A stretch of DNA of 64,000 nucleotides, from positions 248,001 through 312,000 of the forward strand of contig NZ_FQZQ01000001.1 of NCBI RefSeq assembly GCF_900142085.1, written 5' to 3'. Shown piece by piece: positions 1 through 64,000 of the stretch. The stretch's first letter is position 1. Each line of letters opens with the position of its first letter. A program made the position numbers and the translations under genes. The notes beneath the pieces are model-generated. The model searched no databases. It saw nothing but the letters and a program-made list of their open reading frames with translations, and was not told the origin of the DNA. This DNA comes from Shimia gijangensis. Lineage in GTDB: Bacteria > Pseudomonadota > Alphaproteobacteria > Rhodobacterales > Rhodobacteraceae.

Positions 1-448
1 CGCTTTCATTGCTGACGATAGTTTCCTGTTGTTTGTCCCAAAGGATCGGAACTGTAACACGACCCGAGTAATTTTGGTCTGCCTTGGTGTAAATCTGATG
101 CGCAAATTCGTGACCATAAAGCGTGTCACCTGAAGCACCATACGAATCCGTATGGAATGTCCAGCCATCTGTCATCATATCAGGATGCACGGCAGAGACT
201 GAGATGTGCTCGGTCAACCCTTTGAGTTCACGAAAAATAAGGGTTCGGTGTGCCCAGGGGCAGGCATAAGAAACATATAAGTGGTATCGATCTGATTTCG
301 CCGGAAATCCTTTGGAATTGTCACTCCATACGCTACCGTCTGGTATGATCCAATTTCGAAACTGCGAGGCAGAGCGCACAAATTTTCCATTTGTTGATTT
401 TGTGTCGAACCATTGATCCGTCCATTTCCCATCCACCAAAAGCCCCAT
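1..448 (-). CDS. yqjG: Glutathionyl-hydroquinone reductase (Xi-class GST), C-terminus cut by window edge
   Basis: Reading the minus strand from an ATG at 448 gives 149 open codons that run off the left edge. The protein begins MGLLVDGKWTDQWFD and has the motif YACPWAHR, with the Cys at residue 63, the nucleophile of S-glutathionyl-hydroquinone reductases (E. coli YqjG, fungal Ecm4). These cytosolic enzymes use glutathione to reduce glutathionyl-quinone adducts. GGAG lies about 7 bases before the ATG. The C-terminal helical domain is outside the window, so completeness cannot be judged. A different reading frame over the same bases is also open but has no recognisable motif. The gene is divergent from the small conserved protein at 627. 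Confidence 0.85.
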   Translation of the reverse strand, partial: MGLLVDGKWTDQWFDTKSTNGKFVRSASQFRNWIIPDGSVWSDNSKGFPAKSDRYHLYVSYACPWAHRTLIFRELKGLTEHISVSAVHPDMMTDGWTFHTDSYGASGDTLYGHEFAHQIYTKADQNYSGRVTVPILWDKQQETIVSNES

Positions 449-626
449 GGTCTTCTCCGTTGTTGTGTTTGTTGATGACAAGCTAAGAGGCTCAATGTGC
501 GATGAAAACGCAACAGACCGCAAAGGAGTTGCGCGATTACGCACACAAGCGGACAAGCAATAGAAACGTTGCTTGACCAGAATCGGCCTAACCTCAAATC
601 TTAATCACAGGGATGGAGACGCGGTC

Positions 627-980
627 ATGACAACGTATTTGCCAAAAGAAGTGCAGGAAGGGCTGGAAGCGGCCCAGAAGAAAAGCCTGAAGAAAAGCAG
701 CCGCATTCGCGTTGAAGCGGATGGGCGGTCGTTCAGAGTTCTGAAATTCCGTGAAGATGGCTTTAGTCTTGATGTGGAAGACGCTCCGCATCTGCGTGGA
801 TTGGTCGATTTATACGATGGTGGTTTCCACCTGTCACAATGCCTGATCGTGGCTTCGGAAGAAGAGGGTGATTTGATGCATTATGAATTCAAACGTTCAA
901 CACCCGCCGCACAAAATGCCCCAGTCGATTTCTATCGCGGAGAAAACGCGCCCGTCGCGCTGATCACGGACGAAGGATAA
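627..980 (+). CDS. Small conserved protein of unknown function, 117 aa
   Basis: The open frame extends upstream to 573, but ATG 627 is preferred because GGAG lies 8 bases before it and the protein then starts MTTYLPKEVQEGLEAAQKK. A short basic N-terminal part (KKSLKKSSRIRV) is followed by an alternating hydrophobic/charged section (RVLKFREDGFSLDVEDAPHL) that looks like a small beta fold. There is no signal peptide or membrane segment. I believe similar proteins occur across Rhodobacteraceae, but I cannot name a domain. It is transcribed away from the glutathione enzyme and converges on the aminotransferase behind it. Function unknown. Confidence 0.7.
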   Translation: MTTYLPKEVQEGLEAAQKKSLKKSSRIRVEADGRSFRVLKFREDGFSLDVEDAPHLRGLVDLYDGGFHLSQCLIVASEEEGDLMHYEFKRSTPAAQNAPVDFYRGENAPVALITDEG

Positions 981-991
981 GAGCAGAACTC

Positions 992-2164
992 CTATTGAAG
1001 GTCTGAAAACGCGTCGGTCAGGCGATCGCAAGCTTGTTGAACGAGGGCGCGTGGGGTCGCGATATTGAACCGCAAAAAGGTTTCTCCACCCGTGCCAAAT
1101 GTGTGCCCATCGTTAGGTGCAACCCGCGCTGACTTCTGCACGCGTTCGGTAAACTCGGAGGGCGACATGCCTGTGCCTGAGAAATCCACCCACGACAGAT
1201 ATGTTGCCTCAAGGTTCATGGAGCTGACACCCGGAATGGCATTCAGGGCGCTGTCCAGAAGTTTGCGGTTCCCATCCAGATAGGACACCAAATCGTCGAC
1301 CCACGCGGCCCCTTCGGGGGAATAGGCCGCCTCGGCCATGAACAGGCCAAACGAATTGGGTGAAAGACCCAAAGCGGCCATGCGGCCCGCAAATCTTGCG
1401 CGCAAATCATCGTCAGGGATGATGACATTGCCGGAATGAGAGCCCGCGATGTTAAATGTCTTGGTCGTGGCGGTCATCATCACCAATCGGTCCATGATAC
1501 TGTCATCAACCAGCGTCATCGGAATGTGGGTGTTGCCTGGGAAAACCAGGTCATGGTGAATTTCATCCGACACAAGGATCAGATCGTGCCGTTTGGCGAA
1601 ATCGGCCACGCCTTGCAATTCTTCACGGCTCCAGACGCGACCACCGGGATTATGCGGTGAACAAAGGATCACCATCTTCTCGTTGCCGGTCATCATCGCG
1701 TCATAGGCGTCAAAATCCATTTCATAGCGACCGTCGTTGTTGACCAGCTGACATTCGACCGCTTGGCGGTTTGCTGCGCTAATCACACGCGCAAACGCAT
1801 GGTAAACTGGAGTGAACAAAATGACGCCGTCGCCGGGTTGTGTATAGGCGTCGACGCACATGGCGGTGCCGTTAACCAACCCGTGGGTTGTGAAAATATG
1901 ACTTGGATCAACACGCCAGCCGTGGCGATTTTCCATCCACCAGCAAATCGCAGCGCGATAATCACCTTCATCCCCGTAATAGCCATAGATACCGTGGTCC
2001 GTCATGCCTTTGATCGCATCGGTAATGCAGGCCGGGGGACGGAAATCCATATCAGCTACCCACATGGCAATCCCGTCGTCCTTGGGCACGCCATAAAGCT
2101 TTTCCATCATGTCCCATTTGACCGAATGTGTGCCGAACCGATTGATGATGTCGTCAAAGCTCAT
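992..2164 (-). CDS. patB: MalY/PatB family PLP-dependent C-S lyase (cystathionine beta-lyase type)
   Basis: The 390-residue protein is a fold-type I PLP enzyme of the MalY/PatB group, which cleaves cystathionine or other cysteine S-conjugates to a thiol, pyruvate and ammonia in the cytosol. Visible landmarks are MWVADMDF (34-41), HNPGGR (171-176), SDEIHHD (199-205) and the PLP lysine in TATTKTFNIAG (Lys235). Length is normal for the family. The start ATG has a GGGAAT-type ribosome site upstream. It is divergent from def (92 bases between starts). In marine Rhodobacteraceae relatives may act on sulfur compounds, but the physiological substrate cannot be read from sequence. Confidence 0.88.
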   Translation of the reverse strand: MSFDDIINRFGTHSVKWDMMEKLYGVPKDDGIAMWVADMDFRPPACITDAIKGMTDHGIYGYYGDEGDYRAAICWWMENRHGWRVDPSHIFTTHGLVNGTAMCVDAYTQPGDGVILFTPVYHAFARVISAANRQAVECQLVNNDGRYEMDFDAYDAMMTGNEKMVILCSPHNPGGRVWSREELQGVADFAKRHDLILVSDEIHHDLVFPGNTHIPMTLVDDSIMDRLVMMTATTKTFNIAGSHSGNVIIPDDDLRARFAGRMAALGLSPNSFGLFMAEAAYSPEGAAWVDDLVSYLDGNRKLLDSALNAIPGVSSMNLEATYLSWVDFSGTGMSPSEFTERVQKSARVAPNDGHTFGTGGETFLRFNIATPRALVQQACDRLTDAFSDLQ

Positions 2165-2255
2165 GTCGTAAATTCCCTATTTGCAGACCGAAGAGACGCT
2201 AGCGAAAAATCCAAGAGGTGCAAGGGGCGTTGCAACGCGCCAGCGCTTGTCCTAG

Positions 2256-2777
2256 ATGAATGCCATGAAAAAGACGATCCTCATCCATCCCGACCCGCGT
2301 TTGAAGAAAATTTGCGAACCCGTGCCCGATTTGTCGGACGAATTGCGCACGTTGGCAGAGGATATGCTCGAGTCGATGTATGACGCGCCGGGCATCGGTT
2401 TGGCGGCACCTCAGGTTGGTGTTCTTAGCCGCCTGATTGTGATGGATTGCATCAAGGATGGCACGCCAGAGCCTATGGTTATGTTCAATCCGGAGGTCTT
2501 GGGGTCGTCTGATGAACTTAACACCTATGAAGAGGGTTGTTTGTCGATCCCCGAGCAATTTGCCGAGGTAACACGCCCGGCAGATGTGCGCGTGGGTTGG
2601 ATTGACATGGATGGCAATCCTCAGGAACGCGATTTCGGCGGGCTTTGGGCAACATGTGTCCAACACGAGATTGATCACCTGCAAGGGAAACTGTTCATTG
2701 ATTACCTTGGACCAATGAAGCGCCAGATGATGACGCGTCGCTCGGCCAAAATGAAACGCGAAAGGGCGCGCGGATGA
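2256..2777 (+). CDS. def: Peptide deformylase, complete catalytic set
   Basis: First of three consecutive deformylase-family genes. It removes the formyl group from the N-terminal methionine of new proteins. All three signature motifs are present: GIGLAAPQ (46-53), EEGCLS with metal-binding Cys95, and HEIDH (137-141) with the two metal histidines and the catalytic Glu. Length (173 aa) is typical, so this is the presumed housekeeping copy. An alternative start at 2265 (MKKTILIHPDPR) is equally plausible; neither has a strong ribosome site. The stop overlaps the start of the next gene as ATGA, indicating translational coupling with the two paralogues and fmt. Confidence 0.93.
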   Translation: MNAMKKTILIHPDPRLKKICEPVPDLSDELRTLAEDMLESMYDAPGIGLAAPQVGVLSRLIVMDCIKDGTPEPMVMFNPEVLGSSDELNTYEEGCLSIPEQFAEVTRPADVRVGWIDMDGNPQERDFGGLWATCVQHEIDHLQGKLFIDYLGPMKRQMMTRRSAKMKRERARG

Positions 2778-3271
2778 GCACTCTCCCGATCCTGCACTGG
2801 CCCGACACAAGACTTGCCACAGTCTGCGAGCGTGTAGATCGCCCCTCGGCCATTTCGCAACTGGCTGAAAAGATGTTGCGAACAATGTATGACGCCAAAG
2901 GGCGCGGTTTGGCGGCCCCTCAGGTCGGTGTGCTGGCCCGGTTGTTCGTGATGGATCCCACGTGGAAAGATTCGGCTGAGTCTCCTTACGTTTGTATCAA
3001 CCCGCAGATAACAGACCGCTCGGAGGAGCTGGTGACAGGCGAAGAGGCCTGTTTGTCCATTCCCGGCATCTCTGCGGATGTGACGCGACACGCAGAGATT
3101 ACCCTTTGGTGGCAGGATGTTGATTCTGTCTGGGTTGAGGAACGCCTTACCGGGTTTGCGGCCGTCTGCGCGCAGCACGAATTGGACCATCTGGATGGGG
3201 TGGTGATTTTTGACCGTGTCAATAATGAAATGCGAACCCGGTTGGAACAAGACTACAAGGTCCAAGGATGA
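2774..3271 (+). CDS. Second peptide deformylase paralogue, motifs intact
   Basis: A 165-residue deformylase homologue starting at the ATGA overlap with the first def gene. Motif 1 is GRGLAAPQ (43-50), motif 2 is EEACLS with Cys93, and motif 3 is HELDH (135-139), so all metal and catalytic residues are kept and activity is plausible. It is clearly diverged from the upstream copy outside the motifs, for example lacking the basic C-terminal tail (KRQMMTRRSAKMKRERARG) present there. It overlaps the third copy by 4 bases. It may be a second, differently specific deformylase; the substrate difference cannot be seen in the sequence. Confidence 0.85.
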   Translation: MSTLPILHWPDTRLATVCERVDRPSAISQLAEKMLRTMYDAKGRGLAAPQVGVLARLFVMDPTWKDSAESPYVCINPQITDRSEELVTGEEACLSIPGISADVTRHAEITLWWQDVDSVWVEERLTGFAAVCAQHELDHLDGVVIFDRVNNEMRTRLEQDYKVQG

Positions 3272-3762
3272 CTGTCCGCACATGCATCCCTTGGCCCGAC
3301 AAGCGGCTGCGCACACCGGCAGAACCGGTGCCAGAGATTACGGAACAGGTGCGCCAGGTCTGGGATGACCTGATTGACACGATGGAAGCGATGCCCGGTG
3401 TCGGCATGGGCGCCAATCAGATTGGTGTGCTGCAGCGATTGGTTGTGGTGGATGCCAGCGACGAACGTGGTCAGCCTGTACGCATGGCCAACCCGGAAAT
3501 TCTGCACGTCTCAGTGCAGTTGCGTGACCACGAAGAAGCCAGTCCCAATCTGCCCGGTGTGTCGGCCAAAATTTCGCGCCCACGTGCAGTGACGGTCCAG
3601 TATATGGATGATCAGGGCGAAATCGTTGTGAAGGATTTTGTTGGACTTTGGGCCACAAGTGTTCAGCATCAGATCGATCACATTAACGGCAAGATGTTCT
3701 TTCACCATCTCAGCCGGACCAAGCGGGAAATGCTGATTAAAAAGGCGGGGAAGCTTCGGTGA
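3268..3762 (+). CDS. Degenerate peptide deformylase-like protein, predicted inactive
   Basis: Third deformylase paralogue, 164 aa. It keeps the fold signature but every motif is altered. Motif 1 is GVGMGANQ (44-51). The metal Cys of motif 2 is replaced by Ser92 (EEASPN instead of EEGCLS). Motif 3 reads HQIDH (134-138), so the catalytic Glu is Gln135. Loss of both the metal Cys and the general base predicts no deformylase activity. The reading frame is otherwise intact and full length, so it appears maintained rather than decaying. It starts in an ATGA overlap with copy two and ends in a GTGA overlap with fmt. A structural or regulatory role, perhaps binding formyl-Met peptides, is only inference. 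Confidence 0.85.
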
Positions 3763-4664
3763 GACTTGTATTTATGGGCACTCCGGCGTTTTCGGTACCG
3801 GTTCTTAATGCTCTGGTGGATGCCGGGCACGAGATTGCTGCGGTCTATTGCCAACCACCGCGCCCAGCCGGTCGTGGCAAAAAGGATCGACCAACGCCTG
3901 TTCATGCCCGTGCTGTAGAATTGGGGCTGGATGTGCACCATCCGGTGTCGTTGAAAACCAATGCGGCGCAGGAAGATTTCGCTGCGCTGAATGCAGAAGT
4001 GGCTGTGGTAGTGGCCTATGGCCTGATTCTGCCCCAAGTCGTGTTAGATGCCCCGAAACGGGGGTGCCTCAATATTCACGCAAGCCTATTGCCGCGATGG
4101 CGTGGGGCTGCCCCGATTCATCGCGCGATTATGGCCGGCGACAAAGAAACCGGCGTATGCATCATGCAGATGGAGGCCGGGCTGGACACAGGTCCGGTTT
4201 TGTTGCGGCATGAAACGACGATTGGGACCGAAGAAACCACTGACCAGCTGCATGACCGGCTTTCTCAGATGGGTGCTGATGCTATTGTTAAGGCTTTGGC
4301 CGCGATTGATACGCTGACCGCCGCCCCGCAGCCTGACGATGGCGTGACGTATGCCCATAAGATCGACAAACACGAAGCCCACGTGACCTGGTCTGTAACG
4401 GCCCTTGAGGTGGACCGCAAAATACGCGGTCTTTCGACCTTTCCGGGTGCTTGGTGCGAGATTGATGGCCAGCGCGTCAAGTTGCTGGCTTCACGGCTCG
4501 TGGATGGTACAGGGACGCCCGGAGAAGTTTTGGACGATGCATTGACCGTCGCTTGCGGCGAAGGCGCGGTTCAATTGCAGCGCTTGCAACGGGCGGGCAA
4601 AGGCGCGCAGGATGCGGATGTATTTCAGCGCGGGTTCCCTGTTGCCAAGGGAACGCAGCTTTAA
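3759..4664 (+). CDS. fmt: Methionyl-tRNA formyltransferase
   Basis: Formylates initiator Met-tRNA using 10-formyl-tetrahydrofolate, the step that makes deformylase necessary. The 301-residue protein has the transformylase core [16 protein letters not shown] (105-120) with catalytic Asn106 and His108, and Asp143 in GLDTGP. It begins [13 protein letters not shown], typical of the family. The GTG start overlaps the TGA of the third deformylase gene. Neighbourhood (def-def-def-fmt) places formylation and deformylation in one transcript. The C-terminal tRNA-binding domain covers roughly residues 205-301. Confidence 0.96.
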
Positions 4665-4674
4665 GGGAGAGCCG

Positions 4675-4911
4675 ATGTTCTTTACCTTTTTTGGAACGGT
4701 CGTGATTGCGGGCATCATAGGCTATGCGTCAGAGCGCACGCAGTTCACCCGCAACGGCTATGTTCCGTCGATCATCATTTGTGTCGGGGGCGCATTTTTG
4801 TTCTTCATGATCAGTCGGATGTTCAACATCAGTTTTGGAAGCCCGGGGTTGAATGCGATCCTGTCGTCAATCGGGGCATTGATCATCGTGCCAACGCATT
4901 TTTGGAAATAA
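4675..4911 (+). CDS. Small membrane protein, 78 aa, three predicted helices
   Basis: Start ATG 4675 follows AAGGGAGAG; the frame is open further upstream inside fmt but the ribosome site fixes this start. The protein MFFTFFGTVVIAGIIGYASE... has three hydrophobic stretches (about residues 2-17, 29-44 and 55-74) separated by short polar loops. The layout resembles the GlsB/YeaQ-type small transmembrane family, but the glycine-rich signature is not convincing, so I leave it unnamed. It starts 10 bases after fmt and probably shares its transcript. Its end is 16 bases from the convergent rnhA. Confidence 0.7.
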   Translation: MFFTFFGTVVIAGIIGYASERTQFTRNGYVPSIIICVGGAFLFFMISRMFNISFGSPGLNAILSSIGALIIVPTHFWK

Positions 4912-4927
4912 AAAACGCACTTTCAGG

Positions 4928-5380
4928 TTAGTCTTTGAACGGTGCCATGCCAGCGCGGGCAAGCTCGTCGGCCTTTTCGTTTTCAGGATGCCCTGCGTGC
5001 CCTTTGACCCATTCCCACGTCACGGAGTGCCGTGCCTGCGCCTCGTCCAGCCGTTGCCAAAACTCGACGTTTTTCACGGGTTTCTTGTTTGACGTTTTCC
5101 AACCATTCCTTTTCCATCCAAAGATCCAGCTGGTGACGCCATTTTTGACATAAGCGCTGTCTGTGATAACCGTGATGACGCTGGTTTTATCTAGTGTTTC
5201 CAAAGCCATAATGGCAGCCATCAACTCCATCTGGTTGTTGGTGGTCAGGGCTTCGCCGCCGCATAGCTCGCGCTCTTTCAGAACGGTATCACCGTCCATG
5301 GCGCGCAACAGAACGCCCCACCCGCCGGGGCCGGGGTTTCCAGAGCAGGCTCCGTCGGTATAGGCAAACAATTCAGGCAT
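4928..5380 (-). CDS. rnhA: Ribonuclease HI
   Basis: Degrades the RNA strand of RNA-DNA hybrids in the cytoplasm. The 150-residue protein carries the full catalytic set: Asp9 in [16 protein letters not shown], Glu52 in NQMELMAAI, Asp74 in TDSAYVKNG, and Asp138 in ENEKADELA, with the handle-region basic stretch [16 protein letters not shown] (89-104). It is the last gene of a minus-strand operon ispH-lysE-methyltransferase-rnhA; its start overlaps the end of the methyltransferase by 8 bases. Confidence 0.96.
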
Positions 5381-5972
5381 GTGCGGTCACAATCAAATAG
5401 GGGGCCGACTGGCCGGACAGGCCCGCGCCCTCGCCGCGACGGGTGTGGGTGACAGTATAGCCGGAGGTTTCAACAACATCTGTCAATTCGATCTCACTGT
5501 AGTAGCTGTAAAGCCGCCCCAGACTGTCACGCACTTCTCCGGCTCCTAACTTCATTCCAAGGTGCAGAATGCCGTTGGGCTTGGTTGCCTCGTGGAGCTG
5601 AGACAAATAGATCGGAAACTCGGCGCGGGGGGCGTGAAGCAAGCTGAAGTTGGCCCAGATACCGTCATATGGACCGTTTAGGGTTAGCTGATTAAACGGT
5701 TCAACCCGGACGTCCACACCAAACTGCCCCTTGGCCAGCGCGGCCATTTCCGCCGAAGCGTCACAGGCATCTACTGAAAGACCGGCCTGTTTCATTTTTG
5801 CGGCCCAATGGCCCGGGCCACAGCCAAGGTCTAATACCCTAGACTCATTTGTCAGAGCCGCAACAAAAGCTTCAAAATCAGACTGTTCGTCAGGATCTGG
5901 GCTACGGGCAATTTTTTGCAGGTAGGTTTCTGCAGAGGTGTCGTAGACATTCATTGTTTGCGCGTCGCTCAT
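5373..5972 (-). CDS. Class I SAM-dependent methyltransferase
   Basis: The 199-residue protein begins [17 protein letters not shown] and has the SAM-binding motif [12 protein letters not shown] (46-56), an acidic residue ending strand 2 (VDACDAS) and a motif IV-like WANFSLLH. The start at 5972 is chosen because it forms an ATGA overlap with the stop of the LysE-family gene; the open frame extends further but would lie inside that gene. The acceptor substrate cannot be predicted; the fold matches small-molecule methyltransferases of the UbiE/Tam kind. Position between lysE and rnhA shows co-transcription but not function. Confidence 0.82.
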
Positions 5973-6583
5973 GCCCGCTCCAGTGCCAGTCGACCAGCCA
6001 AAGCAACAAAGATTGTTGCAAAACCCCGATTGAGCCACCGCATCGCCCGTGCACTGCCCAAAAGCATGTCCCGGGCGCGCGCTGCGAACAGGCCGTAAAT
6101 GGCGAACACAGCGAATGTCATGGCCATAAATACACCTCCAAGTAGGGTCATTTCCACTGTGGCAGACGCCGGATTGCCGGAAAGGAATGGTGGCAGCAAC
6201 GCTAGAAAGAACACGGAAAGCTTCGGATTGAGGGTGTTGATCAGCGCGGCTCTACGGGCAATGAGCAGCCCCGGTTGTGCCTTATGCTCTGCGCTGACAG
6301 ATAGTGTGCCGCCTGCGCGGATCGCTTGCCACGCAAGGTATAGAAGATAAGCAACTCCGGCAAATTTGACGATGTTGAACAACACTGCCGATGTGTGGAG
6401 AACTGCAGCCAGCCCCAAAGTCGCCGCCAAAAGGCTGGGTACGATTCCTATGGTGCAGCCCCACGCAGCCCATAGTGCGGCACGGCGACCCTGACCCAAT
6501 CCCATGGCCAGCGTAAAAATCACACCTGATCCGGGGGCGAGAACCACGACCAATGCAGTGGCAAAGAATTGCAATGACAGCAT
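5969..6583 (-). CDS. LysE/RhtB family amino-acid exporter
   Basis: A 204-residue inner-membrane protein with about six hydrophobic segments and the family signature near the N-terminus (VVLAPGSGVIFTLAMGLGQGRRAALWAAWG), including the conserved PG pair. LysE/RhtB proteins export amino acids or their analogues. It starts directly after the ispH stop codon with no gap and overlaps the downstream methyltransferase by 4 bases. The substrate is unknown. A second, unrelated-in-context family member lies at 16787. Confidence 0.87.
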   Translation of the reverse strand: MLSLQFFATALVVVLAPGSGVIFTLAMGLGQGRRAALWAAWGCTIGIVPSLLAATLGLAAVLHTSAVLFNIVKFAGVAYLLYLAWQAIRAGGTLSVSAEHKAQPGLLIARRAALINTLNPKLSVFFLALLPPFLSGNPASATVEMTLLGGVFMAMTFAVFAIYGLFAARARDMLLGSARAMRWLNRGFATIFVALAGRLALERA

Positions 6584-7543
6584 TCAAGCCTCCAGCTGAA
6601 TGTCACGCAACACGCGTGGTACTTTGAAATTCACACGTTCAATCGCGGTTTCCACAGTTTCCACCGTTACATCGTACCGCGCGCGAAAGGCGTCAATCAC
6701 TTCATTGACCAACACCTCAGGGGCCGAAGCGCCGGCCGTGATGGCCAGCCCGCGGATACCTTCAAGCGCACGCCAGTCAATGTCTTCTGATCTTTGAACC
6801 AGTTGCGAATAGTCGCAGCCATTGTTGGCACCCACCTCGACCAATCGGCGCGAGTTAGATGAATTTGGGGCGCCGACGACCAACAAAGCGTCCACACGTG
6901 GCGCGACCTCTTTGACGGCTTCTTGTCGGTTGGTGGTCGCGTAACAGATGTCTTCTTTGTGGGGGCCAACGATGGCCGGAAAGCGCGCGTTCAATGCAGC
7001 GACAATGCCAATCGTGTCATCCACTGACAGGGTGGTCTGAGTGACAAAAGCCAGTCTTGCGGGGTCGCGCACTTGTATGGTGCCTACGTCAGCCTCGGTT
7101 TCGACCAAAAGCACTTCACCGTCGGGCAACTGACCCATCGTGCCAATGGTTTCGGGATGGCCAGCGTGGCCGATCATGATGATCTGCAAACCAGCAGCCG
7201 AGTGGCGCTCGGCCTCAATATGAACTTTGGAGACCAACGGGCAGGTGGCGTCGACATAGATCATCTCGCGGCGTTCCGCCTCGGCTGGTACGGATTTTGC
7301 GACACCATGGGCCGAGAAAATTACGGGCCGATCATTGGGGCAATCTGACAGCTCTTCGACGAAAATGGCCCCTTTGGCCCGCAGTCCGTCTACGACAAAT
7401 TTGTTATGCACAATCTCGTGGCGCACATAAACAGGTGCCCCCCATTTCGCGAGCGCCATTTCAACGATCTTAATAGCGCGGTCGACGCCTGCGCAGAATC
7501 CACGCGGTGCGGCAAGGTAAATGGTGAGCGGAGGATTGGTCAT
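6584..7543 (-). CDS. ispH: 4-hydroxy-3-methylbut-2-enyl diphosphate reductase
   Basis: Last enzyme of the MEP isoprenoid pathway, a [4Fe-4S] enzyme giving IPP and DMAPP. The three cluster cysteines are visible: Cys17 in [13 protein letters not shown], Cys101 in DATCPLV and Cys200 in ICYATTNRQ, along with Glu131 in GHAGHPET and the TQTTLS motif (169-174). I use ATG 7543 (319 aa), which has GAGG upstream and matches the usual family length; a longer start at 7588 would add 15 residues. First gene of the operon that continues into lysE, the methyltransferase and rnhA. Divergent from the cytochrome c gene at 7688. Confidence 0.96.
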
Positions 7544-7687
7544 GAGAGCCTCGGTACAAACGTTGGCCAAGAGGTAAGGCTTTGTCACGGGCAGGGCAAG
7601 CCATCAGGGCTGTTCAGGATTTTGTGACTTGCTTTCCAGTGACTGGAACCCCCTAGGCATTTGGAAAACTCCAATCGGTAAGGTGCA

Positions 7688-8131
7688 ATGAAAAAGATAG
7701 GTCTGATAATAGTAGCGGCTCTGGGGGTGGGGATTTTGACCCCAGTGATTGTACAGTCCGGGGGCAAGGGGTTTCTTCCCTATGAAAGCCGGGCCAGCAT
7801 CAAAAACGGCCAAGAGATTTATGAGCAGCAGTGCGCCAGCTGTCACGGGGCGCAGCTGGAAGGCGCGAAAAACTGGCGCGAACCGGACGAAGAAGGTATG
7901 GCACAAGCCCCGCCGCATGACGAGTCCGGGCACACCTGGCATCACCCCGATATGCAGCTTTTTCAGATCACCAAATATGGCACGGCCAAAATCGTGGGCC
8001 AAGGATACAAAAGCAATATGCCCGGTTTCGAAGACGTTCTGAGCGATCAGGACATCGTCGACGTTTTGGCTTACATCAAAAGCACATGGTCGAAAAAGAT
8101 CATTGAGATGCACAACCAGCGTAACGGTTAA
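7688..8131 (+). CDS. Mono-haem c-type cytochrome
   Basis: The 147-residue protein has an N-terminal hydrophobic segment (IGLIIVAALGVGILTPVIVQ, residues 4-23), which is a signal peptide or membrane anchor. It has one haem-binding motif, CASCH (49-53), and a likely axial Met in SNMPGFEDVLSDQDIVDVLAYIKS, the classic C-terminal helix of class I cytochromes c. It therefore acts in electron transfer in the periplasm. No oxidase or dehydrogenase partner is adjacent. A strong hairpin terminator lies between it and the convergent acnB. Confidence 0.88.
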   Translation: MKKIGLIIVAALGVGILTPVIVQSGGKGFLPYESRASIKNGQEIYEQQCASCHGAQLEGAKNWREPDEEGMAQAPPHDESGHTWHHPDMQLFQITKYGTAKIVGQGYKSNMPGFEDVLSDQDIVDVLAYIKSTWSKKIIEMHNQRNG

Positions 8132-8153
8132 GGCATCGTAGTCTTGCAAATGA

Positions 8154-8178
8154 AAACCGGGGCACAAGGCCCCGGTTT
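8154..8178. terminator. Hairpin terminator between cytochrome c and acnB
   Basis: A perfect 10-base-pair stem, AAACCGGGGC and GCCCCGGTTT, closes a five-base loop ACAAG. T and A runs flank it, so it can work for both converging genes. A shorter near-copy with the same core lies at 11400. Confidence 0.85.
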
Positions 8179-8198
8179 ATTTGCTTCCTGCAGAGTCT

Positions 8199-10991
8199 TT
8201 AGAAGTGAACCGACCGGGCTCCGGCAGGCTTTTCAACTGGCGGTGCAAACTTGGTCAGGTTAATGCCTTCCACGGCAGCCTTGTACTCTTCCATGCTTGG
8301 GGTTCTGCCAAGGATCGCAGACAAGACAACAACCGGTGTCGACGCCAAGAGCGATTCACCTTTCTTATCCGCTGTATCTTCAACAACCCGGCCCTGGAAA
8401 AGACGTGTTGACGTGGCCAGAACTGTGTCGCCCTTTGCAGCCTTTTCCTGGTTGCCCATGCACAAGTTACAGCCGGGGCGTTCAAGGTACATGATGTTCT
8501 CATATTCCGTGCGCGCCGTGCTTTTCGGCATCAGGTCATCGAACTCAAAGCCCGAATACTTTTGAAGGATGTCCCAGTCGCCTTCTTCCTTCAACTCATC
8601 GATGATGTTGTAGGTTGGTGCAGCGACCACCAGAGGCGCATTGAATTCGACTTTGCCTTGTGCCTTTTCAATGTTCTTGAGCATCTGGGCGACGATCTTC
8701 ATGTCACCTTTGTGCACCATGCATGATCCAACAAACCCCAGATCGACGTGTTTATCACCACCATAGTAAGACATGGGTCGGATTGTGTCGTGGGTATAGC
8801 GTTTGGAAACATCCGCATTGTTCACGTCGGGATCGGCGATCATTGGCTCGTCGATCTCGTCCAGATCAACAACTACTTCGGCAAAGTATTTGGCGTTGTC
8901 GTCTGGCGTCAGGGCAGGTTTTTCACCCGATTTGATCTCAGTGATACGCTTGTCTGCGATATCGATCAGATTCTGCAAGGTGCCTGCCGCGTTTTCCATG
9001 CCTTTGTCGATCATGATTTGAATGCGGCTCTTGGCAATTTCCAGCGAGCCAACCAATGTATCATTTTCCGAAATACAGATAGAGGCTTTAGCCTTCATCT
9101 CGGCAGTCCAGTCGGTGAAGGTGAACGCCTGGTCCGCCAGAAGCGTGCCAATGTGCACTTCGATGATCCGGCCTTGGAAGACGTTGTCGCCAAACTGTTT
9201 CAACATCTGAGCTTGCGTTGCATGAACCACGTCGCGGAAATCCATGTGGTCTTTCATGGTGCCCTTGAAGGTCACCTTGACGGATTCAGGGATTGGCATG
9301 GTGGCCTCACCCGTTGCAAGCGCCAGCGCAACCGTGCCTGAGTCGGCACCAAAGGCGACGCCTTTGGACATACGTGTGTGGCTGTCGCCACCGATGATGA
9401 TCGCCCAGTCATCCACTGTGATGTCGTTCAACACTTTGTGGATCACGTCGGTCATGGCGTGATATTCACCTTTCGGATCGCGCGCTGTAATCAGGCCAAA
9501 TTTGTTCATAAAGCTCATCAGCTTTGGAATATTGGCTTGGGCCTTCGAGTCCCAAACCGAGGCCGTGTGACAGCCCGACTGATACGCACCATCAACCGAA
9601 GGTGAGATAACCGTGGCGGCCATCGCTTCGAGTTCCTGCGAGGTCATCAGACCGGTGGTGTCTTGCGAGCCGACAATATTCACTTTGACGCGAACGTCTG
9701 ACCCTGCGTGCAGGTCCTCATTCGAAGACACACCACGCGCATTCTTGTTAAAGATTTTTTCAACAGCGGTCAGACCCTGACCTTCGTGCGAAATCTCTTT
9801 CGAGGGGGCAAAGACCAGCGGGGCTTCTATGCCAAGTGTTTCGGCGGCAAATGCCTGCAGCTTTTTGCCGAAGACGATCGCATAAGATCCACCTGCCTTC
9901 ATGAATTCGATCTTTTGGGCCGTGAAGGCCGAAGAAACGTCGGCAAGCTGTTCCTTGCCGTCTTCGTCCAGCAGAGCCTTGTTCTTAGTATCGATGGTCA
10001 ACACGGTTCCTGTGTCGACTGCATATTTTTGCTCGAGGATCGGGTTGCCGTCATTGTTCAGAATGGCGTTGCCGTCTTCATCCACCTTTTTGACCCAGTT
10101 CTTCAGGTCGACACCGATCCCGCCGGTCACACTAACGGTTGTCAGGAAGATAGGCGAAATTCCGTTTGTTCCGGCCACGACCGGAGCAATGTTAACGAAA
10201 GGGACATAAGGGCTGGCTTGTTGACCTGTCCACAACGCGACATTGTTGACGCCTGACATCCGCGACGAGCCCACACCCATCGTACCCTTTTCGGCGATTA
10301 GCATCACACGCTTGTCTGGGTGCTGAATCTTAAGAGCTTGGATTTCGGCTTGAGCCTTTTCAGACATCATGCACTTACCGTGCAGTTCGCGGTCAGAGCG
10401 CGAGTGGGCCTGATTGCCAGGAGACAACAAATCGGTCGAAATGTCGCCTTCACCAGCAATATAGGTCACGACTTTAATTTCTTCGTCAATGTCGGGAAGC
10501 TTTGTAAAGAACTCGGCCTGAGCATAGCTTTCCAAAATGTCCTGGGCGACAGCATTGCCTGCAGAATATGCGGCAGCGAGACGGTCTGTATCAGCCTCAT
10601 ACAAGAAGACCTGTGTTTTCAAAACGTCGGCCGCCTGCAGAGCAGTCGGTGCGTCATCCCCCAATGCCAGATCGAGAAGGACGTCGACCGAAGGTCCGCC
10701 TTTCATATGTGACAGTAGTTCATAGGCATAAGTCGGAGTGATCTCTTCAACAATCGAGGTGCCGAGAATGATCTCTTTCAGAAACTTGGCCTTTTCACCA
10801 GCGGCGCTCGTTGTGCCCGGCAGTGTGTTGTAAATGAAGAACTTAAGCGAGTCTTCACGGTGCTCATTTCCAGCATCTTTGATCTGTGCGATGAGTTCAT
10901 TTACGAGGTCGCCATCATCAATGGGCTTGGGGTTCAGGTCTTGCTCTTTACGAGCGGTAATCTCATTTAGGTAGTCGGTGTACAGGCTCAT
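8199..10991 (-). CDS. acnB: Aconitate hydratase B / 2-methylisocitrate dehydratase
   Basis: The 930-residue protein is AcnB type: an N-terminal HEAT-like helical domain (about 1-160), then the aconitase swivel domain (HSRSDRELHGKCMM near 195-210) before the catalytic domains, the reverse of AcnA. Iron-sulfur cysteines appear in GFVGSCMVHKGD and ERPGCNLCMGNQE. It interconverts citrate and isocitrate in the TCA cycle and can dehydrate 2-methylcitrate derivatives. Length is slightly above the E. coli enzyme (865 aa). It is a single-gene unit: a terminator follows it and a 432-base gap precedes it, with paired GTATAC palindromes upstream. Confidence 0.96.
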   Translation of the reverse strand: MSLYTDYLNEITARKEQDLNPKPIDDGDLVNELIAQIKDAGNEHREDSLKFFIYNTLPGTTSAAGEKAKFLKEIILGTSIVEEITPTYAYELLSHMKGGPSVDVLLDLALGDDAPTALQAADVLKTQVFLYEADTDRLAAAYSAGNAVAQDILESYAQAEFFTKLPDIDEEIKVVTYIAGEGDISTDLLSPGNQAHSRSDRELHGKCMMSEKAQAEIQALKIQHPDKRVMLIAEKGTMGVGSSRMSGVNNVALWTGQQASPYVPFVNIAPVVAGTNGISPIFLTTVSVTGGIGVDLKNWVKKVDEDGNAILNNDGNPILEQKYAVDTGTVLTIDTKNKALLDEDGKEQLADVSSAFTAQKIEFMKAGGSYAIVFGKKLQAFAAETLGIEAPLVFAPSKEISHEGQGLTAVEKIFNKNARGVSSNEDLHAGSDVRVKVNIVGSQDTTGLMTSQELEAMAATVISPSVDGAYQSGCHTASVWDSKAQANIPKLMSFMNKFGLITARDPKGEYHAMTDVIHKVLNDITVDDWAIIIGGDSHTRMSKGVAFGADSGTVALALATGEATMPIPESVKVTFKGTMKDHMDFRDVVHATQAQMLKQFGDNVFQGRIIEVHIGTLLADQAFTFTDWTAEMKAKASICISENDTLVGSLEIAKSRIQIMIDKGMENAAGTLQNLIDIADKRITEIKSGEKPALTPDDNAKYFAEVVVDLDEIDEPMIADPDVNNADVSKRYTHDTIRPMSYYGGDKHVDLGFVGSCMVHKGDMKIVAQMLKNIEKAQGKVEFNAPLVVAAPTYNIIDELKEEGDWDILQKYSGFEFDDLMPKSTARTEYENIMYLERPGCNLCMGNQEKAAKGDTVLATSTRLFQGRVVEDTADKKGESLLASTPVVVLSAILGRTPSMEEYKAAVEGINLTKFAPPVEKPAGARSVHF

Positions 10992-11073
10992 GACGATTCC
11001 AACGATTTTGTGTTAGAGAATACCCAAACGCCGAGTCGCAGATTTCTCCGACGAGCCGGTATTTAAGCGCGTT

Positions 11074-11089
11074 GTATACCGTAGTATAC
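11074..11089. promoter_or_regulatory. Twin GTATAC palindromes upstream of acnB (candidate operator)
   Basis: GTATAC occurs at 11074-11079 and again at 11084-11089, ten bases apart, so on the same face of the helix. They lie 83-98 bases before the acnB start codon. GTATAC-centred palindromes are typical of GntR/FCD-type repressor operators, several of which control citrate or methylcitrate genes; the link to acnB is inference. Confidence 0.4.
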
Positions 11090-11399
11090 TAGTTGAACTT
11101 GGGTTGCAATATGTCTGGTGGTGGCTTTGTCCCCCCTGAAGACAGGGCCGGATTGCCTTTGGCAATTGGCTAAGCACCGTACTCATATCCGATTGCACAG
11201 GGCGCAATACATGCGACCACTCGTCCCGAAACTCTCATCAGAATTGGGTCCGGGTGATACATACGGCGCAGGTAGTGAATCTGGCCGACGAAGTCGGGCG
11301 GCGTTTGAAAACCCTGGTTTGCCAGGTGGCTTCGGGCGGAAGTGAAAAGACCTTCTAACAGCCTTGGCGCAAGCTTGCGCATAACCCCGGAAATGGAAA

Positions 11400-11418
11400 C
11401 CGGGGCGCAAGGCCCCGG
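11400..11418 (-). terminator. Hairpin terminator behind the NYN-domain gene
   Basis: A perfect 7-base-pair stem CCGGGGC/GCCCCGG with a five-base loop GCAAG lies immediately after the NYN gene stop (minus strand). Its core nearly repeats the terminator at 8154-8178. Confidence 0.65.
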
Positions 11419-11423
11419 CTCTA

Positions 11424-11996
11424 TTACTCTGCAGTGTATTCTGCTTCACGCTCCCCGGGCATGGGCTCCCGTGGAGGGCGTCCAATGACGTCCCGAAGGC
11501 CATCAAGCTCGATAAAGTTGTCGGCCTGGCGTCGCAGCTCGTCCGAGATCATCGGAGGTTGGCTGCGAATGGTGGAAACAACTGAAACGCGCACACCTTG
11601 GCGTTGCAGGCTTTCTACCAGTGGCCGGAAATCCCCATCTCCGGAAAACAACACAATGTGGTCGACGCGTGGCGCCAGTTCCATTGCATCAACGGCCAGC
11701 TCAATATCCATGTTTCCCTTGACCTTCCGACGGCCCATCGAGTCTGTGTACTCTTTGGCCGGCTTGGTCACCATGGTGAAGCCGTTGTAGTGTAGCCAAT
11801 CCACCAACGGACGGATTGGGGAATATTCGTCATTCTCCAACAAAGCCGTATAGTAAAAGGCGCGAAGAAGCTTGCCGCGACGCATGAATTCTTGTCGCAA
11901 TAGCTTGTAGTCGATGTCGAACCCAAGCGCCTTAGCCGCCGCATATAGATTCGAACCATCGATGAACAGCGCGAGCCGTTCGTCTTTGTAAAACAT
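11424..11996 (-). CDS. NYN-domain protein, LabA/DUF88 family (PIN-like nuclease fold)
   Basis: The 190-residue protein has the acidic motifs of the NYN (PIN-like) fold: LFIDGSNLY with Asp13 and Asn16, GNMDIELAVDAMELA, and HIVLFSGDGDFRPLVESL followed by the strand GVRVSVVS. These residues bind metal in predicted RNA nucleases. LabA/DUF88 proteins are widespread and mostly uncharacterised. A C-terminal tail rich in Pro/Glu (REPMPGEREAEYTAE) follows the domain. The gene stands alone, divergent from folK, with a terminator behind it. Confidence 0.85.
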   Translation of the reverse strand: MFYKDERLALFIDGSNLYAAAKALGFDIDYKLLRQEFMRRGKLLRAFYYTALLENDEYSPIRPLVDWLHYNGFTMVTKPAKEYTDSMGRRKVKGNMDIELAVDAMELAPRVDHIVLFSGDGDFRPLVESLQRQGVRVSVVSTIRSQPPMISDELRRQADNFIELDGLRDVIGRPPREPMPGEREAEYTAE

Positions 11997-12075
11997 TAAA
12001 TGTCCTTCCTAATAGTGCTGTGCCGCGTAATGATCCGTGAGTGAAATTTGGTCGGCACAACAACACTTGATAATG

Positions 12076-12090
12076 TAGAGAAATTCTCTA
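12076..12090. promoter_or_regulatory. 15-base perfect palindrome between the NYN gene and folK
   Basis: TAGAGAA-A-TTCTCTA is fully symmetrical around a central A and lies in the 135-base divergent promoter region. It is a candidate binding site for a dimeric regulator. No regulator is identified. Confidence 0.35.
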
Positions 12091-12131
12091 AGCCTTCAAG
12101 AAGGCGATTTGTGTCAAACAGGAAATTCTAA

Positions 12132-12707
12132 GTGGGCTCAGAAAAGGTGAATAATTTCTGGCTATTAGCTTTGGGAGCCAACTTACCTTCTCAGGTCGGA
12201 AAACCCGAAAATACACTGAAGGCGGCGCTGAAAGTGCTTAATTCCGGGCAAATTCGCGTGACCCAGGTGAGTCGTTTTTTTGCAACGCCGTGCTTTCCGG
12301 AAGGGGCTGGTCCGGATTTTGTGAATGCGGCGGCCGTGGTTGTCTCGGACTTGCCAGCTGAAGCTGTTTTGAACCAACTGCACCAGGTCGAAGCTGTTTT
12401 TGGGCGCGAACGCCAAAGCCGATGGGCAGGGCGCACGCTCGACATTGATTTGCTGGCGGCGAATGACGCGGTTTTACCCGATCCCAAGACCTTCGCCAGA
12501 TGGCGGGATCTGGATTTGGAAACTCAGAAGACTGAGGCACCTCAGGAGTTGGTTTTACCGCACCCACGACTGCAGGACCGGGCCTTTGTTTTGGTGCCTC
12601 TGATGGATGTTGCGCCGGACTGGGTGCACCCCGTAAGCGGCCTTAGTGTGGCGCAAATGTTGTCCAACCTGCCCGAAGCCGAGGTTAAAGCCGTCGTTTC
12701 CTTGTGA
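12132..12707 (+). CDS. folK: 2-amino-4-hydroxy-6-hydroxymethyldihydropteridine diphosphokinase
   Basis: Transfers pyrophosphate from ATP to the pterin in folate synthesis. The 191-residue protein shows the family motifs LALGANLPSQVG (12-23), VSRFFATPCFPEGAGPDFVNAA (48-69), GRERQSRWAGRTLDIDLLA (97-115) and LPHPRLQDRAFVLVPL (144-159). It uses a GTG start at 12132 with AGGAAA upstream. No folP or folB neighbour is seen. It precedes rpoZ, which has its own promoter-like sequence. Confidence 0.95.
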   Translation: MGSEKVNNFWLLALGANLPSQVGKPENTLKAALKVLNSGQIRVTQVSRFFATPCFPEGAGPDFVNAAAVVVSDLPAEAVLNQLHQVEAVFGRERQSRWAGRTLDIDLLAANDAVLPDPKTFARWRDLDLETQKTEAPQELVLPHPRLQDRAFVLVPLMDVAPDWVHPVSGLSVAQMLSNLPEAEVKAVVSL

Positions 12708-12715
12708 TTCAGTGC

Positions 12716-12744
12716 TTGTCAACAGAAACGAACCGCCCTAAATA
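12716..12744 (+). promoter_or_regulatory. Sigma-70-type promoter for rpoZ
   Basis: A -35 hexamer TTGTCA (12716-12721), a 17-base spacer and a -10 hexamer TAAATA (12739-12744) lie 40 bases before the rpoZ start. Spacing is ideal and it overlaps no gene. It probably drives the long downstream operon as well. Confidence 0.6.
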
Positions 12745-12783
12745 CACACTTTCTGATCTCATACCGGCAGAATGGAGAGCCCC

Positions 12784-13137
12784 ATGGCCCGCGTCACAGT
12801 TGAAGATTGCGTAGACAAAGTCCCAAACCGCTTTGAGCTGGTGATGCTTGCAGCGCATCGCGCTCGCGAAGTTTCAGCCGGTGCACCGATCACTGTTGAG
12901 CGTGACAACGACAAAAACCCTGTTGTCAGCCTGCGTGAGATTGCCGATGAGACACAGACAGCAGACGAGCTGCGCGAACGTCTGATCGAGTCCAATCAGA
13001 CTCAGATCGAAGTCGACGAGCCTGAAGAAGATCGTATGGCTTTGTTGATGGGCGCAGAATCAGATGCACCTGCGGATGACGACATGTCTGAAGAAAAGCT
13101 GCTGCGCGCCCTGATGGAAGCGCAAGGCCAAGGCTAA
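12784..13137 (+). CDS. rpoZ: RNA polymerase omega subunit
   Basis: Small RNA polymerase subunit. The 117-residue protein starts [29 protein letters not shown], the hallmark omega N-terminus, at ATG 12784 with GGAG upstream; a start 12 bases earlier is in frame but less likely. The acidic C-terminal tail ([29 protein letters not shown], split over 80-110) is typical of alphaproteobacterial omega. It heads the rsh-containing block, matching the widely conserved rpoZ-spoT order. Confidence 0.96.
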
Positions 13138-13165
13138 GGCCTGACCGGAAAGCGAGTGGGCGCAG

Positions 13166-15301
13166 ATGTTTCCAGCTGACGATCTTGTCGATCTTGTCCG
13201 CGCCTACAATCCAAAAACCAATGAGACCCTGATTCGCAGTGCCTATGACTATGGCCGCGAAATGCATGGCGGGCAGTTCCGGCACTCGGGCGAACCCTAT
13301 TTTGAACATCCCATCGATGTGGCACGGATTCTGACCGAGCAGCATCTTGATGACGCCACCATTATCACCGCCTTGCTGCATGACACGATTGAGGACACCA
13401 ACGCCTCATATTCTGCCGTTGCGGCCATGTTTGGTGACGAAGTGGCGATGCTGGTGGATGGTGTGACCAAGCTGACCAACCTTCAACTATCGTCCACCGA
13501 GACCAAACAGGCAGAAAATTTCCGCAAATTGTTTATGGCGATGTCCAAGGATTTGCGCGTTATTCTGGTTAAACTGGCCGACCGCTTGCACAACATGCGT
13601 ACGATCAAGGCGATGCGCCCCGAGAAGCAGGTGCAAAAAGCACGCGAAACCATGGACATCTATGCACCACTTGCTGGTCGTATGGGTATGCAATGGATGC
13701 GTGAAGAGCTCGAGGATCTCGCCTTTAAGGTGCTCAATCCTGAAGGCCGTGCATCCATCATGCGCCGCTTTATCACGCTGCAAAAAGAAAGCGGTGATGT
13801 GATCGGGCGGATCACCGAGGATATGCGCCACGAGCTGGATAAAGCGGATATCAAAGCAAAAGTGGTTGGGCGCGCCAAGAAACCCTATTCGATCTGGCGC
13901 AAGATGCAGGAAAAAGATCAGGGTTTCAGCCGTCTGTCCGACATCTATGGGTTTCGCATCATCACTGATAGCGAAAATGACTGTTACCGTGTTCTCGGCG
14001 CTATTCATCAGCGTTGGCGCGCGGTGCCTGGACGGTTCAAAGACTATATTAGCCAACCGAAAACCAACGGTTATCGGTCGATCCATACAACTGTGTCGGG
14101 GCGTGACGGAAAACGGGTAGAGGTGCAAATCCGCACCCAGCAAATGCACGATGTGGCCGAGTCCGGCGTGGCGGCACATTGGTCGTACAAAGACGGTGTG
14201 CGGGGCGAAAACCCTTTTGCCGTCGATCCGTTCAAATGGATCAGCTCACTGACCGAGCAGTTCAATGCCGAAGATGATCACGATGAGTTTCTCGAAGCAG
14301 TTAAGCTTGAGATGTATTCGGATCAGGTGTTCTGTTTTTCGCCCAAAGGCGATGTGGTCAAACTGCCGCGCGGGGCAACGCCTCTGGATTTTGCCTATGC
14401 GATTCACACACGTATTGGCAACGCTTGCGTTGGGGCCAAGATCGACCATATGCGCGTGCCGCTATGGACACGCATTAAGAACGGACAATCGGTTGAGATC
14501 ATCACTGCCGAAGGGCAGATGCCGCAGGCGACTTGGTTAGATATCGCAACGACAGGCAAAGCTAAAACGGCGATTCGCCGTGCTTTGCGGCTTGTGGATC
14601 GCGAGAGATTTATCAAGCTGGGCCGCGAACTGGCGCGGGCAGCGTTCGAACAGGTTGGCAAGAAAGCCACCGATCGCGTTCTGGATACAGCGTCCAAGCA
14701 GCTGCGTATCAAAGACCGGGACGAGTTGTTGGCCCGAATGGGCAGTGCCGAGTTGACGGGCCACGAAGTGGTGCAGGCCGTTTATCCCGATCTTGCACCA
14801 GATGAGAGTGACGAAATAGGTCAGGAACGCTCTGTGATTGGTCTTTCGCCAGAGCAAAGCTTTCAGCGCGCGCCGTGCTGTCAGCCTTTGCCGGGTGAAC
14901 GCATTGTCGGTATCACCTATCGTGGCGAAGGTGTTGTGGTACATGCCATCGACTGTGATGTGCTAAGTAATTATGAAGAGCAGCCCAATCGTTGGATGGA
15001 TTTGCATTGGCACGGCGGAAAGCACAAAGCGATCTACGATGTGACACTTGAATTAACCATCGGCAACGACGCCGGCGTACTGGGACGTATTTGCACATTG
15101 ATTGGCGAGCACAAGGCCAATATTTCAAATCTGGAATTTGTGGATAGGAAACCGGACTATTTCCGACTGTATGTCTCATTAGAGCTGCGCGACGCAGAGC
15201 ATTTGCATTCTTTGACTCTCGCACTTCAGGCTGAAAATGAGGTGGCGCAGATCGAAAGACTTCGCGATCCTTCCCGGGCACGAAAGCCCACCAAACCGTA
15301 G
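13166..15301 (+). CDS. rsh: Bifunctional (p)ppGpp synthetase/hydrolase (RelA/SpoT homologue)
   Basis: Makes and degrades the stringent-response alarmone. In the 711-residue protein the order is: HD hydrolase domain (about 20-190) with His48 and the HD pair at 72-73 (ALLHDTIEDT); synthetase domain (about 225-340) with GRFKDYISQPKTNGYRS; TGS domain (about 385-450, VFCFSPKGDVVKLPRG at its start); and a C-terminal ACT domain (about 635-705). The RFKD motif is the RXKD type of bifunctional SpoT-like enzymes rather than the EXDD of RelA. The intact HD motif agrees. It lies 28 bases behind rpoZ. Confidence 0.95.
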   Translation: MFPADDLVDLVRAYNPKTNETLIRSAYDYGREMHGGQFRHSGEPYFEHPIDVARILTEQHLDDATIITALLHDTIEDTNASYSAVAAMFGDEVAMLVDGVTKLTNLQLSSTETKQAENFRKLFMAMSKDLRVILVKLADRLHNMRTIKAMRPEKQVQKARETMDIYAPLAGRMGMQWMREELEDLAFKVLNPEGRASIMRRFITLQKESGDVIGRITEDMRHELDKADIKAKVVGRAKKPYSIWRKMQEKDQGFSRLSDIYGFRIITDSENDCYRVLGAIHQRWRAVPGRFKDYISQPKTNGYRSIHTTVSGRDGKRVEVQIRTQQMHDVAESGVAAHWSYKDGVRGENPFAVDPFKWISSLTEQFNAEDDHDEFLEAVKLEMYSDQVFCFSPKGDVVKLPRGATPLDFAYAIHTRIGNACVGAKIDHMRVPLWTRIKNGQSVEIITAEGQMPQATWLDIATTGKAKTAIRRALRLVDRERFIKLGRELARAAFEQVGKKATDRVLDTASKQLRIKDRDELLARMGSAELTGHEVVQAVYPDLAPDESDEIGQERSVIGLSPEQSFQRAPCCQPLPGERIVGITYRGEGVVVHAIDCDVLSNYEEQPNRWMDLHWHGGKHKAIYDVTLELTIGNDAGVLGRICTLIGEHKANISNLEFVDRKPDYFRLYVSLELRDAEHLHSLTLALQAENEVAQIERLRDPSRARKPTKP

Positions 15302-15319
15302 ACACGAGGGCCCACGTAC

Positions 15320-15985
15320 GTGGTATTCAAACGCCGGGATAAAAGATCGACCATGCAAGTCATTGCAGATGGAGTCTATCCCAAGGGCGGTTGGACCCGG
15401 GCCTTTCACTATGTCAAACACCGGTTGCGGCGATTGCCGGGGACGCCTGAGTTCATTGCCCGCGGGGTGTGGGCTGGGGTCTTTACGTGTTTCTCTCCAT
15501 TTTACGGCCTGCACTTTTTGATTGCAGCCGTGATTGCGCGCCTGATCAATGGTAATCTGCTGGCTGCCTTACTAAGCACGTTTTTCGGCAATCCGCTGAC
15601 CTATCTCCCTATCGGGGTGGCGTCTCTTCAGACGGGCCACTTTCTATTGGGGACCGAATTTGAAGCGGGTGACAAGCAATCTCTGGCCAGCAAATTTGCC
15701 AATGCGGGTGCCGATCTGTGGCACAACCTGATTGCACTTTTTACCGACGCCGAAGCGGATTGGCACGGGCTGTCCGTGTTCTATGACGAAGTGTTTTTTC
15801 CCTATCTTGTGGGCGGTGTTTTGCCCGGTATTTTTTGTGCGACGATCTGTTATTACCTGACCGCGCCAGTTATCCGTGCCTACCAAAAACGCAGGGCCGC
15901 CCGGTTTCGCAAGAAAGTTGCCAAAGCCAGAGCAAAGGCGCAAATTTTTGCGGCCACCAATCCACCGCCCGAGGACGACACCTAA
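15320..15985 (+). CDS. DUF2062 membrane protein
   Basis: The 221-residue protein begins with a GTG at 15320 (GAGGG upstream). It has a basic N-terminal part, then hydrophobic segments around [18 protein letters not shown] and [22 protein letters not shown], and ends in a highly basic tail ([19 protein letters not shown]). The FSPFYGLHF and [11 protein letters not shown] sequences are typical of DUF2062. Function is unknown. It sits in the conserved block between rsh and pdxJ. Confidence 0.8.
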
Positions 15986-16052
15986 AAAGCGGTTTCCTCG
16001 CGCCTGCACCCGTCTTAGGGTTCAATCAAGCAAACATAGGAGAACTAGAGCC

Positions 16053-16787
16053 ATGCTGCGTCTTGGAGTTAACATTGATCACGTGGCCACTGTGCGTAAT
16101 GCGCGCGGCGGGGCTTATCCTGATCCGACCCGGGCCGCAAAGTTGGCGGAAGAGGCCGGGGCTGATGGCATCACGGCGCATTTGCGCGAAGATCGCCGTC
16201 ATATTCTGGATGCGGATATCGATGCGCTGATGGACACGCTGACAGTTCCGCTGAACTTTGAAATGGCCGCCACAAAAGAAATGCAGGCCATTGCGTTGCG
16301 TCACAAACCGCATGCGGTTTGTCTCGTGCCGGAAAAGCGCGAAGAGCGCACCACCGAAGGCGGGCTGGAAGTTGCCCGTGAAGAAAATCAGCTGGCCCAC
16401 TACATTGCCCCCTTGCGCGAGGCCGGGTGCCGCGTGTCGATCTTCATTGCTGCCGATCAGCAGCAGATTGAGGCGGCCAATCGCATTGGCGCCCAAGTGA
16501 TCGAACTGCACACCGGTGCCTACTGCGATCTTCATGCCGAAGGGCATTTTGCTGAGCGAGACATTGAGTTTGCGCGGTTGCGTGAAATGGCAACTTTTGC
16601 CCATTCGCTGGGGCTGGAGGTGCATGCAGGCCATGGTTTGACCTATGACTGTGTGAAGCCCATCGCCGCTTTGCCAGAAGTTGTCGAGTTGAACATTGGT
16701 CATTTTCTGATTGGCGAGGCCATTTTCTCGGGCCTTGATCCGGCAATCCGGGAAATGCGCCGTCTGATGGATGAGGCACGCGCCTGA
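16053..16787 (+). CDS. pdxJ: Pyridoxine 5'-phosphate synthase
   Basis: Last step of de novo vitamin B6 synthesis, condensing aminoacetone-3-phosphate product of PdxA with deoxyxylulose 5-phosphate. The 244-residue TIM barrel begins [20 protein letters not shown] and shows [26 protein letters not shown] and [15 protein letters not shown]. The start at 16053 has AGGAG upstream; a longer in-frame start would run into DUF2062. Its stop overlaps the next start as TGATG. Downstream acpS and lepB complete the pdxJ-acpS-lepB arrangement common in proteobacteria. Confidence 0.97.
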
Positions 16788-17404
16788 TGTCACCCGAGAT
16801 CGCGTTGATCTTGCTGGCTTGGGCCATTGCCGGTGGAAGCCCGGGCCCCGCGACACTGGCCATTTCGGGCACATCCATGTCCGCGGGTCGTAGTGCCGGA
16901 TTGACCATCGCGGCAGGTATCGTTTGCGGTTCGGCAACCTGGGGTGTTCTGAGTGCATTGGGTATGGGGGCCGTCATGCTGGCCAATGCCTGGGTTTTTG
17001 AGGTCGTGCGCTATGTAGGCGCCATGTATCTGGCCTTTCTGGCCGTGAAATCTCTTAAACGTGCAATGCGACCGACACCCGCCGCCGCCCCTGTTCCTGC
17101 CGCAAAGGCACACTTGTTTTCCAAGGGTATGTTGTTGCACCTGACCAATCCCAAAGCAGTTTTGTCCTGGGGCGCGATCTATGCGATCGCCCTGCCAGAT
17201 GGCGCGTCGATGGCTCAGGTCTGGACGCTATTTGGGCAGCTGATCTGTGTTTCAGTGATCGTTTTCTTAGGCTACGGGCTCTTGTTTTCCTCAGCATCGG
17301 TTGGCCGGTTCTATCGCAAATCTCAGCGTTGGTTCGAATTTGCATTTGGCATTCTGTTTGGGGTTGCCAGCCTAAAAATCCTGACTGCAAGGCTTGAGGT
17401 TTGA
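16787..17404 (+). CDS. LysE/RhtB family exporter
   Basis: The 205-residue membrane protein has about six helices and the family signature AWAIAGGSPGPATLAISG near residues 8-25 and LTNPKAVLSWGAIYAIAL near 117-134. Predicted to export amino acids or related metabolites; the substrate is unknown. It is inserted in the otherwise conserved pdxJ-acpS stretch, with a TGATG overlap to pdxJ, so it is co-translated. Confidence 0.85.
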   Translation: MSPEIALILLAWAIAGGSPGPATLAISGTSMSAGRSAGLTIAAGIVCGSATWGVLSALGMGAVMLANAWVFEVVRYVGAMYLAFLAVKSLKRAMRPTPAAAPVPAAKAHLFSKGMLLHLTNPKAVLSWGAIYAIALPDGASMAQVWTLFGQLICVSVIVFLGYGLLFSSASVGRFYRKSQRWFEFAFGILFGVASLKILTARLEV

Positions 17405-17406
17405 CT

Positions 17407-17856
17407 ATGAAATCTGCTTTTATTGCCTTGTCTCTTGCACTGGCACTGGCATCATCGCTCAATGCTCAACAAGTTGCCAATTGTGAATGGCAAGCCCGGG
17501 CAGATGCCATCGTTGAGCCGTGGGAAAATCACAGCCGTACTTTCGCGAACGGGGATGTTCGTCTTGCTCTTTTGGATACGGTTGAGCCCGCCGCCGGTGC
17601 CTATCATGTGCTGGTCCTCTCTCCTCCTTTTGGAGAGCTTGGAGATCGTCAGTGCCGTACCATTGGCATGTCACAGGGTGTTGGGTTCTCTGGCGTAGAC
17701 TTTGACAGCCTGACCGCTGCTTATGATCCGGCGCATGGGCTTGTCTTTAACCTTGAAGTTCAACGGTTCGTGCCGGATGCCAATGACTTCCTACCGGCTC
17801 AGCTACAATTCGCGGTCAATCAATCGACGGGTTTTATCGGGGTCCTTTTGGAATGA
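17407..17856 (+). CDS. Exported protein of unknown function, 149 aa
   Basis: Start ATG 17407 is preferred (GAGG upstream; the protein then begins with a clean signal peptide [20 protein letters not shown], cleavage before QQ). The mature part has two cysteines (in ANCEWQ and RQCRTIG) that could form a disulfide, and no domain I recognise. The sequence [27 protein letters not shown] suggests a small beta-rich periplasmic fold. Its end overlaps acpS as ATGA. Confidence 0.72.
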
Positions 17857-18290
17857 TCCTCGGCATCGGAACAGATCTGGCCAATATTGATCGTATCTCA
17901 GGAACGCTCGAGCGGTTCGGAGACCGGTTTCGCAATCGTGTCTTTACAGAGGTCGAACAAGCCAAAGCCGAACGCCGCCGCGACACGGTTGGAACCTATG
18001 CCAAACGTTGGGCCGCCAAAGAGGCGTGCTCTAAGGCGCTGGGCACGGGCTTGCGCATGGGGATCAGCTGGAAAGATATGGCGGTTTCAAATCTGCGCAC
18101 CGGGCAACCTGTGATGGAGGTGACCGGCTGGGCGGCAGAGCGACTAAAGGCGATGACCCCCGCTGGCCACGAGGCGATCATTCATGTCACCCTGACGGAT
18201 GATCATCCATGGGCGCAGGCATTTGTGGTGATAGAAGCGCGCCCTTTGGCTGACGGCGCGCCTGACACAGGTGCGCGGGTTGACTCCTAA
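17853..18290 (+). CDS. acpS: Holo-[acyl-carrier-protein] synthase
   Basis: Transfers 4'-phosphopantetheine from CoA to acyl carrier protein. The 145-residue protein begins [15 protein letters not shown] with metal-binding Asp8, and has [17 protein letters not shown] with Glu57, both family hallmarks. A short extra C-terminal tail ([15 protein letters not shown]) goes beyond the usual length of about 125. It overlaps the preceding gene by 4 bases and lies 50 bases before lepB. Confidence 0.95.
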
Positions 18291-18340
18291 CCCGTCCCGC
18301 CGCATGTAGCGCGCTACAGGACAACCTTTTGAGGCAGAAA

Positions 18341-19177
18341 ATGACAACCGAAGGCAAGAAACAGAACGGCTTTGTCGAAACGGTCAAGACGATCTTTTGG
18401 GCATTGGTGATCGCGGGAGTGTTCCGCTCGGTGTTTTTTCAACCTTTCTGGATTCCGTCGGGTTCGATGAAAGATACCTTGCTGATCGGTGATTTTTTGT
18501 TCGTGAACAAGATGGCCTATGGCTATTCATACGCGTCTTGCCCTTCGGTCCGTATGCCCCGTTTTGGTGTGAATATTGATGCCAAAGACTTGTGTGGCGT
18601 CTTCGATGGTGACAACACCCGTTTTCTGCCCGGTGTGCCCGAGCGCGGCGATGTTGTCGTATTTCGCCACCCGGCTACCGGATTGGATTACATCAAACGC
18701 CTGATCGCCATGCCTGGTGAAACCGTCCAGATGAAAAAGGGCGTTCTCCACATTGATGGTAAGGCTGTAGAACTGGCAGACGGTGGTTTGTTCGAAGAGC
18801 CTGCGGGCCCTCAGGGCCCTCAAGGGCTGCGTCCACGTTGCGAAAACGGCCCAGTAGGCGATGGCGGCAATTGTGTTAAGTCACGCCAGATCGAAACCCT
18901 GCCCAATGGGGTAAGCCACGGCATCCTGAACATCACCAATCAGTCTTCGGACAATACCGGCGTCTTTACCGTCCCCGAAGGCCATTTCTTCTTCATGGGT
19001 GACAATCGCGACAACTCAACCGACAGCCGCGTGCCGCGCGCTGCACGCGGGGTTGGCTTCGTGCCCTTTGAAAACCTGATTGGCCGCGCGGACCGCATCA
19101 TGTTCTCGTCTGCCGGACGGTCAATGTTCTTCTTCTGGACATGGCGTGGTGATCGGTTCTTTAAGGCGGTGAATTGA
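18341..19177 (+). CDS. lepB: Signal peptidase I
   Basis: Cleaves Sec and Tat signal peptides at the outer face of the inner membrane. ATG 18341 follows GAGG and gives 278 residues; a TTG four codons earlier is in frame but unlikely. One N-terminal transmembrane helix (about 15-33) precedes the catalytic Ser42 in [10 protein letters not shown] and Lys119 in [24 protein letters not shown] is box E. The beta domain carries an insertion around residues 150-185 with a collagen-like GPQGPQG and four cysteines overall. Stop overlaps the TTG start of rnc. Confidence 0.96.
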
Positions 19178-19857
19178 AGATTTCTGCAGAATTGAAGGCG
19201 CTTCAGGCGCGGATTGGGTACGACTTTTCCCGCCCCGAGCTATTGGTACGCGCGGTGACACATTCGTCGATGTCATCGCCCAATCGGGATGATAATCAGC
19301 GACTGGAGTTCCTGGGCGACCGGGTGCTTGGCCTGGTCATGGCCGAGGCGCTATTGGCTCAGGATCGTAAAGCCACCGAAGGTCAGCTGGCCCCACGATT
19401 CAATGCTCTGGTCCGAAAAGAAGCCTGCGCAGATGTCGCTCGTGAGATTGCCCTCGGGGATGCGCTGAAACTGGGTCGCTCCGAGATGATGTCGGGCGGC
19501 CGCCGAAAACTGGCGCTTTTGGGTGACGCCATGGAGGCAGTGATCGCTGCTGTTTATCTGGATGGTGGGTTTGATGTTGCCAAGGACATGGTGATCCGCC
19601 TTTGGGGCGACCGCGTGCATCAGGTCGAAGCAGATGCACGAGACCCAAAGACATCCCTTCAGGAATGGGCACAAGCACGTCGCCAGAAGCCCCCAAACTA
19701 CGAAATCATTAGCCGCTCTGGCCCTGATCACGCTCCGGTCTTTACCGTGGCGGTCCGGCTCCAGAATGGCGAGGCTGAGGAAGCCACCGCAGGTTCCAAA
19801 CGTCAGGCTGAACAGGCCGCTGCCGGGGCCTTGTTGCAAAGATTGGAGAGCGCATGA
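19174..19857 (+). CDS. rnc: Ribonuclease III
   Basis: Double-strand-specific RNase that processes rRNA and other transcripts. The 227-residue protein starts at a TTG overlapping the lepB stop. It has the signature [15 protein letters not shown] (41-55) with Glu45 and Asp49, the second metal pair Asp118/Glu121 in [12 protein letters not shown], and a C-terminal double-stranded RNA-binding domain (about 155-225, ending [17 protein letters not shown]). Order lepB-rnc-era-recO is classic and fits joint action in rRNA maturation. Confidence 0.96.
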
Positions 19858-20759
19858 CACGCGCAGGATTTGTCGCCCTTATTGGCGAGCCGAACGCAGG
19901 GAAATCAACTCTCACAAACCGCATGGTAGGTGCCAAAGTCTCGATTGTGACCCACAAGGTGCAAACCACCCGTGCCCGTATTCGCGGCGTGGCGTTGGAA
20001 GGCGACGCCCAGATTGTGTTTGTGGACACACCCGGCCTGTTCCGCCCGCGCCGACGTCTGGATCGCGCCATGGTGGCTGCCGCATGGGGAGGCGCTGCAG
20101 ATGCGGACGTAACTGTTCTTTTGGTTGAGGCCCATCGCGGCATCACTGAAGGCGTTGAGCGTATCCTTGAGGGGCTGGAAGGTATCGGCAAGGGTCGGAT
20201 CGTCGCCTTGGCGATTAACAAGATCGACAAGGTCCAATCTGAGAAATTGCTAAGCCTGACCAAGGACTTGAATGACCGCTATGACTTTGCCGAGACCTTT
20301 ATGATCTCAGCTGAAAAAGGTCATGGCACCGAGCATCTGAAACAATGGCTGGCCGAGCGGTTGCCCGAAGGTCCGTGGCTCTATCCGGAAGACCAAATCG
20401 CCGATCTGCCCATGCGCATGATCGCCGCCGAAATGACTCGCGAAAAGCTGACCATACGTTTGCATCAGGAATTGCCCTACCAGATGACTGTGGAAACAGA
20501 GAATTGGGAAGAACGAAAAGATGGCTCTGCCCGCATCGATCAGATCATTTATGTTATGCGCGATGGTCACAAGGGTATCGTGTTGGGCAACAAGGGCGAG
20601 ACGATCAAATCCGTGTCCAAAGCTGCACGCGAAGAGATTGAAGAGTTCCTTGGCCGTCGCGTGCACCTGTTTTTGCAGGTCAAAGTGCGCCCGAACTGGC
20701 TCGAAGAAGCCGAGCGTTACTCCGAGATGGGGCTGAATTTCAAAGACGGAAATAAATGA
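19854..20759 (+). CDS. era: GTPase Era
   Basis: Essential GTPase for 16S rRNA and 30S subunit maturation. The 301-residue protein has the P-loop GEPNAGKST (11-19), G3 DTPGLF, G4 NKID, and a C-terminal KH domain (about 200-290, with [21 protein letters not shown]). It overlaps rnc and the following DUF1491 gene by 4 bases each. Confidence 0.97.
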
Positions 20760-21088
20760 CCCGTCTGACGGCGAAATTCTGGGTCCAAGCCTATATGGCG
20801 CGGCTCGAATTTGCCGGAATTCCGGCCTATGTGATGGCCCATGGAGATGACACGGCGGGGGCTGTTTTGGTCAAGCTCAGCACGCTTGATGGGCAGGCGA
20901 CCGCCTTTCAGCGCAGTTTTGATCTGATGAGCGGTGAGCGCAAATGGGTGACCCTGTCCGAAGGCTCCGAAGCTGACGTGGACGCAGCACTGACCAAACA
21001 ACGCAGCTTTGACCCAGACCTCTGGGTGATCGAAGTCGAGGATCGCCATGGTCGCCACATGCTCGACGAGCCTGGCCTGGCAGACTGA
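20756..21088 (+). CDS. DUF1491 family protein
   Basis: The 110-residue protein begins [18 protein letters not shown] and includes YVMAHGDDTAGAVLVKLS and RSFDPDLWVIEVEDRHGRH, as in the alphaproteobacterial DUF1491 family found next to era. No signal peptide or membrane segment. Function unknown. It is translationally coupled to era (4-base overlap) and followed by a 97-base gap before recO. Confidence 0.85.
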   Translation: MTRLTAKFWVQAYMARLEFAGIPAYVMAHGDDTAGAVLVKLSTLDGQATAFQRSFDLMSGERKWVTLSEGSEADVDAALTKQRSFDPDLWVIEVEDRHGRHMLDEPGLAD

Positions 21089-21091
21089 TGT

Positions 21092-21116
21092 GCTTCCAAA
21101 TGGGGCAAATATCCCC
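21092..21116 (-). repeat. Dispersed intergenic motif, copy 1
   Basis: On the minus strand this reads GGGGATATTTGCCCC then ATTTGGAAGC. It shares the pattern GGATAyTTGmsCCAnnTGrwGC with 49096-49121. Both copies are intergenic. I recall similar intergenic sequences in Rhodobacteraceae genomes but cannot search for them. Confidence 0.4.
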
Positions 21117-21185
21117 AACGGAGGCTCCCGAACAGGCCACACAGGCTGACCTTGGCATTCTGACGAAACTCTCTAGGGTTCCGAC

Positions 21186-21917
21186 ATGGACTGGCGTGAT
21201 CAAGGTATCGTTCTAAGCACTCGCAAACACGGAGAAACCTCTGTGATTGTTGAGGTATTTACTCCAGATCATGGTCGTCATGCCGGCGTGGTGCGCGGCG
21301 GCACCAGCCGGAAAATGACCCCAACGCTGCAACCCGGCGGACAGGTTGATGTGGTTTGGCGCGCACGGCTGGAAGAACATATTGGCAGCTTTACGGTTGA
21401 ACCTCTGCGCAGTCGTGCATCTGCAATCTCAGACCGCATGGCGCTGGCAGGCCTAAATACGGTCACGGCGCTGTTGGTCTTTTCCCTGCCCGAGCGGGAA
21501 CCTCACACCCCGCTCTATCAGCGCACCGAGCAATTGCTTGATCTTCTTGGTCAGAATGAGATATGGCCATTGGCCTATTTGCGATGGGAACAGGCGTTGC
21601 TGGAAGAATTGGGGTTCGGACTTGATCTCGGGGCCTGTGCTGTGACCGGATCAACTGACGACCTTGTGTTCGTGTCGCCCCGCACGGGGCGCGCGGTTTC
21701 GCGCAAGGGGGCGGGCGAATGGGCGGATCGTTTGCTCGACTTGCCGCCCTGTTTGCGCGGTGAGGGGGAATCGCCAGATGCAGAGGTGCTCGCGGCGTTG
21801 CGGACAACCGGGTATTTTATGGAACACAGACTGGCGCCCGAGTTGGGTCACAAACCTTTGCCCGAAGCGCGGGGGCGGTTTGTTGATCTTTTCAGCCGTC
21901 GGTTGGCGCGGCCTTGA
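21186..21917 (+). CDS. recO: DNA repair protein RecO
   Basis: Recombination mediator that helps load RecA on SSB-coated gaps with RecR. The 243-residue protein begins [34 protein letters not shown], the typical N-terminal OB fold, and ends with the helical zinc-finger-like domain in which several metal cysteines are reduced, as often in alphaproteobacteria. It overlaps the convergent lipoprotein gene by 26 bases. A 25-base dispersed-looking intergenic motif precedes it. Confidence 0.93.
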
Positions 21918-22296
21918 ACACCATCTGACGACCAGAATCATTGCTCAGGATCATCACGTCCCCGGACACTTCGGCCAGGGTCATTTTCCCTAGGGTATTG
22001 AAAAATAACGTTTCCTTATTCATCTCAGGGCAGGCCATCCGGGTGCTCCCTATCGGGTCAAAGCCGATCCATGGATAGGGCTTTGTCTGTTTGGTGAAGA
22101 AGCTATTGCACGGTGCCTGGCCGGTCACCTTGTTGTCTTCGCCAAACAAAAGAGTGGCGCGCGCCGCGAATTCAACACCGTCGATTTCGGTCAAAATCCA
22201 CAGTTTTTCACCGTCATAACCGGCCACGGTTTCGTCCTTTTTGCAGGCTGAAAGTGTGATGAGAGCGAGGGCGAATGCCAGAATAATGCGTGTCAT
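21892..22296 (-). CDS. META-domain-like lipoprotein
   Basis: The 134-residue protein has a lipoprotein signal ([18 protein letters not shown], lipidated Cys18). A HslJ/META-like core follows: [36 protein letters not shown] and [19 protein letters not shown], split over residues 32-106. META-domain lipoproteins are periplasmic proteins of unclear role, HslJ being linked to novobiocin resistance. It lies 3 bases behind the tetR gene on the same strand, so it may share its transcript. Confidence 0.75.
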
Positions 22297-22299
22297 GCT

Positions 22300-22851
22300 C
22301 TAAGAATATAGCGCCAGAACCAGATCGACCAGTGTGCCCAAGGCTTCGTCGTTGTCCAGCCCGTCACGGCCGGACATTTCGGCCATACCAAGGTTGGCGG
22401 CATAGATAATCCGGGCCAATTCCGGGTTTGACAAGCCGAGGTCGCTTAGGGTGCTTGTGATCTCTGTCATGCGGTATTCGTCCACGCGTGCCACGGTTTC
22501 CGAGACGCTTTTGTCCCCATGGGCCCATGCCCGAACAGCTGGTTCAACTGCGTTTCCGGTGGAAATTGTTTCTTCTTTTTCAACAGCTTGTGACAGGTGA
22601 CGCAACTTTTGAGTTGGCGTCATGTCGATGGCTGCCACGTTCTTAAACCGCTCAAGGCATTCGTCTTCCCAGCGCGTCAACATTGCTTTGTGAAACGCAG
22701 GCACGTCTTTGAAATGCCAATAAAACGAACCCTTGGTGGTTTTCAGGTCACGCGCCAGCGCCTCTGCCTTGAGGGCGGAGGGGCCTTGCGCCACGAGGGC
22801 CGCAAATCCAGCTTCGATCCAGCTGTCTGGAGAGAGACGTTTAGGTGCCAT
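22300..22851 (-). CDS. TetR family transcriptional regulator
   Basis: The 183-residue protein has the TetR N-terminal helix-turn-helix, with ALARDLKTTKGSFYWHFKDVPAFHKAM (about 31-57) the most recognisable part, and an unrelated helical ligand-binding C-terminus. It is on the same strand directly downstream of the Mcd-like dehydrogenase. A large inverted repeat lies 85-135 bases before its start and may be its own operator. The ligand is unknown; an acyl-CoA is a reasonable guess from context only. Confidence 0.87.
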   Translation of the reverse strand: MAPKRLSPDSWIEAGFAALVAQGPSALKAEALARDLKTTKGSFYWHFKDVPAFHKAMLTRWEDECLERFKNVAAIDMTPTQKLRHLSQAVEKEETISTGNAVEPAVRAWAHGDKSVSETVARVDEYRMTEITSTLSDLGLSNPELARIIYAANLGMAEMSGRDGLDNDEALGTLVDLVLALYS

Positions 22852-22935
22852 GTCACTGGCCTACGCCGCACGTTCGTTCAACGCAAGCGCAGCAATGCCG
22901 CACTGCAGCAAGTTTCGCGAAAATCGGCGGAATTA

Positions 22936-22986
22936 CCCGTTTTGTACAATTTCAAAAGGCCAAATGACCATTTTGTACAAAACGGG
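22936..22986. promoter_or_regulatory. Inverted repeat with 14-base perfect arms upstream of tetR
   Basis: CCCGTTTTGTACAA (22936-22949) is repeated in reverse complement at 22973-22986, leaving a 23-base centre. Each arm contains TTGTACAA, itself a palindrome, and the right arm gives TTTTGTACAAAA. Two palindromic half-sites before a tetR gene suggest an autoregulatory operator. The element also sits just after the dehydrogenase stop, so it could instead be a long terminator hairpin for that gene, though no T run follows. Confidence 0.55.
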
Positions 22987-22998
22987 CGAGAGGCCATT

Positions 22999-24660
22999 TT
23001 AGCCCAAAAGGCGGCGTGCAATCACTTGCGCCTGAATTTCGGCAGCACCTTCAAAGATGTTGAGGATACGTGCGTCGCACAGGATGCGGCTGATCTGATA
23101 TTCGAGGGCAAAGCCATTGCCGCCGTGAATTTGCAGTGCGTTGTCGGCAGAGGCCCAGGCAACACGGGCGCCCAGAAGTTTCGCCATACCTGCCTCAAGA
23201 TCGCAGCGCTGATCGTGGTCTTTTTCCCAAGCCGAGAAATAGGTCAGCTGACGGGCGACCATGATCTCAACCGCCATCATCGCCAGCTTGCCAGCCACGC
23301 GGGGGAAGTTGATCAGGGATTTGCCAAATTGCTTGCGGTCTTCGGCGTATTGCATGCCGACCTCAAGCGCGTTTTGCGCCACACCGATGGCGCGGGCTGC
23401 GGTCTGGATGCGGGCCGCTTCAAAGGTTTTCATCAGCTGTTTAAAGCCCTGACCTTCGACGCCACCCAACAGGTTGTCACCTTTGACCTTGAAGCCATCA
23501 AACCCGAGTTCGAATTCTTTCATGCCGCGATACCCCAGCACTTCGATTTCGCCGCCGGTCATGCCTTCGGTTGGGAACGGGTTTTCATCGTCGCCCGGTG
23601 TTTTCTCGGCGAGGAACATCGACAGGCCACGGTGATCGGTCGAGTCCGGATTGGTACGCGCCAAAAGCGTCATCACATGGGTGCGTGCGGCGTGGGTGAT
23701 CCATGTCTTGTTGCCGGTGATTTCCCAATCGCCATCGGCGTTTTTCACCGCACGGGTGCGCAAAGAGCCAAGGTCAGAGCCGGTGTTCGGTTCGGTAAAG
23801 ACGGCCGTGGGCAGAATTTCGGCGCTGGCGATCTTGGGCAGCCAGTTTTCCTTTTGCTCGTCGGTGCCGCCCGCAAGGATCAGCTCGGCTGCGATTTCCG
23901 AGCGTGTACCGAGGGACCCGACGCCGATATAGCCACGCGACAGTTCTTCGGAGACAACAACCATCGAGGCTTTGGACAAGCCAAGCCCGCCGTATTCCTC
24001 GGGGATGGTCAGGCCAAACACGCCCATCTCGCCCAGCTCTTCGAGAATTTCCATCGGGATGTAGTCATCCTTGAGGTGCCACTCGTGGGCGTTGGGCACG
24101 ACGCGTTCGTCGGCATAGCGGCGGAATTGCTCGCGGATCATCTCAAGTTCATCATCCAGACCGGTGGTGCCAAAGGTGGCGTGGCCTGCGTTGTCCTGCA
24201 TCAGCTCGACCAGACGCATGCGTGCGGCCTGAGAGTTTCCGGACTGTGTCAGGGTCGCAACCGAGGGTTCCATCAAAGCCTGCATGTCGTCCTGACCAAG
24301 GCCAAGATCCTGCAGACGGGTGATTTCGTTCTGCGACATCGAGATGCCGCCGTAGATCTGCCAGAGGTATTCCCCAAAAGCGATCTGGTGGATCAGCTGT
24401 TCCATTTCGCCGAATTTGCCGTCTTCCTTCAGGCTGACGGCCCATTTCTGCATCTGGCGCAGGGATTCGACATATGTGGCCAGCCACGCGAGCCCGTGGG
24501 CGGCTCCTTGGTTTTGTTCCAGCTTGGCACCGGAGACGCGCCCCTCTTCGCTGACCATATCGCGAACCGTGTCGGTGGCTTTGGCCAAAATGGCCTCGGC
24601 AGGGGCGACGGCGGCGCCTGTCAGTTCAAGAAGATTGGAAAGAATTACTGAATTTGTCAT
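22999..24660 (-). CDS. mcd: Acyl-CoA dehydrogenase, probably (2S)-methylsuccinyl-CoA dehydrogenase
   Basis: The 553-residue flavoenzyme has an N-terminal extension of about 170 residues (GRVSGAKLEQNQGAAHGLAW, then FGEYLWQIYGGISMSQNEI) before a normal acyl-CoA dehydrogenase core. From memory this extension matches Mcd of the ethylmalonyl-CoA pathway (Rhodobacter sphaeroides), which makes mesaconyl-CoA. Core motifs include AVFTEPNTGSDLGSLRTRA, YAEDRKQFGKSL and the C-terminal ILNIFEGAAEIQ region carrying the catalytic Glu. ATG 24660 has AGGA upstream; a start 27 bases earlier is possible. The tetR gene follows. General acyl-CoA dehydrogenase is the safe reading; Mcd is my specific inference. Confidence 0.75.
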   Translation of the reverse strand: MTNSVILSNLLELTGAAVAPAEAILAKATDTVRDMVSEEGRVSGAKLEQNQGAAHGLAWLATYVESLRQMQKWAVSLKEDGKFGEMEQLIHQIAFGEYLWQIYGGISMSQNEITRLQDLGLGQDDMQALMEPSVATLTQSGNSQAARMRLVELMQDNAGHATFGTTGLDDELEMIREQFRRYADERVVPNAHEWHLKDDYIPMEILEELGEMGVFGLTIPEEYGGLGLSKASMVVVSEELSRGYIGVGSLGTRSEIAAELILAGGTDEQKENWLPKIASAEILPTAVFTEPNTGSDLGSLRTRAVKNADGDWEITGNKTWITHAARTHVMTLLARTNPDSTDHRGLSMFLAEKTPGDDENPFPTEGMTGGEIEVLGYRGMKEFELGFDGFKVKGDNLLGGVEGQGFKQLMKTFEAARIQTAARAIGVAQNALEVGMQYAEDRKQFGKSLINFPRVAGKLAMMAVEIMVARQLTYFSAWEKDHDQRCDLEAGMAKLLGARVAWASADNALQIHGGNGFALEYQISRILCDARILNIFEGAAEIQAQVIARRLLG

Positions 24661-24740
24661 CGTCCGGTCCTGTTCGTGTGGGGCCATGAATCATGTCGTT
24701 GTTTTGCTGCAGTGTGACATATTCTTTTTGCAGGTGCAGC

Positions 24741-24763
24741 GCAATATTAATACGTAGTATTGC
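24741..24763. promoter_or_regulatory. GCAATA...TATTGC inverted repeat in the mcd/TSUP divergent region
   Basis: Six-base arms GCAATA and TATTGC flank an 11-base AT-rich centre in the 170-base divergent promoter region. It lies about 80 bases before both start codons. A candidate regulator site only. Confidence 0.3.
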
Positions 24764-24830
24764 TGGGGTTTGATCGTTTGTTGCGTGCAGAGTTTTTGCA
24801 GTGCGGCACGAATGGTCCTATCAATCGGAC

Positions 24831-25598
24831 ATGGATTCGCTGTTTCTAAACCTGTCGTTTGAGATGATGATTGTCGCTCTTGGTGTCTCTGCTTTGGCAG
24901 GTGTGATCAAGGGGACTGTTGGGTTTGGCATGCCGATGATCATGATTTCAGGTCTTAGCACCTTTGTTGAGCCCGAACTGGCGCTTGCGGGGCTGCTGAT
25001 GCCGACCGTTGCCACAAATGTGCTGCAGGCGTTGCGGCAGGGGCCCAAGGCGGCTCTGACCTCGGTGAAAAAGTTCAAATACTTTTTGATGGCTGGTTTT
25101 GTGACACTTATTGCTTCGGCTCAACTGGTGCGGGTTGTGTCGTCGGATGTGTTGCTTTTGGTGATTGGCGTTCCCGTGGCCGTTTTTGCGTTGATCCAAC
25201 TGATCGGGTTCCGGCCAAATCTGAAACGGACGACCCCGGCAATCGAAACCGGTGTCGGAGCCTTTGCGGGTTTGATTGGTGGCATGTCCGGTGTCTGGGG
25301 CGCGCCAACGGTCTTGTATCTGACAGCGCTCAACACCGAAAAATCGGATCAAATGCGGGTACAAGGTGTGATTTATGGATTGGGCGCGTTGGCTTTGGTG
25401 GGGGCGCATATCGGGTCAGGCGTGTTGCGGGCAGAAACTTTTCCGTTTTCTCTGGCGATGGTGCCGCCAGCAATGGCGGGAATGTGGTTGGGCGGGCACG
25501 TTCAAAACCGGATTGATCAGGCGGCCTTTCGAAAGGCAACACTGTTGGTGCTCGTGGTGGCCGCGCTGAACCTTGTTCGCCGCACTTTGATGGGATGA
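24831..25598 (+). CDS. TSUP (TauE/SafE) family membrane transporter
   Basis: The 255-residue protein has about eight hydrophobic segments and the internal-repeat layout of the TSUP family: ALAGVIKGTVGFGMPMIMI near the N-terminus and AGLIGGMSGVWGAPTVLYL in the middle, both with the family's G-x-G-rich loops. Relatives move sulfite, sulfonates or other organic anions. ATG 24831 is preferred over an in-frame GTG at 24801; neither has a strong ribosome site. Divergent from mcd; substrate unknown. Confidence 0.85.
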   Translation: MDSLFLNLSFEMMIVALGVSALAGVIKGTVGFGMPMIMISGLSTFVEPELALAGLLMPTVATNVLQALRQGPKAALTSVKKFKYFLMAGFVTLIASAQLVRVVSSDVLLLVIGVPVAVFALIQLIGFRPNLKRTTPAIETGVGAFAGLIGGMSGVWGAPTVLYLTALNTEKSDQMRVQGVIYGLGALALVGAHIGSGVLRAETFPFSLAMVPPAMAGMWLGGHVQNRIDQAAFRKATLLVLVVAALNLVRRTLMG

Positions 25599-25701
25599 AC
25601 GCTGGGTCACAAGGGTTGAAACCTTTGGCGGCGCCCCCTTTGTCTGGTTGACGAAACGGCGTTTGGCAGGTCTTCTGCCCGTAACCAAAGAAAGAACACC
25701 C

Positions 25702-26802
25702 ATGGGGACTGATAGCTATCTGAGATCCATCGCGCTTGGGATTGGTATTCTTGCGGCGATTGCCGTTGGCTGGGTTCTGAGTGCCGCTGAGGCGTTGTTG
25801 GTGCCTGTGGTCATCGGCGCGCTTCTGGCGTTTTTGATGGATGGGGTTTCGCGTGAAATGGCCCGTCTGCCGCTTTATGCGCGCATTGTGCCGCCTTGGG
25901 CGCGGCTGACCATGACGTCAATTGTCCTGTTTCTTATTCTGATGTTGGGAATAGGGTTTTTTGCGCGAAATCTGGAAGCCGTGGTGCGGGCTTTGCCGCA
26001 GTATGTTGAAACATTCACCGTGATTGCGGCCGATGTTGCACGTCAGTTTGATGTGGAAGTCGAGCTGACCTGGAATTCTGTGAACAAGATCGTGTCGGAT
26101 TCGATCAATCTGCAGGATGCCCTGCGATATGTTCTGAACTCTCTCTCATATTCTGCCGGGTATGTCGCGTTGGTCTTTTTGTATGCGATTTTGTTCCTGT
26201 TTGAAAAAAACGCCGTCGACGGCAAGATTGCCGCGATCTTTCCCGATGAAGACCGCCGTGCCGGGGTTTGGGTGACGATCGATGCGATCATCTCTCAGAT
26301 CGGCACCTATTTTACTATGAAGACGCTGGTGAATGTTGTTCTGGGCGCCATCTGTTACGTGATTTTCCTGCTGTTCGGGGTCGAGTTTGCAGCCTTTTTT
26401 GCTGTGCTGACAGCCATCTTTAACTACATTCCATACGTCGGTTCGTGGATTGCTATGGTTCTGCCCATGCTGTTTGCGCTTGGGCAATTTGGGCTGAGCC
26501 TTGAGGTGCTTTTCCTGTTTTTGCTGCTGGGGGCGGCGCAAATGGCAGTTGGCTATTTCTGGGAGCCCCGCCTGATGGGACGCAGTATGAATGTCAGCCC
26601 GGTTGTGGTGATGTTTTCGCTGGCCGTCTGGACGGCGATCTGGGGGCCGACCGGTGCCATTTTGTCGGTGATCCTGACGTCCGCCGTGATGACCGTAATG
26701 TCACTGTTCCCAACCACCCGACCTTTGGCGATTCTCTTGACGAACACTGGTGAAGCCCCGGTGCCAGTTTCACCCCGTGAGCCTAAGAAAACACGCTCTT
26801 AG
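25702..26802 (+). CDS. AI-2E (PerM/UPF0118) family membrane protein
   Basis: The 366-residue protein has the family topology: two N-terminal helices (AIAVGWVLSAAEALLVPVVIGALLAFLMDG), a further helix, a soluble helical region, then a cluster of C-terminal helices with YIPYVGSWIAMVLPMLFAL and GPTGAILSVILT. Relatives include AI-2 exporter TqsA and Na+/H+ antiporters, so the transported solute cannot be given. ATG 25702 is preferred over a TTG at 25648. It overlaps the convergent DUF2478 gene by 4 bases. Confidence 0.85.
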   Translation: MGTDSYLRSIALGIGILAAIAVGWVLSAAEALLVPVVIGALLAFLMDGVSREMARLPLYARIVPPWARLTMTSIVLFLILMLGIGFFARNLEAVVRALPQYVETFTVIAADVARQFDVEVELTWNSVNKIVSDSINLQDALRYVLNSLSYSAGYVALVFLYAILFLFEKNAVDGKIAAIFPDEDRRAGVWVTIDAIISQIGTYFTMKTLVNVVLGAICYVIFLLFGVEFAAFFAVLTAIFNYIPYVGSWIAMVLPMLFALGQFGLSLEVLFLFLLLGAAQMAVGYFWEPRLMGRSMNVSPVVVMFSLAVWTAIWGPTGAILSVILTSAVMTVMSLFPTTRPLAILLTNTGEAPVPVSPREPKKTRS

Positions 26803-27305
26803 GACGGCTGAAACCATTGCATTAGGGCGTCTGGTTCGGGGGGAACATACTCTGCGAGCCCGCCTGAGAACTCATCAAAGCGCGCACTGTTCAGCCCGTT
26901 GGTCCCGGCAATCACAGCCGCTCCACGCTCGAGGGCATGTGCAATCAGATCGCGAAACCCCCGACCTTCGGCTTCTTGTTTGCCGTATTTGTTGAGGATG
27001 AAAATATCAAAGTCCGTCTCCATCAGGCGGCCTACTTCGGCAACGGCAGCCTCAAGCGCGTCGCCATCAAGCCGACAGCCTTGCGAGCCCCGGCCAAGAG
27101 ACTGTGAAATGCGGATCAATGAGCCATTTGGCAGAACACGAACGTCCATGTCGCAGCGGTCGTCTTCGTCGTCGCCGCACTCTGAATTGATCTGAACAAT
27201 GCCACAGGTGCGCACCCCTTTCGCGGCAAGTGTGTCAGCAAAGTCAGCCAGCAAGCGATCCAGCGCGCCTTTGCCTTCGGTCATAGTGTAAGCGATTTTG
27301 GTCAT
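26799..27305 (-). CDS. DUF2478 family protein
   Basis: The 168-residue protein contains CDMDVRVLPNGSLIRISQSLG and GSQGCRLDGDALEAAVAEVGR, typical of DUF2478. This family is described near molybdenum or nucleotide-binding genes. It also has FDIFILNKYGKQEAEGRGFRD, resembling the strand after a P-loop ATPase Walker B. The N-terminal stretch lacks an obvious P-loop GxxxxGKS. Cytosolic. It follows the K+ channel gene with a 3-base gap, so the two are co-transcribed. Function unknown. Confidence 0.75.
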   Translation of the reverse strand: MTKIAYTMTEGKGALDRLLADFADTLAAKGVRTCGIVQINSECGDDEDDRCDMDVRVLPNGSLIRISQSLGRGSQGCRLDGDALEAAVAEVGRLMETDFDIFILNKYGKQEAEGRGFRDLIAHALERGAAVIAGTNGLNSARFDEFSGGLAEYVPPEPDALMQWFQPS

Positions 27306-27308
27306 CGG

Positions 27309-27752
27309 CTACTGATCATCCTCTGTTTCCATCGGCTTTAACAGGCGGCTCAGAACAGCCACCAGAAATGCGGTGCTGACACCGAGGCTCAGAATGCCGC
27401 TCATCCCCGCGAAAGTGCCGAATATCCGGGTGCCCGGGCCCAGCACAAGGTCGCCATACCCCACTGTCGTGTAGGTCGCAAAGGCAAAGTACAAAGCGCT
27501 GTTGAGGTCACCGATCACGCCCATTAGCAAAAATGCTTTGGCCCAGATCCAGACTTGAACTGTATGGGCAAGAGTAATCAGGCCAAACCCAATACTCACC
27601 AGACTGACCACCCGCACAAACCGGCGTCGGCGCTCAAGGGCGGTGCCCAATCGCAACAAAACACCGGCCGAATAGCCAATCATCAACACCTGAATGATCG
27701 CGCAAATACTGAGGAAAACAGATCCCCAGAAGAGTTGTGTAAGGAGCGTCAC
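27309..27752 (-). CDS. Two-helix potassium channel pore protein
   Basis: Using the GTG start at 27752 (AAGGG 7 bases upstream) gives 147 residues; a TTG at 27812 is in frame but has no ribosome site. Hydrophobic segments lie at about 9-32, 46-68 and 118-138, with a pore loop ending in the K+ selectivity filter TTVGYGD (95-101). There is no RCK or cyclic-nucleotide domain, so gating is not explained by the sequence. It likely forms a tetramer in the inner membrane and is co-transcribed with the DUF2478 gene. Confidence 0.82.
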   Translation of the reverse strand: MTLLTQLFWGSVFLSICAIIQVLMIGYSAGVLLRLGTALERRRRFVRVVSLVSIGFGLITLAHTVQVWIWAKAFLLMGVIGDLNSALYFAFATYTTVGYGDLVLGPGTRIFGTFAGMSGILSLGVSTAFLVAVLSRLLKPMETEDDQ

Positions 27753-27832
27753 AGCAGACCCTTTTCCGAAATTTATGGGGGCCAGTATTCGGTGCTGCCG
27801 ATCGCTTTGCAAGCGTGCATCTCACAGACCCT

Positions 27833-27860
27833 TTGACAAATATACAAATCAGAGTATTTA
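27833..27860 (+). promoter_or_regulatory. Sigma-70-type promoter for the binding-protein gene
   Basis: A consensus -35 TTGACA (27833-27838) is followed after 16 bases by TATTTA (27855-27860), about 55 bases before the start codon. It is one of the best promoter matches in the window. Confidence 0.6.
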
Positions 27861-27914
27861 TAGTGAAAACAACAACTTCTAATTCGACAAATTTCAAGAA
27901 CAGCAGGATATGAT

Positions 27915-28937
27915 ATGAAATCTCCCAGTATGTTGGCCACCGCGGTTTTCGCTTTGTCTTTGGCTGGAACCACCGCTCAGGCGGACACTCAGTTGACCGT
28001 CTATTCCGCAATCGAAGCCGAAGACCTGTCGCGTTATGCGGCCGCCTTCAGCGCGCATCACCCCGACATCACGATCAATTGGGTGCGCGATTCAACTGGC
28101 ATCATCACAGCCAAGTTGCTGGCAGAAAAGACTAATCCACAGGCAGACGTGATCTGGGGTGTGGCTGCAACGTCGCTTTTGATGTTGAAGTCCGAGGGTA
28201 TGTTAGAGCCTTACAACCCGACAGGGGTTGAGAAACTGGACCCCAAGTTTGTCGATGCGGACACGCCGCCTTATTGGACCGGCATGGACGCCTGGGTCGC
28301 GTCGATTTGTTACAACACTGTGGAAGCAGACAAGCTGGGCCTGACACCCCCGACGTCCTGGAAGGATTTGTTGGATTCGCAGTATGAAGGCCACCTGATT
28401 ATGCCAAACCCCAACTCGTCAGGGACAGGGTTTCTGGATGTGTCGAGCTGGCTGCAGATGTTTGGCGAAGAGGGCGGCTGGGCCTATATGGATGGGCTGC
28501 ACAAGAATATCGCCCGTTATACGCATTCCGGCTCCAAGCCCTGCAAGCTGGCGGCTGCGGGTGAAATTCCGATTGGTATTTCCTTTGCGTTCCGTGGCGC
28601 CAAATCCAAGGCCGCAGGCGCACCGCTTGAGATCATCGTCCCGTCCGAAGGCGTAGGTTGGGATATGGAAGCCACAGCCATTGTTGCTGGCACGGACAAC
28701 CTTGAGGCAGCACAGAAACTGGCAGACTTTGCAGTCACCGAAGAAGCCAACGGACTTTACAATGGGGGATATGCTGTTCTTGCGATCCCATCTGTTGCCA
28801 AGCCCGTTCCTCATTTTCCAGAAGGATTGCAGGAAGGCATGATCGAAAACGACTTTGAGTTTGCCGCCAACAACCGCAGCGCCATTTTGAAAGAATGGCA
28901 GAAGCGGTACGACGGCAAATCCGATCCCAAGAACTAG
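27915..28937 (+). CDS. Periplasmic binding protein, 2-aminoethylphosphonate (PhnS2) type
   Basis: The 340-residue protein has a signal peptide (MKSPSMLATAVFALSLAGTTAQA) and the extracellular binding fold. Segments such as LTVYSAIEAEDLSRYAAAF, VRDSTGIITAKLLAEKTNPQ, MPNPNSSGTGFLDVSSWLQ and IARYTHSGSKPCKLAAAGE closely fit the binding component of putative 2-aminoethylphosphonate ABC importers, a relative of ferric-ion binding proteins. No permease or ATPase gene is adjacent, so it is an orphan here. It has its own strong promoter, and the HpaI-type aldolase converges from the other side. Phosphonate binding is inferred from family resemblance. Confidence 0.8.
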   Translation: MKSPSMLATAVFALSLAGTTAQADTQLTVYSAIEAEDLSRYAAAFSAHHPDITINWVRDSTGIITAKLLAEKTNPQADVIWGVAATSLLMLKSEGMLEPYNPTGVEKLDPKFVDADTPPYWTGMDAWVASICYNTVEADKLGLTPPTSWKDLLDSQYEGHLIMPNPNSSGTGFLDVSSWLQMFGEEGGWAYMDGLHKNIARYTHSGSKPCKLAAAGEIPIGISFAFRGAKSKAAGAPLEIIVPSEGVGWDMEATAIVAGTDNLEAAQKLADFAVTEEANGLYNGGYAVLAIPSVAKPVPHFPEGLQEGMIENDFEFAANNRSAILKEWQKRYDGKSDPKN

Positions 28938-28949
28938 GGTGGTTGAGCG

Positions 28950-29723
28950 TCAGAGCAGCGCCTTGGCGTCGGCAGACAGCTTGCGCGCGGCTTTGGCGAA
29001 CATCACGGTATCAATGCCCACGGCAATGAACGTCGCCCCGAGGTCGAGAAACCGCTGAGCGGCCCCGAGATCCTGAACAAGAATGCCAGCGGCTTTGTCG
29101 CTGGCATGGATGCGCTGAAGGGCGTCGGCAATGGCCTCCTGTACCTCGGGCGCACCCGCATTTCCCGGATATCCCATGTCTGCCGAGAGATCAGCCGGGC
29201 CGATGAAAACCCCGTCAACGCCGTCGACCGACAGGATTTCATCCAGGTTTTCCAAGGCTTTACGGCTTTCGGCCTGAACAACCAGGCAAACCTGATCATT
29301 GGCCGTCGCGACATAATCTGCAATCGCCCCAAAATGTGAAACGCGCCCACCGCTGGCGCCCATGCCGCGAATGCCTTCGGGCGGATAGCGCATAGCCGAG
29401 GCCATGTCTCTTGCTTCGTCTGCGGTGTCGACCATCGGGATCAAAACGGTCTGCGCACCGGCATCCAGCACCTGTTTCACCATCCAGGCCTCGCCCACCG
29501 GAATGCGTACAACACCGTGGCTTGGCGAAGGCTCAACGACCATCAATTGATCACGCAAAGATCGCAGATCATTCGGCGCGTGCTCTCCGTCAAGCACCAT
29601 CCAATCAAAGCCCGTGCTGGTCAGAAGTTCAGCGATCGAAGCCTCGGCGGAGGACACCCAAAGGCCGATCTGTGGCGTCTTGGTTGCAAGAGCGGCTTTG
29701 AACGGATTGTGAGGTGCGGGCAT
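28950..29723 (-). CDS. HpcH/HpaI-type aldolase (2-keto-3-deoxy acid aldolase)
   Basis: The 257-residue TIM-barrel protein has the class II pyruvate aldolase landmarks: FDWMVLDGEHAPND (39-52), GVVRIPVGEAWMVKQVLDAGAQ, VQAES with the metal Glu, and VFIGPADLSADMGYPG with the metal Asp. HpaI cleaves 4-hydroxy-2-oxoheptanedioate to pyruvate and succinate semialdehyde; GarL and others act on sugar acids, and the exact substrate is not decidable here. It stands alone between the phosphonate-type binding protein and the RTX gene, not in an aromatic-degradation cluster. Confidence 0.87.
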   Translation of the reverse strand: MPAPHNPFKAALATKTPQIGLWVSSAEASIAELLTSTGFDWMVLDGEHAPNDLRSLRDQLMVVEPSPSHGVVRIPVGEAWMVKQVLDAGAQTVLIPMVDTADEARDMASAMRYPPEGIRGMGASGGRVSHFGAIADYVATANDQVCLVVQAESRKALENLDEILSVDGVDGVFIGPADLSADMGYPGNAGAPEVQEAIADALQRIHASDKAAGILVQDLGAAQRFLDLGATFIAVGIDTVMFAKAARKLSADAKALL

Positions 29724-29889
29724 TTCATGAAGTCCTTTTTGGAAAGAGTAGCGTGCGATTATCTGATCTTTGCCATAGCGATTTGGCCAGCAGAAAGATG
29801 TAAATTAGATAATATGTTAAGTAATTTTTGACGAAAGGCAACTGAATTCTCAATCGGTCGGGCAGGTCAAAACATCTTTTGAGAACAAA

Positions 29890-29919
29890 AAAAGGGGCGA
29901 CCCGAAGGTCGCCCCTTTT
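29890..29919 (-). terminator. Strong hairpin terminator behind the RTX/Hint gene
   Basis: A perfect 13-base-pair stem AAAAGGGGCGACC/GGTCGCCCCTTTT closes a CGAA tetraloop. It is followed on the minus strand by a long T run (the A stretch at 29884-29893). It lies 20 bases behind the 1437-residue gene. Confidence 0.9.
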
Positions 29920-29938
29920 AGCGAATATTGTCAGCGTG

Positions 29939-32900
29939 TCAGCCGACCAGCTTGGCCTCGTGCGCCTTTAGCGTCATGCGGGCCGCAGTATAGCTGTCCA
30001 GACCTTCGCGCTCTTTCAGCTCCGGGAACAGATCATAGATCTCGTTGCGCTGTTCAGCACCGATGCTGCCCAAAGAGTACTCACCAGGTTGGAAGCTTTC
30101 GCTCCAGGTGCCGTTGGCCAGAACGACTTCGTGGTTGTCACACAGGAAGTGGACATACTCGACGCCGCTTGTTTTGACCTGCTGCACACCGGGCATATGG
30201 GTCATATGCTTGGCTGCAATCAACACTTCGGTTTCTTCGAACAACAGCTGAGCCTGCTGGCTGACCAGAAGCATGCGGTGGTTTGGAGAGACCATCATGT
30301 CACGCTCGGGCAGATTGGATCCAAGTGAACCTTTGCGGATCATGACCGGGCGCAGTTTGGGCCGTGCAAGGAGGTCGGTGCCAGAGAGTTTCTTGTTCCC
30401 CGTCCAACGGATCGTCTGCAAACCATTGTCGCGGGTCACAACTTTGTCGCCAATTTTCAGGTTTTCCACCAACACTTCGCCCGTTGGGGTCAGAACAGTT
30501 GTCCCCGGAGTGAAACAGATGATGTTTTCGATCTGTCCAAAGGCGATCGTGCCGGCCGGGGTGCCACCTGCATCAAACAAGCTGACCGTACCGCTTTCGC
30601 TTTCGCCAGTTACAGGGTCATACGTTGGATCCAGCGGGTTGTAGTTGATGACAAAAGAGCCACCGGGTGGAATTGCGCTGGTCAAGTCCAGGGTATCGTT
30701 GTCAACACCCCCTTCGCCACCAAAAACAGTGGATCCGTTGTTGACGCCAGTAAAGGTATCTTCGTCATCACCACCGTAGGCAATGTTCAGTCCGCTGTCG
30801 CCGCCAAGATCAAGCAAATCGTTACCGCGGCCACCGATAAGGGCGTCGTTCCCGTCACCACCTTCAAGCGTGTCGTCGCCATCACCACCGTAAAGACCGT
30901 CATTTCCGGTGCCACCGACCATTGAGTCGTCGCCGTCACCGCCTTCGAGGCGATCATTGCCTTCGTTGCCGAGAAGTGTGTCGCTGCCTTCATCACCGGC
31001 CAGTTCATCATTGCCGGCGTTGCCAAATAGGAAATCGTTCCCAACTTCGCCGCGAAGAATGTCGTTGCCTTCACCGCCAGAGATGATGTCATCGCCGTCG
31101 CCGCCTAGGATTTCGTCATCTCCCAAAGCGCCGCCGATCGTGTCATTGCCGTCATAGCCGTGAACTGTATCGTTATTTGTCGTCGCTCCCGGCACGCCAT
31201 TGGCGAGAGGGTCAATGCGGTCGCCTTCGGCGTCCACGTATGAGCCGTCGATTAGGTCGTCAGCAATCGTTCCGTCGACGATTCCAACAGTCGAGCCAGT
31301 GAAATCATCTTCCAGAATTTCACTGGTCGAGGTTGCGATTACATCCGGAACGTCCGCCGCGTCTGACAGGGCTTCTGCCAAGAACTCGTCGTGGTTTGGT
31401 AAGTCTTCGACGTAGATAACGTTCTCGACATTGGTGAAGGTCGCTGTGCCAATCTCGGTCATCGTATCCAAATCAAGGAACGTGATCGTGCCGGATTCAC
31501 CCGAGGGGTCCAGCGGATCATAATCGATCAGAGCGTTGCCGCCGATGACCAACGTGTCGTAGTCATCGCCGCCTTCGCCACCGTCTATGACGTCACCAAC
31601 GCCAACTTCGGTAAAGACATCGCGGTCATCGCCACCGAACATTTCGTCCGCGCCAGCGCCACCGTCGATGATGTCTCCTCCAGAACCACCGAGGATGCTG
31701 TCGTCGCCTTCGCCGCCTACCAACAGGTCCGCTGCGCCGCCGGCTGTGTTGCCTTCGCCGGAAGTGCCATCGCCGTAGATGGTGTCATCACCTTCACCGC
31801 CAACGATAAGGTCAGTGTCGTCGCCGCCGGTCAGCTCATCGTGACCCTCTTCACCAAAGATAAAGTCAGTACCTGCGCCGCCATCGACAGTGTCGTCGCC
31901 TTCACCACCGTCAAGGATGTCCACGCCATCGTCGCCTGACACAACATCGTCGCCGCTGCCGCCGAGAACGAGGTCAGTGTCATCACCGCCATGAAGCGTG
32001 TCGTCACCTTGGCCGCCGACGACAATATCGATGCCAGTTCCGCCATCGACGCTGTCGTTGTCGACACCCGCGTCGATAAAGTCGTTGCCTGCGCCACCTG
32101 TGATGGTGTCGTTGTCGTCCTGGCCAAAGATCACATCGTTGCCAGCACCGCCGTCGATCAGGTCTTCGCCGTTGTTGGTCACAGGATCAGCCGGACCGGA
32201 CGAGCCATCATCAGGGATGTTCAGGTAATCCGGGAATGCCGGATCAAGGCCACCGTAGATGGTGTCGTCGCCTTCGCCGCCAAGGATCGTGTCAGACCCT
32301 TCGCCGCCCACAACAAGGTCATCACCCGTGCCAGCATCAACTTCGTCGGCGTCTACGCCCGCGTCAATCTCATCGTTGCCAGACCCGCCAAGAATGGTGT
32401 CCGCATCATCACCGGTCGAGATCGTATCATCGCCAGCGCCACCGTCGACAAAATCCCGGTCATTGTTCGGATCACCGTCTTGTGGAACTTCAGGGAAACC
32501 CAAATAGGATGGGAAACCAAGATCTGGAGATTGGTCCAGATCATTGCCGGTAGACGAGTCAATAATGTCGTTTCCGTCGCCACCTTCGATTGAATCCGAT
32601 CCGTCACCGCCAGAAATCGTGTCATCTCCGCCCTGGCCGTAAATGTCGTCATCACCCAGACCACCGATCAGCGAGTCCCCTGCGCCGTCGTCTGGCAGGG
32701 TTGTCAGCGTGTCAAAGAACACGTCCGTAATATTGACGTGGCTGTTGTCGCCGCCATCGTTGCTGTGTGTGATAATAATGCGCGTGACCGGGCCTGCAAT
32801 TTCAACCAAAATCGAGTTGTCATTGCCAGTGTTTGGGCCGGAATTGTTTGTCGCCGTGGCCGTATCGTCACCTGCAACACCATCTTCGTTGGACAGGATC

Positions 32901-34252
32901 AGATCAGTTCCAGCACTGGCAGTCAGCGTTACCGGGATCAGATTCCCGTCCACGCCGTAGGCCTGAATTTGCACAACCGAGTCGTGGTCAATATCGTTGA
33001 CCCGGAAATCAACATTGCTCACAGCTTCTGAGAAGTTGAGCTTGTAGCTTGCGCTCTCCTGATCGGCATCCAGTTGCGATTCCAGCGAGCTGCACGCGTT
33101 GATCGTTTCGGTGCCAGCGTCAATGCCGCTGACATTCTGAGTGTCAGATTCAAACTCGGTTTCTGCACCGTTATCAGTAAGTTGGATATAGGTGACGTAG
33201 ACTGACCCAGTGTCCTGCACAAAGGATGGATCAATGCTGTCGCCATCATTCAGAAGTGGCCCGCTGCCATCTGTCTGATCCCAATTAAAGCTTTCGCGAC
33301 CGCCAACCCCGGTGCCTTCGGCATTTCCACCATAGATGGTGTCATCGCCTGTGCCGCCGTCAACGGTATCGCTGCCGTCGCCGCCATAAATCAGGTCATT
33401 GCCGCCTTCGCCGTAGATTTCGTCGTCGCCAGCGCCACCCAAAATAGTGTCGTCGCCAGCAGACAGAAAATCGGGGTCAACCGGAGCTTCAAAAGCAATG
33501 TCCGTAACGTTAATGCCGCTGTTGTGCGACCCTTCCTGCTCATGCACGATTTCCCAGCTCACTACGGGTCCGGGAATGGTCACAAGCACGGAATGTTCGG
33601 CTGCGTCATCATCAGTGTAATCGGTGTCGATGCTGGTTGCCGTGTCGTTGCCTGCAACACCATCTGTGTTTGTCAGAGCAAGGCCCGATCCTGCATCGGA
33701 CAGCTGTACTTCTATGGCAACTCCATCGGCATCATAGGCGCGAACGGTAACCTGACCGTCGCCGTCGATGTCATTGATCCGAAATTCGACATTTTCAACG
33801 GGCGTGTCCGACTCCCAGTGGTAATGCGCTGAATTTGGGTCACCATTCAGGATGGAAGACAGCGAGGAATTGTCATCGATGGATGGGTCAAGGTCGTCTG
33901 TGTTCTGGTTTGACGTTTCGTATTCGGTTTCGACCCCAGAGCTTTGAGACAACGTTGTAAATGTGATCGATGCAGCACCGGTGTCCTGAACAAAATTCGG
34001 AGCGTTTGAGTGGTTGCCAAAGCCAGGGCCTTCTGACCATTGGAACACTTGTTGTACCGCCGGAGCCGAGCCGTGGTCACCATGAATAGTGTCATCGCCA
34101 TCCCCGGCAACGATCGAGTCGTCTCCACCAAGGCCGTACACCAAATCGCCACCGCTGGTTACGGCATCGCCGTCACCATCCGTGTAGCCAGAATCGATTA
34201 CATCGTCGTTTTCGGTGCCTTCAACCACACCAGGTCCGGTCGGATCAGCCAT
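29939..34252 (-). CDS. Giant RTX calcium-binding protein with C-terminal Hint domain
   Basis: A 1437-residue acidic protein with no Sec signal, as expected for a type I secretion substrate. Residues about 1-65 carry the first GGxGxD repeats. Two diverged copies of a 190-200-residue beta module follow (about 69-257 and 319-516, each with FVQDTG, NDIDxD and DGVAGxDTAT). A long nonapeptide block spans about 517-1180. A Hedgehog/intein-type Hint domain follows (1246-1390), starting CFTPGTTVLTPTGE with Cys1246 and including MMVSPNHRML. No C-terminal Asn of a splicing intein is evident, so cleavage rather than splicing is possible. The type I exporter genes at 59-62 kb are plausible partners by inference. 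Confidence 0.88.
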   Translation of the reverse strand: MADPTGPGVVEGTENDDVIDSGYTDGDGDAVTSGGDLVYGLGGDDSIVAGDGDDTIHGDHGSAPAVQQVFQWSEGPGFGNHSNAPNFVQDTGAASITFTTLSQSSGVETEYETSNQNTDDLDPSIDDNSSLSSILNGDPNSAHYHWESDTPVENVEFRINDIDGDGQVTVRAYDADGVAIEVQLSDAGSGLALTNTDGVAGNDTATSIDTDYTDDDAAEHSVLVTIPGPVVSWEIVHEQEGSHNSGINVTDIAFEAPVDPDFLSAGDDTILGGAGDDEIYGEGGNDLIYGGDGSDTVDGGTGDDTIYGGNAEGTGVGGRESFNWDQTDGSGPLLNDGDSIDPSFVQDTGSVYVTYIQLTDNGAETEFESDTQNVSGIDAGTETINACSSLESQLDADQESASYKLNFSEAVSNVDFRVNDIDHDSVVQIQAYGVDGNLIPVTLTASAGTDLILSNEDGVAGDDTATATNNSGPNTGNDNSILVEIAGPVTRIIITHSNDGGDNSHVNITDVFFDTLTTLPDDGAGDSLIGGLGDDDIYGQGGDDTISGGDGSDSIEGGDGNDIIDSSTGNDLDQSPDLGFPSYLGFPEVPQDGDPNNDRDFVDGGAGDDTISTGDDADTILGGSGNDEIDAGVDADEVDAGTGDDLVVGGEGSDTILGGEGDDTIYGGLDPAFPDYLNIPDDGSSGPADPVTNNGEDLIDGGAGNDVIFGQDDNDTITGGAGNDFIDAGVDNDSVDGGTGIDIVVGGQGDDTLHGGDDTDLVLGGSGDDVVSGDDGVDILDGGEGDDTVDGGAGTDFIFGEEGHDELTGGDDTDLIVGGEGDDTIYGDGTSGEGNTAGGAADLLVGGEGDDSILGGSGGDIIDGGAGADEMFGGDDRDVFTEVGVGDVIDGGEGGDDYDTLVIGGNALIDYDPLDPSGESGTITFLDLDTMTEIGTATFTNVENVIYVEDLPNHDEFLAEALSDAADVPDVIATSTSEILEDDFTGSTVGIVDGTIADDLIDGSYVDAEGDRIDPLANGVPGATTNNDTVHGYDGNDTIGGALGDDEILGGDGDDIISGGEGNDILRGEVGNDFLFGNAGNDELAGDEGSDTLLGNEGNDRLEGGDGDDSMVGGTGNDGLYGGDGDDTLEGGDGNDALIGGRGNDLLDLGGDSGLNIAYGGDDEDTFTGVNNGSTVFGGEGGVDNDTLDLTSAIPPGGSFVINYNPLDPTYDPVTGESESGTVSLFDAGGTPAGTIAFGQIENIICFTPGTTVLTPTGEVLVENLKIGDKVVTRDNGLQTIRWTGNKKLSGTDLLARPKLRPVMIRKGSLGSNLPERDMMVSPNHRMLLVSQQAQLLFEETEVLIAAKHMTHMPGVQQVKTSGVEYVHFLCDNHEVVLANGTWSESFQPGEYSLGSIGAEQRNEIYDLFPELKEREGLDSYTAARMTLKAHEAKLVG
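30713..32704 (-). repeat. RTX nonapeptide (GGxGxDxUx) repeat block
   Basis: Dozens of tandem glycine/aspartate nonapeptides such as GGDGSDSIE and GGEGDDTIY, encoded inside the RTX/Hint gene. They form calcium-binding parallel beta-roll. Two non-repeat spacers interrupt the block (around residues 940-1030). The DNA repeats are protein-coding and diverged, not CRISPR. Confidence 0.85.
32705..34048 (-). repeat. Two diverged copies of a 190-200-residue module in the RTX protein
   Basis: Copy one covers residues about 69-257 (bases 33482-34048) and copy two about 319-516 (bases 32705-33298), separated by RTX repeats. Shared landmarks in the same order are FVQDTG, an ETE(Y/F)E motif, a V(E/D)FR(I/V)NDID strand, A(Y)xxDG, LxNxDGVAGxDTAT and NVTDIAF/NITDVFF. 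Confidence 0.7.
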
Positions 34253-34857
34253 AGTTACCTCATTTCCTTAACGCGCGGCCACGGTCAGGCGAAAACGGTT
34301 CCTATCAGGCAAACCTGTCGGCACACGCGCTCGTGCCATGGCATCGCACAGATGCCCAAATAATTTACGGTTGGCCGCCCCGAGCCACTTGTCGCCCCCC
34401 AGTCGGACGTGTCTCAAATATGGCCGAATTGGGACATTAACAAAACAGAAACCTGCCACAATTCAGAAAAAAATGCGGTTTCACCCAATAAAACCTCGAT
34501 TTTTTAGTCCTCCAGGGACCAGTTGAATTGTGGCATTGTTTCCGAAATATGGCGCAAATGTGGCCATAAATCTTTGGACTCGCTGAACGAATCTGAGTCT
34601 TTAAGGTTAACAAAGCAGTTTTAACAGAGGCTATGAGGTGGACAAGTTGGGCCGGTGTTTCCAAATCGGAACCAATGAATTCCGAGGTGTTAAGATTTCA
34701 TACCCATCCCAGAAAAATCGCGTGACCTAGGGGCACCTTGGTTAATTTGGAAGCATTTTCCGGATTTTTCACCCATTGTTGTCGAGGGGGCGACGGTAGC
34801 GATTCGAATTCGCGTGAAAAGTGAATTGATTTCGATTCGAATTTGGATATTTGCGCC
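34253..34857. other. 605-base AT-rich gap with nested inverted repeats
   Basis: No convincing gene lies here on either strand. It must hold the promoter of the RTX/Hint gene. Structures seen are an 11-base inverted repeat GCCACAATTCA (34455-34465) with TGAATTGTGGC (34524-34534); inside it GGTTT/AAACC around 34478-34495; a second repeat TATGGC/GCCATA (34548-34568); and two copies of CGATTCGAATT (34800-34810 and 34833-34843). The base composition is clearly more AT-rich than the flanking genes. Confidence 0.6.
34455..34534. repeat. 80-base element bounded by 11-base perfect inverted repeats
   Basis: GCCACAATTCA and TGAATTGTGGC bound 58 bases that contain a second, shorter stem and A/T runs. 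It could be a structured RNA leader on the minus strand, a MITE-like remnant or a protein-binding array. No second copy was found in the window. Confidence 0.4.
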
Positions 34858-35754
34858 TTAGTAAGTCAGCAGCAATCGATCCCGCACAACTTCTGTTTCA
34901 AGCGATTGCCCGTCCATTTGGAAACGTTTGAGCATTGAACGCCCGATATTCACAAAGTGTTCGTGCTCAAAAAGATCGGCAGGGTATGGAATTTCACAGT
35001 AGGTGTTGCCAGACTTTTTGGTTCCATCAATGTTGAGGGCGACATAAACGCCGCGTGATTTGGCATCGGCAATGCCTTCCATCAACTCTTCTAGGCGAAA
35101 CTTTTGGGCGCCGTACAGAATGCTTTGTGAATGGGAATAGGGCGGGTCGCAATAAACCAGATCCCCCGCATTGGCGCGGGCCAGTGCCTCGAGATAATCC
35201 AGACGTTCAAACCGGGCTCCGGCCACACGGGGCACCCACATATCAACTCTTTGGGCGAATTTTTCGGGTTTCACGACCGGATGGCTGCCCAAGGGGGTCG
35301 ACATCAACCCGTCCTTTTTGCGAAACCGCACGACTCCACCGTAACAGGACCGACACAGAAATAAGAGATCAGCCCCGTTTGGCGCAGCGTTGTAATCTGC
35401 CTTGATCTTTTCGTAGCGTTCCAACCTGTCGCCAGCCTGAAACCAGGTCCAGCGATCCGCGTACCATGTCTTGAGCCGCTCCGGGTCTTGCGCGAGGCAC
35501 TGCCAGATTTCCATCAATGGTGCAAAAACATCAGAGCCCAATGCGCGCGCCGGGGCCAGATTGGCCATCACGCCGCCAGAGCCCAAAAACGGTTCATAGT
35601 ACATGCCGTATGTGCGCGGAAAATGCGTGATGATTTGATCCGCATAGCGCTGCTTGTTGCCTACCCATTTGATCAGCTGGGTTTTGAATGGCGTAATCGC
35701 ACCGGTTTCACGGTCCCTCAGATCGGATAGATCGGAAAATAGCGAGGGTTGCAT
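34858..35754 (-). CDS. Orphan DNA adenine methyltransferase (class D12, Dam-like)
   Basis: The 298-residue protein starts MQPSLFSDLSDLRD at ATG 35754; the frame is open further upstream but without the family sequence. It has the SAM site as KWVGNKQRYA (near 29-38) and YEPFLGSGG, and the catalytic DPPY in LVYCDPPYSHSQ, in the order of alpha-class N6-adenine methylases such as Dam and DpnM. The target site is not readable. No restriction endonuclease gene is adjacent, so it is solitary. CcrM, the usual alphaproteobacterial GANTC methylase, belongs to another class. Confidence 0.85.
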   Translation of the reverse strand: MQPSLFSDLSDLRDRETGAITPFKTQLIKWVGNKQRYADQIITHFPRTYGMYYEPFLGSGGVMANLAPARALGSDVFAPLMEIWQCLAQDPERLKTWYADRWTWFQAGDRLERYEKIKADYNAAPNGADLLFLCRSCYGGVVRFRKKDGLMSTPLGSHPVVKPEKFAQRVDMWVPRVAGARFERLDYLEALARANAGDLVYCDPPYSHSQSILYGAQKFRLEELMEGIADAKSRGVYVALNIDGTKKSGNTYCEIPYPADLFEHEHFVNIGRSMLKRFQMDGQSLETEVVRDRLLLTY

Positions 35755-35960
35755 TGTGGACCAGTTCCGCACGATTGAGAGGAAATCCCAACATCGCGGT
35801 CTGTCGCCTTGTGAGCAAGGGAAAACCATAGTGACGTGCAAAGCTTTCAAATAACTTTGGCTCAGGATGTTACAGCAGTTCTTTTTCAGGAAGGATCAGA
35901 CCGCTACAGATTTTTTCGGCAGAGTGTTATTGTTTTGCGAATCGTTCACAGAGGTCCCTC

Positions 35961-36647
35961 ATGCGAAAATTCGTAACAACCTTATTTCTTGGTGGTCTGA
36001 GCACAGCCGTACAGGCGCAGTCCACGATTGAAATGGACGAATTTGATCTTGTGCCCAATGCGTCATCGACGGTTGTTGCAACACCTTCTGTCCAGACCGG
36101 GGCCGCGTCGGAGATGGAAACCTGCCTTTTGGATCCGTCTAAATGTGCAAACTCCGAATTCAAATCCGGCACAGATTTTACAATGGACGATGTCGTGAAC
36201 CTGCAATTGGTGAAACATGACAAGACCAAGCCCGAAGACAACATAAGCGGCGAAACTGTCCCGGAGACCATGGTGTCTTCGTCACAACCTTCGACCCAGG
36301 CGCTTCCGACAATTGATATCGAAATTCTGTTTGATTCCGGATCTGATCGGTTTCGGGCGGATCAGGAAGCCAAGTTGCGCGATCTCGCTTTGGTGCTGAG
36401 TTCGGAACGGTTCAAAGGATATCGGTTCCTGTTTCTGGGTCATACAGACGCCAAAGGCGCAGAAGACTTAAATTGGACGCTTTCCCAACGGCGTGCGGAG
36501 AGCGTCGCGCAGGTTGTGCGCTTGTTCACAGGACTGTCGACTTATGAGGTCCTGGCATCAGGACTTGGTGAGACTCGTTTGAAGACGCCCAGCGATCCAC
36601 ATGCCGGGGTGAACCGCCGCGTTCAACTGGTTCTGCTGCCGCAATAG
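35961..36647 (+). CDS. Exported OmpA-family protein
   Basis: The 228-residue protein has a signal peptide (MRKFVTTLFLGGLSTAVQAQ), a low-complexity acidic, Ser/Thr-rich middle, and a C-terminal OmpA peptidoglycan-binding domain (about 112-226). The domain includes IEILFDSGSDRFRADQEAKL, FLGHTDAKGAEDLNWTLSQR and the Arg pair in GVNRRVQ. There is no N-terminal beta-barrel, so it is a periplasmic or lipid-free wall-binding protein. Its end is 3 bases from the convergent caspase-like gene. It opens the caspase/CHAT region. Confidence 0.87.
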   Translation: MRKFVTTLFLGGLSTAVQAQSTIEMDEFDLVPNASSTVVATPSVQTGAASEMETCLLDPSKCANSEFKSGTDFTMDDVVNLQLVKHDKTKPEDNISGETVPETMVSSSQPSTQALPTIDIEILFDSGSDRFRADQEAKLRDLALVLSSERFKGYRFLFLGHTDAKGAEDLNWTLSQRRAESVAQVVRLFTGLSTYEVLASGLGETRLKTPSDPHAGVNRRVQLVLLPQ

Positions 36648-36650
36648 CGC

Positions 36651-37853
36651 TTATTGAATTTCGAACTCTGAAAACCGAAACTCGGCTTCACCAAACCGCT
36701 CGGTCGTCAGAAGGCCGGAATAGGTGCCTTCATTCACCATGGTCAACGTGCTGCGCAGTGTCGCGACAATGTCTGCCTTATCTACGATTCCTTTGGGTTC
36801 GCACAGAAACCCCAACTTGTTGGTGCCGTGTGGGTCGCTTTGTTCCACCTGCAGACCGTATTCCGCACCCGGAGAAATCTCGTAACGTATTTGCCCATTG
36901 CTCAGGCTGGTGATCCGAAAAAAGCTGCGGGGAATCTGAGTGACTTTGCCTGTGGCGCCAAGATTTACAAACAATGGCTGACAGGATGGCGGCACATCGG
37001 CCACAACAGACACTTCTTCGCCTGCTGTGACCCGGGCTGGATAAACCGTCAAAAGTGTCTGCAGGGAATCGCGCCGTTTGGGCGTGCCATCCGTTTGGCG
37101 AAAGTAGAACTCTCGTTTCATCTGCGACAGCTGCTGAGGTCGTTGATCTCCGAGTGTTTCCTCAAGAACATCGTTTGTGACCCGTTTCATCAGGACCGAC
37201 ACTTCGGTGTCCGGGGTACCCATGTGACGGGCCAAAGCGCGTGCAAAAGGCGAGTTGTTTCCAGCGCCGTCTGAGGCCACCGCATTTGGCAGGGTGGCGT
37301 AGGTTATCATCATGTCGCCTTCGGGGCGCACAACTGCAAAACCACGGCGCACCGAGATATCCCGGTTTTTGCTGGTCGCGGTCTTGATCATCCGGTCGGC
37401 CCAGGGGTTGTTGCGACAGGCATCCAGAAAAATAAGACTGATGGGGACCGGCTTAACGATATCAATCAAAGTGTTCAGCGAGATTGTCTCGCGCTCAATC
37501 GCGCTTTCGCTTTTCAATTTGGCGTCGACAGGTACCAGATAGTTGATGCCGTCTTTCTGGAGCCCGTGTCCTGCGAAGTAAACCGCGATGACGTCAGTGT
37601 CGTCGTGTTGGCTTGCCAGATCATCCAAAGCGGCACCAAAGGTGTCTTCGTCTGCATCGATCAGTACTTTGGTTTCGAACCCCATCGCTTTGAAGCTTTG
37701 TTCGATCAAAACAGCATCATTCTTGGCATTCGGAAGGGTGCCTGCCGTGGCATAGTTTGAATTGCCGATCACCAGCGCAAAGCGTTTCTCGGCCAGCGCA
37801 GATGTGGTCAGGGCAAGAATTGTTAACAAAACAGTGCAAATTCGAACCAGCAT
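36651..37853 (-). CDS. Exported caspase-like (peptidase C14) protein
   Basis: The 400-residue protein has a signal peptide (MLVRICTVLLTILALTTSALA). A caspase/metacaspase p20-like domain follows (22-240): FALVIGNSNY, catalytic His96 in VYFAGHGLQ and Cys146 in IFLDACRNNP. The His/Cys dyad is intact. Residues 255-400 form a second, unnamed domain with two cysteines (PPSCQPLF and GFLCEPKG). Export means its targets would be in the periplasm. It is convergent with OmpA and divergent (130 bases) from the phosphatidyltransferase-CHAT operon. Bacterial caspase homologues are often linked to stress death or defence; the role here is unknown. Confidence 0.87.
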   Translation of the reverse strand: MLVRICTVLLTILALTTSALAEKRFALVIGNSNYATAGTLPNAKNDAVLIEQSFKAMGFETKVLIDADEDTFGAALDDLASQHDDTDVIAVYFAGHGLQKDGINYLVPVDAKLKSESAIERETISLNTLIDIVKPVPISLIFLDACRNNPWADRMIKTATSKNRDISVRRGFAVVRPEGDMMITYATLPNAVASDGAGNNSPFARALARHMGTPDTEVSVLMKRVTNDVLEETLGDQRPQQLSQMKREFYFRQTDGTPKRRDSLQTLLTVYPARVTAGEEVSVVADVPPSCQPLFVNLGATGKVTQIPRSFFRITSLSNGQIRYEISPGAEYGLQVEQSDPHGTNKLGFLCEPKGIVDKADIVATLRSTLTMVNEGTYSGLLTTERFGEAEFRFSEFEIQ

Positions 37854-37983
37854 TCAGAACCTCTTGGACGTGTCATTGATTGGGTTTGCCTGCAGCGTGC
37901 CCATTTGTAGCAGCGATGACGATCTGCTCGTGACCTCCACCGCTCTCGTGATAATAGGACAGAAAGACATTCAGGACAGCCCC

Positions 37984-38685
37984 ATGACGACTTCTCCTTC
38001 TTTTCGCGAAATCCTTAGCGATCTGCGCAATGACAAAGTGCGCAGGGAAAGGCGCACTGACTGGGCCATTGCGTATTTGTATCGCCCGCCGGGTACCGCG
38101 CTTTCATGGGTTTTCCTGCGTATGGGAATGGGGCCGGTTGCCGTATCCGTTCTGGGTTTGATTGTTTCGCTTTTTGTTCCGGCGTTTGCGTTGTGGTTGC
38201 CCGTCTGGCTGGCCGCGTGGATGGTTTGTTTTTGCGGCGTGGCTTTTCAGATTCTGGATTGTTCGGATGGAACTGTCGCCCGGATGACAGGGCGTACGTC
38301 CATTCTTGGGGCGGATTTGGACTATTTTTTTGGCATGGTGCATTACCTGTGCCTGTACCCCAGCATCGGGCTGCTGGCAGATCGCACCTTTGAAAGCGGC
38401 CTCTTGTGGACAGCGGTGGCAACCATTGCTGTCGCGGTGCGGTTTCTTGCCCGTTTGATCCGCGATCAGATTGCTCTGCGAAAAAGTCAGGGGGAAGACA
38501 CGCCTTTCAGATTAAATGATATTCCGGTTGCCTTTTTGGCCGGATTGACCGGGCTTATCCCTTTTGGCGCCTTGTCGGGTCCATATTTGGGGGCCGTGGT
38601 GGTCGCACTTTTGATCTATTCCGTTTTGGATGTGATTGACGCGTCCTTGCCGCTTCGCGATGCACCTTACAGACCAGACAGCTAA
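37984..38685 (+). CDS. CDP-alcohol phosphatidyltransferase family protein with altered active site
   Basis: The 233-residue membrane protein begins MTTSPSFREILSDLRNDKVR at ATG 37984. It has a basic cytosolic N-terminus and about six hydrophobic segments. The family motif D-x2-DG-x2-AR-x8-G-x3-D-x3-D is present as Asp92, Asp95-Gly96, Ala99-Arg100, Gly109 and Asp113, but the final catalytic Asp is Gly117 (ADLDYFFGM). Active members join an alcohol to a CDP-lipid or CDP-polyol. Loss of the fourth Asp suggests altered or lost activity. It lies 54 bases before the CHAT gene, probably in one transcript. Confidence 0.78.
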   Translation: MTTSPSFREILSDLRNDKVRRERRTDWAIAYLYRPPGTALSWVFLRMGMGPVAVSVLGLIVSLFVPAFALWLPVWLAAWMVCFCGVAFQILDCSDGTVARMTGRTSILGADLDYFFGMVHYLCLYPSIGLLADRTFESGLLWTAVATIAVAVRFLARLIRDQIALRKSQGEDTPFRLNDIPVAFLAGLTGLIPFGALSGPYLGAVVVALLIYSVLDVIDASLPLRDAPYRPDS

Positions 38686-38739
38686 CTTGCAGGTTTGAGG
38701 TCTGCGCCCTAGGCTCGTGAGAACAGGGAGGCAGGGGAT

Positions 38740-41700
38740 ATGCTGAAACGCGTTCTACAATGGGCCATCTTAGGGGTGGGTCTTCAAGTGACGTCGGGTG
38801 TTGCGCAAGAGCAGGCCGTGCCATCTGTGGTGGCAGATTGGCAAACCACGCTCAGCAATCTGGAATGTTCCGACTATCGGTTGAATGAGATCGAGCCTGA
38901 CCTGTTGTGGGCGATGGCCTCTGCTTTTTCCGGGACAAGCGTTGTGGAGCTGGCGGAAAATGCGGGTTTCAACGAACTCGAAGATTTCTTTGCCAAAAAT
39001 GGGAGCATCAATTCCTTCGACAATCGTTGGTCTTTGTTACAGCGCATTTTTGAGGCCAACCCAGCCGCGACATCACGCCTGCATGCAGAAGCACGCCAGC
39101 ATGGGGCCGCTTTGTGTCCTGCACTTTCATACGTTGCCAAGACCGGTTTGCAACAAGTGGCCCGGTTGCAGATCAACGAACGCGCCTATTGGCAGCCGTA
39201 TTCCGAATTGGCGCAGATTTTGATCAATGCCAAGAATTGCGGCTCTGTGGACGTAGACGGGTTTTTTGGGCCCGCCAGCCGGACGGCGTGGGGCACCAGC
39301 AAAGTGGGTCTGTCAGCCGCTGGTGGCACCTTGCCCACACCGGGGGATATTGCAGCACTGGCCGACAGCACGCGCGCCTGTATGCCCTTAAAAATGAACG
39401 CGTTTATGTTCGCGATGGATCGCTGTCATAGCGATGGGGGCGAGGTATCTTACCCTGAATTGCGCAAAACAGTTCAGGCCATATTGTCGGGTAACCCCGA
39501 TCACGGCATGGCGACCGTGCGGCCGGCCCTGGCATGTGTGGTGAATTCGCTGGCTTGGGCCAATGCGCCTGCGGTCGACGGGATCGGAATGTTCGCCGAT
39601 GTTGTGGAGAGCATTCCCATGGCAGAGAGCGGCTGGAAAGCTGCTCAGGATCACACGCAGGCGGTGCTGGGTGTACTGACCAACGAGGACGGTCAGTCGT
39701 TGGCTGACGCAGTTGGCGCAGAGTTGATTTCGCGGCACGGGAAGGGCGATCTGGGCCTTGTCGGTCTTGCCCTGCTGGCAAATGAACCCGGAGGTATCCG
39801 CGCAAAGACACTGGAACTTGTTCTGCAAGCGGGGTTTGCACAATCTGATGCCCGACCGGTTGTAGAGCAGCTGATTAAAACTGAGCTTGGCCAGTTGAAC
39901 AATGTTTTGACAGGCGCGGCCTACGGTGCTGAAACGCGGACATTTGCAGATGGCACGTTGACGTTGGATTCCTCCCTTACGATGGATCAAACGGCGCATG
40001 TGATGGGATTTATCACCGCAATTGATACGGTGCCTATGATCCAAAACCGCTTGTTGAACAGCCCTTTCGATCAAATGAATTACGCCTACGCGACCTTCGT
40101 GCTGGAAGGGTTTACGCCCGGTGGCCGCCGCCCGGACCTTGCGTTCGCGCATTTCAAGGTGGCAGCAGATCGTGGTCATGCCCCGTCGCTGTTTCGTCAG
40201 GCTTTGATGACCGAGCACGGGTTGGGCACATCCGCCGATCCTGATGCAGCGATCGCCTTGTATGGCCGGGCCGCTGCAAAAAAAGAAAGTGCGGCAGCGC
40301 TGGCCTTGGCGCAGCGGTATGAGACAGGACAGGGCGTTTCGGCAGATTGGGAACGGGCAGCAAACTATTACGATACGGCTTTGAACAATATGCGACCCGC
40401 AACAGCGGCGGTGATGGTGCATGGGCAGATGGCGGCGCAGACCGGATTTTGGGATGACCGCGCACCCGGAGGTGAGCTGTTGGCCAAATGGGCCTATAGC
40501 GCCATGCGCGAATTGGCTGTTGGGGATGATGGTGAGCCAGATTGGCAAGAGAGTTTCGCACGCTACCGCGCCCGACGTTTTGCGGTTGCTTTAGGACATC
40601 AGTTCAGCGACGCTGAAAGCGGACTGATACTGGATATGCATCGCGCAGCTCAATGGTTGCGGGTGGCTGAAGGTATGGGCTTTTACTGGGATCCGGGCCG
40701 CAGTTATGCGGGCGACGACATTGATTACGACCCAGATGGGTCCGAACGGTTGCAGCGGTTGGTGTCGATGCGTCCCGATCTTGCGGCCCATCCGTTGGAG
40801 ACTTTCGCGGCACAAGACCCGGATTCGCCTGAAGGTGTCTGGGCTGCCACGCGGGACGTATCAAAAACCCAAGCCAAAGTGCACGAGGTTTGTGCTCAAA
40901 CGGAAGAGTATCAATATAGTGATTGCCTGACGTATCTGCATCGCGCTGCGATTGGCGGTGTGGCACCAGAGCTGGTGGCCAGCGCCTTTGAAATCCTGAT
41001 GCAGGGATCCGACAAAGAGCTGGACGAGATCCGACAGTTCGGACGTTTGCGCCCCGATGAAAGCAAGCAATTGAATGGTTTGGGATGGGACTATAACCGC
41101 GAACCAGAGCACACGGCGCGGTTGGTGGATGTGTTGGCCTTTTTTGGCGACTACAAAGGGGCCGAAGCCCGCGCCCGGCTTGCAAAAACAGCCGCCTTGG
41201 ACAAATCCATCGGACCGCTTCGCCGGCAGGTGGCCCGGGCCAGAAATCTGGGGCAAGAAAACACCGAATTGGAAAGCCTTTTGAGCGTTCTGGCGCGCAA
41301 TGGAGACACTTCTGCGCGTGATTTGCTTGAAAGCTACCGTGCTCCGCCGAGACAGGCTGAACCACCTGATCTAGGGGTCGCAAGGGCGCAGTTCGCGGCG
41401 GTTGAGCATTTGCCAAATTCGCGGGCCATTGCCAATACGGCGCGGCGTTTGGCCCGTGCCGAGGCTGCAAGTGGCGACGTCCCACGCGCGATCGAGCTTG
41501 AATTGATCGCGATGAAGTCCGACATGGGGCGCCATCAGGCATCTGCCTTGTCAGATGGACGGATGGCGGCAAAGCTGGCCGAAGTTTGCACATTGTCGCG
41601 ATCTTCTGAACGGCTGTTTGGTTATGGTGCGCGCGCCATTGCGATGACCTTTGCCAAACAGGCCGTGAACACGCTTCAGGACATGCGTCGGGATATTTCT

Positions 41701-43320
41701 TCACTGCCAGAGCATGTGCAATTGTGTTTCCGTGCGCAGGTTGAAAGCCACTATCGCTGGCTTGCCGACTTGTTTATCGCGGAAAACCGACCTGACGAAG
41801 CTTCGCGCGTTTTGGAAATGCTCAAAAGCTTTGAAAGTTTTGAGTTTGCCAATCGGGCCAAGGGGCTGACGGGTGAAAGCTATGACAAGCTGCCGATGAT
41901 GGGTCAGGAAACCAAGCTGATCGAGGCTGTCGAGCGCGTAAAGCCTGCCCAAAACGCTTTGTCGGTTCGTCGAATTGCTTTGATGCGTCTGGCCAATTCG
42001 CGCGACTTGTCAGCCCAGGAACAACAAGAGTTGGAGGGGCTGAATAACACATTGGCCGTGGCTGCAGAACAACGAGAAGAAATTCGGGTTGCTTTGGTTG
42101 AGGCCGCCGAGGCGGTCGGGAGAGCCGATGCAAATACCCGCCTGAACCCGGGGAAATCGATCAAACGTTATCTGCGCAAGGGGCGTGATGATGTCGCGGC
42201 CATCCTGCAATATGTGATTTTGCCGGACCGGATGGGGTTGGTGATGACCACGGCCAGTCATCAACGGGTCTGGGGATGGGATACGCTTGAGGGAGAACCG
42301 TTTGACGAGGCCCGTTTGAATAGCCTGATCGCAGATTTTCGCGATCAGTTGCGCACCCCTGCCAGTGATCCGCGCGATCTTGCCCGGCGCCTGAATGACG
42401 TGCTTTTGCCTGCCGAAGTGCGTGCGGAACTGAAGGCTGCCAAAGCGGAAACCCTGATCCTGTCACTGGATCGACAGCTTCGGTATCTGCCGGTGGCGGC
42501 GTTGCACGATGGTGAAAACTGGCTGGCGGCGCAATTCACCCTGACCCACGTCAACCGGGCTGGATTGACGGCCAGCACCGAAGAACACAGCACAACCGTT
42601 GCGGCCTTTGGCGTCACGCAAGCCCATCAGGGGTTTGATCCCCTGCCTGCCGTGGCTGATGAAGTGAACCTGTTGGTTTCAGAAGGTGGTGGCGACAAGG
42701 GCATCCTGTCTGGCAGTGCCCGCTTAGACAGCGCATTTACCCGAGATACATTTGTAAACTCTCTGATCTTTTCGGACGAGATTGAGGATCGTATGGGTAT
42801 TGTGCATCTGGCGTCGCATTTCAAATTTGGCACCACCGAGGCCAACAGTTTCCTGTTGCTTGGCAATGGGGGACGTCTGAGTGTGCAGGAAATTCGCGAA
42901 GGCCTTGGGCAAGATGCCGATCTGTCCGAAGTGGCGTTGCTGACCCTGTCGGCCTGCGAAACTGCCTTTGGGGACACCGATGCTGATGGGCGTGAGCTTG
43001 AGAGTTTTGCCGCCATTGCGCAGCATCAGGGCGCGCGGGCTGTAATGGCGTCGCTTTGGCCGGTTGCCGACAGTTCGACTGCCGCCCTGATGGTGGCGTT
43101 TTATCAACGCTACAACGCAGGCTTGCCGGTTGCTGAGGCTTTGCGGGGGGCTCAGATTGCTTTGATGACAAATGACCCAGAAGCGCAAGGTAGCAGCCGT
43201 CGCACCTTTAACCTAGGTGAGGGAGAGGCCGCGGAAACGATGCCCGAATTGCCCGCGATGGATGGTTGGGAACATCCGTTTTACTGGGCTCCGTTTATTC
43301 TGTTGGAGGGAAGCGTATGA
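38740..43320 (+). CDS. Exported 1526-residue CHAT-domain protein with wall-binding and Sel1-type repeats
   Basis: The protein has a signal peptide (about 1-22). A short peptidoglycan-binding-like motif follows (VDVDGFFGPASRTAW, about 171-185), then Sel1/TPR-type helical repeats (clear at about 466-545) and further helical repeats to about 1070. A predicted coiled section spans about 1080-1135 and a C-terminal CHAT domain about 1238-1526. CHAT is a caspase-fold (clan CD) peptidase domain; His1360 in VHLASHFKFG and Cys1406 in TLSACETAFG form the expected dyad. The frame is intact for 4.6 kb. It overlaps the following small gene by 4 bases (ATGA). Substrate and role are unknown; the domain order implies a repeat sensor regulating a C-terminal protease. 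Confidence 0.85.
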   Translation: MLKRVLQWAILGVGLQVTSGVAQEQAVPSVVADWQTTLSNLECSDYRLNEIEPDLLWAMASAFSGTSVVELAENAGFNELEDFFAKNGSINSFDNRWSLLQRIFEANPAATSRLHAEARQHGAALCPALSYVAKTGLQQVARLQINERAYWQPYSELAQILINAKNCGSVDVDGFFGPASRTAWGTSKVGLSAAGGTLPTPGDIAALADSTRACMPLKMNAFMFAMDRCHSDGGEVSYPELRKTVQAILSGNPDHGMATVRPALACVVNSLAWANAPAVDGIGMFADVVESIPMAESGWKAAQDHTQAVLGVLTNEDGQSLADAVGAELISRHGKGDLGLVGLALLANEPGGIRAKTLELVLQAGFAQSDARPVVEQLIKTELGQLNNVLTGAAYGAETRTFADGTLTLDSSLTMDQTAHVMGFITAIDTVPMIQNRLLNSPFDQMNYAYATFVLEGFTPGGRRPDLAFAHFKVAADRGHAPSLFRQALMTEHGLGTSADPDAAIALYGRAAAKKESAAALALAQRYETGQGVSADWERAANYYDTALNNMRPATAAVMVHGQMAAQTGFWDDRAPGGELLAKWAYSAMRELAVGDDGEPDWQESFARYRARRFAVALGHQFSDAESGLILDMHRAAQWLRVAEGMGFYWDPGRSYAGDDIDYDPDGSERLQRLVSMRPDLAAHPLETFAAQDPDSPEGVWAATRDVSKTQAKVHEVCAQTEEYQYSDCLTYLHRAAIGGVAPELVASAFEILMQGSDKELDEIRQFGRLRPDESKQLNGLGWDYNREPEHTARLVDVLAFFGDYKGAEARARLAKTAALDKSIGPLRRQVARARNLGQENTELESLLSVLARNGDTSARDLLESYRAPPRQAEPPDLGVARAQFAAVEHLPNSRAIANTARRLARAEAASGDVPRAIELELIAMKSDMGRHQASALSDGRMAAKLAEVCTLSRSSERLFGYGARAIAMTFAKQAVNTLQDMRRDISSLPEHVQLCFRAQVESHYRWLADLFIAENRPDEASRVLEMLKSFESFEFANRAKGLTGESYDKLPMMGQETKLIEAVERVKPAQNALSVRRIALMRLANSRDLSAQEQQELEGLNNTLAVAAEQREEIRVALVEAAEAVGRADANTRLNPGKSIKRYLRKGRDDVAAILQYVILPDRMGLVMTTASHQRVWGWDTLEGEPFDEARLNSLIADFRDQLRTPASDPRDLARRLNDVLLPAEVRAELKAAKAETLILSLDRQLRYLPVAALHDGENWLAAQFTLTHVNRAGLTASTEEHSTTVAAFGVTQAHQGFDPLPAVADEVNLLVSEGGGDKGILSGSARLDSAFTRDTFVNSLIFSDEIEDRMGIVHLASHFKFGTTEANSFLLLGNGGRLSVQEIREGLGQDADLSEVALLTLSACETAFGDTDADGRELESFAAIAQHQGARAVMASLWPVADSSTAALMVAFYQRYNAGLPVAEALRGAQIALMTNDPEAQGSSRRTFNLGEGEAAETMPELPAMDGWEHPFYWAPFILLEGSV

Positions 43321-43970
43321 GACTGTCTGTTTTTGCAATCGCTCTGGTATCTGCAGGGGCAGCGCAGGCTGAAATTGAAGACTGCTATGCGCTTGAGTCA
43401 CCGCAAGACAAGATTGGCGAAATGGTTGTGACCTCAGACGGAGATATGACCTACACCCAGAAAGGACAGCCCAATATCCTGTATTTCAGCGGCTGTGGCG
43501 TGGCCGAAAATGATGTTGTGAAATGCTCGATCGAATGTGATGGCGGCAACATGTCTTACACGCACAGCGTCGAGGGAATCGAAGTCGATGCCAGTGGATT
43601 TCGCATTGAAACCATGCAGTTTGACAGCATCCTGAATGGGGCTGGACGTGACGGCGCTGATGGAGAGGTTCTTTATGGCGTGTTCCTGTTAAAACCAGCG
43701 CCGGTTGAGATGTGCCGAAAGGTGAACGCGCGTATGCCGGATATCATTTTGCAGGCTGGAGACGTTCATCCATTTGTCGCGGGCCTGGAACGCAACCTTC
43801 TTGCTGGTGGCTATTTTGTGGGTGGGGCGGATACGGTGTTTGATACACGCACCACCGATGCCGTGAAGGCTTATCAGGCTGATGTTGGACTAGAACAGAC
43901 AGGTCACGCGGATCGCGCGCTGATGCGTCGATTGGGCGTCGATACGATGCTGGCGTTTGGCGGGTGCTGA
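43317..43970 (+). CDS. Small exported protein with C-terminal peptidoglycan-binding-like domain
   Basis: ATG 43317 overlaps the CHAT gene stop, so the two are translationally coupled; a longer frame lies inside CHAT. The 217-residue protein has a signal peptide (MRLSVFAIALVSAGAAQA). A central part carries several cysteines (in DCYALE, SGCGVAEND, CSIECDGG). A C-terminal peptidoglycan-binding-1-like stretch covers about 160-205 (VFDTRTTDAVKAYQADVGL then ADRALMRRLG). Coupling strongly suggests it works with the CHAT protein, perhaps as anchor or inhibitor, which is inference. Confidence 0.8.
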   Translation: MRLSVFAIALVSAGAAQAEIEDCYALESPQDKIGEMVVTSDGDMTYTQKGQPNILYFSGCGVAENDVVKCSIECDGGNMSYTHSVEGIEVDASGFRIETMQFDSILNGAGRDGADGEVLYGVFLLKPAPVEMCRKVNARMPDIILQAGDVHPFVAGLERNLLAGGYFVGGADTVFDTRTTDAVKAYQADVGLEQTGHADRALMRRLGVDTMLAFGGC

Positions 43971-44075
43971 TTTCTCAAAAATGACTGGAAACGACATTGC
44001 AACGCCGCGCGTTTACAAGACGATGGCCCTTGTGGTTTGCAGTTTGGTCAAAACGTGATCAAAGGACCAGAACCG

Positions 44076-44906
44076 ATGAGCAACAAAGTCATTCTCGTTA
44101 TCATGGATGGCGCCGGATACGAGGCTTCCGTCAGCCAGTGTGGATACCTTGAGGGGGCTGTCGAACTGGGGCAGGCGAAACGCTGGAAGATGATCACCGC
44201 AACGCCAAGCCTGTCGGGGCCAATGTATGAGACTATTCATACAGGCCTGTGGCCGCACGAGCATGGCATTGTGTCGAACGAAGGTATGCGCCTGAGTTCC
44301 AGCCCAAACATCTTTTCGCTGGCACGTGCGGCAGGCAAGACCACAGCGGCGGTGGCTCAGTCCTATTATCATGCATTGTATGTGAATCAGCCCTGGGATC
44401 GTTTGCGTTCGGTAGAGCATCACGATGCCGACACAGACATTCAACATGCGCGATTCTATTCGATGGAAGGTTACGGAGCGACCAACGCGATGGCGCCTGC
44501 CGAGATCGACCTTTGTGCCCAGATGACCATTTTGGCTGAAGCGCATGATCCGGATTATCTTTTGCTGCACACCTGCGCCGCTGACACGCTGGGTCATACG
44601 TTTGGCGGCGATAGCGCCGAATATCGTTGGCAGGTCTGGATGATCGACAACGCCCTGTCCCGCGCGATTCCGACATGGCGCGAATTGGGCTATGAAATCA
44701 TTGTGACCGCCGATCATGGCATGAACGCCGAGCGTCACCACGGCGGCATGGAAAAGATCATGCGCGAAGTGCCGTTCTATTACTTTGGTGATGCCACGGA
44801 CTTGCCGTCAGACGGCACTGAACTCACTCAGCTTGGTATTGCATCGACAGTTCTTGGACGCATGGGCGTTGCCCCGGCGACAGGTATGCGGCCCGCATTG
44901 TTCTAA
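44076..44906 (+). CDS. Alkaline-phosphatase-superfamily phosphodiesterase/nucleotide pyrophosphatase-like protein
   Basis: ATG 44076 has AAAGGA upstream; the frame opens earlier without a ribosome site. The 276-residue protein shows metal ligands in VILVIMDGAGYEA (Asp10) and VTADHGMNAERHHGG. A PSLSGPMYETIHTG segment is where the Thr/Ser nucleophile sits in nucleotide pyrophosphatases and phosphonoacetate hydrolases. No signal peptide, so probably cytosolic. It lies 105 bases behind the peptidoglycan-binding gene, probably a separate unit. Substrate unknown. Confidence 0.8.
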   Translation: MSNKVILVIMDGAGYEASVSQCGYLEGAVELGQAKRWKMITATPSLSGPMYETIHTGLWPHEHGIVSNEGMRLSSSPNIFSLARAAGKTTAAVAQSYYHALYVNQPWDRLRSVEHHDADTDIQHARFYSMEGYGATNAMAPAEIDLCAQMTILAEAHDPDYLLLHTCAADTLGHTFGGDSAEYRWQVWMIDNALSRAIPTWRELGYEIIVTADHGMNAERHHGGMEKIMREVPFYYFGDATDLPSDGTELTQLGIASTVLGRMGVAPATGMRPALF

Positions 44907-45278
44907 ATGCAGAACACACTGATGGAGTGCTAAAATTCACACAAATCCAATAAGAATTTGTGCGGTTTTGCCCTGTTCCCAATTTTTTGTTGAGCTTACT
45001 TAAGGTAAGCTCTATCTTAGGTTGCATGCCAGTGAACGAACGTAGGCTTGGTGAACCTCGTTCGATTTTCGAGTTTTCAGTTAACATTCAGAGCAAGTAG
45101 AGCGCGTTTCGGTTTTGTTTTCTTATATTTGAATTGAACCGAAGTGGGTCTACTCGAACAGAGCAGGTCGGCCATTTTCAATGGTGGTTGACCATACGGT
45201 ATCAGCAGTCCCGGAGCTGATGCAGTAATAAAAAGACGCAATAATAAAAACAAAAGTTTGCATTGTGAGGCAAAAAAA
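44907..45278. other. 372-base AT-rich gap with two hairpins before the response regulator
   Basis: No gene is seen. Two inverted repeats stand out. CACAAAT (44940-44946) pairs with ATTTGTG (44956-44962). GAGCTTAC (44992-44999) pairs with GTAAGCTC (45005-45012) around a TTAAG loop. The region must contain the response-regulator promoter; the second hairpin may be an operator or terminator for the upstream gene. Confidence 0.5.
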
Positions 45279-45857
45279 ATGAAAATTTTGATCGTAGATG
45301 ATGAGCCCGACATTCAAGTCCTGCTTACGTTTTTCCTGGAAGCAATGGGGCACACCCAAGTTGTGACAGCAAGTTCTGCTTTCGAGGCATTGAAAATTGT
45401 TGAGTCGTCAGAAATTCCTTTTGATATGTTTATGCTCGACATCCAGATGCCCAACATGTCAGGCATCGAGTTGTGTCAGGTTTTGCGCGCAATGCCAGAG
45501 TATAGGTTCAAACCTATTCTCATGGTGACAGCGATGTCGGACAAGAAATACGTGGATACCGCGTTTGCGGCGGGTGCCACAGACTACCTGAACAAACCAT
45601 TCGATGAGCTTGAGCTAAAGCACAGGTTGGGTTTGGCGGAACGCGCTACTTTTCATGAGCGCCAAGTCGCGAAAGACGCCCAAACAATTTCAGATACACT
45701 GGCCCATGAGCCCCTCGCCAACCCGTACGACTTGTCCAATGCGGTGCCAATTGATGATGTCAACGGCGTCATGCGCGTGCACGCCTTTGAAAGCTATCTT
45801 AAGCATTTGCGTGTCCTTCAATTTCAAAAGACTCATTTTTTTTGTGGTGAATGTTGA
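45279..45857 (+). CDS. Response regulator receiver protein, truncated by a frameshift at a T8 run
   Basis: ATG 45279 follows GTGAGG. Residues 1-120 are a complete receiver domain: MKILIVDDEPDIQ with Asp7/Asp8, phospho-acceptor Asp54 in FMLDIQMPNMSG, Thr84 in MVTAMSD and Lys106 in YLNKPFDE. A linker follows, then the frame ends 13 residues after LRVLQFQ (…KTHFFCGEC). The TGA comes right after a run of eight T (45836-45843), and the next frame continues a coherent second domain. As read, the product is a 192-residue receiver with a damaged output domain. No histidine kinase is adjacent. Confidence 0.85.
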   Translation: MKILIVDDEPDIQVLLTFFLEAMGHTQVVTASSAFEALKIVESSEIPFDMFMLDIQMPNMSGIELCQVLRAMPEYRFKPILMVTAMSDKKYVDTAFAAGATDYLNKPFDELELKHRLGLAERATFHERQVAKDAQTISDTLAHEPLANPYDLSNAVPIDDVNGVMRVHAFESYLKHLRVLQFQKTHFFCGEC

Positions 45858-46227
45858 AAACATCCGGGAAATTCATCAAAGATGCCAAGGGCGTGAATTT
45901 TCCGATCAGGTTGCTGATGTCGCCGAGGCCATTTCAATTGCGTTTTCGTCGGCGACGCCGTTTATCACCTACTTCGGCAATGGCATTTATGCTGTCGCGA
46001 TGGACCACGGGCACGCCTGTTGGGCATCAGATATGGTAGCTGCAATCGACAACGCCATCATTAACCTGAGAATGGCTTACGGGAATGGTGAGTTGGTCAT
46101 GGTTAAGTTGGGTCTCAGAGAAGTTGCAATGCCCACACTGCTTTCGGGTGCGCGCGTATCAGATTTTGTGACCGACTTTATCCTGCATATGAAAACGGAA
46201 CAGATGGCGCACATTGCTGTTGGGTGA
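45844..46227 (+). pseudogene. Out-of-frame C-terminal half of the response regulator (degenerate GGDEF-like)
   Basis: Removing one T from the eight-T run joins the receiver frame to VVNVENIREIHQRCQGRE and continues to a stop at 46227, giving about 315 residues in all. The second half has the spacing of a diguanylate-cyclase fold. VVNVENIREIH sits where GGDEF proteins have their LDxxxFKxIND strand, and YFGNGIYAVAM sits where the GGDEF loop would be, without its catalytic residues. It has no ribosome site of its own. It is either a true pseudogene, a slippage-dependent product or a sequencing error. Confidence 0.65.
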
Positions 46228-46288
46228 TCCCAAAACGGATTGAAAAGCTCTGGCTAATTGCGAAAATATCCTGAGAAGGAAGTTCTGC

Positions 46289-46774
46289 TCAGGGAACGAG
46301 ACCAGTCTCTTTCAGGAGGCCGCGTTTCTTGGCCTCGTAATAATAGCCGCGGGCATACCACTGAACGGCGGTGTCATAATCGCCGTCTGAGACCATCCAT
46401 GCGCCGCGCAGGTATTTCACTGCGTATTTGAGGTTGGTTTCCGCATCCAGCAAATCCATGGGCTGACCGGTGAAGCCCATAGATCGCGCCGTGGCGGGAA
46501 GGATTTGCATCAGCCCATAATAGGGTCGGTTGATGGCATGGGGCCTGTGGGTGCTTTCGCGTATGATAACCTTGTGAACCAAAGGGCGTGGCACCTCGTA
46601 AAGGTCAGCATATTGGTTGATGAGCACGCGGAGTTCGGGGGTCTCATTGGGATAGAGTGGTGGTTCCGGTGGCTGTTGTGCATCACTTTTCCCTCCCGAA
46701 CAGGCGGCAATAAAGGTCAGGGGGATCAGGCACATCACTGTGCGGCGGGTCATATCGTACATTGGTTTGATCAC
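46289..46774 (-). CDS. Lytic transglycosylase (SLT) lipoprotein
   Basis: The 161-residue protein has a lipoprotein signal ending LTFIAAC, then a small SLT/goose-lysozyme-type catalytic domain. The domain has the catalytic Glu in VIIRESTHRPHAI, PYYGLMQILPATARSMGF and a TPR-like ending LKYAVKYLRGAW. It would cleave peptidoglycan glycan strands from the outer membrane. The start is uncertain: GTG 46774, ATG 46762 and ATG 46753 all precede the signal sequence and none has a strong ribosome site. Downstream of it is a short gap to the response-regulator remnant. Confidence 0.87.
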   Translation of the reverse strand: MIKPMYDMTRRTVMCLIPLTFIAACSGGKSDAQQPPEPPLYPNETPELRVLINQYADLYEVPRPLVHKVIIRESTHRPHAINRPYYGLMQILPATARSMGFTGQPMDLLDAETNLKYAVKYLRGAWMVSDGDYDTAVQWYARGYYYEAKKRGLLKETGLVP

Positions 46775-46965
46775 TCGCTAAGGGGCACCTTCAGAAGGTT
46801 ACTGCGCCAGACCACAGAAGGCGAACCCCAAGGCGGTGAATGGTGTTTCTGCGTGGATTTTGGGCAGAACCCTGCCGAAGAGGTTGGGAACGAAGAGATC
46901 GGCGCGACGAGGGCCTGAAAACCATCTCTTACGGTAGGATCAAAACCATTTTGGGAAGAGGGCGA

Positions 46966-47040
46966 TGGTGCTGTGAGGGAGGATTGAACTCCCGACCTCA
47001 CCCTTACCAAGGGTGCGCTCTACCACTGAGCTACCACAGC
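46966..47040 (-). tRNA. tRNA-Thr (anticodon GGT)
   Basis: On the minus strand the acceptor stem GCTGTGG pairs with TCACAGC, the D stem GCTC pairs with GAGC, the anticodon stem CACCC pairs with GGGTG around loop TTGGTAA, and the T stem GGGAG pairs with CTCCC around TTCAATC. The 3' ACCA is encoded. All stems are complete (one G-U in the acceptor stem). Confidence 0.97.
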
Positions 47041-47128
47041 ATCTGTCGTGGCGCGGGATTTAGACTTAAAGTACCGACCATGCAACCCCAATCTGGACCC
47101 TTTTTTCCGGCTCATGTAAGGAATGGGT

Positions 47129-47293
47129 ATGCAAAGCAATTCGCACTCCAATAAACAAAAGCCGAAACCGCTCACAAGGGATGAGCGGCTCAAGGCTGCG
47201 CTTAAGGCAAATATGGGTCGTCGCAAGGCTCAGGCAAAGGCCAGATCAGCGCAGGATGAGACGACAAAAGCCGGCGAAAAAGACAAAGGTTAG
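47129..47293 (+). CDS. Small basic protein (54 aa) upstream of murA
   Basis: ATG 47129 has AAGGA six bases upstream, and the 54 codons end in TAG five bases before murA. The product is very basic ([20 protein letters not shown] in its middle) with a charged, Ala/Lys/Glu-rich tail and no hydrophobic segment. It is predicted to be one long helix. The good ribosome site, the base pattern and tight coupling to murA argue for a real gene. Function unknown; nucleic-acid or ribosome binding would fit the charge. Confidence 0.7.
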
Positions 47294-47298
47294 AGCAG

Positions 47299-48564
47299 AT
47301 GGATTCGATTATCGTGCGCGGCAATGGCCCGCTTAAGGGCCAGATTCCGATTGCAGGGGCTAAAAACGCCTGCCTGACACTGATGCCAGCAACGTTGCTC
47401 AGCGAAGAACCGCTGACGCTGACCAATGCGCCGCGTCTGTCAGACATCGCAACCATGACCGAATTGTTGTCGTCACTGGGAGCCGAAGTCAGCAGCTTGC
47501 AGGATGGCAAAGTGCAGGCGATGTCGTCGCACAACATCAACAACCACGTGGCCGAATATGACATCGTGCGTAAAATGCGTGCCTCGAACCTTGTGCTGGG
47601 GCCGATGCTGGCGCGTCTTGGCCATGCGGTTGTATCACTGCCCGGAGGCTGCGCGATTGGGGCGCGGCCGATGGATTTGCACATTCACGGGCTCGAGGCG
47701 CTGGGCGCTGAGATTGAGCTGAAGGATGGCTATCTGCATGCCAAAGTCCCAGGTGGATTTAAGGGCGCTGAAATCAACCTTGCGTTTGCCTCGGTGGGCG
47801 CCACGGAAAATATTCTGATGGCATCCACGCTGGCCAAAGGCACAACCATCATCAACAACGCCGCACGCGAGCCTGAAATTGTCGACCTTGCCACCTGCCT
47901 GCGCGCCATGGGTGCACAGATCGAAGGTGATGGCACCAGCCGCATCGAAGTGCAGGGCGTGGACCGCCTGCATGGTGCGACCCATCCGGTTGTGACCGAT
48001 CGGATCGAATTGGGCACCTACATGCTGGCACCGGCCATCTGCGGCGGCGAAGTGGAATGTCTGGGTGGGCGCATTGAGCTTGTGGGTGCGTTCTGTGAAA
48101 AGCTGGACGAAGCAGGTATTCATGTTGAAGAAACCGCCAAGGGCCTGAAAGTGTCGCGCAAGAATGGTCGTGTGAGGGCCGTGGACGTCACAACCGAACC
48201 CTTCCCCGGTTTCCCAACCGATTTGCAAGCGCAGATGATGGCGTTGATGTGCACGGCCGAAGGCACGTCGGTGCTGGAAGAAAAGATTTTTGAGAACCGG
48301 TTTATGCATGCGCCCGAATTGATCCGCATGGGCGCAGAGATTGAAGTGCATGGTGGTACAGCCACGGTCACCGGGGTCGAGCGCCTTAAAGGGGCGCCGG
48401 TTATGGCGACAGATTTGCGCGCGTCAGTGTCGTTGATTCTTGCTGCGATGGCGGCCGAAGGCGAAACCATCGTGAACCGGGTCTATCATCTGGACCGCGG
48501 TTATGAGCGGGTCGAAGAGAAACTGGGCAATCTTGGCGCCCATATTGAACGGGTCAAAGCCTGA
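47299..48564 (+). CDS. murA: UDP-N-acetylglucosamine 1-carboxyvinyltransferase
   Basis: First committed step of peptidoglycan synthesis: transfers enolpyruvate from PEP to UDP-GlcNAc; target of fosfomycin. The 421-residue protein begins [23 protein letters not shown] and has the catalytic Cys118 in [11 protein letters not shown], Lys22, and [15 protein letters not shown] near residue 333. Cys at this position predicts fosfomycin sensitivity of the enzyme. It overlaps the DUF2948 gene as TGATG. Confidence 0.97.
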
Positions 48565-49046
48565 TGACACAGAATGATGCAACTTTTGAAGATGGGGCAG
48601 AACAGCCGCTGAACCTTGGGGCCTTGGACGCTGAGGACCTGCAGGTCCTGTCTTCGCTGGCACAGGATGCGGTTTTTCCAATCACGGAAATGCGCTGGCT
48701 GGCGGCAGAACGTCGCTTTGCGGTGTTGGTGAACCGGTTCCGTTGGGAAGATGCGGAGGCCGCGAAACTGCGCGGTCGCAATGTCGAGCGTGTGCAATCA
48801 TTGTTGGTTGTCGACAACGTTTTGCAGGTGGCTTCACAGGGGGTGGATCGGTCGGACAAAGACATGATTATGTCCTTGCTGTCGGTTGAATTTGAAGCCG
48901 GGGACGATGCTGCTGGTGACGTTCTTTTGACCCTTGCCGGAGACGGCGTGATCCGCCTGACTGTTGAGGCGCTGGAAGTCACTTTGAAGGACGTCACGCG
49001 CCCCTATCTGGCACCCTCAGGTCACGTGCCGGATCACGGTACATAA
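48564..49046 (+). CDS. DUF2948 family protein
   Basis: The 160-residue protein contains FPITEMRWLAAERRFAVLVNRFRW and a mostly beta C-terminal half (GVIRLTVEALEVTLKDVTRPY). This is the DUF2948 family of alphaproteobacteria, typically next to murA and hisD as here. No signal peptide. Function unknown. It is translationally coupled to murA. Confidence 0.83.
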   Translation: MTQNDATFEDGAEQPLNLGALDAEDLQVLSSLAQDAVFPITEMRWLAAERRFAVLVNRFRWEDAEAAKLRGRNVERVQSLLVVDNVLQVASQGVDRSDKDMIMSLLSVEFEAGDDAAGDVLLTLAGDGVIRLTVEALEVTLKDVTRPYLAPSGHVPDHGT

Positions 49047-49061
49047 AGGGGCTTTGCCCCT
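49047..49061. terminator. Short hairpin after the DUF2948 gene
   Basis: AGGGGC-TTT-GCCCCT is a perfect six-pair stem directly behind the DUF2948 stop. It has no T run, so termination is uncertain. Confidence 0.4.
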
Positions 49062-49095
49062 CACGTTGCCTTTGCGCTGCAAAGACAACGCTCAC

Positions 49096-49121
49096 CCCAG
49101 GATACTTGAGCCAGATGATGC
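49096..49121 (+). repeat. Dispersed intergenic motif, copy 2
   Basis: CCCAGGATACTTGAGCC then AGATGATGC, in the 148-base gap before hisD, matches the minus-strand motif at 21092-21116. Its origin and role are unknown. Confidence 0.4.
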
Positions 49122-49194
49122 TTGGAGCCTGCGACTGTAGCAGGGGTTGAGCCCTTTGGGGATGGGCGGTATTGAGCGACCAAAGGAGAGCCTC

Positions 49195-50496
49195 ATGCCG
49201 CAGTTTCTGGACGCCAGTGCCGCCGATTTTGAAGATCGTTTTGTTGCCTTGTTGGGTGCCAAACGCGAAGACAGTCCGGATGTGGATGCCGTTGTGGCAG
49301 GCATCATCGAAGATGTGCGGGCGCGTGGCGATGCGGCGGTGATCGAACTGACCGCCAAATTTGACCGGCTTGATTTGACGCCACAGACGCTGGCCTTTTC
49401 TGACGTCGAGATTGACGAATACTGCGCCAAAGTCAGCGATAGTGACCGTGCGGCGCTGGAACTCGCGGCGGAGCGTATCCGCGCCTATCACGCACGCCAG
49501 ATTCCACAGGATGACAGCTGGACAGATGACAACGGCGCCACGTTGGGATGGCGTTGGACGCCTGTGTCCGCTGCCGGGTTGTATGTGCCGGGTGGCTTGG
49601 CGTCTTATCCGTCGTCCGTATTGATGAATGCTATTCCCGCCAAGGTGGCCGGGGTTGAGCGTTTGGCAGTGGTGGTGCCCACACCGGACGGTGTGGCCAA
49701 TCCGCTGGTGCTGCTGGCCGCCAGGCTGGCAGGTGTAGACGAAGTTTACCGCATCGGAGGCGCGCAGGCCGTTGCCGCCTTGGCTTATGGCACTGACACT
49801 ATTGCGCCGGTCGATAAGATCACCGGGCCGGGAAATGCCTTTGTGGCCGCTGCCAAGCGGCGGGTTTTTGGCAAGGTGGGCATCGACATGATCGCGGGCC
49901 CATCGGAAATTCTGGTGATAGCTGACAAAGACAACAACCCGGATTGGATCGCGTTGGATCTGTTGTCACAGGCCGAGCACGACGAAAGCGCGCAATCGAT
50001 TCTGGTCACGAATGACGCGGCATTTGGACAGTCCGTGGCAGACGCCGTGGACAAACGTCTTGAGACCCTTGAACGCCGCGCCATCGCGGGGCCAAGCTGG
50101 CGGGACTATGGCGCTGTGATTACTGTATCTGATTTGGATGCGGCGGTGGCCCTGTCAAACCGGGTGGCGCCCGAGCACCTTGAGCTGTGTGTCGCGGATC
50201 CGGATGCTTTGGCTGAAAAAATCACCCATGCCGGGGCTATTTTTCTGGGCCAATACACGCCCGAGGCCATTGGCGATTATGTCGGTGGGCCCAACCACGT
50301 GTTGCCGACCGCGCGCTCTGCCCGGTTCTCGTCTGGTTTAAGTGTGATGGATTTCGTCAAACGCACGACCCTGTCGAAAATGACGCCCGAAGCATTGCGC
50401 GCAATTGGCCCGGCGGCGGAAGCACTGGCGATCAGTGAAAGTCTTGAGGCGCATGGATTGTCGGTGCGCGCGCGCCTTGACGCATTGAACGATTAG
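49195..50496 (+). CDS. hisD: Histidinol dehydrogenase
   Basis: Last two steps of histidine synthesis, oxidising L-histidinol to histidine with zinc and NAD. ATG 49195 has AAAGGAGAG upstream and gives 433 residues; an earlier in-frame start lacks this. Motifs include GLYVPGGLASYPSSVLMN, IGGAQAVAALAYGT, ITGPGN, AGPSEI, LLSQAEHDESAQ and APEHLEL with metal and catalytic Glu/His residues. A 148-base gap with small hairpins separates it from DUF2948. Confidence 0.97.
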   Translation: MPQFLDASAADFEDRFVALLGAKREDSPDVDAVVAGIIEDVRARGDAAVIELTAKFDRLDLTPQTLAFSDVEIDEYCAKVSDSDRAALELAAERIRAYHARQIPQDDSWTDDNGATLGWRWTPVSAAGLYVPGGLASYPSSVLMNAIPAKVAGVERLAVVVPTPDGVANPLVLLAARLAGVDEVYRIGGAQAVAALAYGTDTIAPVDKITGPGNAFVAAAKRRVFGKVGIDMIAGPSEILVIADKDNNPDWIALDLLSQAEHDESAQSILVTNDAAFGQSVADAVDKRLETLERRAIAGPSWRDYGAVITVSDLDAAVALSNRVAPEHLELCVADPDALAEKITHAGAIFLGQYTPEAIGDYVGGPNHVLPTARSARFSSGLSVMDFVKRTTLSKMTPEALRAIGPAAEALAISESLEAHGLSVRARLDALND

Positions 50497-50574
50497 GCGG
50501 GCTTGCATCACCGCATTGCCCCGCTCGCTCTGATCCGCTAACCATGTCAGCAATTCGCAGCGAGTAAGAAACCT

Positions 50575-51054
50575 ATGTCCCGCATCAGCAAGATCGAGAT
50601 TGACGACCGCAATCTCCCGCCCCCCACGCCCGAAATCGAACAGGAACGCAAAGTCGCGATGTTCGACCTTTTGGAAGAGAACAGCTTTGATCTGCCTAAA
50701 CGGGACGATCGAGACGTGCCAGAAGGGCCATTCGAGGTCGAATTGTCGATTCGTGAAAAGCGGTTGGTGTTTGATGTTGCGTCTGAGGGTGGGGACAAGG
50801 CGGCGGAATTCCATCTGTCCCTGTCACCGTTTCGGCAGGTGGTGAAAGATTACTGGGCGATCTGCAAAAGCTATTTTGATGCGGTGAAAACCATGCCGCC
50901 CAGCCAGATTGAAACCATCGATATGGCCCGGCGCGGTATTCACAACGAAGGTGCGCGTATCCTTGGTGAACGGCTCGAGGGTAAAGCGGACGTCGACCAC
51001 GACACCGCGCGTCGTCTGTTCACTTTGATCTGTGTCCTGCACTTCGGAGGTTGA
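50575..51054 (+). CDS. UPF0262 family protein
   Basis: The 159-residue cytosolic protein begins MSRISKIEIDDRNLPPPTPEIEQER and contains FHLSLSPFRQVVKDYWAICKSYFDAV, characteristic of the alphaproteobacterial UPF0262 family usually found behind hisD. It ends DTARRLFTLICVLHFGG. Function unknown. It overlaps the following phosphatase gene by one base, so they are coupled. Confidence 0.85.
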   Translation: MSRISKIEIDDRNLPPPTPEIEQERKVAMFDLLEENSFDLPKRDDRDVPEGPFEVELSIREKRLVFDVASEGGDKAAEFHLSLSPFRQVVKDYWAICKSYFDAVKTMPPSQIETIDMARRGIHNEGARILGERLEGKADVDHDTARRLFTLICVLHFGG

Positions 51055-51515
51055 TGCGTTTGGCTGTCGACCTTCCTCAATCGGTATTGTTTTGCTGCGA
51101 TCATAATGCAGTACGCTCACCGATGGCCGAGGGCATTATGAAACAGTTTTACGGCTCGGACACCTATGTGCAGTCGGCGGGGATCAAAAACGATCTTGAG
51201 ATTGATGGCTTTGCTATTGCGGTCTGTCAGGAGTTGGGTGTGGAGCTGTCCCGCCATCGTTCGCGCAGCTTTGACGAGATGGAAAAGTGGGGCGATCAGC
51301 TGTCATCCTTTGATCTGGTGGTGGCCCTGACGCCTGCGTCGCGCCGCGAAGTCAAAGATCTGACACGTTATTATCATCTGGACGTTGAATACTGGCCAAT
51401 TTCGGACCCTTGTGGGCTTGGCGAAAGCCGCGACATGCGCCTTGAGGCCTATCGCCAATCGCGTGATGAAATCATTGCCAAGCTGACCGAACGCTGGGGC
51501 GACCCGCGCAGCTGA
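51054..51515 (+). CDS. Low-molecular-weight protein tyrosine phosphatase-like protein
   Basis: ATG 51054, with CGGAGG upstream, is used; a TTG one codon earlier is possible. The 153-residue protein has the phosphate-binding loop CDHNAVR (Cys15 to Arg21, C-x5-R) followed by SPMAEG, the arrangement of LMW phosphatases and arsenate reductases. An Asp-rich acid loop could be SDPCG (YWPISDPCGLGES). The exact substrate is unknown. It is always a neighbour of UPF0262 in relatives I recall. Confidence 0.82.
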   Translation: MRLAVDLPQSVLFCCDHNAVRSPMAEGIMKQFYGSDTYVQSAGIKNDLEIDGFAIAVCQELGVELSRHRSRSFDEMEKWGDQLSSFDLVVALTPASRREVKDLTRYYHLDVEYWPISDPCGLGESRDMRLEAYRQSRDEIIAKLTERWGDPRS

Positions 51516-51585
51516 TCGTTTAGGCAGGTGGGCGCGTCGATTGCCCCTCTGGTCTCTGACGAAAAAGACGCTTAAATAGCGCGGG

Positions 51586-52419
51586 ATGAGATTTCTACAG
51601 AAAGTGACGCAGATGATCGGCAAAGGTCGCCAGACCCGTGATGGGATCCGGATTTACGAAGAGGCAGACTATGCCGGAATGCATGTGGCTGGCGCACTCG
51701 CCGCGCGTATTCTGGATGAGATTGCCGAGCACGTGTTTCCCGGACAAACCACTGGTGAGCTGGACCGGCTGATCGAAGAAAAGGTTGATGCTGCAGGGGC
51801 CAAGTCGGCCACCATTGGCTATCGTGGCTACAAACACGCCAGCTGTATCAGCGTGAACCACGTGGTTTGTCACGGCATTCCCGGCGACAAAAAGCTGAAA
51901 GATGGCGATATCCTGAACATTGACGTCACGGTGATTGTGGACGGATGGTTTGGCGACACCAGCCGCATGTATGTAGCTGGCACGCTGAACCGTAAAACCG
52001 AACGGCTGATCCAGGTGACGCATGATTCCCTGATGCTGGGGATCGAAGCGGTCAAACCGGGCAATACTTTTGGTGATATTGGCCATGCCATCCAGACCTA
52101 TGTTGAAAGTCACCGCATGAGCGTCGTGCGTGATTTCTGTGGGCATGGGCTGGGGCAGGTGTTTCACTCACCGCCAAATGTTTTGCACTACGGGCGCCCC
52201 GGAACCGGTGCGACACTGGAAGAGGGCATGTTCTTTACCATCGAGCCGATGGTCAATCTTGGACGTCCCGAGACCAAAGTTCTGGCGGATGACTGGACGG
52301 CTGTTACGCGCGACAAATCGCTGAGCGCGCAGTTTGAGCATTCTGTTGGTGTGACGGCGACGGGTGTGGAAATCTTCACCTTGTCACCTGCAGGTAAATT
52401 CCACCCGACCTGGGGTTAA
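51586..52419 (+). CDS. map: Type I methionine aminopeptidase
   Basis: Removes the N-terminal Met after deformylation. The 277-residue protein has the pita-bread motifs: CISVNHVVCHGIPGDKKL with the conserved His, DILNIDVTVIVDGWFGDTSR with two metal Asp, GHGLGQVFHSPPNV with a metal His, MFFTIEPMV and FEHSVGVT with the metal Glu residues. Alternative start at 51613 (MIGKGRQTRDGIRI) is possible. Functionally related to the deformylase cluster but not near it. Confidence 0.95.
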   Translation: MRFLQKVTQMIGKGRQTRDGIRIYEEADYAGMHVAGALAARILDEIAEHVFPGQTTGELDRLIEEKVDAAGAKSATIGYRGYKHASCISVNHVVCHGIPGDKKLKDGDILNIDVTVIVDGWFGDTSRMYVAGTLNRKTERLIQVTHDSLMLGIEAVKPGNTFGDIGHAIQTYVESHRMSVVRDFCGHGLGQVFHSPPNVLHYGRPGTGATLEEGMFFTIEPMVNLGRPETKVLADDWTAVTRDKSLSAQFEHSVGVTATGVEIFTLSPAGKFHPTWG

Positions 52420-52519
52420 TCGCCTTCAAATTTTAAAAGAACTGAAAGCGGCGCCCCTTTGGGTGACGGCGAGATTTGCGATGTGAAGTCACCGAATCTG
52501 GTGCGGATAGCGCCAAAGC

Positions 52520-52533
52520 TTCCCTTGGGGGAA
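52520..52533 (+). terminator. Possible hairpin terminator after map
   Basis: TTCCC-TTGG-GGGAA forms a five-pair stem followed by ACTTTTGTTGTTTTT. The stem is short but the T-rich tail fits a rho-independent terminator for map. Confidence 0.45.
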
Positions 52534-52717
52534 ACTTTTGTTGTTTTTCCCACACGGTCAATTTTTTGAGAATAATTTCAATATGATAATGGGTTAGATC
52601 ACATTGCATCCAATTTGAGAACCGTTTGCAACTACGGAGGTGGCCACATATATAAAAGCCACGCCTCGGTGCAACCGCGCCGTTCTGACGTTACTCAATA
52701 AAAAGGAGGCTCGCGCG

Positions 52718-53764
52718 ATGTTCAAAATCAAATCCGCAGCCCTCGCCGCCCTTTTGGGCCTGACAGCAACCCAAGGTTTCGCACAGGAAGTTACCCTGAG
52801 ATTCCAGCACTTCGTTTCGCCAAAATCCGCCAACCCGAAATACTTTATCGAGCCATGGGCCGAGAAGGTTGAGAAGGACTCGGGTGGCCGCATCAAGGTC
52901 GAGATCTATCCCTTTATGCAGTTGGGCGGCAAAGCCCCAAGCCAATATGACCTGATCCGCGATGGCGCGATTGATGGTGGTTGGGTGATCCCCGGGTATC
53001 AACCCGGTCGCTTCCCCGAAGCCGAGGCCATGGAGATGCCCTTTATGGTGAGCAAATCCGCTGAAGAGGCCTCAAAAGCTGCGTGGATTTATACACAAAA
53101 GCACCTGATGGATGATTTTCAGGACGTTCATGTGATTGCCGCGCACATGCATGGTCGTGGTCTGGTGCACAAAAAGGGCCCGTCGGTACAGTCTGTTGAA
53201 GACTTTAGGGGTCTGAAACTGCGCGGCCCATCGCGGCCTGCCACGTTGCTGTTGGATAAGGTTGGTGCCACACCGATTGGCATGCCTGTGCCGGCCTTTC
53301 CCGAAGCCTTGTCCAAGGGTGTCGTCGACGGTGGCGTGATCACCTGGGAAATGTCGCCCAGCCTTAAGCTGGACCAACTGACTGACAGCCACACCGATGT
53401 GGCCGGCGAGCAATCGCTTTATAACCTCTATTTCATCTGGGCGATGAACAAGGACGTCTATGACGACCTGCCGGATGACCTTAAGGTGGTGATCGACGCC
53501 AACTCGGGCTATTTCGCTTCTGCCTGGGCCGGTCGTGCGCATGACACCGGCGACAAGGATGGCAAGGCGATCATGGCAGCCTCTGGCAACGAGATCGCAA
53601 CCCTGAGCGAGGCTGAAACAGCGCGTATTCAGACCCTGGGCGATGAGGTGATTGCCGAGTGGATCGTTGACATGGACAAGAAAGGTCTTGATGGGACTGC
53701 GCTGATCGAAGATGCCCGCGCGGCGGTTCAGATCACTCGCAATCCATCTGCACCTATGAACTAA
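52718..53764 (+). CDS. TRAP transporter substrate-binding protein (DctP family), solitary
   Basis: ATG 52718 has a strong AAGGAGG site. The 348-residue protein has a signal peptide (MFKIKSAALAALLGLTATQGFAQ) and the DctP fold, with the sequence EDFRGLKLRGPSRPATLLLDKVGATPIGMP carrying the conserved Arg pair that binds the carboxylate of ligands. It would capture an organic acid in the periplasm. The membrane subunits DctQ and DctM are not adjacent: the next gene is the convergent rsmD. The ligand cannot be predicted. Confidence 0.88.
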   Translation: MFKIKSAALAALLGLTATQGFAQEVTLRFQHFVSPKSANPKYFIEPWAEKVEKDSGGRIKVEIYPFMQLGGKAPSQYDLIRDGAIDGGWVIPGYQPGRFPEAEAMEMPFMVSKSAEEASKAAWIYTQKHLMDDFQDVHVIAAHMHGRGLVHKKGPSVQSVEDFRGLKLRGPSRPATLLLDKVGATPIGMPVPAFPEALSKGVVDGGVITWEMSPSLKLDQLTDSHTDVAGEQSLYNLYFIWAMNKDVYDDLPDDLKVVIDANSGYFASAWAGRAHDTGDKDGKAIMAASGNEIATLSEAETARIQTLGDEVIAEWIVDMDKKGLDGTALIEDARAAVQITRNPSAPMN

Positions 53765-53784
53765 AGCAGCTTTTGAAGATTGTT

Positions 53785-53812
53785 AAAGGGCCGCCCATTT
53801 GGGTGGCCCTTT
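53785..53812. terminator. Hairpin terminator between dctP-type gene and rsmD
   Basis: AAAGGGCCGCCC pairs with GGGTGGCCCTTT (one G-U) around an ATTT loop, with TTTT after it on the plus strand and an A stretch before it, so it can serve both converging genes. Confidence 0.85.
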
Positions 53813-53827
53813 TCGTTTTCGGACCGG

Positions 53828-54388
53828 TCAGCCCATTTCAAGAAAGGTGACGTGGGTATCGCCGTATTTGCGAGTGTCGAGATGGGCAAACCCATCTGGT
53901 GGGATCTGGGGCGTGCTTTCTTCCCAGACGATCAGAGCTTCCGGGGCGATCCAGCCTCCAGCCTTGGCCACGAGCAGGGCTTTCTGGCCAAGCGACTTGC
54001 CATAGGGCGGGTCCAGAAACACCAGATTTGCGGGCTCTGCTGTACAGACGGGCAGGCGGGTGGCGTCCCGGTTGAGCACGGTGGTGTTGGACTGACTGCG
54101 GGTCAGGCGGATGTTGTCGCGGATCAGGCTGCCCGCTTTGCGGCCATCATCCACCAGCGTGACATGCGTGGCCCCCCGAGACAGCGCCTCAAGCCCCAGC
54201 GCACCTGTGCCGGCGAATAGATCCAGAACTACGGCATCAGTGACCGGATCGCCAAACCTGCCGCCCATCAGTACGTTGAACAGGCTTTCGCGCACGCGGT
54301 CCGTGGTTGGGCGCAAATGCGCACCGGCATCTCCTTTGCCAACACTGGCAAGGGCGGTGCCGCGAAATTGTCCAGCAATGATTCTCAC
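53828..54388 (-). CDS. rsmD: 16S rRNA (guanine966-N2)-methyltransferase
   Basis: The 186-residue protein starts at a GTG (54388) overlapping the stop of the flavoprotein gene as GTGA and begins MRIIAGQFRGTALASVG, the typical RsmD N-terminus. It has RPTTDRVRESLFNVL, the SAM motif VLDLFAGTGALGLEALSRGA and the catalytic DPPYG in LVFLDPPYGKSL. It methylates G966 of 16S rRNA. A much longer in-frame extension is spurious. Confidence 0.95.
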   Translation of the reverse strand: MRIIAGQFRGTALASVGKGDAGAHLRPTTDRVRESLFNVLMGGRFGDPVTDAVVLDLFAGTGALGLEALSRGATHVTLVDDGRKAGSLIRDNIRLTRSQSNTTVLNRDATRLPVCTAEPANLVFLDPPYGKSLGQKALLVAKAGGWIAPEALIVWEESTPQIPPDGFAHLDTRKYGDTHVTFLEMG

Positions 54389-55593
54389 AGGCGCATCAGC
54401 GCTTTCATGTCTGTCTCGGGGTCCGTGATCATGGCCGGGTCCGGGGATTTGCCACCCTCGATCAACCGCTTGCCGATCATATAGTCGCGCGGTGCGTTCA
54501 TTGCGTCCACGGCCAACAGTGTTTCGCCCTGATAGTACCAAAAGGACACTGAATTGCCGTCGCCTTGACGGGTCACCACGTTGTCATAGCCGGTGTTCAA
54601 TCCGGCGATCTGCAATTTCACGTCGTATTGATCTGACCAGAACCAAGGCTTGGCCAGATAGTCCTTGTCTGCGCCCATGATGTTTTCGGCCACGCATTCG
54701 GCCTGATCAATCGCGTTGGGCACGCTTTCCAGACGGATACGGCCACCTTTGTAGGGGAAAGATGCGCAATCGCCCGCCGCCCAGACATTGGGCACCGAGG
54801 TGCGCCCTTGCGAGTCGGTTTTGATACCATTGTCCAGATCCACACCCGCGGCCTCGGCCAGATCGGAAGCAGGCATGATGCCCACGCCGACAATCACGAA
54901 ATCCAGATCAAGCAGGCTGCCATCCGTGAGCTTGGCCCCGTTGACCCGGCCTTCGCCTGTCAGATGATCCAGCCCCACGCCTTCGACAATGTTCACGCCG
55001 CGCGAAGTGTGCAGATCGCGGAAATAGTCGCTGGTTTCCGGCGCGGCGACACGTTGCAGGATGCGGTCGGCCATTTCCACCAATGTCACCTTTAGTCCAC
55101 GCGATGCGGCCACGGCGGCGGCCTCAAGCCCAATGTAGCCACCACCGACGATCAGGACGTGTTTGCCTTCGGTGAACTCGGGCGCCATGGCATCGACATC
55201 CTTGAGGTCACGCACCACGAACACGCCGTCCAGCGCCCCACCAATAGCCGTAGGCAGGCGGCGGGGGGACGACCCGGTGGTCAGGACCAATTCGTCATAA
55301 GACACCACTTCGTTCCCTGCGGTCACGGTTTTAGCACTGGTGTCGATAGCTGACACCGTTTCATTCAGACGCAAGGCAATGTCATTGTCGCTGTAAAAGC
55401 TTTGCGGGCGCAGAAACAGGCGGTCCAGCTCCATATCGCCCAGCAGATATTTTTTGGACAAAGGAGGGCGCTGGTAAGGGGGGACGGGTTCTTCACCAAT
55501 GAGAGTCACCTGACCTTCGAAACCACCATTGCGCAGTTTTGCGACCAGCGACGATCCTGCTTGCCCTGCTCCGATCACAACAACGTGGGTCAT
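54385..55593 (-). CDS. FAD/NAD(P)-dependent oxidoreductase (ferredoxin reductase type)
   Basis: The 402-residue protein begins MTHVVVIGAGQAGSSLVAKLR at ATG 55593 with GGGAG upstream. It has the FAD dinucleotide motif GAGQAG (8-13), an NAD motif IVGGGYIGLEAAAVAAS, the FAD motif GDCASFP and a C-terminal reductase domain (from about 320). This matches reductases that feed electrons to [2Fe-2S] ferredoxins of P450 or dioxygenase systems (rhodocoxin or putidaredoxin reductase). No ferredoxin or P450 gene is next to it, so the partner is unknown. It overlaps rsmD by 4 bases. Confidence 0.88.
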   Translation of the reverse strand: MTHVVVIGAGQAGSSLVAKLRNGGFEGQVTLIGEEPVPPYQRPPLSKKYLLGDMELDRLFLRPQSFYSDNDIALRLNETVSAIDTSAKTVTAGNEVVSYDELVLTTGSSPRRLPTAIGGALDGVFVVRDLKDVDAMAPEFTEGKHVLIVGGGYIGLEAAAVAASRGLKVTLVEMADRILQRVAAPETSDYFRDLHTSRGVNIVEGVGLDHLTGEGRVNGAKLTDGSLLDLDFVIVGVGIMPASDLAEAAGVDLDNGIKTDSQGRTSVPNVWAAGDCASFPYKGGRIRLESVPNAIDQAECVAENIMGADKDYLAKPWFWSDQYDVKLQIAGLNTGYDNVVTRQGDGNSVSFWYYQGETLLAVDAMNAPRDYMIGKRLIEGGKSPDPAMITDPETDMKALMRL

Positions 55594-55680
55594 ACCATTC
55601 TCCCGAATATTTCGATTGCCGGTTGGCTCGCGGACCCTATATCGACACATCAGATATTGGCAACGAGTGAGATGAATACC

Positions 55681-56169
55681 ATGACAATTAAGGTTGGCGA
55701 AAAATTACCCGGCGGTGTGTTTATGCGGCTGCGAGAAGAGGTTCCTGAACCCGTGCAGGTATCTGCATTGACTGAAGGGCGAAAAATTGCGCTGTTTGGG
55801 CTGCCGGGTGCGTTTACGGCCACCTGTTCAAGTGCTCATTTGCCCAGCTTCATACGTTCGGCCAAAGCCATAATGGAAAATGGCGTTGATGAGGTGGTTT
55901 GCATGTCGGTGAATGACCCTTGGGTCATGCAGGCCTGGGACAAAGACACCGGAGCCTCGCAGGCAGGTATTACAATGCTGACCGATCCTGATGGAACTCT
56001 GACCAAAGCGATGGGATTGGCGTTTTCGGCACCTCCCGTTGGCTTCATTGACCGCACGCGCCGGTTCGCGGCCATTGTTGAGGATGGGGTCGTGACCTGG
56101 ATTCAGGAAGAAGAAGAGCGTGGAGTATGCAACTTTACTGCTGGTGAGACACTGCTAGAGGCGCTTTAA
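55681..56169 (+). CDS. Atypical 2-Cys peroxiredoxin (Prx5 type)
   Basis: The 162-residue protein begins MTIKVGEKLPGGVFMRLREE and has the Prx5 active site PGAFTATCSS with peroxidatic Cys49. A second Cys in VCMSVNDPW (position conserved) and another near the C-terminus (GVCNFTAGETLLEAL) may serve as resolving Cys. It reduces peroxides in the cytosol using glutaredoxin or thioredoxin. A start 9 bases earlier (MNT) is possible. Divergent from the flavoprotein gene (88 bases apart). Confidence 0.92.
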   Translation: MTIKVGEKLPGGVFMRLREEVPEPVQVSALTEGRKIALFGLPGAFTATCSSAHLPSFIRSAKAIMENGVDEVVCMSVNDPWVMQAWDKDTGASQAGITMLTDPDGTLTKAMGLAFSAPPVGFIDRTRRFAAIVEDGVVTWIQEEEERGVCNFTAGETLLEAL

Positions 56170-56221
56170 GCTGCGCGTGAACATGGGGGTCTTAAGGCCC
56201 CCATTGTCAGTCTTTGGATAC

Positions 56222-56512
56222 CTAAAGCGTATCAAACTTGCGGGCCAGTTTTGCGTCCAGCGCACTCAGGCCACCAACGTCATGCGTGGTCAGAACCACG
56301 TCTACCCGGTTGTAGACATTGAACCACTCCGGGTGGTGGTTCCATTTTTCAGCCCAGATTGCGGCGCGCATCATCCAGCTGATCGCATCAATGAACCCTG
56401 GGAAGGTATAGGATTTCGCGATAGCGTCACGATCCTCGACCATGACCCAGCCGTTTTCGAACAACGATCCCAGCATGGCATCGCGGGCAGCAGCACTTAG
56501 CTTTTCAGTCAT
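56222..56512 (-). CDS. phhB: 4a-hydroxytetrahydrobiopterin dehydratase (PCD/DCoH)
   Basis: The 96-residue protein has the PCD motif [20 protein letters not shown] with His59/His60 and a third His77 in [10 protein letters not shown]. It recycles the pterin cofactor after aromatic amino-acid hydroxylation. No phenylalanine hydroxylase gene is adjacent. It overlaps the upstream FemAB-like gene as ATGA on the minus strand. Confidence 0.92.
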
Positions 56513-57696
56513 TCGTGATCCTCCTTGTGGGCGTTGCGAAACGGCCCATATGTGGTCAGCACTTCAATTTCCTCGGCGACAGCCTCACGCTCGGCTTTCA
56601 GAAACTGTGCAACGGCGTCTGAGAACCCCGGATCGGCAATCCAATGCAACGAATGGGTTGTGACCGGCAAATAGCCGCGCGCAAGTTTGTGTTCGCCCTG
56701 AGCGCCAGCTTCAATCCGATCAAGCCCGTTGGATATGGCCCAATCCATGGCCTGATAGTAGCACAGTTCGAAATGCAGGCAGGGGTGATCCTCGGTGCAG
56801 CCCCAATACCGGCCAAAAAGCGCCTCTTGGCCAATCAGGTTCATCGCCCCGGCAACGGCCTGTCCGTCACGCATGGCCAGTAGCAAGAGAATGTCATCGC
56901 GCAGGGTGTCATGAGCGATGTCAAAGAATTCACGGCTAAGGTACGGCGTGCCCCATTTTCGTGCACCTGTGTCCTGATAGAACCGCCACATGGCGCCCCA
57001 GTGTTCGGGGCGAATGTCTGCACCACTTAGGGCGACAAATTCGCCTCCAAACTTATGCGCTTGTGCACGTTCCCGGCGTATATTCTTGCGTTTGCGCGAC
57101 GACAAAGACGCAAGAAAGTCGTCGAAACTGGCATACCCGTTGTTGAGCCAGTGAAATTGTTGCCCGGTGCGGTTCAAAAGGCCAATCTGACGTCCGGCGT
57201 CGGCTTCTTCATCTGTGCAGAAGGTGATGTGCAGCGATGACAGTTCATTGTCTGAGGCCACTTGCACGGCGCCCTGCACCAAAGCAGATTGTCCGATCTG
57301 TTCATATCCGGGGCGGGTCAGAAAACGCCGTCCGGTGACAGGTGTAAAGGGCACAGCCATTTGCAGTTTGGGATAATATCGCCCGCCTGCGCCCTCATAA
57401 GCATGGGCCCAACTGTAATCAAACACATATTCGCCCTGAGAATGGGATTTGCCATAAAGCGGCGCACAGGCAATGACCTGTCCGTCGACCCGCGCGGTCA
57501 GATAGCGTGGCTGCCAGCCCGTGCCGGGCCCCACTGATCCGCTTTGCTCAATGGCCGACAGAAACCGGTAGGTTGTGAACGGGTCGCGCGGCCGGGCACC
57601 ATTGATGGCTTCGGGGCAGGCGCAGGCATCCCACGTGTCCGGCCCAATACTGGACAGGCTTTGATGCAATTCAATCTCGATCTGTGCGCCGTCCAT
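56509..57696 (-). CDS. FemAB-like (DUF482) acyltransferase of the GNAT superfamily
   Basis: ATG 57696 with AGGGGGC upstream gives 395 residues. The protein has the DUF482 segments [56 protein letters not shown] and [24 protein letters not shown] text (residues split over 280-320), ending [17 protein letters not shown]. Family members resemble FemX peptidyltransferases that use aminoacyl-tRNA, but no substrate is proven. It sits at the head of the phhB pair and behind the phosphodiesterase gene. Confidence 0.85.
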
Positions 57697-57743
57697 AAAG
57701 CCCCCTGTCCGCCCTATTATACTTGGGTCACAGTGGGCTGGGA

Positions 57744-58505
57744 TCAAGCGTTGATTTTGGCGAGGTAACTTTCAAAGGTAATATTGTCGGCCACCTGCCG
57801 TACCTCTTTTTCCTGCGCTTCAGACCGCACGGTCCAGCACAAAACCGGGATGCCTTGGTGCTTGAGTTCGGCCACCCGGTCCCGTTTCAGATCAACGGCC
57901 TGATGGCTGATGAAACAGGCTCCTACGCGGTCAAAATCGGGGATGTCGCGTAATCTGTCTCGGGTTGCGTCGTTCAAAAGCGGCCAGTTCTGCGCATTGA
58001 ACCCATCGGTCACCAGACCACGGGGCACGTCCGGAGCCAATTTCGCGAGGGCCGCAACGCTATGAGGATTGAAAGACATGAGCCCAAGTGGACCATTATA
58101 GTCACGCACGGCGTTGGCAGTCGCCTGCTCCAACGGGCCAACATTCGGCCCCATAGCGCCATCCTGATCCTTAAGTTCGACCAGCAAAGGCACCTGTCCG
58201 TCAACGATGGCCAAAACCTCGGAAAAGGTTGGAATACCCTCAGAGTCACCGGTCAGGGGAATGGCTTGCAAGGTTACCGCGTCGTGTTGTCGAATGGCTC
58301 CGGGCCTGCCTGTCAGGCGCTCCAGCGCATAGTCGTGAAAGACCATCGCCTGACCGTCTGATGACAATTGCAGGTCAATTTCGATACCATAGCCTGCGGA
58401 AATAGCCGCAAGAATGGCCGCACGGCTGTTTTCCGGGCGGCCATCGGTTACGTCATGTAAAGCGCGGTGCGCGAGGGGCACACGCAGGAAAGAAGGGTCC
58501 AGCAA
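57744..58505 (-). CDS. Glycerophosphodiester phosphodiesterase
   Basis: The TTG at 58505 with GAGG just upstream gives 253 residues (MLDPSFLRVPLAHRALHD). An earlier in-frame start would run through the RidA gene and is rejected. Active-site residues are in place: His13-Arg14 in AHRALHD, Glu25-Asn26 in RPENS, Glu42 and Asp44 in IEIDLQ, His57-Asp58 in VFHDY. It hydrolyses glycerophosphodiesters to glycerol 3-phosphate and an alcohol. No signal peptide in this start, so cytosolic. It lies 7 bases behind ridA. Confidence 0.9.
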   Translation of the reverse strand: MLDPSFLRVPLAHRALHDVTDGRPENSRAAILAAISAGYGIEIDLQLSSDGQAMVFHDYALERLTGRPGAIRQHDAVTLQAIPLTGDSEGIPTFSEVLAIVDGQVPLLVELKDQDGAMGPNVGPLEQATANAVRDYNGPLGLMSFNPHSVAALAKLAPDVPRGLVTDGFNAQNWPLLNDATRDRLRDIPDFDRVGACFISHQAVDLKRDRVAELKHQGIPVLCWTVRSEAQEKEVRQVADNITFESYLAKINA

Positions 58506-58512
58506 AGGCGCC

Positions 58513-58974
58513 TCACTTGATCTGGAAGATGCCTTCGATCTCAACCGCAACACCAAGAGGCAAGGCGGCTGCAGAAACTGCAGAACGCGAATGACGGCCT
58601 TTTTCACCAAGTGCTTCTACAAGGAAGTCGGACGCGCCGTTGACCACTTTGGGCTGTTCTGTGTAGTCGCCGGTTGAGTTTACAAATCCGGTCAGCTTCA
58701 CAACTCGTACCAATCGGTCGAGATCGCCACCACAGGCGGCCTTGACCTGAGCCAGCAGACCAATTGCACATGTTTTGGCCGCCGCGGCTCCATCGGGTGT
58801 ATCCATGTCATCACCAAGTTTGCCGGTGATCAGGCCGTCAGCGTTCATTGAAATCTGGCCCGAGATGTAGACGATGTCACCAACCTGAACAAAGGGCACA
58901 TAATTGGCAGCCGGGGCGGCCCCATCAGGCAGAGTTACACCAAGTTCAGCCAGCTTTGCTTCTATCGCGCTCAT
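58513..58974 (-). CDS. RidA family protein
   Basis: The 153-residue protein is of the longer YjgF/RidA subgroup: MSAIEAKLAELGVTLPDGAAPAANYVPFVQVGDIVYISGQ, LLAQVKAACGGDLDRLVRVVKLTGFVNS, and SRSAVSAAALPLGVAVEIEG (each named by its first residues). Classical RidA deaminates reactive enamines and imines; the long subgroup does not always keep the catalytic Arg, which here is the Arg of HSRSAV. It heads the ridA-phosphodiesterase pair. Confidence 0.87.
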   Translation of the reverse strand: MSAIEAKLAELGVTLPDGAAPAANYVPFVQVGDIVYISGQISMNADGLITGKLGDDMDTPDGAAAAKTCAIGLLAQVKAACGGDLDRLVRVVKLTGFVNSTGDYTEQPKVVNGASDFLVEALGEKGRHSRSAVSAAALPLGVAVEIEGIFQIK

Positions 58975-59133
58975 ATCGTATCTCCCGGAGTTGAATTTGC
59001 CGAGACGCTAGTGCGCGACGACCCCATTGAAAAGACCCAATTTCGCAATTGGCCCGGTGCATCTGGAATAGAGTCTGCGTCCCCGGGGACGAATGGTTTG
59101 GCCCCAGGGTCTTGCGTTCAAATTGGCCGGTCG

Positions 59134-60441
59134 TCAGCCTTCGCGAAAGGCCTTGATGAAAAAATCAGTGAGCGGTTTAACCAAATAAGCCAATGGGGTG
59201 CGATCGCTGGTGCGCAAGTAGGCTTCGACTGGCATGCCAGGAATAAGCGTGACGTCCTCTGGCAAATTGTCAATTTCTCCCGGCGACAGCACGATCTCGG
59301 CGCGATAATAGGATGCGCCGGTGTTGTCATCCTGAAAGGCATCAGGCGACACATTTATCACTTCACCAAACAGTTCCGGCGTATTGCGCTGGTCGAGTGC
59401 GGAAAACCGCAATGAGACTTCCTGACCTGTGTAAATCTGGTCGATGTGAATGATGGCAACCTGAGCGGCAATGATCAGCGGTCGGTCTTGAGGAACGACA
59501 AAAAGAACAGGTTCGGCCGGGCGGATCACCGAGCGGGGGGCGAAGACTTGCAACCCATACACCACACCAGAAACGGGTGATGAAATGTCAAGCCGGGACA
59601 GTTTTTCAGCCAGCGATCGACGCTTTTCGCGAAGCTCAATTTCGTTGTATTGCAGGTCTCGCAGCCGGGTGATGGCGTCTTCGCGCCGTTGGGAGTGCAA
59701 TTTGATGATCTTAATCTCAAGTTCCGTGATCCGGCCTTGGGCCTGTGCTTTGCCGGCGGTTAGTTCTCCAACCTCCCCAAGCAGGCTTGCCTCTTCGCGT
59801 TGCAATGCAAGAACCCGTGATGCAGGTGCCAGGCCCCTGTCATAAAGGGATTTTTGGTCTTCCAGTTCGCTGATGATCAACTCGAGCTGGGTCGTTAAGG
59901 ATTCTTGTTGTGCTTCAATGCCCCTGATCTGATCGCTAATCTGCGTGCGACGCTTGTGCATCTGAGAGATTTCATTTCCAAGTGACGTGATACGGGCCTG
60001 AAACAACCGGTTTTGCCCGGCCATGCTATTTGCCACGCTTTGCCGGATTTCTGCGACTTCCAGCAGCTCGGGGTCAAAGGTAATCTGATCGGCGTCATCA
60101 CGCTCAGCTTCGAATCTGCCACGCCGGGCCATTAGCTCATAAAGCTGTCCTTCGGTGGTTGCCATGTTCGACGCCAGCAATTTTGAGTCCAACTGAATCA
60201 GGACCTGACCCGCTTTGACAGTGTCGCCTTCGTCGACCATAATTTTCTCAACAACCCCACCGTCAAGATGCTGAACCACCTGCCGGTTGCGATCCACCTC
60301 GATCTGCCCGCCCGCAATGATGGCTCCGGAAATCTTAGACAAAGAGGCCCAGGACCCAAATCCGATCACCAGAACAGCGAGTGTCAGCATTCCGACGGCA
60401 AGAGGACGACGGGCGGACCATTTGGAATTAGCGTTGCTCAT
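59134..60441 (-). CDS. Type I secretion membrane fusion protein (HlyD family)
   Basis: The 435-residue protein has one N-terminal transmembrane helix (about 13-33), a lipoyl-like half motif (GGVVEKIMVDEGDTVKAGQVLIQLD, about 61-85), a long alpha-helical hairpin (about 95-270) and a beta-barrel domain ending in the PrtE/HlyD-type ending YLVKPLTDFFIKAFREG. It links the inner-membrane ABC protein to an outer-membrane channel. It overlaps the ABC gene by 4 bases. No TolC gene is in the window. Confidence 0.93.
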   Translation of the reverse strand: MSNANSKWSARRPLAVGMLTLAVLVIGFGSWASLSKISGAIIAGGQIEVDRNRQVVQHLDGGVVEKIMVDEGDTVKAGQVLIQLDSKLLASNMATTEGQLYELMARRGRFEAERDDADQITFDPELLEVAEIRQSVANSMAGQNRLFQARITSLGNEISQMHKRRTQISDQIRGIEAQQESLTTQLELIISELEDQKSLYDRGLAPASRVLALQREEASLLGEVGELTAGKAQAQGRITELEIKIIKLHSQRREDAITRLRDLQYNEIELREKRRSLAEKLSRLDISSPVSGVVYGLQVFAPRSVIRPAEPVLFVVPQDRPLIIAAQVAIIHIDQIYTGQEVSLRFSALDQRNTPELFGEVINVSPDAFQDDNTGASYYRAEIVLSPGEIDNLPEDVTLIPGMPVEAYLRTSDRTPLAYLVKPLTDFFIKAFREG

Positions 60442-62171
60442 TGTACGCCTCCCTGACCTTTGGTTTGCTGGATCTGCTTGTGATTGGCTACTGCGTCACG
60501 CAGAACCTCGTCGCGAGGACCAAAGGCTGTGCGGGCGCCACCATCCAAGACCAGCAGCAGGTCGCATTCCTTAATGGCGGCTGGCCGGTGAGCCATAATC
60601 AGCACAGCGTTTCCGGCCTGTTTCATCGTCCGGATGGCTTCATTCAGCGCATTTGATCCGTCATTGTCGAGATTTGAATTGGGCTCGTCCAGAACCAGAA
60701 TAACAGGGTTCGAATACATGGCGCGCGCCAAACCGATGCGTTGAACCTGTCCCCCTGAAAGCCTGCCACCGTTGGCCGAGACAATCGTATCATATCCCTC
60801 AGGCAGCTTTACGATCATGTCATGCGCTGCAGCCATTTTGGCCGCGGCTACAACTTTTTTGGGGTCGGGCTGTGCGGCCAATCTGGCAATGTTTTGCGCA
60901 ATAGTGCCCTCAAACAGCTGAACCCGTTGTGGCAGATACCCGATGTACTGGCCCAGCTTGTCCGGGTCATACTGATCCAGCGTTGCACCGTCCAAACGTA
61001 CGCGCCCCCCGGCAGGTCGCCAAACACCGGTCAAGGCCCGCGCGAGCGTCGATTTTCCAGACCCCGAAGGCCCAATAACGCCGAGGGCCTGGCCCGGCTT
61101 CAGTTCAAAGCTGATCATGCGAAGCGCGGCTTGAGATTCGCCCGGGGCAACCACGGTCAATTGTTGGGCCTCCAGTTTTGCTTTTGGCGCAGGCAGTTCG
61201 GTACGTTGGCCTTCCGGCGGAACATCAGACAACAGCTGACTTAGGCTTTCCCACCCCTTCAAAGCACGCTGTGCAACCGCCCACTGACCTATGGCCAGTT
61301 CAATCGGGGCTAACGCGCGCCCTAACAAAATCGACCCGGCAATCATCGCGCCCGGGGTCAATTCGTTGGCCAACACCAGATAGGCGCCAAGGCCCAGCAT
61401 TGCGGATTGCAAAAGCAGGCGTGTGGATTTTGTGAATGCGCTGAAACCACCGGCGGTATCGCTGGCTGCCACTTGATGCAGCAAGGCTTCGTCGCGCGCA
61501 ACTTGCCAACGATCGTTGGCAGCACTCTGCATGCCCAAAGCCCGCACCATTTCCGCCTCGGAACGGATCTGTTCGCCGATCAATGCGGCGTGGTGTGAGG
61601 CCGAGCTTGATTTTAGGATGGGTTGGCGGCTGAGAAACCGGTTGAGAATCGAGACCAGAACCAAAAAGCCACCGCCGACAACGGCAAGAATGCCAAGCCA
61701 GGGATGAAACAGCGATATTCCAAGCAGAAACACGGGCGTCCAAGGGGCATCAAAAGCCGCCATAAGGACAGGAGACGTCATCAATTGCTGAACAGATTCA
61801 AGATCACGCAGCCCGGACGCAGAAGATTGGGTTGGCATTCTGCTGGATTGATGCACAACGGCATCGAAAACGCGCCGGTCGAGTCGGGCCTGAAACCGGG
61901 CTCCGGCACGGGCCATCACGCGACCCCGGGCATAGTCAAGAATGCCCATGACGCCATAAAGAAAGGCAACCAGCAAGGACAATGCGATAAGTGTTTCCAG
62001 CGACCGGCCGCTTAGCACGCGATCATAGACCTGAAGCATGTACAAAGGCCCGGTGAGCATCAGAAGGTTCGCAAAGAAACTGAACAGCCCTACAGCCCAA
62101 TATAAGCCACGGCTTTCCCGGCGGGCTGCTCTGAGCTCTTCTTGTCCGGCTTGGAGTAATGCTTGATTCAT
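60438..62171 (-). CDS. Type I secretion ABC transporter, permease-ATPase (PrtD family)
   Basis: The 577-residue protein has a transmembrane domain (about 25-310) without a C39 peptidase domain, so it exports proteins by a C-terminal signal. The ATPase domain follows: Walker A GPSGSGKS (367-374), signature LSGGQ (471-475), Walker B ILVLDEP (491-497) and the H-loop in IMAHRPAAI. This is the PrtD/AprD type that exports RTX proteins and proteases. The pair is a plausible exporter of the RTX/Hint protein encoded at 29.9-34.3 kb, but nothing in the sequence links them directly. Confidence 0.93.
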   Translation of the reverse strand: MNQALLQAGQEELRAARRESRGLYWAVGLFSFFANLLMLTGPLYMLQVYDRVLSGRSLETLIALSLLVAFLYGVMGILDYARGRVMARAGARFQARLDRRVFDAVVHQSSRMPTQSSASGLRDLESVQQLMTSPVLMAAFDAPWTPVFLLGISLFHPWLGILAVVGGGFLVLVSILNRFLSRQPILKSSSASHHAALIGEQIRSEAEMVRALGMQSAANDRWQVARDEALLHQVAASDTAGGFSAFTKSTRLLLQSAMLGLGAYLVLANELTPGAMIAGSILLGRALAPIELAIGQWAVAQRALKGWESLSQLLSDVPPEGQRTELPAPKAKLEAQQLTVVAPGESQAALRMISFELKPGQALGVIGPSGSGKSTLARALTGVWRPAGGRVRLDGATLDQYDPDKLGQYIGYLPQRVQLFEGTIAQNIARLAAQPDPKKVVAAAKMAAAHDMIVKLPEGYDTIVSANGGRLSGGQVQRIGLARAMYSNPVILVLDEPNSNLDNDGSNALNEAIRTMKQAGNAVLIMAHRPAAIKECDLLLVLDGGARTAFGPRDEVLRDAVANHKQIQQTKGQGGVQ

Positions 62172-62334
62172 CTATAAACAGTCCAATGCAATTTTCGAGT
62201 TACGGTCGGCAAAGTCGCATTTAGGTATCTGTTTCACTTCTGCCACAAATCTTGCGTATAATATTGCATGGTATTGGGGCTTGTTAATCGAATAGTCTAA
62301 GTGCCTTGTTACGTAGTTTAATCCGAGATTTCCA

Positions 62335-63114
62335 TTGCCGTTTTCGATTGTCCGGAATTGCTTGTCACACATTGCACGTCCAGCGCTAGCGCTGGCGTTT
62401 GTATTAGGTGTGGCTGGATGTGCCACAGAGCAGGTAAACCTGTCGACTGGTGGGATCTATGACCCCTACGAAGACAACAACCGCCGCACCCATCAATTCA
62501 ACAAGGATTTGGACCGCTTGGTCGTTGCGCCAATGTCCAATGGATATGGTAAGTCCACTTCTGACGGGCTTCGTGAAGTATTTGGCAACTTTGCCTCTCA
62601 CCTTGCCTTGCCCAATGACGTCATAAACAATGTGCTCCAGGGTGAGTTGGACGCCGCAGTGCAGAACACCGGGCGTTTTGCAATGAACACGATTGTTGGT
62701 TTCGCAGGTTTCTTCGATCCGGCGTCGGACGTCGGCATGTCCCAAATCGACGCTGATTTTGGTCAAACTTTGCATGTCTGGGGCTTTGCAGAGGGGCCTT
62801 ATGTGGAAATGCCATTCCTTGGACCATCGAACAGTCGCGATTCCATCGGGGTGTTTGTCGACATTGCGTTGAACCCTTTTATCGTGATTCTGCAGGATCC
62901 TCAGCAGTATGTGGGGATTTTCGCCTATATACTTGATTCGATGGGCGACCGGTATGAATATGACACCGTTATAGATTCAATCCTCTACCAGAGCGCTGAC
63001 AGCTACGCGCAGACACGCAGTATTTACTTGCAAAACCGCCGCTACCAACTTGGCATGAGCGCAGAGGATCTTTATCTAGATCCGTATTCGGATGACCCAT
63101 ATGAGGATTTCTGA
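62335..63114 (+). CDS. mlaA: MlaA/VacJ family outer-membrane lipoprotein
   Basis: The 259-residue protein starts at a TTG (62335), the only start that supplies a signal peptide, with lipobox LGVAGC and Cys29. VacJ motifs are YDPYEDNNRRTHQFNKDLDR (42-61), FGNFASHLALPNDVINNVLQG and GPSNSRDSIGVFVD. MlaA removes misplaced phospholipids from the outer leaflet of the outer membrane. The mlaC gene follows after 1 base. The start choice is less certain than the gene itself. Confidence 0.9.
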   Translation: MPFSIVRNCLSHIARPALALAFVLGVAGCATEQVNLSTGGIYDPYEDNNRRTHQFNKDLDRLVVAPMSNGYGKSTSDGLREVFGNFASHLALPNDVINNVLQGELDAAVQNTGRFAMNTIVGFAGFFDPASDVGMSQIDADFGQTLHVWGFAEGPYVEMPFLGPSNSRDSIGVFVDIALNPFIVILQDPQQYVGIFAYILDSMGDRYEYDTVIDSILYQSADSYAQTRSIYLQNRRYQLGMSAEDLYLDPYSDDPYEDF

Positions 63115-63115
63115 C

Positions 63116-63709
63116 ATGAAACGCCGTGAATTTATCGCAGCTCTGTCCGCTCTGTCTGTTGCCGTGATTGCACCGACCGGAGCCTTGGCCCTGAGTGACG
63201 CGCAAGCGAAATCGCTGGTCGATAACGTGGTCAGAGACATCAACAAGGTGATCAGCTCGGGCAAGTCCGTGAGCGGGATGATCAAGGACTTTGAGCGCAT
63301 CTTTGTGAAATACGGGGATGTTCCAATTATCGCCCGTTCGGCTCTTGGGGCGGATGCCCGGCGCGTGTCAAAATCCCAGCTCAATGCCTATACCAAGGCG
63401 TTTCAGGGATATATGTCGCGTAAATATGGCCGCCGCTTTGAAGAGTTCATTGGCGGACGCATCGAAGTCAAAGGCGCGCGCAGAGTCAAAAGCTTTCACG
63501 AGGTAAAAACCACAGCCTATCTCAAAGGCCAGTCGCCCTTTGCCGTGGATTTCTTGGTTTCCGACAAATCCGGCAAGCCGCGTTTCTTTGACATGATCAT
63601 CGAAGGGATCAGCCTGCGCCTGACCGAAAAGGAAGAGATCGGTGCCATGCTGGATAAACGCAAAGGCAATATTGATCTCTTGACGAAAGACCTCAAAAAA
63701 GCCGGGTAG
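63116..63709 (+). CDS. mlaC: MlaC-type phospholipid-binding periplasmic protein
   Basis: ATG 63116 with GAGG upstream gives 197 residues (an earlier in-frame start lies inside mlaA). It carries phospholipids between the outer-membrane MlaA complex and the inner-membrane Mla importer. Sequence features include YGDVPIIARSALGADARR and MSRKYGRRFEEFIGGRIEVKGARRV. The signal is MKRREFIAALSALSVAVIAPTGALA: a twin-arginine-like RREFIA motif precedes the hydrophobic core, so Tat export is possible. The MlaDEFB transporter is not in the window. Confidence 0.9.
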   Translation: MKRREFIAALSALSVAVIAPTGALALSDAQAKSLVDNVVRDINKVISSGKSVSGMIKDFERIFVKYGDVPIIARSALGADARRVSKSQLNAYTKAFQGYMSRKYGRRFEEFIGGRIEVKGARRVKSFHEVKTTAYLKGQSPFAVDFLVSDKSGKPRFFDMIIEGISLRLTEKEEIGAMLDKRKGNIDLLTKDLKKAG

Positions 63710-63735
63710 CCACGCGCCTTTTGGTCCAGCTTTTG

Positions 63736-64000
63736 TCAGTTGCCGCCGAAAATATCTTTTAGGATATCATTGACCACGCCCTCAATCGCTTCACCCGGCG
63801 ATTGCCGTTTGCGTCGTTGCGCAGGTGTCGTCTTGGGTGGCTTTGGAACAAAGGCGGGCAACGGTGTTGGCGAGATACCTTCATGCACGCGCACCATGGC
63901 CTCGTGCCAGATTTCCGCCGGCAGGCCGCTGCCCGTGACACCGGTCAGAGGAGTATTGTCGTCATAGCCCATCCAAACGCCAGCAACATATTCTGCGGTA
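63736..64000 (-). CDS. Class A penicillin-binding protein, C-terminus only (cut by window edge)
   Basis: The minus-strand frame is open to the right edge. The visible 88 codons read TAEYVAGVWMGYDDNTPLTG and continue to a stop at 63736. The VAGVWMGYDDNTPL and GSGLPAEIWHEAMVRVHEG stretches are characteristic of the end of the transpeptidase domain of bifunctional PBP1-type glycosyltransferase/transpeptidases. A basic tail with KPPKTTPAQRRKRQSP and DILKDIFGGN follows. The glycosyltransferase domain and catalytic Ser lie outside the window. Confidence 0.85.
   Translation of the reverse strand, partial: TAEYVAGVWMGYDDNTPLTGVTGSGLPAEIWHEAMVRVHEGISPTPLPAFVPKPPKTTPAQRRKRQSPGEAIEGVVNDILKDIFGGN

Follow-up and report, generated by a model that had tools for sequence, protein, structure and literature searches.

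Bacterial relatives of caspases are mostly discussed as cytosolic death or defence enzymes. Envelope-located bacterial caspases have been in print before: one survey (Asplund-Samuelsson 2012, PMC3501461) gives metacaspases with N-terminal helices that are possibly signal peptides, 11 sequences that carry a peptidoglycan-binding domain, and 14 metacaspase operons, out of 217, that include OmpA. Alphaproteobacterial pseudo-orthocaspases (PMC6426788) carry an N-terminal trypsin and a caspase domain in one protein, with DUF4384 and an altered caspase site. The iSTAND/VMAP ternary conflict systems (PMC7159879) are NTPase/vWA systems with interchangeable caspase and trypsin domains and with OmpA and Sel1 as wall-associated modules. 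Craspase TPR-CHAT and the gasdermin-linked proteases include a CHAT cysteine protease fused to repeats. Finally, in exosortase/PEP-CTERM and rhombosortase systems one protease locus is co-inherited with many scattered exported proteins.

The locus described here lies in a window of Shimia gijangensis DNA (the whole analysed stretch, 64,000 nucleotides) and resembles each of these in part. Its first protease/partner pair, unit 1, shares the His/Cys caspase domain, possible signal peptide and OmpA association with the metacaspases and orthocaspases of PMC3501461, and adds to the accessible part of that survey a specific pair, a shared C-terminal domain (hereafter C-domain), a trypsin swap and co-inheritance with ClpP-like proteins. 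Trypsin and caspase domains are combined in related bacteria both here and in PMC6426788, but in unit 1 they replace one another, the catalytic sites are intact and the C-domain has no DUF4384 match, as against the pseudo-orthocaspases. The exchange of caspase for trypsin and the OmpA and Sel1 modules recall the ternary conflict systems, which are NTPase/vWA systems; no MoxR NTPase/vWA was found among 19 window proteins scanned with Pfam (27.9-53.8 kb, part of its ORFs). The CHAT protein of unit 2 is a repeat-fused cysteine protease like Craspase and the gasdermin-linked enzymes but, unlike these, apparently exported and accompanied by a peptidoglycan-binding partner. As in exosortase/PEP-CTERM and rhombosortase systems, unit 1 is co-inherited with scattered exported proteins, here ClpP-like; unlike there, the C-terminal ends of the listed ClpP-like proteins vary and inspection by eye found no common sorting signal among them. 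No description of the pair of OmpA and C-domain protease was found in the open-access literature.

All five genes named in the earlier note (35961..43970) were recovered by an ORF and Pfam check (Table 1). They are two separate protease/partner pairs flanking one unrelated gene, not one system: unit 1 consists of the OmpA-family protein and the caspase, unit 2 of the CHAT protein and its peptidoglycan-binding partner, and the CDP-alcohol phosphatidyltransferase homologue lies between them. The proposal that the proteases are exported and have wall-binding partners is supported, with export predicted from crude N-terminal features only, namely hydropathy (cut-off 1.6) and an A-x-A test, which were passed by 27/28 caspases, 4/5 CHAT proteins, 4/5 peptidoglycan-binding partners and 14/16 OmpA partners; of the four such proteins in the window itself, two (CHAT 1.54, OmpA 1.46) fall just under the hydropathy cut-off.

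Table 1. Features of the two protease/partner units and the intervening gene (positions in the window).
Feature	Position	Strand	Evidence
Exported (predicted) OmpA-family partner, unit 1	35961..36647	+	Pfam OmpA 8.1e-14
OmpA partner, conserved N-terminal segment, residues about 20-95	36018..36245	+	alignment of 16 partners
Exported (predicted) caspase-type protease (orthocaspase) with own C-terminal domain, unit 1	36651..37853	-	Peptidase_C14 4e-37
Caspase C-terminal domain, residues 258-400	36654..37082	-	common to trypsin-type proteases adjoining the same kind of OmpA
Caspase catalytic His96 codon	37566..37568	-	alignment of relatives
Caspase catalytic Cys146 codon	37416..37418	-	alignment of relatives
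CDP-alcohol phosphatidyltransferase homologue, in neither unit	37984..38685	+	adjoins dam in 5/5 sister genomes
Exported (predicted) long CHAT protein with Sel1-like stretch, unit 2	38740..43320	+	CHAT 1213-1521, 3.7e-52
CHAT catalytic His1360 codon	42817..42819	+	invariant in 5/5
CHAT catalytic Cys1406 codon	42955..42957	+	invariant in 5/5
Exported (predicted) partner with C-terminal PG_binding_1, unit 2	43317..43970	+	PG_binding_1 3.5e-11

The unit-1 caspase has the p20-type domain with a His-Cys dyad that defines peptidase family C14 and the orthocaspases, and both residues said to be intact, His96 (GHG) and Cys146 (DACRNN), are invariant in 28/28 aligned relatives; PADLOC matched the protein to a weak generic caspase model only. 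The best PDB match of its profile is MALT1, and the invariant Asp46 and Asp144 both align with MALT1 Asp residues that we take to be its P1-Arg pocket. Proteolytic activity is predicted for the unit-1 protease, tentatively with an Arg/Lys-type cleavage preference. For the C-domain, in turn, no Pfam family was found: assignment to DUF4384 was rejected after 0 matches in 9 members (with one stray DUF7686 at 0.092), as was kinship with the OmpA partner, to which it showed no resemblance on comparison.

We searched 394 family genomes with CHAT, C-domain and OmpA profiles, in three draws taken as one set on the strength of recurring handles. The C-domain and a near-full-length OmpA partner occur in the identical 11 of the 394 genomes, from 11 different genera, and near-full-length relatives of the partner were found in these alone; the gap between the two genes is at most 2,196 bp in all 11 and at most 452 bp in 10. 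The idea of OmpA and protease as partners was borne out, and the OmpA protein and the C-domain protease are an inherited two-gene unit. Roseobacters that carry unit 1 include Shimia litoralis and Roseibium aggregatum. (The absence of the C-domain from 14 same-genus genomes, G001-G003 and G005-G015, comes from a single-sequence search.) The catalytic domain is a caspase in 6 of the 11 genomes and trypsin-like in the other 5, with catalytic motifs in all, so that the protease domain has been replaced while C-domain and OmpA partner were retained. One caspase/trypsin change suffices on the partner tree, where the split has moderate support (90/90). All 5 trypsin-like members have an Asp six residues ahead of the catalytic Ser, presumably the trypsin position by trypsin numbering. 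Among the partners aligned (n=16: 14 caspase-linked, 2 trypsin-linked), Asp163 and Arg178 are invariant in 16/16, as in the OmpA C-terminal family; we take these to be wall-binding motif residues, and peptidoglycan binding is predicted. PADLOC gave weak ZorB (MotB) matches for this domain.

A second sample comprised 16 named loci with C-domain caspases, overlapping the 11 genomes (L055 = G172, L069 = G171, L070 = G375); six of the 16 span less than 20 kb, and five of those less than 10 kb, so that the absence of a neighbour from these six carries little weight. An OmpA gene lies within 500 bp of 11/16 C-domain caspases versus 4/63 other caspases, and we therefore rejected an OmpA association general to exported caspases. 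The association is nevertheless not exclusive to the C-domain subfamily: several relatives, chosen for close double matches, have an OmpA gene next to a caspase from another subfamily.

Exported ClpP-like proteins go together with unit 1. Genomes with the C-domain have 3-19 ClpP-like matches each, versus 0-2 in 142 others (62 + 80), these counts being matches rather than always whole genes and coming from a model built on 10 rows from 9 loci beside unit 1. Within 1.5 kb of the caspase, a ClpP-like gene was found at 13/16 C-domain loci versus 0/63 other caspases, using a model seeded by 5 sequences from 4 unit-1 loci (9/12 when those loci are omitted); both models may favour the ClpP-like subfamily found beside unit 1, from which their seeds were drawn. 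At L069 the match is a weaker 408-aa relative, a stronger 629-aa one lying about 2.4 kb off (G171, same locus). The genes are dispersed through the genomes and have their own domains, with SH3, peptidoglycan-binding or PAN tails; one lies inside the fetched locus in only 5 of the 11 C-domain genomes, and there is none in the 64-kb window, the window's own genome having 4 matches at 3 places outside it, one of them split over two frames. A cleavage-site search across 52 members (1e-40 or better, with the split gene L219 and all loci from genomes lacking the C-domain omitted) found only one Arg conserved (96%) near the catalytic His, which may be structural rather than a cleavage site. The ClpP-like proteins are likely candidate clients of the unit-1 protease.

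We tentatively propose, at somewhat less than an even chance, that the inherited CDP gene is flanked by two envelope protease modules that are independent of each other, with the ClpP-like proteins as the best client candidates. The first would be an exported protease whose catalytic domain is interchangeable (caspase or trypsin-like) and whose constant C-terminal domain probably docks it onto a dedicated OmpA-family protein; the C-terminus of the latter would bind peptidoglycan and so tether the protease. With its predicted Arg/Lys preference, the tethered enzyme would most likely act on exported proteins, the best candidate targets being the ClpP-like proteins expanded in genomes with this module. 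Envelope damage may control the system. The second would follow the same design, a periplasmic CHAT cysteine protease kept at the wall by its peptidoglycan-binding partner. Of all this, the gene content, the conserved pairs, the protease swap and the co-inheritance are observed; export, wall binding, docking, specificity and the client relation are predicted.

It is possible, if rather unlikely, that the ClpP-like expansion is co-inherited by lifestyle, the first module being an ordinary envelope quality-control protease with no dedicated clients. Correlation differs from interaction, and the dispersal of ClpP-like genes with domains of their own suits this explanation; genome size, however, does not account for the counts (a 6.8 Mb genome has 1 match and a 5.6 Mb genome 0), and the proximity at 13 of the 16 named loci argues for a closer relation. 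A bolder version of the two-module proposal, in which the periplasmic, wall-tethered protease, its catalytic domain exchangeable but its docking domain and OmpA tether constant, switches a genome-wide scatter of exported, wall-binding ClpP-like hydrolases on or off and the CHAT and peptidoglycan-binding pair is a further plug-in, appears to us unlikely.

The OmpA partner could also be an immunity-like inhibitor whose N-terminal segment fills the active site, making unit 1 a toxin-antitoxin-like or cell-death module. This idea, which we rate as distinctly unlikely, draws on the strict pairing and on the conserved N-terminal segment (consensus QSxxTLDxFDL, CLxxxxxC and DDVVNLGIVD in the alignment of 16 partners), but none of the segment's invariant or nearly invariant columns in those partners is Arg or Lys, and a single partner family spans both caspase and trypsin-like active sites, so that docking through the C-domain fits better.

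Unit 2 is best read as an independent second unit of similar design to unit 1. Its CHAT protein belongs to a family of five members, and the His1360/Cys1406 pair noted earlier is invariant in all five, in line with the CHAT family; the Sel1 score lies just below its Pfam cut-off. The N-terminal motif VDGFFGPASRTAW, spotted by eye, is mostly invariant across the five, and a peptidoglycan-binding domain in the N-terminus was considered and dropped when neither a Pfam scan of this piece nor an hhalign comparison with the partner gave a match. The two genes are coupled as had been described, with an ATGA overlap between the CHAT stop and the partner's ATG at 43317. Full-length CHAT is rare (3/394 genomes), and the partner follows directly downstream in 3/3, which confirms a conserved pair. 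A single-sequence search of genome contigs found no close CHAT relatives; in the large protein search the best 8000 candidates were scored.

The CDP gene, which had been counted as a member of the system, is present but is an inherited neighbour and a bystander, since five sister genomes retain dam-CDP without the other four genes. Its start is probably the ATG at 37984 rather than the TTG at 37762. It scores 21.2 bits in Pfam, just short of the 22-bit cut-off. The last residue of its motif is Gly, as against Asp in 5/6 compared orthologues.

The single five-gene system of the earlier note is not supported: C-domain caspases and full-length CHAT genes are neighbours nowhere else among the genomes examined, an outcome set in advance as refuting. 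A narrower form, in which caspase, CHAT, OmpA and peptidoglycan-binding partner make up one envelope-damage cascade, seems to us improbable. All four are adjacent in the Shimia gijangensis window, and metagenome matches to CHAT (70%), caspase (80% over the C-terminal part) and partner (69%) each fall on 3 contigs, the longest of 28,413, identical statistics that probably reflect one contig; G145 has an exported caspase of a different subfamily 1.8 kb past CHAT and partner, a loose link. On the other side, the CHAT profile has 0 matches in 16/16 named C-domain loci (6 of them below 20 kb), neither of the two other genomes with full-length CHAT (G145, G395) belongs to the set of 11 that carry the C-domain and its OmpA partner, just one of the two pairs is present on a Shimia litoralis contig, and the inherited CDP gene separates the pairs. 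A chance arrangement of unrelated genes applies to the five-gene set, given the bystander CDP gene, but is excluded for both pairs by their conservation and is very improbable as a whole.

Unit 1 may point to a bacterial envelope protease system that has yet to be described. The exported orthocaspase group gains testable partners and candidate substrates: a tether, a caspase-to-trypsin exchange and a ClpP-like family.

Our ORF and residue check of the window found the five genes of the earlier note present with intact catalytic residues, and caspase His96/Cys146 and CHAT His1360/Cys1406 showed no variation in 28 of 28 and five of five aligned relatives, respectively. Gene order separates them into two pairs, OmpA partner with caspase (unit 1) and CHAT with peptidoglycan (PG)-binding partner (unit 2). 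In five same-genus genomes (G001, G005, G006, G020, G022), dam and the CDP-alcohol phosphatidyltransferase (CDP) gene are adjacent, and no match to OmpA, caspase, CHAT or PG-binding partner was found in the examined dam-CDP loci; murA comes next in four of the five, and the phosphodiesterase neighbouring the window's locus adjoins CDP in one. In the window, OmpA and caspase lie between dam and CDP, and CHAT and partner between CDP and the phosphodiesterase, while an 8-kb Shimia litoralis contig (L055) reads dam-OmpA-caspase-CDP-porin-murA, without CHAT. The pairs were therefore gained or lost separately around an inherited CDP gene, which, judging from gene order, is a bystander between two units. 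The final residue of its motif is Gly in the window and G005 and Asp in five other orthologues, possibly altering transferase activity. ORFs resembling the window's large RTX/Hint_2 protein were found beyond dam in all five sister loci.

Features of the window and of individual loci (L)
Feature	Position	Strand	Remark
RTX/Hint_2 protein	29939-34252	-	19 stretches of RTX calcium-binding repeats; Hint_2 domain
OmpA partner	35961-36647	+	unit 1
Caspase	36651-37853	-	unit 1
CDP-alcohol transferase	37984-38685	+	between units
CHAT protein	38740-43320	+	unit 2
PG-binding partner	43317-43970	+	unit 2; ATGA overlap with CHAT gene
Small ORF	46289-46774	-	2.3 kb past CHAT partner
Caspase-like gene and relative	L058:5660-9718		other side of unit 1; weak profile match
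Caspase-like gene and relative	L059:5645-8706		other side of unit 1; weak profile match
Split ClpP-like gene	L219 (G000:C71:220500-224500)		two adjacent frames

At its C-terminus the caspase carries a domain (C-domain) of some 140 residues for which a Pfam scan returned no family, and which is present in 11 of 394 family genomes, representing 11 genera. Its co-inheritance with the OmpA partner is tight: near-full-length window-type OmpA, with a conserved N-terminal segment in addition to the OmpA domain, gave 13 matches (E <= 8e-60) in exactly these 11 genomes (Fisher's test 1.3e-21, kinship ignored), the next match being at 3.7e-37. At 1e-22, 80 genomes including the 11 have an OmpA match of some kind, mostly the OmpA domain alone. 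The two genes are paired 3-452 bp apart in ten genomes and 2,196 bp apart in G265. Among 16 named loci with a C-domain caspase, which include Roseibium and Rhizobium, the OmpA gene lies within 500 bp in 11 and within 5 kb in 13, and none was found in the examined sequence of the other three (L064, L065, L067). At L058, an OmpA gene also adjoins the additional caspase-like gene and its relative. Other-subfamily caspase genes overlap an OmpA gene by a few bases at L154, L155, L157 and L160, a second kind of OmpA-caspase pairing at loci chosen since both matches lay close, from which no rate is derivable.

The domain preceding the C-domain is swapped, being caspase in six of the 11 genomes and trypsin-like in five (G026, G044, G391, G401, G454), where His and GNSGSP motifs are present; two members scanned matched Trypsin_2 (1.1e-19 and 2.6e-20). 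The OmpA tree requires a single change of state, with moderate split support (90/90) and one long branch (G044).

C-domain genomes are also rich in exported-looking ClpP-like proteins, which display SPGG-like, CxSAC and G-F-H motifs and in part SH3, PG-binding or PAN tails; likeness to Clp protease is weak and found in two of ten (best 0.0023). Across 52 aligned members, conservation is 98-100% for both Cys and the Ser of CxSxC and for the His. At E 1e-10, matches number 4 in the window's own genome (G000), 9 in G026, 3 in G044, 11 in G154, 13 in G171, 6 in G172, 9 in G265, 8 in G375, 15 in G391, 7 in G401 and 19 in G454, versus 0-2 in 62 others (24 of which have one or more) and 0-2 in a further 80 (29 of which have one or more), a contrast perhaps somewhat inflated because the models were seeded from C-domain loci, although the difference is still large. 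In the named genomes, 13 of the 16 C-domain caspases (nine of 12 once the four seed loci are left out) have a ClpP-like gene no more than 1.5 kb away, versus 0 of 63 other caspases. Counting against the link, a ClpP-like gene occurs at the examined unit-1 locus in only five of the 11 genomes, and none within the 64-kb window. The split gene of the window's genome (L219) reads as a pseudogene or assembly break.

Unit 2 is rarer. A large protein set held four full-length CHAT relatives (44-70% identity); full-length CHAT occurs in three of 394 genomes including the window's, each with the partner next after it. Shorter TPR-CHAT proteins occur in six of the 394 (G395 also has the long form) and two same-genus genomes; all eight inspected have the His and Cys motifs, and six a signal-like N-terminus by eye. 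In G145, an other-subfamily exported caspase lies 1.8 kb downstream of the pair, followed by a WD40 protein whose end is weakly caspase-like; the flanks there (L142, L210) comprise an MscS channel, a DUF900 hydrolase, the 764-aa caspase and the 1554-aa WD40 protein. In G395, no caspase match was found in the 19 kb around CHAT, all nine matches being on other contigs. The window's small ORF, with AACSGG then RESTHRPHAINRPYYGLMQILPAT, reads by eye like a lipoprotein lytic transglycosylase.

Of earlier papers, one from 2012 (PMC3501461) lists bacterial caspases that have OmpA neighbours and possible signal peptides, one from 2019 (PMC6426788) reports trypsin-caspase fusions in Alphaproteobacteria, and another (PMC7159879) describes peptidase exchange and OmpA modules for NTPase-centred conflict systems. 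We found no description of this specific OmpA-caspase pair, the trypsin swap or the ClpP-like link in our searches of the open-access literature. What the genomes show directly is gene content, pairing, the catalytic swap and co-inheritance. Beyond this, the N-termini suggest that the unit proteins are exported, and the OmpA and PG-binding domains that the partners would bind the wall. Caspase Asp46/Asp144, aligned to MALT1, and an Asp in trypsin-like members suggest that the protease may prefer Arg/Lys. The C-domain may dock the protease to the OmpA partner, a role assigned to it because C-domain and partner are what survives the swap, and co-inheritance suggests that the ClpP-like proteins would be clients of the unit-1 protease.
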